Assembly (NCBI GenBank): GCA_025934025.1
Contig: JAICYU010000016.1
Span: forward strand, 1 to 32,912
DNA from: Terriglobales bacterium
GTDB taxonomy: Bacteria; Acidobacteriota; Terriglobia; Terriglobales; Acidobacteriaceae
Reading direction: 5' to 3'
Length of the DNA stretch: 32,912 bases
In this document: in pieces, positions 1 to 32,912 of the stretch
Position numbering within the stretch: position 1 is the stretch's first letter
How the letters are laid out: each line of letters opens with the position of its first letter
Program-made: the position numbers and the translations under genes
Notes under the pieces: generated by a model
Seen by the model: only the letters and a program-made list of their open reading frames with translations
Told to the model about the DNA's origin: nothing
The model's database searches: none

Positions 1-102
1 GTATTCTCATAATTCAGCAACCCTGATTATGGTGCTCTAATTGGAGATAATTTGTCAATAGAAAAATACTTTTCTTGGAGCTTATTTTTTCTTTGGGCAG
101 AA

Positions 103-135
103 TGGACGAGATGGACGGAATGGACCAGAATGGAC
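103..135 (+). repeat. 9-bp TGGAC repeat cluster 1
   Basis: TGGAC cores start at 103, 112, 121 and 131, so the spacing is 9, 9 and 10 bases. The bases between cores vary but are A/G-rich. The same unit occurs in four more clusters before 2.3 kb. Confidence 0.75.
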
Positions 136-298
136 GAGAGGACAAGCAACAAACCGGTTAACACCCCACGTAAGGACCCTTTGGTTTCAGCTATTTAGGG
201 AAAAACGGCGTATTCCTGCTCTCTTGCCTTTGTTTGGGGGCCGGTTGTTGCAAGCTACCAACATCTGCATGGACCAATGAGCCGAATAGGTGGCCAGA

Positions 299-349
299 GT
301 CCATTCAGTCCATTTCGTCCATTCAGTCCAATCAGTCCAATTTGGTCCA
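299..349 (-). repeat. 9-bp GTCCA repeat cluster 2
   Basis: GTCCA cores start at 299, 308, 317, 326, 335 and 345 (9-base spacing, last step 10). This is the reverse complement of the cluster 1 unit. The cluster lies directly downstream of the four-helix-bundle gene in its direction of transcription. Confidence 0.8.
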
Positions 350-354
350 ATTAA

Positions 355-1032
355 CTACTTGCCATTCTTCCGGGCATCGCTGCGCGTGCGATAAAGCCGC
401 TCTGTGAAGCCGCCGTCGCGCTTGAAGCTGGCAGCTTGTGCCGCGAGTTGGCGATCGAGCAGGCTACATGCAACCGAAATCAGCACCAGTGCGGCATTGG
501 CAGCGAATTCGGGGAACGTGGACGAAGTGGACGGGATGGACTGGATGGACTTGCTGGACGGTGTGGACTTGGTGGAGTTAGTGGAGGGATCGGGCTCCAT
601 GGACCAATGCAACGACGCTGCCTTTTGGTCTGCATGTTTTTCCTTGATCCACTCCGCTACAGCGTCGGCGGTGGTGCAACGGCGGGCGATGAGTTCGGCG
701 CAGCGGGGATCATCACGCTTCCACAATGGCAGATTCCGTTGCCGCAGAAAATCTTCATAATCGAGCCGCAGTTCTTCCAAGCTCGCGCGAGCCACGTTGG
801 TGAGTTTGAGCTCGGTCTTTTTGGAAGTGCCTGATGCCTGGCTCCCTTCAGCAATGTTCTGTACGCCGCTTCGGGCAGCTTGCACCATCTGGTCATGAGT
901 ACGGCTGCGCCGGTGATAGCGGTCACAAAAACGAACTGTCACGTCATAAATCAATTGCCCAATCTGGAAGCTCTTCAGCCGGCGGTAGCCGCCATGTTTC
1001 GGGATGAGTGACTCTCTTTGGGAGGGGAGCAT
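355..1032 (-). CDS. Four-helix-bundle protein with suffix domain (S23/IVP-like)
   Basis: This is a protein of about 225 residues in the S23 / 23S rRNA intervening-sequence protein family. The N-terminal half carries family hallmarks: YRRLKSFQIGQLIYD, RSRTHDQMVQAARSG, QNIAEGSQASGTSKKTELK and ASLEELRLDYEDFLRQ. A low-complexity linker of S-[T/I]-x tripeptides (about residues 148-171) follows, encoded by an in-frame 9-bp DNA repeat. The C-terminal suffix (NAALVLISVACSLLDRQLA, GGFTERLYR) matches the known four-helix-bundle suffix domain. The frame stays open back to an ATG at 1113, but those extra residues come from upstream repeat DNA, so I prefer the ATG at 1032; no strong ribosome site decides it. 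The molecular function of the family is not established; related four-helix bundles (Avd) bind nucleic acid in diversity-generating retroelements, but no reverse transcriptase is present here. Confidence 0.85.
   Translation of the reverse strand: MLPSQRESLIPKHGGYRRLKSFQIGQLIYDVTVRFCDRYHRRSRTHDQMVQAARSGVQNIAEGSQASGTSKKTELKLTNVARASLEELRLDYEDFLRQRNLPLWKRDDPRCAELIARRCTTADAVAEWIKEKHADQKAASLHWSMEPDPSTNSTKSTPSSKSIQSIPSTSSTFPEFAANAALVLISVACSLLDRQLAAQAASFKRDGGFTERLYRTRSDARKNGK
519..586 (-). repeat. In-frame 9-bp repeat inside the four-helix-bundle gene
   Basis: Eight units start at 519, 528, 537, 546, 555, 564, 573 and 582 with exact 9-base phase. Six have a perfect TGGAC core and the last two read TGGAG. 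Nine bases equal three codons, so unit gain or loss keeps the reading frame. The encoded linker is a run of S-T-x / S-I-x tripeptides between the helical bundle and the suffix domain. Confidence 0.85.
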
Positions 1033-1061
1033 GGGGAAGCAGGATACCACCGCGGGAAAGC

Positions 1062-1158
1062 TGGACGGAATGGACGCAATGGATTCTGATGTCCATTTCG
1101 TGCAGTCCGTCAATTAAGTCCATTTGGTCCAGTCCGTCCACTACGTCCATTACCTCCA
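1062..1158. repeat. 9-bp repeat cluster with an orientation switch
   Basis: TGGAC cores lie at 1062 and 1071, and a TGGA at 1080. GTCCA-type cores then follow in 9-base phase from 1091 (1091, 1100 degenerate, 1109 degenerate, 1118, 1127, 1136, 1145, 1154 degenerate). The switch makes an imperfect hairpin over about 1062-1112. The cluster lies between the divergent starts of the four-helix-bundle and HEPN-like genes. Confidence 0.75.
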
Positions 1159-1228
1159 CCGGAACCCGACTTACAACACCACCAGTTCAAACTCCAATCC
1201 TTCATGCTAATTTGGACAGCAACAAACC

Positions 1229-2191
1229 ATGCCTTCCTTTCACCTTCAATCTTTCCTCGATGCCTTTCCCGAGGTCTGCCGGGCGAAGTTCGGGCGCACC
1301 TATGATTTTGCGCGGCTCGAACGCGATTTCGAGAATCTTGGCCGGGGAGAGCGGCCGCTGGTAGCGCGTGATGTTGCAAAAGTTTTCGATCCCAAAGCCA
1401 CTCCGTTTGAGCGCTACTGGTCTGCACCTAAAGAGCAGGAACTGGACCGCATTCTCAAACAGAACAGAATTCTGCTGGCGCCGCTCTCGCCTCGTCCTGT
1501 GGAGCTGGTGCGGAGGCTCATTGATCTGTTTCGCTCCACCGGGACCGCTTCCATCATTCTCCGGTTTACCCATCCTTCACGCTTCGGAATTATCAGTTCG
1601 CCTGTTCTCAACCTGCTCCAGATTTACCGCGCCAACAACGCCGATCTGTACCTTGCCTATTGTGAAGAGCTGGAACAGTGGTGCAGGCACTTTGCCATGC
1701 CCAGCGTGGCCGCCACTGAGATGGCGCTTTGGACTTTCTATCAGCTCACCGAAGGCGGCGCCCGGACCCGGGGAGGTGAAAGGGCGCTCAAGGATTTCGA
1801 GGCTGACGTCTGGGTTCAGCGCCGGCGGCTTTCTCATGTACTGCATCCTTTCATTAAGCGCTATGGCCCGCTCGAACTGGCTCGCCTTCTCTCAGAGGAG
1901 CACACGAACCTGGCGGCCATGATTGCGGGCGAAGAATACGAGCGCCTGCTTCGCGCTGCGAGTGCCCGTCGTTATCCCGGCGTGTCTCTTAGGAAGGAAA
2001 AATGGGCGCAGGATCTGATTCACCGCCTTTCCGCCGACGGCCTGATCGAACCTGGACAGCAGACCGCATTACAGGAGGTATGGGCCATACGGAACCGCGC
2101 CGTCCATGCTGCTGAAGTTAAACCCACTTCTGCGGAGGTGGAGAAAATGCTTGATTTCATTGAGAGCATGGCCTGGCTTCGCCAAATCTGA
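1229..2191 (+). CDS. Hypothetical protein with HEPN-like (DUF4145-like) C-terminus
   Basis: A 320-residue soluble protein with no signal peptide or membrane segment. Residues 1-220 are not recognised; they are helix-rich by composition, with many Arg, Leu and Glu. The last 90 residues resemble the HEPN-like tails of DUF4145-type proteins: a helix with DLIHRLSADGLI, then IRNRAVHA at about residues 287-294, then a final helix. The RNxxxH spacing (R-x4-H) is the catalytic motif of HEPN ribonucleases, but many tails of this type have no shown RNase activity. The gene is divergent from the four-helix-bundle gene and is followed at once by another 9-bp repeat cluster, so it sits inside the repeat island. 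No good ribosome site is visible before the ATG. Possible roles include RNA binding or cleavage, which is inference only. Confidence 0.7.
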   Translation: MPSFHLQSFLDAFPEVCRAKFGRTYDFARLERDFENLGRGERPLVARDVAKVFDPKATPFERYWSAPKEQELDRILKQNRILLAPLSPRPVELVRRLIDLFRSTGTASIILRFTHPSRFGIISSPVLNLLQIYRANNADLYLAYCEELEQWCRHFAMPSVAATEMALWTFYQLTEGGARTRGGERALKDFEADVWVQRRRLSHVLHPFIKRYGPLELARLLSEEHTNLAAMIAGEEYERLLRAASARRYPGVSLRKEKWAQDLIHRLSADGLIEPGQQTALQEVWAIRNRAVHAAEVKPTSAEVEKMLDFIESMAWLRQI

Positions 2192-2195
2192 TCTC

Positions 2196-2227
2196 GTCCA
2201 CCCGGTCCATCCGGTCCACTTCCTCCA
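2196..2227 (-). repeat. 9-bp GTCCA repeat cluster after the HEPN-like gene
   Basis: GTCCA cores start at 2196, 2205 and 2214, with a degenerate CTCCA at 2223, in 9-base phase. The cluster begins four bases after the stop codon. It is the last copy of this repeat that I can see in the window. Confidence 0.75.
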
Positions 2228-2295
2228 ATGAGGTCCGCTTGAAAAATCCGCTCTAAAATCCAGCAGGTGTGGTAAATAGTTAAGCTAGTCTGCGC

Positions 2296-3161
2296 ATGCA
2301 CTTTACCCGTTTTCGCCGAGCTTTCTGGCAAGCATTTGTTCACGGCCAATTTTCGGTTGCCAAAGCTGCGGCGTACTCTTCCATCCTTACTTTGTTCCCG
2401 GCGTTTCTGGTGCTGGCGTCAGTACTTGAAGCGTCACACCAGACCCAAGGCTTCGTTCAGCAGATCGCCGGCGCAGTGGGCTGGGTGCTTCCGCCGGGAT
2501 CGAGTTCCGCGGCGCTTTCATTTTTCCAGAGCAAGCAGCACCATGCCACGCGGATCATTTACTCTGCGTCGCTGGTGACGGTGCTGGCGGCATCGGGCGT
2601 GATGATCTCCTGGATGGAAGGTTTCCGCAAAGCCTATGCTATGCCGAACACGTGGGGATTCTGGAAGGAGCGGGCCATCGCGTTTTATCTGGTGGTGCTG
2701 GCGCTGATCCCGCTTAATTTCGCCACGATTCTTGTCGCCTTCGGCAGCGAGATTGAAGATTCCATTCAGGCGCAGACCATGCACCTGTTCAAGCCGCTGA
2801 TCCTGCTGGTGTGGACGGGTGTACGCTGGGCCATCGCTCTGCTCACCAGCACTGCGGTGATGAGTTTGATTTATCATCACGGTTTGCCCAAGACACAATC
2901 ATGGAGACGCGTCCTGCCCGGCGCGGTGATGGCCACGCTGCTCTGGTTTCCTGCAACCATCCTGTTTGGCTGGTACGTGAAAGACTATGCCACCTACAGC
3001 GTGGTTTACGGATCGTTGAGCGCGGCGATTGCTTTGCTGGTATGGCTTTATATGGTTTCCGTCATCGTGCTCTTTGGCGCCGAGTTCAACGCGCAGGTGT
3101 ATCCCAAAGTTCTGGATGCCGCCGCTGCGTCAAAGCCCACCCTCAGCAAGGTTGAGGCACG

Positions 3162-3165
<4 letters not shown>
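2296..3165 (+). CDS. YihY/BrkB family inner-membrane protein
   Basis: A 289-residue integral membrane protein of the YihY (formerly BrkB/RNase BN) family. Hallmarks are the N-terminal VAKAAAYSSILTLFPAFLVL segment, a middle region with several hydrophobic helices, and the C-terminal YATYSVVYGSLSAAIALLVW followed by VSVIVLFGAEFNAQ, typical of the last two helices of this family. About six membrane segments are apparent. The function of the family is unclear; older claims of tRNA processing by the E. coli protein were withdrawn. Its stop codon overlaps the pyruvate kinase start (ATGA at 3162-3165), so the two genes are very likely cotranscribed. No clear ribosome site precedes the ATG. Confidence 0.88.
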
Positions 3166-4670
<1,505 letters not shown>

Positions 4671-4746
4671 AAGTTCTGGCTGGGGAACTTGCTACGTTAA
4701 GGCCTTGGCTTTTGCGGGACTGAAGCTCGTGCCTGATGCTTGTCCG

Positions 4747-4820
4747 GTTGGAACGCGGGCACTCCTGCCCGCGATAAAGCTGAAAAAACCCTTCGCGGGC
4801 AGGAGTGCCCGCGTTCCAAC
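4747..4820. repeat. Perfect 28-bp inverted repeat between convergent genes
   Basis: Arms at 4747-4774 and 4793-4820 are exact reverse complements over 28 bases, separated by an 18-base loop. The arms contain GGAACGCGGGCACTCCTGCC. No run of T follows either arm, but the position between the converging pyk and aminotransferase genes fits a bidirectional terminator or a mobile REP/MITE-type palindrome. A chance perfect match of this length is very unlikely. Confidence 0.9.
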
Positions 4821-4891
4821 GTAAGTGGATTTTGATACGACGCTATTAAATGAAAACACTCTGCGAAACGGACACAGTCGGGCATTGCTGC

Positions 4892-6082
4892 TCACGCTTT
4901 GAGAGTTGCCGCGCCGAGCTGGGATCGTTGCCGTAATTTCTTCAACCGGGCACAGGCCTCTCCCAGTTCTTCGTCCGTCTTGGCGAAGCAGAAGCGCAGC
5001 AAATCATCGCCACCTTTGCCATGATAAAAGGCGCTGCCGGCCACGCTGGCTACTCCGGTCGAGCGGAGGAGCTCCATGGATTTTTCTTTGCTCGTCTCAC
5101 CGGGCAGAGAGGAAGCATCCGCGAGGACGTAATACGCCCCCTGCGGGATTGAAGGCGTGAGGCCGATTTCTTGCAACGCGCCACAAAGCAGGTCGCGTTT
5201 CTGCACGTACTCGGCGGAGATTCCGCGATAAAAGCTTTCCGGCAGGTTGATGATGCCTTCCGCCACTCCCATCTGCAGCGGCGCCGGAGCGCACACGTAA
5301 ATGAGATCGTGAAAATAGGCGATGGCCTGCGCCCATTTGCGATGGCACACCGTGTACCCGACGCGCCATCCCGTGATGCTGAAAGTCTTGGAGTAGCCGG
5401 AGATGGTGATAGTCCGGTCCCACATTCCAGGCAGTGTTGCCGGGCTGATGTGCCGGCCTTCATAGACGAAGTACTCGTAGATTTCGTCAGTAAAAACGAA
5501 CAGGTCGTGCCGTTGCGCAAATTCGGCAATCCAGCCCAGTTCCTCGCGGGTAAAGACTTTTCCGGATGGGTTCGCCGGACTGTTGATCATGATGCCGCGC
5601 GTTCGTGGCGTGACCACCCGTTCCAAATCTTCAGGAGAAAACTTCCAGTCCGGCGCGCGCAGCGTCACGTAAACCGGAACCGCTTCGACAGCAAGCAGGG
5701 TGTTCAGGTGGTAGCCATAGTAAGGCTCAAAGAGAATGAACTCATCCCCGGGATTGAGCAGCGCAAGACAGGCCGAGTAGAACGATCCTGTTGAACCCGA
5801 GTTCACGATGACTTCGGTTTCCGGATCGCACTCGATACCGTTAAACCGCTTCATCTTTGCTGCGATCGCCTGGCGAATGGGCCCCAGCCCTTCTGCCCGG
5901 GTGTAGCTGTTGATGCCGCGCTCCATGGCGCGCCGCGCGCCCTCGCGGACGACCTCCGGGACAGGGGTGTCGCAAACGCCCTGGGCCAGGTTGATGCCAT
6001 TCACGCGCTCACACTCAACCGACATGAGCCGAATTTCCGATTGTGAAGTTCGTGCCGCGCGGCGGCTTAGAGAAAGAGACAT
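4892..6082 (-). CDS. Class I/II PLP-dependent aminotransferase (aspartate aminotransferase-like)
   Basis: A 396-residue fold-type I aminotransferase. The PLP lysine is in SGYSKTFSITGWRVGY (about Lys232). Other marks are NSGSTGSFYSACLALLNPGD, NSPANPSGKVFTREEL (the cofactor Asn), FVFTDEIYEYF (the pyridine-binding Asp) and a C-terminal LRFCFAKTDEEL (the substrate carboxylate Arg). It groups with bacterial aspartate, N-succinyldiaminopimelate and kynurenine-type transaminases; substrate cannot be settled from sequence alone. It is a single gene converging on pyk. Its upstream region has a promoter-like pair with a perfect palindrome between the boxes, suggesting repression by a dimeric regulator. 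Confidence 0.92.
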   Translation of the reverse strand: MSLSLSRRAARTSQSEIRLMSVECERVNGINLAQGVCDTPVPEVVREGARRAMERGINSYTRAEGLGPIRQAIAAKMKRFNGIECDPETEVIVNSGSTGSFYSACLALLNPGDEFILFEPYYGYHLNTLLAVEAVPVYVTLRAPDWKFSPEDLERVVTPRTRGIMINSPANPSGKVFTREELGWIAEFAQRHDLFVFTDEIYEYFVYEGRHISPATLPGMWDRTITISGYSKTFSITGWRVGYTVCHRKWAQAIAYFHDLIYVCAPAPLQMGVAEGIINLPESFYRGISAEYVQKRDLLCGALQEIGLTPSIPQGAYYVLADASSLPGETSKEKSMELLRSTGVASVAGSAFYHGKGGDDLLRFCFAKTDEELGEACARLKKLRQRSQLGAATLKA

Positions 6083-6121
6083 GGTTCCGCTCTCGTAATC
6101 ATTGATTCTAACGGACTGGCA

Positions 6122-6150
6122 AAATTATGCATTCGTTAATGCATATTCAA
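6122..6150 (-). promoter_or_regulatory. Candidate promoter with operator-like palindrome
   Basis: On the minus strand, TTGAAT (6145-6150) is a possible -35 box. It is followed 15 bases later by CATAAT (6124-6129) or 17 bases later by TAATTT (6122-6127). The palindrome TATGCATT-N4-AATGCATA at 6126-6145 has perfect 8-base arms and fills the spacer. It lies about 44-63 bases upstream of the aminotransferase start. This layout is typical of a repressor operator. Confidence 0.5.
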
Positions 6151-6263
6151 TAATTTTTGGAAACCGAACTTCCCGAGTTCCTACCCTTCCTGAATGCAAC
6201 TAAAAGGCTGCATCCAGCACTCTCTTTATAGGCGGGATATGCGGGTACAGAAAGGCGGTACCC

Positions 6264-6638
6264 TTGGTTAAGAAAGCGTCCATTTTATGGGTTGGAAATT
6301 CGCCGGAATCGCCGTTCGCAAGAGAGCTGGCGCGCCACGGATTTTCTTTCAACTGCGTTTCAGACACGGATTCAGCTCTGCATGAGTTACGCGCCGGAGA
6401 GGCCGACCTTATTGTTCTGGAGCAGGAGTCCTGCCTGCGCGGAGAGCTTGCCGCAGTAAAGTTCAAGAGCGCGGCGCCGAAAGTACCCATCCTTCTGCTG
6501 TGCGATCCGCAGGAGCCGGGGGCAACGCAGGTCTTCTTTGTCAACATGATCCTGAACTCGGAAACCACTCCTGAGATCCTGCTGCGCGCGATCGAAAGTC
6601 TGCTGCCCGCTGCCCTTCAGGAAAAGACCGGAACGTAA
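6264..6638 (+). CDS. Degenerate response-regulator receiver-like protein
   Basis: A stand-alone protein of 124 residues whose pattern follows a CheY-like receiver: ASILWVGNS (strand 1), a first helix, FNCVSDTDSALHELRAGEADLIVLEQES (strand 3), VPILLLCD (strand 4) and a C-terminal ILLRAIESLL helix. Key receiver residues are missing: the acidic pair after strand 1 is GN, the phospho-Asp position reads Glu in LIVLEQ, and the usual Lys near strand 5 is not evident. It may therefore be a phosphorylation-independent or constitutively 'on' receiver, or a protein-binding module. The start is a TTG with AGAAAGGCGG just upstream; no in-frame ATG exists near it. It is divergent from the aminotransferase gene and converges on the AI-2E transporter. 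No kinase is nearby. Confidence 0.65.
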   Translation: MVKKASILWVGNSPESPFARELARHGFSFNCVSDTDSALHELRAGEADLIVLEQESCLRGELAAVKFKSAAPKVPILLLCDPQEPGATQVFFVNMILNSETTPEILLRAIESLLPAALQEKTGT

Positions 6639-6650
6639 GCGTCAGCGCCT

Positions 6651-7712
6651 CTACATGCCTTCGGTCGCGGGAATTTCCACTGGCCGGCGCAGACGCTGCC
6701 AGGTGTGCCAGAGGATCCTGAGCGTTGCCAGCACGGGAATTGAAAGGAAAACGCCGATAACGCCGGCCACTTCGCCTCCTGCGAACACGCCGAACAGCAC
6801 AGCCAGCGGGTGCAACTCCAGTGTAGTACCCATGATTTTCGGCGAGTTCACGTAGTCCTGGAGTCCGCGCCAGAGAATGAGAAAGAGCAGCAAAAAAAGA
6901 AGGTGCGTATATCCTGCCATGAGGCCGACGAGCATCACTAAAGCGCCTCCCACGACTGGTCCTACGACGGGAATGAACTCCAACGCTCCGGCGCACGGAC
7001 CCACCGCAAGAGCATAAGGAACGCGCATGGCCCAGAGCACCAGCGTAACTACCAGGATCGCCAGGCCTGCAAGAGCAAGCTGCACTCTGATGAAGTGCCC
7101 CAGCATGGTGTTCATCTCTTCGATGGTCGAAGCGACGATCTGGCGGTAACGGTTGTCGGCGACGGAATTAATGATGATCTCGCCGAACTTGCGTCCGTCC
7201 TTAAGAAAGAAAATCGCCAGAATTGGGACCAGAAGGAGCCACCATGAACTCTGCAGCGTTCTGGCGGCACGCACTACGAAGGTTTGAGTCTCTGACAGGA
7301 ACTGCTGCCGGTGCGAGAGCAGGAAACTGTTGAGCCGTTCTATCGTTTCCTTGCTCCAGCCATGCTTCTGGCCGAGCTCGCGCACCAGAGTGCCGGTGCT
7401 GATGTTGTTCACCAGGGAAGGCGCCTGCTGGGCGAGTTTTTGTGCTTCCTGAATGAAAGGAGGACCCGCCAACAGAAAGACCAGCGTGAGAGCGCCGAGA
7501 AAGATGGCATAGACGGCCGCGATGGCCAGAGAACGCCGCCGATGAAACCAAATCTCAAACCGGCCTACCGGGGCCTCAAGCAGATAAGCAAAGAAAATGG
7601 CAAACAGAAAACCGATGATCGCGCGCCAGGCGGCATAAAGAAAGAGCAGAATCAGGGCAAACACCAGCGCAGTGAAGAGGGCCTGCGCCGTCCGCTTGTC
7701 AAATACTTTCAA
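6651..7712 (-). CDS. AI-2E family transporter
   Basis: A 353-residue polytopic membrane protein of the AI-2E (TqsA/PerM) family, with about seven to eight hydrophobic helices. The N-terminal pair (LFTALVFALILLFLYAAW) is followed by a soluble loop (about residues 90-150), then the family core with FLKDGRKF, the EFIPVVGPVVGG motif, and the C-terminal LELHPLAVLFGVFAGGEVAG. Members export autoinducer-2, ions or other small molecules; the substrate cannot be told. The start is a TTG at 7712, supported by GAGGAG six bases upstream and by the family's usual N-terminus. It is divergent from mutM, sharing a 145-base upstream region. Confidence 0.9.
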   Translation of the reverse strand: MKVFDKRTAQALFTALVFALILLFLYAAWRAIIGFLFAIFFAYLLEAPVGRFEIWFHRRRSLAIAAVYAIFLGALTLVFLLAGPPFIQEAQKLAQQAPSLVNNISTGTLVRELGQKHGWSKETIERLNSFLLSHRQQFLSETQTFVVRAARTLQSSWWLLLVPILAIFFLKDGRKFGEIIINSVADNRYRQIVASTIEEMNTMLGHFIRVQLALAGLAILVVTLVLWAMRVPYALAVGPCAGALEFIPVVGPVVGGALVMLVGLMAGYTHLLFLLLFLILWRGLQDYVNSPKIMGTTLELHPLAVLFGVFAGGEVAGVIGVFLSIPVLATLRILWHTWQRLRRPVEIPATEGM

Positions 7713-7857
7713 ACCAGGCTCCTCGCGTTCGCTTGCACGGCAGTGCGCTTCCAGATTAACCGAACATTATCCCTGGCAACAGCCCTGCACCGTTGGATGC
7801 TGGGTTCCCCTAGCGTTTCCAGCCCGCTGTATTGTTCCCTGGGATAACCTAAAGGAT

Positions 7858-8655
7858 GTGCCGGAGCTTCCAGAGGTCGAAACCATTGCCAATGGGCTGC
7901 ATCGGCATGTGGCCGGAGACCGCATTGAATCCGTCTGGATTGGGAGCAAGCCCGAGCCGCTGAAATCGCGCCCGCGAGACATTGTCAAAACCCTGGAAGG
8001 GGCAAAAGTTGAGCGCGTGCGGCGCGTGGGCAAGCACATTGTCTTTGACCTGGACCGGGGCAGCCAGTGGATCGTGCACCTCGGCATGACTGGGCGCATG
8101 CTCATCGCCAGCCCCGAATCAGAGCAGGCGAGACATACGCATTTGATAGCGCGATTGACATCCGGCCGTGAGCTGCGGTTTGTGGATCCTCGCAGGTTCG
8201 GACGGCTTGAGGTGCGGCGCGAAAGTTTCCAGGGCCCCGGAAGCGAGCCGCTGAAGATTAGCTCGGGCGATTTTCAACGGCTTTTTCATAAAAGCAAGGC
8301 GGCGATCAAGGCAGCTTTGCTCAATCAGAAATTGCTTCACGGAGTTGGAAACATCTATGCCGATGAGAGTCTTTTTCGCGCCGCCATACGTCCTCGCCGA
8401 CGTGCTTATGCTCTTACCCGGACAGAGCTCTCGCGCTTGCATACTGCTTTGCAGGAAATATTAAAGGAAGCTATTGCCGCAGGCGGATCTTCCGTTTCCG
8501 ACTATGTGGATGCGGAAGGAGTCGCTGGATTGTTCCAGTTTCAGCACTGCGTTTATGGCCGGCAGGATGAGCCGTGTCGCCGCTGTGGATCTCTTATAAA
8601 AAAGATTGTGGTTGGCGGACGGGGGACCCATTACTGTCCTCGCTGTCAACGGTAG
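7858..8655 (+). CDS. mutM: Formamidopyrimidine-DNA glycosylase
   Basis: A base-excision repair enzyme that removes oxidised purines such as 8-oxoguanine and nicks the abasic site. The GTG at 7858 is the true start because it gives the invariant PELPEVETI N-terminus, whose Pro becomes the catalytic nucleophile after Met removal; the frame is open further upstream but those residues are not part of the enzyme. Further marks are the RRVGKHIVFDL strand, IVHLGMTGRM (conserved Lys/Arg region), the helix-two-turn-helix LLHGVGNIYADESLF, and a C-terminal Cys4 zinc finger (C-x16-C-type spacing: HCVYGRQDEPCRRCG and HYCPRCQR). The length, 265 residues, is normal. AAAGG lies close before the start. It ends at a strong hairpin terminator. 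Confidence 0.95.
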   Translation: MPELPEVETIANGLHRHVAGDRIESVWIGSKPEPLKSRPRDIVKTLEGAKVERVRRVGKHIVFDLDRGSQWIVHLGMTGRMLIASPESEQARHTHLIARLTSGRELRFVDPRRFGRLEVRRESFQGPGSEPLKISSGDFQRLFHKSKAAIKAALLNQKLLHGVGNIYADESLFRAAIRPRRRAYALTRTELSRLHTALQEILKEAIAAGGSSVSDYVDAEGVAGLFQFQHCVYGRQDEPCRRCGSLIKKIVVGGRGTHYCPRCQR

Positions 8656-8677
8656 CTCCTGCCAGCAACACCTGCCA

Positions 8678-8718
8678 GAACAAAGAAGGCCGCGAGCGCG
8701 GCCTTCTTTGTTCCTTTT
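8678..8718 (+). terminator. Rho-independent terminator after mutM
   Basis: A 17-base perfect stem (8678-8694 with 8697-8713) contains AAAGAAGGCCGCG and its complement, followed by a T-rich CCTTTTCC. It separates mutM from the converging small basic gene. Confidence 0.85.
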
Positions 8719-8734
8719 CCTTATACCCTCAGAG

Positions 8735-8950
8735 CTATGCTGCTTTTGCTGCTTTCTTTCGCTCCGCCCAGCGCTTTTTCATCATTTCTGATATGCGCCT
8801 TTTAGCGGCTGCGCTCAAGTGCCGTCTGCCGCGTCTTCCACGGCCTGGTCCGACGCCTCGGCGCCCCATGGAACCGCGCAGAGCCGATATTGCCTGGTCT
8901 AGACGGTCCCTTTCAGTTTCTAACTCTGAGATGATTTGTTGCGTATCCAT
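8735..8950 (-). CDS. Small basic DNA-binding-like protein (paralog A)
   Basis: A 71-residue, strongly basic protein. An N-terminal acidic helix (IISELETERDRLDQAISALR) looks like a short coiled coil. A flexible Gly/Arg stretch (GPGRGRRGRRH) resembles AT-hook linkers. The C-terminal part (LSAAAKRRISEMMKKRWAERK) resembles the NUMOD3-type DNA-binding helix. It is clearly paralogous to the 75-residue gene at 19775-20002, sharing the MDTxxIISELETERDRL start and the LSAxA(K/R)R(K/R)I..KRRWA end. The ATG has AAGGAG five bases upstream. A nucleoid-associated or regulatory role is inferred, not shown. Homologous small proteins are usually annotated as hypothetical. Confidence 0.75.
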   Translation of the reverse strand: MDTQQIISELETERDRLDQAISALRGSMGRRGVGPGRGRRGRRHLSAAAKRRISEMMKKRWAERKKAAKAA

Positions 8951-9445
8951 ATGGCTCCTTCCGTGCGGCCCATGCTACCAGCCATAGAAAGGTGCCGCAA
9001 GAGAATAGTTTGGTTTTTTTCAAGTACCAAATTACTTCACTCACAACTATGCGATACGGTAGTTTCAGACTCATAACGGAAACCAGACCGACCAAAGACT
9101 CTTAAGCGTGCGACCGCTGATTCCTTAATTTGTATTCCTGCGACCGATTTTTGATTGTAAAAGAGCGCAGTTCGCTTAATCTCCTTCTCGGACAGTCCGT
9201 TTTGAAGTCTCTAGCGGGGGCGGTCAAGACTACTTCGTTGGTTCTAATCGTTTCTCTGGACTGCCAAGTACTGCTGACCGGATACAAGTCAGATTGGGAA
9301 CTGAGGGTAGGGAGGCGCAAGGAAGCCATTGGGCGTGCATTCTTGCTGCTTGCACAACCATCTCCGGAACAGAATCCGGTATCTCTACGTCTCCTGTCAT
9401 CAATCGGTAGGCTGCCTGCCGCGAAAATGCTAATCTTTGAGCACA
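8951..9445. other. Gene-poor stretch upstream of hemE
   Basis: Nearly 500 bases without a convincing gene. Open frames on both strands exist here but have no recognisable motif, carry atypical composition and run into hemE in the wrong frame. The base composition is lower in GC than in neighbouring genes. It must hold the hem operon promoter and the small basic gene's promoter, but I could not identify boxes with confidence. A decayed gene fragment is possible. Confidence 0.5.
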
Positions 9446-10519
9446 ATGTCGGCTCCCAATTCAAGGTTTGTCCGCGCTTGCCGCTGCGAACCGGTAGACG
9501 TGACTCCAATCTGGCTCATGCGCCAGGCCGGACGCTACATGGCCGAATACCGTGCCGTGCGCAAGCAACACTCGATCCTGGAAATCTGCAAAACGCCGGC
9601 ATTGGCCGCCGAGGTAACCATTACTGCGGCGGAGAAGCTGGACGTGGATGCGGCAATTATTTTTGCGGACCTGCTGCTGCCGCTCGAGGTGATGGACCTG
9701 CCTTTTCACTTCGAAGCCGGCGAGGGACCCGTGATAGAGAGTCCAGTGCGAACGCCCCAAGATGTGCAGCGGCTGGAGACGAATCGCGCGTCTGACTTGG
9801 GCTATGTTGCTGAATCGGTGCGCCTGGTGGTGAAGCACTTTGGCGCGAAGCTGCCGGTGATTGGCTTCTGCGGCGCGCCTTTTACTCTGGCCAGTTACAT
9901 GATCGAGGGCGGCGGCTCGCGCAATTACATCCACACCAAGCGGCTTATGTATACCGAGCCCGATGCCTGGCGCGGGTTGATGGGCAAGCTGGTGGAGGTG
10001 CTGGCAGCTTACGCGACGGAGCAGGTTTCTGCCGGAGCTGATGCCTTACAAGTATTTGATAGCTGGGTGGGCTGCCTGAGCGTGGAAGATTACCGTCGCT
10101 ACGTGTTGCCGTTCGCCACTGATCTGGTCAAGCGGCTGCAGAAGACGAACGTGCCTGTGATCTATTTCGGCACGGACTCGGCAACACTGCTGCCCTCGAT
10201 GAAAGAGACCGGGGCAGAGGTGATTGGGGTGGACTGGCGCCTCCCTCTGGACCAGGCGTGGAGCAGCCTGAAGTTCAAAGGAGCGGTGCAGGGCAATCTC
10301 GATCCGGTGCTGCTCTTTGCCGGTCAGGAGCAGATTCGCGAGCGCACCGCCATGATCTTAAAACAGGCGGACGGGCGGCCTGGCCACATCTTCAATCTTG
10401 GTCACGGAATCTTACCGGAAACGCCCGTTGAGAACGTGCGCGCTCTGGTGCAGTTTGTCAGAGAGTTAAGTCCCAGGTACTCCACTCCCGTCCACGGTAG
10501 TGCTGGAGCGGCGCAATGA
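9446..10519 (+). CDS. hemE: Uroporphyrinogen decarboxylase
   Basis: This enzyme removes four carboxyl groups from uroporphyrinogen III to give coproporphyrinogen III in the cytoplasm. Both family signatures are present: PIWLMRQAGRYMAEYR near the N-terminus and GFCGAPFTLASYMIEGG at about residues 139-155. The catalytic Asp lies in AAIIFADLLLPLEVM. The product of 357 residues is of normal length. The ATG at 9446 is preferred over an in-frame TTG at 9437; neither has a strong ribosome site. The gene is first in a hemE-hemH-hemY operon, with an ATGA overlap (10516-10519) to hemH. Confidence 0.97.
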   Translation: MSAPNSRFVRACRCEPVDVTPIWLMRQAGRYMAEYRAVRKQHSILEICKTPALAAEVTITAAEKLDVDAAIIFADLLLPLEVMDLPFHFEAGEGPVIESPVRTPQDVQRLETNRASDLGYVAESVRLVVKHFGAKLPVIGFCGAPFTLASYMIEGGGSRNYIHTKRLMYTEPDAWRGLMGKLVEVLAAYATEQVSAGADALQVFDSWVGCLSVEDYRRYVLPFATDLVKRLQKTNVPVIYFGTDSATLLPSMKETGAEVIGVDWRLPLDQAWSSLKFKGAVQGNLDPVLLFAGQEQIRERTAMILKQADGRPGHIFNLGHGILPETPVENVRALVQFVRELSPRYSTPVHGSAGAAQ

Positions 10520-11433
10520 CAAGGAAAACAGCCGTCCTGTTGCTGGCGCACGGCAGCCCTGACTCGCCTGTTGATGTGCCTGAGTTCATGAAACACATTA
10601 CCGGGGGCCGGCCCGTGCCAGATGCAGTGCTCGAAGAAGTAAAACATCGCTACGGTCTGATCGGGAAGTCTCCACTTACGGAAATCACCCAAGCCCAAGC
10701 TGAGGGCTTACGTCAAAAGCTGGGATTACCTGTCTATCTCGGCATGCGAAACTGGCGGCCGTTCATCGCCGATGCGGTACGCGAGATGATGAGCAGCGGA
10801 GTGGAGCAGGTGCTGGCCATCTGCCTGGCGCCGCAGAACTCCTCCACCAGCACAGGGCTCTATCGCAAGGCGCTGATGGCCGAATCGAAACCTGAGGTCA
10901 GCGTAAATTTTGTCGAGGCGTGGCACGATCATCCTTTATTGATCCAGGCTTTTGCGGAAAAACTTGAGCCGGTCTGGCGTCGCGCGAGTAGTGAACTGCA
11001 ATCTCCTGCTCCAGTAATCTTTACGGCTCACAGCGTGCCTACGCGCACCATCCAGGCGGGTGATCCTTACGAGCAGCAGGCCAAAGAGACAGCGCAACTT
11101 GTGGCCGGACGAATTTCCGGGCTCGCGCCGGAACTATGGCGATTTGCATTTCAGAGTCAGGGCATGTCGGGCGGCCCGTGGCTCGGGCCGACGGTGGAAA
11201 GCGCGATGCTGGAATTCAAAAAGCAGGGGCATAAAGGCGTTGTGATTGCGCCCGTAGGTTTCGTTTGCGATCACGTAGAGGTGCTCTATGACGTGGACAT
11301 CGCCTTCCGCCAGTTTGCTTCCGAACAGGGACTCAGTCTCTGGCGACCTGAGTCACTGAATGCTTCGCCCACCTTTATTGCCGCGCTGGCAAGTCTGGCC
11401 GCATCACGCCTGGGCGTGGCCTCGCCCGCATGA
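10516..11433 (+). CDS. hemH: Ferrochelatase (proto- or coproporphyrin)
   Basis: This enzyme inserts Fe2+ into a porphyrin to make heme or coproheme. The 305-residue protein begins TAVLLLAHGSPDS, has the metal-site His in FTAHSVPTRT and the conserved acidic segment GFVCDHVEVLYDVD near the C-terminus. No C-terminal membrane extension is seen, so it should be soluble, as in Bacillus. It is coupled by 4-base overlaps to hemE before and hemY after. The gene order hemE-hemH-hemY is that of the Bacillus operon, where the enzyme uses coproporphyrin; which substrate applies here cannot be decided without HemQ/ChdC or HemN data. Confidence 0.93.
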   Translation: MTRKTAVLLLAHGSPDSPVDVPEFMKHITGGRPVPDAVLEEVKHRYGLIGKSPLTEITQAQAEGLRQKLGLPVYLGMRNWRPFIADAVREMMSSGVEQVLAICLAPQNSSTSTGLYRKALMAESKPEVSVNFVEAWHDHPLLIQAFAEKLEPVWRRASSELQSPAPVIFTAHSVPTRTIQAGDPYEQQAKETAQLVAGRISGLAPELWRFAFQSQGMSGGPWLGPTVESAMLEFKKQGHKGVVIAPVGFVCDHVEVLYDVDIAFRQFASEQGLSLWRPESLNASPTFIAALASLAASRLGVASPA

Positions 11434-12812
11434 GGCGTGTCGCGATTATCGGAGGCGGTATCGCGGGGCTTAGCGCGGCATTTCATCTGGAGCGCGCGCG
11501 CCGCGACGGAGTGCATCTGGATTGGACGCTTTTCGAGAAATCTGAGCGCGTTGGCGGCGTTATCAAGACTGAAACCGACAGTGGCTTTGTTCTCGAAGCC
11601 GGCCCTGATTCCTTTCTCACCGCAAAACCTGAAGGCGCGCAGTTCTGCTGCGATCTCGGCATCGGCGATCAGTTGACCTACTCCAATGACGCGACGCGCA
11701 AAACGTATGTGCTGCTGCGAGGTCGCCTGGTTGAGATTCCTCCCGGACTGGAGTTCATGGTTCCCACGCGGGTATGGCCGATTGCATCCTCACCCCTCTT
11801 TTCATTTCGGACCAAGCTTCGCATGGTTGGCGAATTGTTCACCTCAGCTTCGCACCACGATCAGGACGAAAGCGTAGGTGATTTTGTCCGGCGGCATTTT
11901 GGCCAGGAGATGATGGAGCGTGTGGCCGAGCCGCTGCTGGCGGGAGTGTACGGCGGCAATGCGGATGAAATGAGCCTACGCGCCGTCCTGCCGCGCTTTG
12001 CAGAGATGGAGCGCAACAGCGGCAGCCTGGTAAGGGCCACGCTTAAATCGCGGGCAAGCCGGCGAAACACCGGCTCTCTGGCCCAGCCATTGTTCACATC
12101 TTTGAAAGCTGGAATGCAGCAGATGGTTGATGCCGCCACCGCATCATTGCCTCCCGAACGAATCCGTCTGCGGGCCTGCGTAAGCACAGTGCAGCCCTGC
12201 AATGACGACTGGCAGGTCATGACGGGGGATCAGACGGGGAGATTTCAAGCGGTGCTGCTGGCCTTGCCCTCAGTGATCGCAGCCGGCCTGCTGCGGCGGT
12301 TTCATCCCGCGTTGATCGAAGGCCTGCGGCAGATCCCCTATTCGTCTTCCGCTGCCGTAGTGCTTGGCTACGCAGACGCGCGCCTTCCTGCGGGACACGG
12401 ATTCCTGGCGCCTCGAACTGAAGATCGCAAGATGATGGCTTGCACCTTTGTCCATCGCAAGTTTTCCGATCGGGCGCCCGAAGGGGCTGCCCTTCTCCGT
12501 TGTTTCTTTTCCAGCTCGCGCTTCCCTGATTTGCTGAATCAGAGCGATGATGAGCTTTTGAAGATTGCGCGCTCCGAGCTCAAACAAATCCTGGGCCTTG
12601 CCGCTGATCCCTGCCTGCGACGAGTGTTTCGCTGGGAGTCGGCACTGCCGCAATACGGCGTTGGCCATCTTGAACGGGTCGCAGAAATGGAGCGGATGCT
12701 GGCGGAAATTCCCGGAGTGCAGATCATAGGAAATTCATTTCACGGTGTGGGAATTCCGGACTGCATCAAGTCAGGCAAACAGGCAGCAGATGTCTTCCTA
12801 AGAACTCTATGA
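11430..12812 (+). CDS. hemY: Oxygen-dependent protoporphyrinogen/coproporphyrinogen oxidase
   Basis: An FAD-dependent oxidase of the HemY (PPOX) type, 460 residues. The N-terminus has the dinucleotide-binding motif VAIIGGGIAGLSAAFHLE, then FEKSERVGGVIKTE and FVLEAGPDSFLT, as in all PPOX enzymes. The C-terminus closes with IIGNSFHGVGIPDCIKSGKQ, the second FAD-contacting segment. It oxidises proto- or coproporphyrinogen with O2, giving H2O2. It starts in an ATGA overlap with hemH and ends the operon; a weak GC hairpin (arms at 12814-12818 and 12825-12829) follows the stop codon. Confidence 0.93.
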   Translation: MRRVAIIGGGIAGLSAAFHLERARRDGVHLDWTLFEKSERVGGVIKTETDSGFVLEAGPDSFLTAKPEGAQFCCDLGIGDQLTYSNDATRKTYVLLRGRLVEIPPGLEFMVPTRVWPIASSPLFSFRTKLRMVGELFTSASHHDQDESVGDFVRRHFGQEMMERVAEPLLAGVYGGNADEMSLRAVLPRFAEMERNSGSLVRATLKSRASRRNTGSLAQPLFTSLKAGMQQMVDAATASLPPERIRLRACVSTVQPCNDDWQVMTGDQTGRFQAVLLALPSVIAAGLLRRFHPALIEGLRQIPYSSSAAVVLGYADARLPAGHGFLAPRTEDRKMMACTFVHRKFSDRAPEGAALLRCFFSSSRFPDLLNQSDDELLKIARSELKQILGLAADPCLRRVFRWESALPQYGVGHLERVAEMERMLAEIPGVQIIGNSFHGVGIPDCIKSGKQAADVFLRTL

Positions 12813-12908
12813 TCGCCGACAAAACGGCGGTCGGACGAATTCACACTTGATCGCCCTAAATACAGCCGGCTTTCACAGACCGCGATCAGTCCGCCACGGA
12901 ATTCTCGT

Positions 12909-14126
12909 TCAGAACTGAAACATATCGCTAATGTCGTTTCCCTGCTGGTTGCGTGTGTTTAGCGCCGGCAGCCCAAACGTCTTTTGAATGAACTGCAGGA
13001 TTGAGACATCGTCCATCTGCACGTGCGAGATGTAGTTCTTTTTCGCCAGAGGCGAGATCACGATCATAGGCACGCGTATCCCGAGTCCCTCGTTTCCGAA
13101 CGCTGGCACGGGGTCAGTCTGCGGAGGAGGCACGTGGTCATACCATCCGCCGCTCGAATCCCAAACAACGACTACTGCCGCGTTGTTCCAGATGGGCGAG
13201 GCCTGGACGCTCTTGAGAAAGCCATCGAGCCATGTAATGCCGTCGGTCACGGGAACGCCGAGGGCCGGGTGCATGTCATGCCGGGCGCCTGCTTGCACAA
13301 AGGCTACTGCGGGGAAGCTGCCGGAGGCCAGATCAGTGTCAAACGCAGAGAGGTCCTTCACATTGGGCGCGCTGTGCGAATCAGTAAAGAACTGGAAGGG
13401 GTTCTCCTGCGGGACGTAATCGCCACACTGGTTGAGTTTTTCATGGTACCAGGCCCACGTGAGCCCCTTGGAGGCGACCTGATCGCCGATGTGCTGAAAC
13501 GTGTACGGCTGTTGCGTGGTGATTCCGGTGTTGCAGGGCGCAAAGAAAGGCTGAATGCTGAACGGGAACTGGTTATCGTCAGCCGCGATGAGCATGAGCT
13601 GGTTCGAAGGAGCATCACCCATCACGGACGGGAAGAAATTATCCGCCAGCGCAAATTGCTGCGCCCATCCCCAAAGAGTGCTCATGCCGGTGGTCGCGGC
13701 ATCGTAGTGGCCCATGGCGTTATCGCCGTTGGTGAACGCGAACTTGTCCATCAGTCCCTGGTCCCAGGAATCCACCAGCGGGCCGCGCGTATGGGAAAAA
13801 TCAGCGGTCGCCAAATCGGTAAGGACAAAGGGAGTAACGGTCTTGCCCGCAGCATCCCGCTGGGAGAATCCCGCGCCTGAAGGCGTTATGCCGTTGGCGA
13901 GGGGGAACTCGCCGAACAGATTGTCAAAGCTGCGGTTCTGCATTACCACCACAATGATGTTCTTGATGGTGGCGGATGAAGGAGTCGGGTTGGGATCGGG
14001 AGTGGGCGTGGGAGAAGGCCCAGGAGCGCTGCTCATTCCTCCACCACAACCCGCCAATGCGCCCAGCAAGGCGAGCAATAGCGTTAACTGAATTGTCCGT
14101 CTCAAACGAGTGCACCTCAGCATCAT
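12909..14126 (-). CDS. Phospholipase C / acid phosphatase-like lipoprotein with altered metal site
   Basis: A 405-residue secreted lipoprotein of the phosphoesterase family that includes bacterial phospholipase C and AcpA. The signal peptide ends in LLGALAGC, a lipobox. A Pro/Ser/Thr/Gly linker (about residues 28-50) leads to the catalytic domain. The family motif normally reads ENRSFD; here it reads MQNRSFDNLFG, so the metal-binding Glu is Gln. The later motif, usually with two adjacent acidic residues before GG, reads VVWDSSGGWYDHVPPP, so the second acid is Ser. In AcpA those positions bind the active-site metal. The region GDAPSNQLMLIAADD keeps a candidate nucleophile Ser. It may be weakened, use another mechanism, or act as a binding protein. 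It is a single gene convergent with the hem operon. Confidence 0.85.
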   Translation of the reverse strand: MMLRCTRLRRTIQLTLLLALLGALAGCGGGMSSAPGPSPTPTPDPNPTPSSATIKNIIVVVMQNRSFDNLFGEFPLANGITPSGAGFSQRDAAGKTVTPFVLTDLATADFSHTRGPLVDSWDQGLMDKFAFTNGDNAMGHYDAATTGMSTLWGWAQQFALADNFFPSVMGDAPSNQLMLIAADDNQFPFSIQPFFAPCNTGITTQQPYTFQHIGDQVASKGLTWAWYHEKLNQCGDYVPQENPFQFFTDSHSAPNVKDLSAFDTDLASGSFPAVAFVQAGARHDMHPALGVPVTDGITWLDGFLKSVQASPIWNNAAVVVVWDSSGGWYDHVPPPQTDPVPAFGNEGLGIRVPMIVISPLAKKNYISHVQMDDVSILQFIQKTFGLPALNTRNQQGNDISDMFQF

Positions 14127-14242
14127 TGGAGAGGCAGAACATGTGAGCAGTTGGCTAAGGTGTCACAGGTTTTTAACTCTGAAACGGACGGGGGCTCCCG
14201 CCTTAATCGCCTTAGCACTCGGTTGGAAACGATGTCCAGCGG

Positions 14243-14548
14243 TCAGGCGCTCATATTGACTGCGCCTTCATGCAGCCATTCGCGTTCTGAAGCCCAGCGG
14301 CGCAGTTTGACGGGATTGAGGATTTCAGGATTGGCTGCAAGGAAATCAACCATCAAACCGGGAGCAAGAAGTTCAAATGCGCGCATCAGATCGGCGGTTC
14401 GGAGAGCGCCGGCACGCATGCCGGCCGGCGATGCCATCCAGTGCCGCAATTCCGCGATTACTTCTGGTTGTTCCATGTGGTCGCGGACAAAGACTTGCAA
14501 TTCATGCATCAGCGTAAGCAGCACAGTGTCATTCAATTCGCCGGACAT
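14243..14548 (-). CDS. Hypothetical small protein
   Basis: A protein of 101 residues with no recognised family. The ATG at 14548 (MSGELNDTVLL) is chosen because AGGAG lies nine bases upstream; the frame is open 20 codons further but without a ribosome site. It is predicted helical, with HELQVFVRDHMEQPEV, ELRHWMASPAGMRAGALRTADLMRAF and LLAPGLMVDFLAANPEIL. No signal peptide, membrane segment or Cys motif is seen. It lies 116 bases upstream of the phosphoesterase gene in the same direction. Confidence 0.55.
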   Translation of the reverse strand: MSGELNDTVLLTLMHELQVFVRDHMEQPEVIAELRHWMASPAGMRAGALRTADLMRAFELLAPGLMVDFLAANPEILNPVKLRRWASEREWLHEGAVNMSA

Positions 14549-14726
14549 CGGGGGAAGCTCCTGAAATTTTGTTTGACGCCATTTTGCCGGCATCGCATTA
14601 CATGGCAATTAGAAAGCCATTAGAGATGCTAATCGGCTGAGATTCTACTCCTGATCTCTCGTGACCCGGCAGGGTGCTGAGATCGCTATTACCCTCGTCC
14701 CCCATGATCCTCTATGCTTTGAGGGC

Positions 14727-15425
14727 ATGTTCCTCAGAATCGGATCTAGCGTTTGGCTTGTGCTTCTTCTTGCGGTAGCTTGCGATCGCCCGAACGCGGG
14801 GTCAAAGCCTGGCAGTCAAGCCGCAGCGCCGTTCACTTCTGCCGACCATTCTGCGAGCATACAGAAGGCCGATTCGCCGCAACTTGCAGCCGTTGTGGAG
14901 CAAATTGTGGCAGCGGCACATCGCAGTGGTTCAGTCATTTACCGCGTGGAATGTGGTCCAGAGCGGAGCCTCGCGGAAAATCTCACATTCCCGCCTTCGC
15001 CCACCACCCAGCCAATGAAAGAAGCCTTGGACCAACTAATGCACAGCTATCCCGGACTCAAGTGGGAGGACTCCGCTAGCGGGGTGCGTGTGCTCGACTC
15101 CCGCGTTACTGCCGGGCTGCTGAAGGTCCGAATTCCGGAATTTACCGTGGTGGAAGACCGCGATGCAGAGACTGCTCTGGCGGCTCTCTGGCGCACGCCG
15201 GAAGTGATCCGCTACATGGCGGCCCACGATCTTCGTTCAGCCCGCAGCAGCACAAAGCAGACAAGACGCAGCCGCGGGGTTGTAGTGATTCATATGAAGA
15301 ATGCGACAGTAGAAGAGATTGTGCAACGGATTGCGGCCAGTTATCTCAATGGCGGAAGCCGTTTCTGGAGCTACCGCGAGTGCCGGCGCGGAACTGAAAC
15401 CCTGGTTGAAGTAAAAATCCTGTAA
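14727..15425 (+). CDS. Small secreted lipoprotein, STN-like region possible
   Basis: A 232-residue lipoprotein: a hydrophobic signal (SVWLVLLLAVAC) with a lipobox Cys at about residue 19, followed by a Ser/Ala/Gly-rich linker. The ATG at 14727 is preferred to a GTG at 14661 because it sets the signal peptide at the N-terminus; GAGGG directly before it is very close. The middle part (VVEQIVAAAHRSGSVIYRVE, MKEALDQLMHSYPGLKWEDSASGVRVLDS) has the alternating helix-strand pattern of STN/secretin-and-TonB short domains. The C-terminal half repeats such a pattern (VEEIVQRIAASY). Function unknown. Confidence 0.55.
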   Translation: MFLRIGSSVWLVLLLAVACDRPNAGSKPGSQAAAPFTSADHSASIQKADSPQLAAVVEQIVAAAHRSGSVIYRVECGPERSLAENLTFPPSPTTQPMKEALDQLMHSYPGLKWEDSASGVRVLDSRVTAGLLKVRIPEFTVVEDRDAETALAALWRTPEVIRYMAAHDLRSARSSTKQTRRSRGVVVIHMKNATVEEIVQRIAASYLNGGSRFWSYRECRRGTETLVEVKIL

Positions 15426-15479
15426 TTCGGCACTTTTGCTGTTTCTTCCACAGGCTAGTTGCGGTTATGCTGCTCAGGA

Positions 15480-16289
15480 ATGGCAATCCGGATGACAGTT
15501 CTGGCCAGCGGCAGCCGTGGCAACTGCACTGTTCTCTCCAGCGACCAGGCAAGCATCCTGGTGGATGCGGGACTTTCCTGTAAAGAGACGCTTAAAAGGA
15601 TGCGGGCTGCGGGCGAAGATCCGCACAGGCTAAAAGGCATCATCATCTCCCACGAACACCAGGACCACGTGGCCGGATTGCAGGTGCTGGCGCGCAAGCT
15701 GCAGATTCCCGTTTACATTACTGAACCCACTTATTTTCGCTGGCGCAGTGACCACAAGGACGCCGAAGGCAGGCCTGCAACGCTTGAGCGTTGCGAACAC
15801 TTCCAGGCAGGATCGGTCTTTAGCATCGCTGATATCACCGTGACGCCGTTTACGATCCCCCACGATGCCGCGGATCCCTGCGGGTTCACCTTCAGAAGCG
15901 CCGGAATCAAGGTTGGGGTTGTGACGGACCTCGGTTACCTGGCAGCCAATGTGAAGATGCATCTGCGCGCTTGTGACGGCCTGATGATCGAATCTAACCA
16001 TGATCTCGAGATGCTGCGTACCGGCCCCTATCCGTGGATGGTGAAGCAGCGGGTCATGAGCCGGGTGGGCCATCTGTCGAACGCAGCACTCGCGGAATTC
16101 TTTGCCAGTGAATACGACCGCAAAGCGGCATTTCTGGTGCTGGCCCACTTGTCCCAGGAGAACAACCATCCGGAATTAGCCCGGCAAAGTGCATTAGAAG
16201 CCCTGGGTATCGCCGTGAGCCTGTTTCCTTCGGCGACGATAACTTTGGCCGAACAGGACAAGCCATTGCAGCCGTTCACCCTGGGGTGA
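15480..16289 (+). CDS. YycJ/WalJ-type MBL-fold metallo-hydrolase
   Basis: A 269-residue cytoplasmic metallo-beta-lactamase-fold protein. The fold begins with VLASGSRGNCTVL, and the di-zinc motif is SHEHQDHVAGL (HxHxDH). Later ligands fit PHDAADPCGF, VTDLGYL and IESNHDLEML, and the C-terminal LAHLSQENNHPELA is typical of the YycJ/WalJ subfamily, some members of which act as 5'-3' DNA exonucleases. The start is ambiguous: ATG at 15480 has AGGA abutting it, while ATG at 15492 has the same AGGA twelve bases upstream. It is followed by the small membrane zinc-motif gene after 37 bases, so possibly cotranscribed. Confidence 0.88.
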   Translation: MAIRMTVLASGSRGNCTVLSSDQASILVDAGLSCKETLKRMRAAGEDPHRLKGIIISHEHQDHVAGLQVLARKLQIPVYITEPTYFRWRSDHKDAEGRPATLERCEHFQAGSVFSIADITVTPFTIPHDAADPCGFTFRSAGIKVGVVTDLGYLAANVKMHLRACDGLMIESNHDLEMLRTGPYPWMVKQRVMSRVGHLSNAALAEFFASEYDRKAAFLVLAHLSQENNHPELARQSALEALGIAVSLFPSATITLAEQDKPLQPFTLG

Positions 16290-16326
16290 GAAGATAGAGT
16301 TGGAGTAGAGTACCCAATCGCAAAGC

Positions 16327-16773
16327 ATGCGTACCAGTTGCAGTGATCGTGTTGTCGGAGACATTCTGGCGGGCTGGCGCTACGATATCTCCGGTCTTGC
16401 CCCGGAGATGCGGCTGGACTATGAACAACATCTTCTGGAATGCGGCTACTGCCACTCGCGCCAGTTTCTCCACCGCGCCATAGATATCGGATTAATGATT
16501 GTGGCCAGCATCTCCGCTCTGCTCTTTCTCGTCGCATTTGGAGCTGTTCGACATTTCTCGCCACGGCACGCGCTGGTCCTGGAACTGATTGCTTTGGCTG
16601 GGTTCTTGTTCTTTAGCGTGGTTTGGCTCATTGTAGCTGTTGCTACGCCTGCTCCGGTGGTGGTGGCGGATGTCGCGAGAATTCATGCCCGCCGTATTCA
16701 TGATCGCTTGCCGCACCAGATCAAGGATAAGCTTCCCGAGATTACTCAAGAGTTCCTGAAGAAAACACCTTAA
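16327..16773 (+). CDS. Small membrane protein with anti-sigma-type zinc motif
   Basis: A 148-residue protein. The N-terminal 45 residues have a single-turn zinc pattern: YEQHLLECGYCHSR, an H-x3-C-x2-C motif as in anti-sigma ZAS domains, with an earlier Cys at residue 5. Two hydrophobic helices follow (about residues 56-76 and 86-107: IVASISALLFLVAFG; LELIALAGFLFFSVVWLIVAV). A basic tail (ARIHARRIHDRLPHQIKDKLP) is probably cytoplasmic. This is the layout of a membrane anti-sigma factor or redox sensor, but no sigma gene is adjacent; the only one in the window is 5.5 kb away. Function inferred. Confidence 0.65.
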   Translation: MRTSCSDRVVGDILAGWRYDISGLAPEMRLDYEQHLLECGYCHSRQFLHRAIDIGLMIVASISALLFLVAFGAVRHFSPRHALVLELIALAGFLFFSVVWLIVAVATPAPVVVADVARIHARRIHDRLPHQIKDKLPEITQEFLKKTP

Positions 16774-16809
16774 TAGGAATTCGAGCGAGGATCCCCATCA
16801 CACAAAAAA

Positions 16810-16836
16810 GAAGCCGCCTTGTGGTGGCTTCTCTTT
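16810..16836. terminator. Bidirectional hairpin terminator
   Basis: GAAGCCGCC (16810-16818) pairs with GGTGGCTTC (16823-16831), with one G-U pair and a four-base loop. A T-rich CTCTTTG follows on the plus strand; on the minus strand the arm is followed by six T. It sits between converging genes. Confidence 0.8.
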
Positions 16837-16862
16837 GTTCACGCTAAATGCGATTCAAGAAC

Positions 16863-17711
16863 TTAAGATTCGAAAACGTATCCAGCTATCCCTTCCTGCC
16901 GGTAGCCCTGAGCTGCCGCCGTCGCAAGGTCGCCGGGGTTGGTGGTGTAGAGATGCGTGCCATCCTTGGTGCTGACCAAACGGTACAAAGGCCTGGTGCC
17001 TGGCTGTTGCGAGGTGGCGATGTAGCCTACGATGCCTTCATCTTTTCCGCCCTGGCCCAGCACCGTGTTCCGCTCATCCGCCGAAGTCGTATAAAAGTGA
17101 TCGCCATTGCCCAGGAGAATGCGATACAAGGGCGCGGTGCCACTTTCCTGAGAAGTCGCCACATAGCCAACCGTCCCAACCGGAGTCCACCCGGCCGCTG
17201 TGATCTCGCTTTGGTTGGTGGTGTACAGATGCATGTCTTTGTTTCCTGGATTGTCGCCGCGGTAAAGCGCAACATGTGCGGTGGAGGAGGCAGCGCCGGT
17301 ACCGGCGTTTGCTCCGCTGCCGGCGTTTACGTCAGGAGCAGTTCCGGCCGCAGTAGACGCGGTTTGGAATTGCCCGCTGGTGCGGACATCGCCGTCACGG
17401 GTCAAAATCTGCCAATCCACGGTTTGCCCCGGCTGAAGTCCGGTGAGCTGCGCGGAATGATTCGTGGAGCCTCCGCCGGTGTAAGCCGACTTCCATGCGC
17501 CGTTCGCAACCCGATATTTAACGTGATTGGCGGCGTTCTTGTCCGTGGTCCAGTTGATGGTGGCGGAGGTGCCGGTAATGCTCGTTATGGTGGGGCCCTG
17601 CGTAATATGGACGTTCTTTTCGCTTTTTTGGTCCATGGTGCTGGTTTGCGCAAACGCAGCCAGCGACATCAGGCTAAGCACGAATGCCAATAGGCTCAGA
17701 TTTTTTCTCAT
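16863..17711 (-). CDS. Secreted protein with FN3 and DUF5648-like repeats
   Basis: A 282-residue exported protein. The signal peptide (KNLSLLAFVLSLMSLAAFAQ) has a signal peptidase I site. About residues 38-117 fit a fibronectin type III fold (TITSITGTSATINWTTDKNA, GLQPGQTVDWQILTRDGD). After a Gly/Ala/Ser linker, residues 147-282 carry repeats of the DUF5648 type: LYR...HLYTTNQSE, GYVATSQESGTAPLYR, DHFYTTSADERN, GYIATSQQPGTRPLYR, THLYTTNPGD and a final EGIAGYVFES. Such modules occur in extracellular proteins and may bind carbohydrate or the cell surface; this is inference. It is a single gene with its own terminator. Confidence 0.85.
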   Translation of the reverse strand: MRKNLSLLAFVLSLMSLAAFAQTSTMDQKSEKNVHITQGPTITSITGTSATINWTTDKNAANHVKYRVANGAWKSAYTGGGSTNHSAQLTGLQPGQTVDWQILTRDGDVRTSGQFQTASTAAGTAPDVNAGSGANAGTGAASSTAHVALYRGDNPGNKDMHLYTTNQSEITAAGWTPVGTVGYVATSQESGTAPLYRILLGNGDHFYTTSADERNTVLGQGGKDEGIVGYIATSQQPGTRPLYRLVSTKDGTHLYTTNPGDLATAAAQGYRQEGIAGYVFES

Positions 17712-17839
17712 ACTTATTCTCCCAGAAATGTGAAATGGCCAGACAACGCGGAAGCGCGCAAGCGTAGTTTCGTGCCAGGGATTACGAAACGCAGTGCTTA
17801 TTAGCTAAGAGGGACAAAGAAAAAACGAGGTTGCCAGAA

Positions 17840-18796
17840 TCATCCAATTTCAAGGCCGCCGACCAGGTCAGTAATTCTCGCCACTCGATGCTCAACGCAC
17901 CAGCGCTGCAGCCCATCCACAATTTTCTCCGTTGCACAAGGGTCCCAGAAATTCGCGGTGCCCACCTGAACGGCGGCAGCTCCGGCCAGCAGGAACTCAA
18001 CTGCATCTTCCGCTGTGGAAATGCCTCCCATCCCGATCACCGGTATTTCGACCGTATGCGCGGCCTCATACACCATGCGCAAGGCAATTGGCTTGATGGC
18101 GGGGCCGCTCAGTCCTGCGGTCACGTGCGAGATGCGAGGCTTGCGCGTGGCTGCGTCCACTGCCATTCCCACAAAGGTATTAACCAGCGAGAGGGCATCG
18201 GCGCCTGCATCTTCCGCAGCCTTGGCCATGGCGGGAATGCTGGTGACGTTGGGCGAGAGCTTTACAATCAGAGGCCGTCGCGCCGCGGATTTGCAGTTCG
18301 CCACCAATTCCTCCAGCATCGTGCGATTGGCGCCGAATACCATCCCCCCTTCGTGCGTATTCGGACATGAGACGTTCAGTTCGTAGGCGGCGATCCCTTC
18401 CGCTTCGTTCAGGATGCGGATGCTCTCCATGTAATCTTCTCGCGTGTAGCCGAATACATTGCAAATCACCACTACGTTCGTTTTCTTCCGCAACTTGGGA
18501 AGCTTTTCCTGGACAAACGCGGGTGCGCCGATGTTCTGAAGTCCGATGGAATTGAGCATACCGGCGGCAGTTTCAAACAGACGAGGCGGGGGGTTACCCA
18601 CCATCGGTTCGCGCGAAAGCCCTTTGGTGACGAAGCCGCCGAGCTTTTCCAGAGTCACAATGTCCTCGAACTCCACTCCATATCCAAATGTTCCCGAGGC
18701 GGCAATCACCGGATTCTTGAAGTGGATTCCCGCAAAAGTTACGCTCAAATCTGGCTTGGCTGATGAGGTGGGCTGCGTTGCGGTGGTGGTCGCCAT
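17840..18796 (-). CDS. pyrD: Dihydroorotate dehydrogenase, class 1 (catalytic subunit)
   Basis: This enzyme oxidises dihydroorotate to orotate in pyrimidine synthesis, with FMN. The active-site base is Cys in ELNVSCPNTHEGG (about residue 144), which marks class 1. Other conserved parts are AASGTFGYGVEF, NSIGLQN, VKLSPNVT, LSLVNTF and PVIGMGGISTAEDAVEFLLAGA (FMN phosphate site). It is closest to class 1B enzymes, which need a PyrK iron-sulfur/FAD partner; no pyrK gene is in the window. The ATG at 18796 is chosen, not the upstream in-frame ATG at 18847, because the family starts there. It has AGGG a few bases upstream. Confidence 0.93.
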   Translation of the reverse strand: MATTTATQPTSSAKPDLSVTFAGIHFKNPVIAASGTFGYGVEFEDIVTLEKLGGFVTKGLSREPMVGNPPPRLFETAAGMLNSIGLQNIGAPAFVQEKLPKLRKKTNVVVICNVFGYTREDYMESIRILNEAEGIAAYELNVSCPNTHEGGMVFGANRTMLEELVANCKSAARRPLIVKLSPNVTSIPAMAKAAEDAGADALSLVNTFVGMAVDAATRKPRISHVTAGLSGPAIKPIALRMVYEAAHTVEIPVIGMGGISTAEDAVEFLLAGAAAVQVGTANFWDPCATEKIVDGLQRWCVEHRVARITDLVGGLEIG

Positions 18797-18898
18797 CGCC
18801 CTAGTGTAGCAACAGAGGTTCACGTCAGGCACGCCGGAGGTCCGCATACAACTGAGTAGCTGAGATTAGCCGTCCAACACTGCAAGAGGCAGCCGCCC

Positions 18899-19750
18899 AT
18901 GGCTTTAACCCGCGCCTTTGAGGAGCACGAGGTCCCGCCCGAGTTGCGCCGGCTCTATGGAGAGGTCGGGGCTGCGCTGGACCTGCCGTTTGTGCCAACG
19001 CTGTTCAAGCTTCTCAGCGCTATGCCGCAGTATCTCAGGCCGGCGTGGAAGGACCTGGCAGCGGTGGTCTGCTCCCGCGAGTTCCAGGCTGGTGCGCAGG
19101 CTCTCCAGGAAATCGCGCATTCTGCCGCCGTGAGCGGAGGCTGGTCATTTTCCGACCAGCCGCAGGTCTTGGCTGCCGACAAGTTCTCCAATACTGATAT
19201 CCGTGTAATCGGAGGCACCATTGGGCTATTTGCCCGCGCTACCGCGCAAATGGGATTGCTCTCGCGGCTCATGCAGCGAGGATATTCGGGAGGTCAAAAA
19301 GGGCGGGTGACCGGATCGCGACAGGCATCCGCGTTGGCGCAGATGATTCATCTGCAAGTTCCCAATGAGCGCGAAGCCGGACTTCGTGTGTGGCTGATCT
19401 ACTCCGATATCAAACGCACCACAGGTTCCAAGAATGTCCTGAGCCTTTTCCGTGCTCTCTCGCCGTTTCCGAGCTATCTTGCGTCCTCGTGGCTGGACTG
19501 CAAACGACTGTTGGCGGACCATGCGTTCATTACAGCCCGCGAAGAAATCAATCGCCGGGTTCGAGCTCTGCTCACCGGACTTCCAGTGCGGGACCACCGG
19601 GCCATACTGAAGGACCTGGTACCGGCGGACTGGCGGGAAATTGAGGAGACGGTAGACGGCTTCGCACGCCTGCTTCCGCAGTTCATTCTCCTGACAGCAG
19701 TATGGCAGCGGTCATTCCCCAGCGCTTCACGTCTGATTGGCGCTGCGTGA
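18899..19750 (+). CDS. DehI-family (halocarboxylic acid dehalogenase-like) protein
   Basis: A 283-residue protein of the DehI family, group I 2-haloacid dehalogenases that are unrelated to HAD enzymes. It shows the family's internal duplication pattern: ELRRLYGEVGAALDLPFVPTLFK with LSAMPQYLRPAWKDL in the first half and IYSDIKRTTG with LFRALSPFPSYLASSWLDCK in the second. The Asp in YSDIK corresponds to the catalytic Asp region of DehI. It has no signal peptide. Whether it dehalogenates is unproven; many homologues in soil bacteria are uncharacterised. It is divergent from pyrD and ends 24 bases before the converging small basic gene. Confidence 0.75.
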   Translation: MALTRAFEEHEVPPELRRLYGEVGAALDLPFVPTLFKLLSAMPQYLRPAWKDLAAVVCSREFQAGAQALQEIAHSAAVSGGWSFSDQPQVLAADKFSNTDIRVIGGTIGLFARATAQMGLLSRLMQRGYSGGQKGRVTGSRQASALAQMIHLQVPNEREAGLRVWLIYSDIKRTTGSKNVLSLFRALSPFPSYLASSWLDCKRLLADHAFITAREEINRRVRALLTGLPVRDHRAILKDLVPADWREIEETVDGFARLLPQFILLTAVWQRSFPSASRLIGAA

Positions 19751-19774
19751 GCGGTAAACAATTCTGAAGATTTT

Positions 19775-20002
19775 CTAAAGTTTGTTTCTTCCGGCGGCTT
19801 TTGCTTTGGCCCAACGTCTTTTAGCAGACTCGGCGATTTTTCGCCGCGCTTCCGCTGAGAGACGGCGAGGGCCTCTAGACTTAGCTACCGATGCTCCGCG
19901 CGGCCTGCCCGGCCCTTTCCGGCCGCCCCTCAGGGCTGCAATGGCGCTCGATAAACGGTCGCGTTCGGTCTCAAGTTCGCTGATGATGGTTGCTGTGTCC
20001 AA
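19775..20002 (-). CDS. Small basic DNA-binding-like protein (paralog B)
   Basis: A 75-residue basic protein paralogous to the gene at 8735-8950. It shares the IISELETERDRLSSAIAALR helix. Its linker has GPGRPRGAS, a closer match to an AT-hook core (GRPRG), and the end LSAEARRKIAESAKRRWAKAK resembles a NUMOD3-type helix. The start is a TTG at 20002; AAGGAG nine bases upstream and the exact match with the paralog's MDT start decide this. Function unknown; a nucleoid or regulatory role is inferred. Confidence 0.75.
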   Translation of the reverse strand: MDTATIISELETERDRLSSAIAALRGGRKGPGRPRGASVAKSRGPRRLSAEARRKIAESAKRRWAKAKAAGRNKL

Positions 20003-20207
20003 GTGGTTGTTCTCCTTCCGCTAACAAAGACGAAATTCTAACAGGAGAAAGCGCCATCGGAAGAACTCCACCTATCCGCTAAGCTATTAATCCCGAAATT
20101 CGCTTGTTGATTCCGACGAAGTTGCTCTTTCCGGCACTCTGTCCCAGCATCTAATCACTTCCGGGGGCTGCAAAGTCCCGCGAAAAATTGGCCAGGAGAC
20201 ACAACCC

Positions 20208-21509
20208 GTGCAACAGCAATGGCAGAATGAACAACAACTGGAAACACGCTGGAACACTGAAGACAGGTGGAAAGGCATAGTCCGTCCCTATACGGCGAAG
20301 GATGTAACCAAGCTTCGCGGAACCATCCATATCGAGCACACTCTGGCGCGGCTGGGAGCTGAGCGGTTATGGAAGCTGCTGCACCGGGAAGACTACGTAG
20401 CAGCCTTGGGCGCTCTCAGTGGTAACCAGGCAGTCCAGCAAGTGCTGGCGGGATTGCAAGCCATCTATCTCAGCGGATGGCAGGTGGCAGGCGATGCTAA
20501 TCTTTCGGGACAGATGTACCCTGACCAAAGCCTCTATCCCTGCAATAGCGTTCCCAACGTGGTGAAGGAGATCAATAACGCGTTTCTCCGTTCGGATCAG
20601 ATTCATCACGCGGAAGAGAAGAATGGCATCTACTGGTTTGCTCCCATAGTCGCCGATGCCGAAGCAGGCTTTGGCGGCGCGCTTAATGCATTCGAACTGA
20701 TGAAAGCGATGATCGAGGCGGGCGCGGCCGGGGTGCATTTTGAAGATCAGTTGGCTTCGGCGAAAAAGTGCGGCCATATGGGAGGCAAGGTCCTGGTTCC
20801 AGCCCACGAATTCGTGCAAAAACTAGTGGCGGCGCGCCTGGCCGGCGACATTCTGGGAGTGCCCACAATCTTGATCGCTCGCACTGACGCAAATGGCGCA
20901 AAGCTGTTAACCAATGACAGCGATGTTCGTGACGTTGATTTCCTGACGGGCCGGCGCACCAGCGAGGGATTCCTTGGCTACCGCGGTGGGATCGAAGCCG
21001 CCGTGAATCGTGCTCTGATCTATGCTCCGTATGCCGACATGTTATGGTGCGAGACTTCAGAACCGGACATTGATGAGGCCAGGCGCTTTGCCGAAGCCAT
21101 CCACCAGAAATTTCCCGGAAAGTTGCTGGCCTATAACTGCTCGCCTTCGTTCCATTGGAAACGCAAACTGGATGATGCTGCCATTGCCAAGTTCCAGCGC
21201 GAACTTGGCGCGCTGGGATACAAGTTCCAATTCGTTACGCTGGCAGGGTTCCACGCTTTGAATCTCAGCATGTTCGAACTGGCTCGCAACTATGCCACAC
21301 ATGGAATGATCGCTTACGCGCGTCTTCAGCAGAAGGAATTCCAGACGGCCGAGCAGAACGGTTACACCGCGGTGCGCCATCAGCGATTTGTGGGAACAGG
21401 CTATTTCGATCAAGTGGCGCAAACCATCGCCAATGGCGAATCTTCCACTGTCGCGCTTGAAGGCTCAACCGAAGCTGAACAGTTTCATCTGCAAAAAGAG
21501 GCGGCATAA
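20208..21509 (+). CDS. aceA: Isocitrate lyase
   Basis: This enzyme splits isocitrate to succinate and glyoxylate, the first step of the glyoxylate shunt. The 433-residue product has the catalytic signature KKCGHMGGK (about residues 185-193), the upstream [10 protein letters not shown], and metal/substrate segments such as [12 protein letters not shown] and [12 protein letters not shown]. The GTG start is supported by CAGGAG nine bases upstream. The malate synthase gene is not in the window. It is a single gene ending at a hairpin terminator, and is expected to be induced on acetate or fatty acids, although no regulatory site could be recognised. Confidence 0.97.
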
Positions 21510-21532
21510 CTGGGCCCTGGAAGGACCAATAG

Positions 21533-21565
21533 AACCCTCGCGCCAAGCGAGGGTTTCTGTTTTCA
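21533..21565 (+). terminator. Hairpin terminator after aceA
   Basis: AACCCTCGC (21533-21541) pairs perfectly with GCGAGGGTT (21547-21555) around a five-base loop, followed by TCTGTTTTC. It lies 24 bases after the aceA stop codon. Confidence 0.8.
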
Positions 21566-21769
21566 AAGAAGCCTTCGCGTGTCAGAGCATGGGAGCAGAA
21601 ATATAGGTCTTGCAGGATTTTTATTAGAAACCTTCAGAATTAGCCCGCACGAGACGTAAACTGTCCCGAACTATTTGTTATTTGAATTCAAGGGCTTGGG
21701 CACAGTTCGGATGGGGAGTTGAAAGAAACATTTGCCGCCAGAAACAAAACTGCTACAGTTCACCCTGAA

Positions 21770-22075
21770 ATGCATCAGAGATTGCGCATCATCGTTCTGA
21801 TTCTCATGTTGGCCATGGCGGTGGCGTCACCGTTCATGCAGCTCGACAGCTGGGACAATTTCCCAGTGGCAACGGGCGACATTGAGCTTCAAACGATCAT
21901 GGATTTGTGCATGTTTGGGATGTTTTTCGTCTTTGCCAGCGTCCTAATTACGTTGTTCCCCGCACTGCTGCGTTTTAGCTGCCTCAGGCCGACGACAGCA
22001 ATGCCGGTAGTGGAATACTGCCCTGCCGGCGTGCAGTCCCTTCTTTTAGGCTTTTCCGTTCCGCTCAGGAACTGA
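21770..22075 (+). CDS. Hypothetical small membrane protein
   Basis: A protein of about 101 residues with two hydrophobic helices: LRIIVLILMLAMAVASPFM near the N-terminus and MFGMFFVFASVLITLFPALL in the middle. I do not recognise a family. An in-frame TTG at 21719 would add 17 residues and has GGGGAG directly against it; the ATG at 21770 places the hydrophobic helix close to the N-terminus but has no clear ribosome site. A signal peptide or two membrane spans are both possible. The gene is not clearly linked to its neighbours. Confidence 0.5.
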   Translation: MHQRLRIIVLILMLAMAVASPFMQLDSWDNFPVATGDIELQTIMDLCMFGMFFVFASVLITLFPALLRFSCLRPTTAMPVVEYCPAGVQSLLLGFSVPLRN

Positions 22076-22221
22076 TTCCTCCATTCCCAGGCCGTAGTGT
22101 GTCTAAGCCGGGTCACGCCCACCTGGATGTGGGTTGATTTCCGGTTAACTGAGTCCGGTGTGTAGGCTGTTCTCCGCTTTATGGCCGCACACTGATCGCC
22201 ACTCTTTTTGAGGAATGGACC

Positions 22222-22953
22222 ATGAAATCCGTTGCGACTTACCCTCCGCAGTTTGCCGGAGTGATTTCTCCCGAGATAGAGATCGGGTTTGACTCTGAAC
22301 TTGAACAAGGCAGCGCGTTCCAGCGTAATTGTGTGCGCTGTGATACCAAGCTGGAAACTGAAGATGCCGCTCTGGTGCGCGGCTGCCTCGAAGGTAATCA
22401 GGAAGCATGGGAAAGCTTAGTTGATAAATACAAGCGTCTGATTTTTTCTGTTCCCCTGCGTTACGGCGCCAGCTCCGAGGATGCCGCGGATGTATTTCAG
22501 TCCGTTTGCATTGAGGTGTTCAACAGCCTGGAACACCTGAAGAACCCAGACTCGCTGCGCTCCTGGCTGATTACGGTGGCGATTCGTCAGTCATACCGTT
22601 GGCGAAAAAAACAAACGAACCATGTCGAGCTTGACGCGATGGAGCCGGAACTGGCGGAAGAGATTGCCAGCGTGCCGGAAACCATTGCCCAGTTGCAGCA
22701 GGAGCAGATCGTGCGGGATGTTGTGGCCAAGCTGCCGCCGCGCTGCGCGGAACTGGTTCGGCTGCTGTTCTTCGAGCAGCCGCCGCTTCCGTATGCCGAG
22801 GTGGCACGCCGGCTGGGACTGGCCACCGGTTCCATCGGATTTATCCGAGGCAGGTGCCTCACCAGGTTGCGCAAGATGCTGCTGGAATCGGGCTTCCGCG
22901 GCTCCGATACGGTCACGGCCTCTGACGTCAGCTCCTGCGGAACTGCGGTATAA
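22222..22953 (+). CDS. ECF-like RNA polymerase sigma-70 family factor
   Basis: A 243-residue sigma factor with a 45-residue N-terminal extension that carries a CxxC (NCVRCDTK). Region 2 spans about residues 48-115 (VRGCLEGNQEAWESLVDKYK, RLIFSVPLRYGASSEDAADVF, DSLRSWLITVAIRQSYRWRK). Region 4 is about residues 165-230 (AKLPPRCAELVRLLFF, PYAEVARRLGLATGSIGFIR, GRCLTRLRKML), a helix-turn-helix for the -35 box. The ATG has GAGGA about eight bases before it. No anti-sigma gene is adjacent. The CxxC in the extension is unusual and might sense redox or zinc, which is inference. Confidence 0.9.
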   Translation: MKSVATYPPQFAGVISPEIEIGFDSELEQGSAFQRNCVRCDTKLETEDAALVRGCLEGNQEAWESLVDKYKRLIFSVPLRYGASSEDAADVFQSVCIEVFNSLEHLKNPDSLRSWLITVAIRQSYRWRKKQTNHVELDAMEPELAEEIASVPETIAQLQQEQIVRDVVAKLPPRCAELVRLLFFEQPPLPYAEVARRLGLATGSIGFIRGRCLTRLRKMLLESGFRGSDTVTASDVSSCGTAV

Positions 22954-23002
22954 AGGGATTTTCGGGCGCTCGCACTTCCCTTAGAACGGAGATGCGAGAA
23001 TG

Positions 23003-23036
23003 AAAGCCGGACGCGCTTGTCGGGTCCGGCTTTTTG
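23003..23036 (+). terminator. Hairpin terminator after the sigma factor gene
   Basis: AAAGCCGGA (23003-23011) pairs with TCCGGCTTT (23025-23033), and the stem continues into TTTTT (23031-23035). It lies between the converging sigma factor and HD-GYP genes. Confidence 0.85.
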
Positions 23037-23051
23037 CAATATTGATTGAGA

Positions 23052-25019
23052 TCACTTCAGAGGCAGCAGCGCAGAACCCTCTTCAATGCCCGCCACTCCT
23101 GCGGAATAGCGGCTGTGTCGGCCGGAAAGATGCAGCGGCACAATGACGGGATCGTGTATCGTTTGCGCCTCGGGGTGCTGCTTCAGAATTTTAGCGATTT
23201 CAGGCGCGTTCGCCCGAAGCGCACTTAAATGTCCGGAATCGAAGGCGTCCGCCTGTCGGCGATAAACGGCCAATACTCCCAGAGTGCGCCCGCGATGCTG
23301 CAGAGGAACCGCCAATGCGCATCGCAGCGCCAATCCTGCCAACCCAGGCTCGACGGTCGGGTTGCCGTTTAGGATTGGATTCTCTGTCTCGGCTACCCAA
23401 CCAATCAAACCTTCTCCTCTCTTCACCTTCGATGATGAGAGCTGGCGCATGCTGTCTCCCAGCGCGAAGCGGGAGGTGAGCATCTCTCCGCCTGAGTAGA
23501 TTGCTATCGCGTCAAACGGCACAAGAAAGCGCAACCGGAGCGCAACCGCTGACAAGATTTCCTGCAGTGTGAGCCGCTCTTCGGGGAATACCGGATCCAT
23601 AATTCCGGGAAGGCGGTTGCTGCTCAAATTCGCACCAGCGGGAGCTGTGGATGTGCCTGCGGCAAAGCCGGCATCCGGAGCGGCGCCCCGCTCGACTTTC
23701 ACGTCAAAGGACAACTTTGCCCGCTTCTCCGGCTCCTGAAGGCGCGCCAGCCGTTCTAATTCCTCGTACCGTGCCTGCAATGCTGAAACTACGCGGGGGT
23801 CGAACGCTTTTCCTGAATCTTTCACCACCATCGCCATGGCTTCGTTGAGCGGCAGCGCCCGGCGGTATTGGCGATCGGAGGCGAGCGCGTCCAGGCAATC
23901 CACTGCAGAGAGAATCCGGGCTCCTATGGGAATTCCTTCGCCGGAGATTCCGGCGGGATAACCGCTACCGTCCCATTTTTCATGATGGCAGCGCACAATG
24001 GGCGCAACCGGGTACGGGAAACGGATCTGCTCCAGAATTTCAGCTCCCACAATGGGATGGACCTTCATCTTCTCGAATTCTTCGGGAGTCAGCTTTCCGG
24101 GCTTGGAGATGATGTGTTCAGGCACGGCCAGCTTCCCGATGTCGTGCAGCACGGAAGCGGCCTGCAGCGCCTGCATTTCTGAAGGCGAAAGCCCCAGGTC
24201 TTTTCCCAATTCCATAGCATAGACTCGCACCCGCTGCAGGTGATCACCAGTCGTATGGTCTTTTGCTTCGATCGCGAGCGCCAGGGTTTCGATGGTCCGC
24301 ATATTGAGCGATGCGAGGTCCTCGAGATGCCGTTTCTCATCCTCCCAGCGGCCCAGGTGCATGCGGTAAGAACGGTAAATCACATAAACGGCAGGTAAGA
24401 CGAGGACCGAAAATTCCCATCCGGCAAGCCGATTTACGAATTGGATAACTCCGGCAAGAGCAGCGCCGACCAGATAGTAAGGGAACGTCCAGTAATATCC
24501 GGTGGTCCACTTTGCAACGATGGGCGTGCTCTCCGCCAATGCAATCACAGTAGCTACCGGAATGGTATTCAAGAGGAAATACACGATCGCGGCAATCAGA
24601 ATGGGAATTGGCGGGCGGCCGCGGAACACGTCGGTTACAAGAACCGCATAGGTCCAATAAGCACCGGTGATGGCGACGGTGACTTGGGCCAGATTAAACG
24701 CGAAGCGGACAACACTGAAACTGGTGCCGGCACGCCAGAAACACTGAACCAGCGTAGCGGCGAGAGCGAGGACGAGCGTCTCAGAGATGCTCATGTTTGC
24801 CACGCCCACCAGAAAGAAAACAAAATTGACTGAGACGGTGCCTTCCACACCGGGCATGACAATCTTCATTGCCGATGCGATCGCGGTAAGCAAAAGGTAA
24901 GTAGGGAACAGAAGGCTATGGGTGCTGTGCCACGGGACCATCCCCCAGACGAGGCAGAGAGCTCCGCACCCCCAAATGAGGAAGACAAAAGGTCTGGCTC
25001 GAACTGGAATTCCTGCCAT
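23052..25019 (-). CDS. Membrane HD-GYP and GAF domain protein (c-di-GMP phosphodiesterase)
   Basis: A 655-residue signalling protein. Residues 1-225 hold about eight hydrophobic helices with no recognised sensor family; this resembles a membrane sensor domain. An HD-GYP domain follows (about 240-430): the HD pair in LHDIGKLAVPEH, metal-ligand His in HPIVGAEIL, and HHEKWDGSGYP, the GYP motif. A GAF domain ends the protein (about 475-645: ILSAVALRLRFLVPFDAIAI, GEGLIGWVAE, LAVPLQHRGRTLGVLAVYRR). HD-GYP enzymes hydrolyse cyclic di-GMP to pGpG or GMP. The protein is divergent from the secreted protease gene, with a 275-base shared upstream region. The signal sensed is unknown. Confidence 0.93.
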   Translation of the reverse strand: MAGIPVRARPFVFLIWGCGALCLVWGMVPWHSTHSLLFPTYLLLTAIASAMKIVMPGVEGTVSVNFVFFLVGVANMSISETLVLALAATLVQCFWRAGTSFSVVRFAFNLAQVTVAITGAYWTYAVLVTDVFRGRPPIPILIAAIVYFLLNTIPVATVIALAESTPIVAKWTTGYYWTFPYYLVGAALAGVIQFVNRLAGWEFSVLVLPAVYVIYRSYRMHLGRWEDEKRHLEDLASLNMRTIETLALAIEAKDHTTGDHLQRVRVYAMELGKDLGLSPSEMQALQAASVLHDIGKLAVPEHIISKPGKLTPEEFEKMKVHPIVGAEILEQIRFPYPVAPIVRCHHEKWDGSGYPAGISGEGIPIGARILSAVDCLDALASDRQYRRALPLNEAMAMVVKDSGKAFDPRVVSALQARYEELERLARLQEPEKRAKLSFDVKVERGAAPDAGFAAGTSTAPAGANLSSNRLPGIMDPVFPEERLTLQEILSAVALRLRFLVPFDAIAIYSGGEMLTSRFALGDSMRQLSSSKVKRGEGLIGWVAETENPILNGNPTVEPGLAGLALRCALAVPLQHRGRTLGVLAVYRRQADAFDSGHLSALRANAPEIAKILKQHPEAQTIHDPVIVPLHLSGRHSRYSAGVAGIEEGSALLPLK

Positions 25020-25136
25020 CGGATCAGCTTTGCAGTGGATTAAGCCCGCCTAATTGTCCAGCCAAAATGGAGCGTGAACAACGGCACTTCGGTAACCCGC
25101 GGACGAGGGACTGTTGCCCCCCTGCATGCTATCGAG

Positions 25137-25170
25137 GTGACAGCCATGACGCAGGTGTGACGCCTGTGAC
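25137..25170 (+). promoter_or_regulatory. Four TGAC direct repeats, possible regulator site
   Basis: In the intergenic region between the divergent HD-GYP and protease genes, TGAC occurs at 25138, 25147, 25158 and 25167 (spacing 9, 11, 9). Three are preceded by G (GTGAC) and one by A. Regular direct repeats near one helical turn suggest a transcription factor site; no known family is matched. Confidence 0.3.
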
Positions 25171-25294
25171 AAGCCGTCCCCGCAACCGCTTTGGAGGAAC
25201 TTTAGTAATTACAGTCAGTTACAGCGGTCCGAACATGGCTACCCGCTTGCAATAAACGAGCATGCGGTCAATTTTCCTCTTCCAGGACATTTTT

Positions 25295-27121
25295 ATGCGC
25301 AAGCAAACCCTTCTTCTGATGCTCGTGCTAATGGCTTTGCCATTGTCGCTATTTGCCGATGATTCCAAGATTTCGCCCGACCTGCTGAATGACACCTCTG
25401 CCGGACAGCAGCAGGTGGTGGTGCAGTACGCGCCGGGCACGCAGTTGACCTGCAGCGGCTTGCTTGGCCTGCTCGGATGTGTAGTGGGAGACGTTCTGAA
25501 GCTGGGCGGGGCCGTTCTGGGCTCGCTTCCGATTGTGAACGGGCTGGTTGCGTCGCTCGACCACAACGGGATTGTGGCGCTCTCAAACCAATCCAATGTG
25601 GTTTATATCAGCAAAGACCGGCCGCTCGCGCCATTCCTGGACAATGCAGCTCCCGGCGTGAATGCGCAAGCCGCTTGGAAATCAAATTACACGGGCAGCG
25701 GGATTGGCGTGGCCCTCATTGATAGCGGGGTCAACAACCATCCCGATTTGAACATGGGATTGATACCGTTCTCGCGCGTGGTTTACAACCAGAGTTTTAT
25801 TCCCGGAACCTCCAGCGCGGCGGACCAGTACGGCCACGGTACGCACATTGCCGGGCTCATCGCGGGCGATGGCCTCAGTTCCACCGGACCGCTGTTTTCT
25901 GAAACCTTTAAAGGCATCGCTCCCAACGCGAACATCGTGAACTTGCGCGTGCTGGACGCCAACGGCAGCGCGACGGATAGCGAGGTAATCGCCGCCCTTG
26001 CCAAGGCCATCAGCCTGAAATCACAGTACAACATCCGGGTGATCAATCTTTCACTCGGGCGCGGCGTGTTCGAAAGCTACACGCTCGACCCCTTGTGCCA
26101 GGCGGTTGAGAAGGCCTGGAAGAGCGGAATCGTTGTTGTGGTGGCCGCAGGCAATAATGGCCGCTTTCAGCCGACCAGTGGTTACGCTACCGTGACGTCG
26201 CCCGGGAACGATCCGTACGTCCTCACGGTAGGCGCAATGAAGGAGATGGGAACAACGGACCGCGGAGATGATCTGATCGCAAGCTACAGCTCCAAAGGGC
26301 CGACTTTGCTTGATCACATCGTCAAGCCGGACCTCGTTGCGCCGGGCAACCTGGTGGTCTCCACCGAAACCAGCAACACCACGCTATACAACACTGAAAC
26401 CAGCAATTTGGTTCCGTACAGTGACTATGTCTGGGGTGGATCGTCAGCGCCCTCCAGGACTTATTTCAGCCTGAGCGGCACCAGTATGGCCGCTGGGGTG
26501 GTGAGCGGCGCAGTGGCTGACCTGCTTCAGGCACATCCCACGCTCACGCCTGATCAGGTAAAAGCGCGGTTGATGAAGACCGCCTCCAAAGCATTTCCGC
26601 AGAGCAGCAGCGTGTACGATCCTGCCAGCGGCGCGACTTATACCGCTGAGTACGACATTTTCACCGTCGGCGCCGGGTATCTTGATCTGGCTGCAGCGTT
26701 GGCCAGTACTGACTTGAGCACCCGCTCGGCAATGTCGCCCACCGCGGCCTACAACTCCAACACTGGGAACGTTTACCTCAGCAGCGATCCATCAGCCGTA
26801 TGGGGTACCTCGCAGGCGTGGTCGGGACCGGCGGTCTGGGGCAATTCACAGTTCCTGGGCGGCAGCTCAGTTATGTGGGGAACCTCTGTGATGTGGGGCA
26901 CGTCCACACCCGGTGGCTCTTCCGTGATGTGGGGAACGTCAGGATTGTGGGGAGATTCGGTGATGTGGGGGACGAACACCTCTTCCGGATTTGCCACCAT
27001 CTGGAGCAACAGCGTGATGTGGGGTACCAGCGTCATGTGGGGTACCAGCGGACAAGACGCTACCAGCGTGATGTGGGGCACCAGTGTAATGTGGGGTACC
27101 AGCGTAGACAAAGGCGAATGA
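25295..27121 (+). CDS. Secreted subtilase (S8) with C-terminal VMWGTS repeats
   Basis: A 608-residue exported serine protease. The ATG at 25295 is preferred over 25262 because AGGA lies eight bases upstream and the signal peptide (MRKQTLLLMLVLMALPLSLF) then begins properly. An I9-like or unassigned propeptide (about 25-110) precedes the catalytic domain, whose triad is Asp143 (VALIDSG), His181 (GHGTHIAGLIAG) and Ser397 (SGTSMAAGVVSG); the oxyanion Asn is in VAAGNNG. The domain ends near residue 480. The last hundred residues are a repeat tail with eight VMWGT units and variants (AVWGTS, AVWGNS, GLWGDS, TIWSNS). The tail has no sorting motif I know. It is probably a surface or self-binding module. 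The next gene is an intracellular-type glucoamylase. Confidence 0.92.
   Translation: MRKQTLLLMLVLMALPLSLFADDSKISPDLLNDTSAGQQQVVVQYAPGTQLTCSGLLGLLGCVVGDVLKLGGAVLGSLPIVNGLVASLDHNGIVALSNQSNVVYISKDRPLAPFLDNAAPGVNAQAAWKSNYTGSGIGVALIDSGVNNHPDLNMGLIPFSRVVYNQSFIPGTSSAADQYGHGTHIAGLIAGDGLSSTGPLFSETFKGIAPNANIVNLRVLDANGSATDSEVIAALAKAISLKSQYNIRVINLSLGRGVFESYTLDPLCQAVEKAWKSGIVVVVAAGNNGRFQPTSGYATVTSPGNDPYVLTVGAMKEMGTTDRGDDLIASYSSKGPTLLDHIVKPDLVAPGNLVVSTETSNTTLYNTETSNLVPYSDYVWGGSSAPSRTYFSLSGTSMAAGVVSGAVADLLQAHPTLTPDQVKARLMKTASKAFPQSSSVYDPASGATYTAEYDIFTVGAGYLDLAAALASTDLSTRSAMSPTAAYNSNTGNVYLSSDPSAVWGTSQAWSGPAVWGNSQFLGGSSVMWGTSVMWGTSTPGGSSVMWGTSGLWGDSVMWGTNTSSGFATIWSNSVMWGTSVMWGTSGQDATSVMWGTSVMWGTSVDKGE
26797..27112 (+). 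repeat. VMWGTS-coding repeat tail of the protease gene
   Basis: Near-identical units of about 18-21 bases such as GTGATGTGGGGTACCAGC recur at the 3' end of the gene. They encode SVMWGTS or VMWGTS. Eight VMWGT copies plus four degenerate ones are present; the last four are the most alike, with repeated GGTACC. DNA identity between adjacent units suggests recent expansion. Confidence 0.85.
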
Positions 27122-27384
27122 CGGTCGTGCTCATGCACGCTTTCATGCGCGACGAGGAACGGATTCAAAAGAGCTGGTTGCTCCGAGCAGGAGAGGAAAT
27201 CTTCTGACGGAGCAGCTGGCTCTGAGCCATTAGCTCTTCACTTCCACGTTTGGGTTTGTGCTGACCCTTGCAGATGTCCGCGTATTTCAAACGTGGCACT
27301 GATCGCCCGCACCCTGCCTTTCGCGGGCTGGAGCAGAATGTGAGCTTTGCCTCTTTCTCCGGAACACCGTATCTTTTAGCCAGC

Positions 27385-29784
27385 ATGCCAGATCAACCGC
27401 TCGGCGCTTTTGGACAGCCAGGAATTCCACCCACTTGGACCACCAGCACCAAAGACGGAGTGGGAACCGCCTACTCCACATCGAGCCGCGTCTGGTTCAC
27501 CCTCGCGCTCGGCATAGTCACCGAAATCTACTATCCCACCATTGATCGCCCGCAGATCCGCGACGCGCAATTCCTGGTGAGCGATGGCCACACTTTTTTT
27601 CACGAAGAAAAGCGTGACATGACGCACAAAACGGCGCGGCTGGAAACGCACACCTTGGGATATCACGTAACCACCGCGGATCCAGCAGGCCGCTACCGGA
27701 TCGAAAAAGATGTAATCTGCGACCCGCACCAGGCCGGCGTTCTCATCAATGCTGAATTCTTTCCTTCGCCGGGTTGGGAGAACAAGTTGCATCTGTACTT
27801 CCTTGTCGCTCCACACATCAATGTTGGCGGCTGGAACAATTCCGCCATGAAGATGAACGTTGCCGGGCAGCAGGTGCTGATTGCCTCGAAAGAGCGCACC
27901 TATCTTGCTATGGGCTGCGCCGGCGGATTCACGAAAGCGTCTTGCGGCTTTGTGGGCGCAAGCGACGGCTGGCAGGACTTGAAAGACAACTTCCGCATGG
28001 ATTGGGAGTTTGATCGCGCCGAGAACGGCAACGTCGCCATGATGGGAGAGGTTGATCTTTCGCGGGGCAATGAGGTCACGGTCGCAATCGCATTCGGCGA
28101 CAGCCTGCATGCAGCAACCGCCGTACTGAATCAGTCGTTGGCGATTCCCTTCGAGCAGCACCGCAGTCGCTTTATTGATCAGTGGCAGCGCATGACGGAT
28201 ACGCTGCACCGCCTTGAGCACGTCAGCGCCGATGGGGGAGAACTTTACCGCACCAGCCGAACGCTCCTGCTTTCGCATGAAGACAAAACGTTTGCCGGCG
28301 CGCTGATTGCCTCCGCAACCATCCCCTTTGGAGACGTAATGGGCGATGACGACCTTGGCGGTTATCACCTGGTCTGGGTCCGTGACATGGTCAACAGCGC
28401 TACCGCGCTGCTTGCTTCGGGAGATAAGGTGACGCCGCTCCGCGCTTTAGTCTATCTGGCCTGCTCGCAGCAGCCCGACGGCGGATTTCCGCAAAACTTC
28501 TGGATTGACGGCACGCCGTACTGGAAAGGAATCCAGCTCGATGAAGTGGCATTTCCTGTCATGCTGGCTTGGCGATTGTGGAAAGCCGGAGCGCTCGAGA
28601 AATTCGACCCTTACCCGATGATCAAAGCGGCGATGAGGTATCTGGTCCAGTTTGGGCCTGTCACCCAGCAGGACCGCTGGGAAGAGGCCAGCGGTTACTC
28701 GCCTTCAACGCTTGCCGCCACCATTGCGGCGTTCATCTGCGCCGCAGATTTCGCGCGTTCGCGAAACGAGAATGACGCGGCTCGCTTCATGGAAGATCAT
28801 GCAGATTTTCTGGAATCCAATATCGAGCGGTGGACCGTAACCACCCAAGGATCGCTTGCGCCGGGGATTTCGCGGCATTACATCCGCATTCTGCCCATTG
28901 ATGTGCATGACGTTTCTCCCGAAGCAGACCCGAACACGGCGGAGCTAACGCTGGCAAACTGCCCTCCTGGCACTCAGTGCCGGTTCCCCGCGAAGCAGAT
29001 TGTGGATGCAGGATTTCTGGAACTGGTCCGTTACGGCGTGCGCAAAGCGGGCACCCCGCTGATGGAAGATTCGCTTCGCGTGGTGGACGAGTCCTTGAAG
29101 ATTGAAACTCCGTTTGGTCCCGTGTGGCGCCGCTACAACCACGATGGATATGGTCCGCATGCTGATGGCGCGCCTTTTCAGGGTTGGGGGATTGGACGCG
29201 CGTGGCCTTTGCTGACCGGGGAACGCGCGCATTACGAATTGGCGGCGGGAAGAAATGTAGGACCGCTGATCGCCACCATGGAGAAGTTCGCGACGCAGGG
29301 CGGCATGCTTCCCGAGCAGGTCTGGGACGCGCCCGATATTCCCGAGGCATTCATGTTTCTTGGCCGTCCCGCGGGCTCCGCCACGCCACTGATGTGGGCG
29401 CATGCCGAATACATCAAGTTGCTTCGCTCTGTCTCAGACGGCCAGGTCTTCGATCTGTTTCCGCCTGTCGCTGATCGTTACATGAATCAGCGTGGCCGCA
29501 AAGACCTGGAGGTGTGGCGACTGAACCGCCAGATCCGGCGTATGAAAGCGGGTTCAGTACTGCGAATCGTCAAGGCTGCACCGTTCAGGCTGCGTTGGAC
29601 GTGTAGCGATGATGGAACTTTCAAAGAAACAGCATCCACTTCGAGTGGTCTGGGAGTGGAGTTTGTTGATCTAGATTCCAAGGCGGATCAAACTGATCCG
29701 GTGAGATTCACGTTTCTGCCCGCCGATGAAGCTAGCGGTAATGGCACTGTATTTGAAATTGCGCTTGTATCGGCCTCTCGATGA
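27385..29784 (+). CDS. Glycoside hydrolase family 15 (glucoamylase-like)
   Basis: A 799-residue enzyme of the GH15 family. An N-terminal beta-sandwich (about 1-270: TKDGVGTAYS, WFTLALGIVTEIYYP) is joined to an (alpha/alpha)6 barrel with MGDDDLGGYHLVWVRDMV, GFPQNFWIDGTPYWKGIQLD, the general acid pair in RWEEASGYSPSTLAA (Glu433/434) and the catalytic base in MLPEQVWD (Glu644). It releases glucose from the non-reducing end of alpha-glucans or glucodextran. No signal peptide is seen, so it is likely cytoplasmic. The ATG at 27385 is chosen because the family starts there; a TTG-type start at 27268 would add 39 residues lacking similarity. It is 18 bases from the converging beta-propeller gene. Confidence 0.93.
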   Translation: MPDQPLGAFGQPGIPPTWTTSTKDGVGTAYSTSSRVWFTLALGIVTEIYYPTIDRPQIRDAQFLVSDGHTFFHEEKRDMTHKTARLETHTLGYHVTTADPAGRYRIEKDVICDPHQAGVLINAEFFPSPGWENKLHLYFLVAPHINVGGWNNSAMKMNVAGQQVLIASKERTYLAMGCAGGFTKASCGFVGASDGWQDLKDNFRMDWEFDRAENGNVAMMGEVDLSRGNEVTVAIAFGDSLHAATAVLNQSLAIPFEQHRSRFIDQWQRMTDTLHRLEHVSADGGELYRTSRTLLLSHEDKTFAGALIASATIPFGDVMGDDDLGGYHLVWVRDMVNSATALLASGDKVTPLRALVYLACSQQPDGGFPQNFWIDGTPYWKGIQLDEVAFPVMLAWRLWKAGALEKFDPYPMIKAAMRYLVQFGPVTQQDRWEEASGYSPSTLAATIAAFICAADFARSRNENDAARFMEDHADFLESNIERWTVTTQGSLAPGISRHYIRILPIDVHDVSPEADPNTAELTLANCPPGTQCRFPAKQIVDAGFLELVRYGVRKAGTPLMEDSLRVVDESLKIETPFGPVWRRYNHDGYGPHADGAPFQGWGIGRAWPLLTGERAHYELAAGRNVGPLIATMEKFATQGGMLPEQVWDAPDIPEAFMFLGRPAGSATPLMWAHAEYIKLLRSVSDGQVFDLFPPVADRYMNQRGRKDLEVWRLNRQIRRMKAGSVLRIVKAAPFRLRWTCSDDGTFKETASTSSGLGVEFVDLDSKADQTDPVRFTFLPADEASGNGTVFEIALVSASR

Positions 29785-29802
29785 TCCGCGGGCGCCGATT
29801 GG

Positions 29803-30933
29803 CTATTCCTCTGCGAGGCTGATCCAAGCAGGCGAAACCGGCACACTGAATGGAGAGCCGGTCACTGTTGTCAGTTCGCCTTTGCTCACAATCGCGAATG
29901 CCGCGATATCGTTCGTGGTTTGGTCTGCAACATAAACAAACGCGCCGGTTGATGCGATAAACCCCGGACCGCGTCCACCGGTTGCAAATGGCGAACCGGC
30001 AATCTGGCCAATCGCGCCGGAGTTCGAGTCAATCACGAAGGCTGAAACGTCATTCGAGCCGGCATTCGCCACAAAGAGCTCGGTTCCCGCAGGATCAGTG
30101 GTGAGAGCGGAAGGTTGTGTGCCCGCCGCAAATGGCGAGCCGCTGATTGGAGCTAATGCCCCATTCTGCACGGAAAAGGCCAGCACCGCATTGTGTGCTC
30201 CATCAGCGACATAGAGGAAATGGCCGGAGGGATGAACTGCCAGACCGGTCGGGGTCGAGTTCGCTCCAACAGCAAACGGCGAACCGGCAACCGGCGCCAG
30301 CGATCCGTCGTTACTGTTCACGGCAAAGGCAAAGATGGCAGCCTGCGAAGGGCTACTGACGAAAAGAAAGTCTCCTTGAGGTGTAATCGCCATCGAACTG
30401 GGAGCAGTGAAGCTGCCGTAGGACGTCGTCGCGCCTGCACCATTCCCTGGAGGGTTCGTGATCAATGAAAGATTACCGTTCGTCGGATCCAGAAGAAACG
30501 CGGAAATATCGCCCGAAGTCTGGTTCAGCACGTAAACATGAGGAGCATTGGGAGCCATAACAATCGCCGCCGGCCCTGCGCCTGTAGTGAAAATATTTGG
30601 GGGAGCAAGAGGCGACGGCGGCAGAGCAGCATTGGTGGGCGGAACGGTAAGTTCGCCATTGCCTTTGTTGATATTGAGCAGCGTGAGATTGTTCCCGGAA
30701 AAATTCGCGATATAAAAGAAGTCGCCTGGCGGATGGACCGCCATGGCAACCGGGTTCGACCCCGTAGGAAAGGTGGGCTGTCCCAATGCCGTGATATGAC
30801 CATCCGTGTGGACCTGAAAGCCGAACACTTCATTGGTTCCAGCTCCGGTTGCGTAGAGAAAAATTGCGTGACTGCTGGCACATCCCGTAACCCCGGTGAG
30901 CAGGGCGAGGGCCAGCAAAAACCTTGCTGTCAT
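29803..30933 (-). CDS. Beta-propeller lipoprotein (lactonase-like fold)
   Basis: A 376-residue lipoprotein. The signal (LLALALLTGVTGC) ends in a lipobox. The rest is a string of six to seven blades with the repeats VAMAVHPPGDFFYIANFSGN, GLAVHPSGHFLYVADGAHN, ALTTDPAGTELFVANAGSND and AFVYVADQTTNDIAAFAI, and spacers such as LAPISGSPFAAGTQPS. This is the 6-phosphogluconolactonase-like/YncE type propeller common in secreted acidobacterial proteins. No catalytic residues of a true lactonase could be assigned, so it is more likely a binding scaffold. It is tail-to-tail with the GH15 gene. Confidence 0.85.
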   Translation of the reverse strand: MTARFLLALALLTGVTGCASSHAIFLYATGAGTNEVFGFQVHTDGHITALGQPTFPTGSNPVAMAVHPPGDFFYIANFSGNNLTLLNINKGNGELTVPPTNAALPPSPLAPPNIFTTGAGPAAIVMAPNAPHVYVLNQTSGDISAFLLDPTNGNLSLITNPPGNGAGATTSYGSFTAPSSMAITPQGDFLFVSSPSQAAIFAFAVNSNDGSLAPVAGSPFAVGANSTPTGLAVHPSGHFLYVADGAHNAVLAFSVQNGALAPISGSPFAAGTQPSALTTDPAGTELFVANAGSNDVSAFVIDSNSGAIGQIAGSPFATGGRGPGFIASTGAFVYVADQTTNDIAAFAIVSKGELTTVTGSPFSVPVSPAWISLAEE

Positions 30934-31112
30934 GAGTTCTCCAAGATTGCAAACAAAGAAATATGTGAGGACAAGGATACATGAACCGAAGCTTGAAAAT
31001 CGAAGGCGGGACGCAGCCGGTCCTCAAACTGACCTCCGGCACGAGAGGCTTCGTCGGCTCCAAGCAACCAGCCTTGTCGTGAGCTGCATCTATCCATACG
31101 CTAAAGGTGTAT

Positions 31113-31382
31113 GTGCCGGGGGCCCAGGTGAAAGAGGAACAGTTCAGGCCAGGAGATAAAGTTCCACAAAGCGGAATTTACCGAATCGAGCATGACAAGC
31201 ACCGCATGATGCATCATGCCACGCTCACTGGAGGAACGCGCTTTCCCCGCTGCAAGCAGTGCGGAGACGCCGTACGATTTGTCTCGGTCCGGGCCTCGCG
31301 GGGAATGGTGCTTCCTTTCCGTGAAACCGACATTCTCGAAGAGTACCCACCCCAAGGCGGCCTGAAGGTTGTGGCCGGATAA
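31113..31382 (+). CDS. Small H3C2 protein, tandem paralog 1
   Basis: An 89-residue protein. The start is not certain: GTG codons at 31107, 31113 and 31128 are all in frame; AAAGG (31103-31107) favours 31113. The pattern is FRPGDKVPQSGIYRIEHDKHRMMHHATL, a run to FPRCKQCGDAVRFV, then a C-terminal tail. Conserved with its neighbour are VPxSGIYR, HxxHRxxH, TL, FPRCxxCxD and VxF. One CxxC pair and three His suggest a zinc site, perhaps completed by a dimer. No function is known to me. Transcription is with the next two genes in the same direction; gap to the next is 82 bases. Confidence 0.65.
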   Translation: MPGAQVKEEQFRPGDKVPQSGIYRIEHDKHRMMHHATLTGGTRFPRCKQCGDAVRFVSVRASRGMVLPFRETDILEEYPPQGGLKVVAG

Positions 31383-31464
31383 TCGTTGCTACGTGTTAAG
31401 TCTTGTTCCGTAACTCCATTTTTATAGTTTTCTAATCTTCAAGGTCTGTTATCATCGGGCCCAC

Positions 31465-31734
31465 ATGAGCGCCCGGTCAGTTTTTAAAACGGGGGCCACG
31501 GTTCCGGAGAGCGGAATCTATCGGGTTTTCCATACCGCACATCGTTTGCCGCACGAAGTCACTCTTTTCCGCGAAAACGTGTTCCCACGCTGCTCCAAGT
31601 GTCAGGATGAAGTAGTGTTTGAGCTGCTGCACGCGGTGTCCAGAACTTTTACCTTCGAGCGGCTCACCCTTTATGAGCTGCCTGCGATGGACGATGACCA
31701 GCCAGCCGAACCCACCGAAGCCGCCAAGCGCTAG
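31465..31734 (+). CDS. Small H3C2 protein, tandem paralog 2
   Basis: An 89-residue protein starting at ATG 31465 (MSARSVFKTGATVPESG). It shares with the upstream gene GIYRV, HTAHRLPHE (HxxHRxxH), TLFRENVFPRCSKCQD and VVF. Its C-terminus is acidic (MDDDQPAEPTEAAKR). It is followed after 42 bases by a methyltransferase gene. The two copies look like an old tandem duplication, since only the motif residues are conserved. Function unknown; a metal-binding regulator is one guess. Confidence 0.7.
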   Translation: MSARSVFKTGATVPESGIYRVFHTAHRLPHEVTLFRENVFPRCSKCQDEVVFELLHAVSRTFTFERLTLYELPAMDDDQPAEPTEAAKR

Positions 31735-31776
31735 ACCATTGTTTCCACGAAGGTTACAGTTTGTTGTGCTTTAGCC

Positions 31777-32547
31777 ATGCCTGACTGGAATCCACAACTC
31801 TACCTGAAATTTTCCGATCAGCGGGGGCGACCGGCTGCCGACCTGATTGCTCAGCTTCAGCTTGAAAATCCCCAACGCATCATTGATCTGGGCTGCGGAA
31901 CCGGCACGAGCACAGAACGGCTGCAGCAGCGCTGGCCAGACGCCCAGATCAGCGGCCTGGATAGCTCACCCGCCATGCTGCGACAGGCGCAGGACAGCCA
32001 TCCGGAATGGCATTGGATCGAGAGCAGAATTGAGGACTGGCAGCCCGCCGGGGCTTACAACCTGATCTTCAGCAATGCAGCCCTGCATTGGGTGGCTGAC
32101 CACGGCTCACTCTTTCCGCGTCTGCTGGGAAGCGTTGCTCCAGGAGGCGCCCTGGCCGTCCAGATGCCCCATAATTTGAGCTCCCCCGCTACTCGGGCCA
32201 TGAAGAAAGTTTCGGAAGATGCGCACTGGTCGTCTGCTCTTGAAGGCGCGCGCGCGAGCACGTTTGTTCAGCCAGCCGGCTTCTATTACCAGGAGCTGCG
32301 GAAGCTTGCCGCACGGCTAAACATCTGGGAAACCGAGTACTTGCAGATTGTGGACGGCCCGCTAGCGGTACTCGAATGGCTGCGCAGTACCGCCCTGCGA
32401 CCTTATTTAGAACGCCTCCCTGACGACGCGCAGCGGCAGCAATTTGAAGAAATGTGCCTGGCGGAACTTGAGCAGGCCTACCCGCTTGACGATCAGGGCA
32501 GGACGCTGTTCCCCTACCGGAGAATGTTCATCATCGCGTACCGCTGA
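31777..32547 (+). CDS. tam: Trans-aconitate 2-methyltransferase
   Basis: This SAM-dependent enzyme methylates trans-aconitate, an inhibitor of aconitase that forms spontaneously from cis-aconitate. The 256-residue product begins WNPQLYLKFSDQR, which is typical of Tam, then has IIDLGCGTGTSTERL (SAM-binding motif I), ISGLDSSPAML (motif II), YNLIFSNAALHWV and the C-terminal VLEWLRSTALRPYLERL, with the final FPYRRMFIIA. Length matches the E. coli enzyme (252). The ATG has no obvious ribosome site. It is upstream of an aldo/keto reductase. Confidence 0.92.
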   Translation: MPDWNPQLYLKFSDQRGRPAADLIAQLQLENPQRIIDLGCGTGTSTERLQQRWPDAQISGLDSSPAMLRQAQDSHPEWHWIESRIEDWQPAGAYNLIFSNAALHWVADHGSLFPRLLGSVAPGGALAVQMPHNLSSPATRAMKKVSEDAHWSSALEGARASTFVQPAGFYYQELRKLAARLNIWETEYLQIVDGPLAVLEWLRSTALRPYLERLPDDAQRQQFEEMCLAELEQAYPLDDQGRTLFPYRRMFIIAYR

Positions 32548-32589
32548 GCGACGAGTATTCTAGAAGGTTTGTTCGTGAGGGCTTCCGCA

Positions 32590-32912
32590 ATGGAATACAC
32601 CAATCTCGGCAGCACCGGCACAAAAGTCTCGCGCATCTGCCTCGGCTGCATGACCTATGGCACAAAGCAGTGGCGTGAATGGGTGCTGGAAGAGGAAGAA
32701 GGACGGCCTTTCCTGAAGCGTGCGCTGGAACTTGGCATCAACTTCTTCGATACGGCTGACATGTACTCGCTGGGCCGCAGCGAAGAGGTGCTGGGCCGGG
32801 CGCTCAAGGATTTTGGCCCTTCGCGCGACAAGCTGGTGATTGCCACGAAAGTTTTCTTTCCGCTGGGCGACGATCCCAACCAGAAAGGCCTTTCGCGCAA
32901 GCACATCATGCA
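32590..32912 (+). CDS. Aldo/keto reductase, N-terminal part (cut by window end)
   Basis: The open frame runs off the end of the window, so only about 107 residues are seen. It starts MEYTNLGSTGTKVSRICLG, with CMTYGTKQWREW, ALELGINFFDTADMYSLGRS (catalytic Asp and Tyr of the AKR family) and KDFGPSRDKLVIATKVF. The ATG at 32590 is preferred, with GAGGG about ten bases upstream; a GTG at 32575 is in frame. It is an NADPH-dependent oxidoreductase; substrate unknown. Confidence 0.9.
   Translation, partial: MEYTNLGSTGTKVSRICLGCMTYGTKQWREWVLEEEEGRPFLKRALELGINFFDTADMYSLGRSEEVLGRALKDFGPSRDKLVIATKVFFPLGDDPNQKGLSRKHIM

Follow-up and report, generated by a model that had tools for sequence, protein, structure and literature searches.

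The analysed window (32,912 nucleotides from a Terriglobales bacterium of the Acidobacteriaceae) contains an S8 subtilase gene on the forward strand (25295..27121), which encodes 608 residues plus the stop codon. The annotated open reading frame is longer (25262–27121, forward strand), its start at 25262 lying upstream of the ATG at 25295. We consider this ATG (M12 in the numbering of the annotated frame, which is used throughout) to be probably the true start because a clean signal peptide opens there, an AGGA box is located approximately 9 nt 5′ of it, and a sigma-54-like site lies 59 nt upstream. The signal peptide (MRKQTLLLMLVLMALPLSLFA, 25295..25357), which was recognized in the sequence, forms a helix in the AF2 model and ends at a putative cleavage site, suggests that the subtilase is secreted. 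It is followed by (i) a propeptide-like α/β domain (25358..25636; residues ~33–125, with approximate boundaries), in which AF2 predicted strands and helices at residues 50–118 with pLDDT values of mostly 68–95; (ii) a subtilisin catalytic domain (25637..26671; residues ~126–470), delimited by Pfam, by sequence matches in the PDB and by AF2/Foldseek; and (iii) a linker (26672..26791), defined by the alignment consensus, which connects the catalytic domain to the tail and holds an AMSPTAxYNxxTGNVYL-like region conserved among relatives. The match to PF00082 (E = 3.8e-53) argues that the protein body is an S8 subtilase, and the catalytic triad Asp154/His192/Ser408 and the oxyanion residue Asn298 are at least 90% conserved or invariant in the alignment of relatives. 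The best Foldseek match of the subtilase model was pro-Tk-SP (3afg), and only the protease part of the model was matched. Elsewhere in the window, nonamer repeats (GTCCANNNN) are present at 100–139, 298–347, 519–568, 1062–1152, and 2196–2218, and GTCCANNNNGTCCA has 17 matches in the window against 0.05 expected. These repeats cluster around and inside a reverse-strand gene (355–1113), which scored near the threshold (32.3 bits; threshold 33.8) for PF05635, the 23S rRNA intervening-sequence protein family.

The C-terminal end of the subtilase is a tail of Trp-containing hexads (26792..27118, forward strand; residues 511–619). The tail begins with SAVWGT, SQAWSG, PAVWGN, and SQFLGGS, after which the canonical region runs as 2 SVMWGT units, STPGGS, SVMWGT, SGLWGD, SVMWGT, NTSSGF, ATIWSN, 2 SVMWGT units, SGQDAT, 2 further SVMWGT units, and the terminal SVDKGE. 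The 8 canonical SVMWGT units, of 18 nt each, lie in the forward-strand region 26867..27100 and start at positions 26867, 26885, 26921, 26957, 27011, 27029, 27065, and 27083. The initial annotation had described a secreted subtilase ending in a regular Trp-repeat tail of at least 8 VMWGT units, and both parts of this description are borne out by the PF00082 match, the signal peptide, the hexad register, and the 8 exact VMWGT copies within 26870–27099. SAVWGT, SQAWSG, PAVWGN, SGLWGD, and ATIWSN are degenerate hexads, and the Ser/Gly/Asn-rich spacer hexads STPGGS, NTSSGF, and SGQDAT preserve the six-residue register. All 10 Trp residues from the first SVMWGT onward, spacers included, are spaced by multiples of six (6 or 12), and one step of 13 is found upstream of the first SVMWGT. 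The fixed Trp step proposed in the initial annotation thus holds for multiples of six from the first SVMWGT, and its alternative of seven does not. Tandem Repeats Finder called the array at periods of 18 and 36. The degenerate 14-mer GTNATGTGGGGNAC, which covers VMWGT, has 8 matches in the 3.66-Mb genome, all within the subtilase gene, and its reversed control has none in the same genome; the eight-unit array is far above chance. Contrary to the earlier description of the units as nearly identical DNA, their Val (GTT/GTG/GTC/GTA), Gly (GGA/GGC/GGG/GGT), Thr (ACC/ACG), and Ser (TCN/AGY) codons differ freely between units; Met and Trp have a single codon each. No Pfam or NCBIfam model covered the tail in profile searches of the subtilase. 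A literature search, which reached few subscription journals and gives weak evidence of absence, returned no description of VMWGT in a relevant sense or of the unit strings, in keeping with the earlier remark that such tails are rarely described.

AF2 was run on the full subtilase with a 48-sequence alignment. Most of the catalytic domain had pLDDT values above 90, and the tail had values of ~23–31 and no strands. When the 23-unit tail of a relative (L052) was modeled alone, the mean pLDDT was 37, and the model contained only low-confidence two-residue strands at a period of six. The tail is therefore predicted to be disordered, with the reservation that low pLDDT is no proof for repeats with shallow alignments and that an unusual fold is possible. 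The structure prediction that had been proposed as a check of a β-solenoid or self-adhesive sheet did not favor either, and a β-solenoid or adhesive domain was set aside as a candidate because confident regular β coils were predicted in neither model (pLDDT 23–31 and 37).

Exact VMWGT arrays are confined to the window gene and predicted to be disordered, the combination that the initial annotation had held to speak against its proposal. Variant arrays do occur elsewhere, namely in a paralog of the same genome and in relatives. The paralog and ~70 relatives, essentially all of them Acidobacteriota, carry S-[VAIL]-[VMIL]-W-G-[TSNDA] tails with ~5–23 copies. The suspected variation in copy number was thus confirmed, both across relatives (5–23 Trp units) and between the window subtilase and an 80%-identical ortholog (8 versus 5 canonical units). 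The consensus across 407 units is S-[AVIL]-[VLIM]-W-G-[TSA]. A multiple of six separates consecutive Trp residues in 303 of 356 steps, the others being mostly 11, 13, 14, or 15, and the tails often end in GE[NKQ]. In 84,980 species genomes, the tandem pattern WGT-x-xx-WGT-x-xx-WGT was found in 48 stretches, all from Acidobacteriota (Acidobacteriaceae, Bryobacterales, Sulfotelmatobacter, and others) except for 3 from actinobacteria. Wherever the gene body could be read, the acidobacterial matches belong to S8 subtilases, and the 3 actinobacterial matches were discarded as short or unrelated reading frames with no subtilase. With a two-unit pattern, 5 genomes were recovered from 396 sampled across the phylum, and 5 from 41 relatives. 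By protein search, the subtilase subfamily was detected in 14 of the 41 relatives, where every member with a readable C-terminus bears the Trp-hexad tail. Viral contigs gave 8 pattern matches and no tail gene, and the matches that were read are spurious short reading frames; tblastn of plasmids with the subtilase matched the catalytic domain only, and none of the matches covered 80% of the query. Several individual tails deserve mention: extreme arrays of 23 SAVWGT units and 14 SAMWGT units are each carried by a single subtilase (L052:142-2181 and L066:3738-5906, respectively), the tail of a related subtilase (L042:4058-6277) repeats a longer unit (DIFQLDSTVWGT) instead of the hexad, and the ortholog in G014 (L122:7189-8964; G014:C23) seems frameshifted or mis-assembled within the tail.

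Comparison of unit pairs from 72 proteins revealed that identity is higher within an array than between proteins at position 2 (87% versus 30%), position 3 (77% versus 39%), and position 6 (73% versus 46%). The synonymous codons of shared residues were compared with the identity expected from each gene's own codon usage. Gly codons had an identity of 0.395 between units against 0.403 expected, and the other positions had 0.34–0.44 against 0.26–0.37, that is, 0.07–0.09 above expectation. Because the residues are uniform and the synonymous codons near random, the uniformity is not due to recent DNA copying. Its likely cause is selection of the protein for a single motif in each array; conversion at an earlier time with later constraint, or conversion within each block, is possible. 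Orthologs with 65–81% identity carry different canonical units, which are SVMWGT in the window, SIMWGA in G006, and SAMWGS (with one SALWGS) in G022. In all 3 arrays, Ser is encoded by TCN codons before a TIW/TVW hexad and by AGY codons after it, the canonical unit type is the same on both sides of this boundary, and the change in the canonical units leaves the sequences of the odd hexads untouched. Synonymous sites are heavily diverged between the orthologs, with identical codons at 31–41% of conserved fourfold-degenerate residues. The signal for a common motif among within-genome paralogs was weak and mixed (p = 0.02). We describe the tail as a repeat domain without an existing model, in which residues are locked within each array, synonymous sites are free, and the motif changes wholesale between lineages.

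The divergent neighbor of the subtilase (23052..25019, reverse strand) encodes a MASE9-like membrane domain (residues ~1–240), an HD-GYP phosphodiesterase domain, and a GAF domain. Pfam matched HD_5 and GAF in this protein and reported nothing for the membrane domain at E ≤ 0.001; the domain was assigned as MASE9-like by its homology (30–72%) to the corresponding domains of relatives, which scored 30.7 bits (the fused domain of L128), 29.8 bits (L104), and 24.7 bits (L039) against MASE9 (PF20972; gathering score 24.3 bits). Synteny of the MASE9-HD-GYP-GAF gene with the subtilase orthologs is kept in G006, G014, G019, and G022. The GH15 gene downstream, which was considered as a partner, is not syntenic. 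At other loci, a stand-alone MASE9 protein of ~250 residues is encoded in the same operon as the tail subtilase, often overlapping the subtilase stop codon, and a gene of this kind (L125:3536-4282) adjoins the paralog in the window's own genome. A MASE9-like gene lies within 3 kb of 39 of 74 distinct tail subtilases, or 39 of 54 when the 20 with flanks too short to judge linkage are left out. The partner is a stand-alone MASE9 at 24 of these 39, where it is immediately downstream on the same strand and often overlaps the subtilase gene. For 15 tail subtilases with enough flank, MASE9 was not detected within 3 kb; several of them adjoin Opp, HD-GYP, or sigma54-PilZ genes. A search of 41 genomes found 16 stand-alone MASE9 ORFs, each of them next to a tail subtilase, and the 2 families co-occur (13 genomes with both, 1 and 2 with a single one, 25 with neither; Fisher p = 8e-8). 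Some MASE9-HD-GYP genes have no tail subtilase next to them, and no free-standing repeat ORFs were found beside these genes. To our knowledge, MASE9 has no known ligand, and no paper naming MASE9 was found by the literature search, with the same narrow reach into subscription journals and the same weak weight for absence.

Across 22 loci, the distance between units was correlated with the distance between stand-alone MASE9 proteins (rank partial r = 0.34, permutation p = 0.0025) in a test that controls for both protease halves and does not fully remove shared ancestry. With MASE9 controlled for, the unit distance also tracks that of the C-terminal protease half (0.25, p = 0.007; 22 loci), and no signal was obtained among 13 fused partners. 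With ancestry only partly corrected, the covariation of unit type with stand-alone MASE9 is suggestive only. As a separate observation, a single S-A-[AM]-W-G-[KRG] motif, whose core matches that of the tail unit, is present at the N-termini of some tail subtilases (L039, L040, L044, L047, L057, L059, L064, L067, L071, L131, L146, and L151, for example), in the positively charged region ahead of the hydrophobic core of the signal peptide. This N-terminal WG motif occurs at 13 of 24 loci with a stand-alone MASE9, at 3 of 27 loci for which no partner was found, and at none of 11 fused loci.

The sigma-54 (−24/−12)-like site TGGCTACCCGCTTGCA (25236..25251, forward strand), located 59 nt before the ATG, agrees with the sigma-54 consensus at 9 of 11 bases and may act as the promoter of the subtilase gene; rpoN is present in the genome. 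Of 64 tail-subtilase starts, 23 have a site of this quality (at least 9 of 11 bases) in the 130 nt upstream, compared with 0.6 expected from shuffles and 1.4 from random windows of the same loci. In G001, G003, G004, and G006, tail subtilases are part of a cluster with the order sigma54-PilZ, MASE9-HD-GYP-GAF-GGDEF, OppB, OppC, SBP_bac_5, OppD, tail subtilase, and MASE9; G014 has the cluster without one or another gene. As exceptions, OppC was not called in G014, and the stand-alone MASE9 is broken in G003. In the window genome, this cluster is probably present as well, divided between contigs C282 and C103. Of 41 genomes, 14 have a member of the PilZ activator family, and a tail subtilase is present in 12 of these. 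Sigma54-PilZ and/or MASE9-HD-GYP-GAF-GGDEF genes together with Opp genes are also found without an adjacent tail subtilase (L142:4648-12930, L141:1008-7610, and L137), and the signalling/Opp part may therefore have a role of its own.

The genomic context points away from adhesion, towards read-out by a partner tied to c-di-GMP. Our best explanation, which we put forward tentatively, is that the tail is a disordered hexad array, with many copies of one short linear motif, read by a MASE9 partner in a c-di-GMP-regulated protease module, in which it would serve as a released multi-copy peptide signal or as a multivalent dock. Subtilase genes would be switched on at their sigma-54 promoters by a PilZ-containing sigma-54 activator, and the secreted subtilase would display the hexads or cut them free. 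The hexads would be read by a MASE9 partner, that is, by the divergent MASE9-HD-GYP-GAF protein here and by the stand-alone MASE9 of the overlapping operon at other loci; the MASE9 sensor would use HD-GYP/GGDEF domains to adjust c-di-GMP, and the peptides would be imported by Opp at loci that have it. A more specific form of this proposal, which we regard as unlikely, is that the subtilase carries and itself processes a hexapeptide pheromone of Acidobacteriota, whose cognate MASE9 receptor makes or degrades c-di-GMP, with feedback through PilZ and sigma-54. The circuit would be self-contained, and its unit, SVMWGT here, would differ from lineage to lineage. The subtilase has features of a multi-copy precursor, namely a secreted protein (as judged from the signal peptide) with repeated, near-identical short cores, and these cores are uniform within a precursor and diverged between precursors.

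The linkage and unit data would also suit a multivalent tether, in which the hexads, by docking to a receptor (MASE9 or another one), would hold the subtilase at the membrane or on the cell surface. The module would then be a nutrient system controlled by c-di-GMP and sigma-54, composed of a tethered exoprotease and Opp uptake, and would release no peptide. The Opp genes within the cluster and a variable copy number, which fits avidity, favor this tether, but it alone leaves the fusion of the reader to HD-GYP/GGDEF unexplained, as well as the wholesale motif change between orthologs unless the dock co-evolves, and we consider it somewhat improbable. In a β-solenoid or cross-β adhesive tail, identical residues would be stacked as ladders. 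Such a fold would account for the exact six-residue register, the alternating hydrophobic residues, the like residues within arrays, and the faint period-six strands of the 23-unit model; it is nevertheless quite unlikely given the pLDDT values of both models, the spacers of relatives that break the register (Trp steps of 11–15 residues), and the MASE9 linkage, which it does not explain.

Two further readings find less room in the data. A C-terminal signal for secretion, sorting, or processing, with MASE9 as the dedicated membrane component according to the PEP-CTERM/exosortase logic, would fit the C-terminal position, the frequent terminal GE[NKQ], and the linked membrane protein. Sorting signals are present in a single copy, usually with a transmembrane segment. 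The tail, by contrast, has 5–23 copies, no transmembrane segment, and an acidic GE end instead of a basic one, by which a PEP-CTERM-like signal was rejected as a candidate, and its partner is often fused to signalling domains; a sorting role is therefore very doubtful. Neutral or concerted expansion, in which slippage and gene conversion keep the units alike with no specific role, is already disfavored and in our judgment extremely improbable. The different copy numbers of orthologs and the long tandem arrays of L052 and L066 would be expected from it, but not the near-random synonymous codons of uniform residues, the Ser-codon boundary kept across orthologs with residues changed on both sides, or the tail on every subfamily member with a readable C-terminus in the relatives. 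If the motif is a ligand, as the best explanation allows, it would supply the orphan c-di-GMP sensor MASE9 with a ligand that can be tested directly, and the Acidobacteriota, a phylum dominant in soil, with a candidate peptide signal. If it serves for docking only, the tail is still an unmodeled repeat domain with an unusual signature.

Parts of this arrangement have precedents. Extracellular proteases, among them subtilases, mature the tandem Phr propeptides of Bacillota (RRNPPA systems, including the Phr of phi3T and phi105), and Opp brings them back into the cell (PMC11343458). The likeness lies in the multiple copies of a short peptide in one secreted precursor and in a functional setting that includes secreted subtilases together with an oligopeptide permease. 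In the Phr systems, however, the precursor and the protease are encoded by different genes and the receptor resides in the cytoplasm (PMC11343458), whereas the array described here is fused to the protease, and its candidate reader is a c-di-GMP membrane protein of the MASE9 type. Fungal KEX2-processed repeat proteins and α-factor precursors likewise provide a precedent for parts of the system (PMC6339444). Their cores are separated by KEX2 sites (PMC6339444), whereas the hexads in the window abut without dibasic sites and their carrier is itself a subtilase. Fusion of the array to the protease is described neither for Phr (PMC11343458) nor for the KEX2-processed proteins (PMC6339444). With S8 subtilases such as Tk-SP (3afg), the window protein has the propeptide and the catalytic fold in common, but neither Pfam nor NCBIfam matches its Trp-hexad tail to any counterpart. 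Finally, MASE9 (PF20972) is known as a sensor domain fused to HD-GYP/GGDEF, and several partner domains of relatives exceed its gathering score; in the tail-subtilase loci, MASE9 also stands alone, with no output domain, in the operon of a protease.
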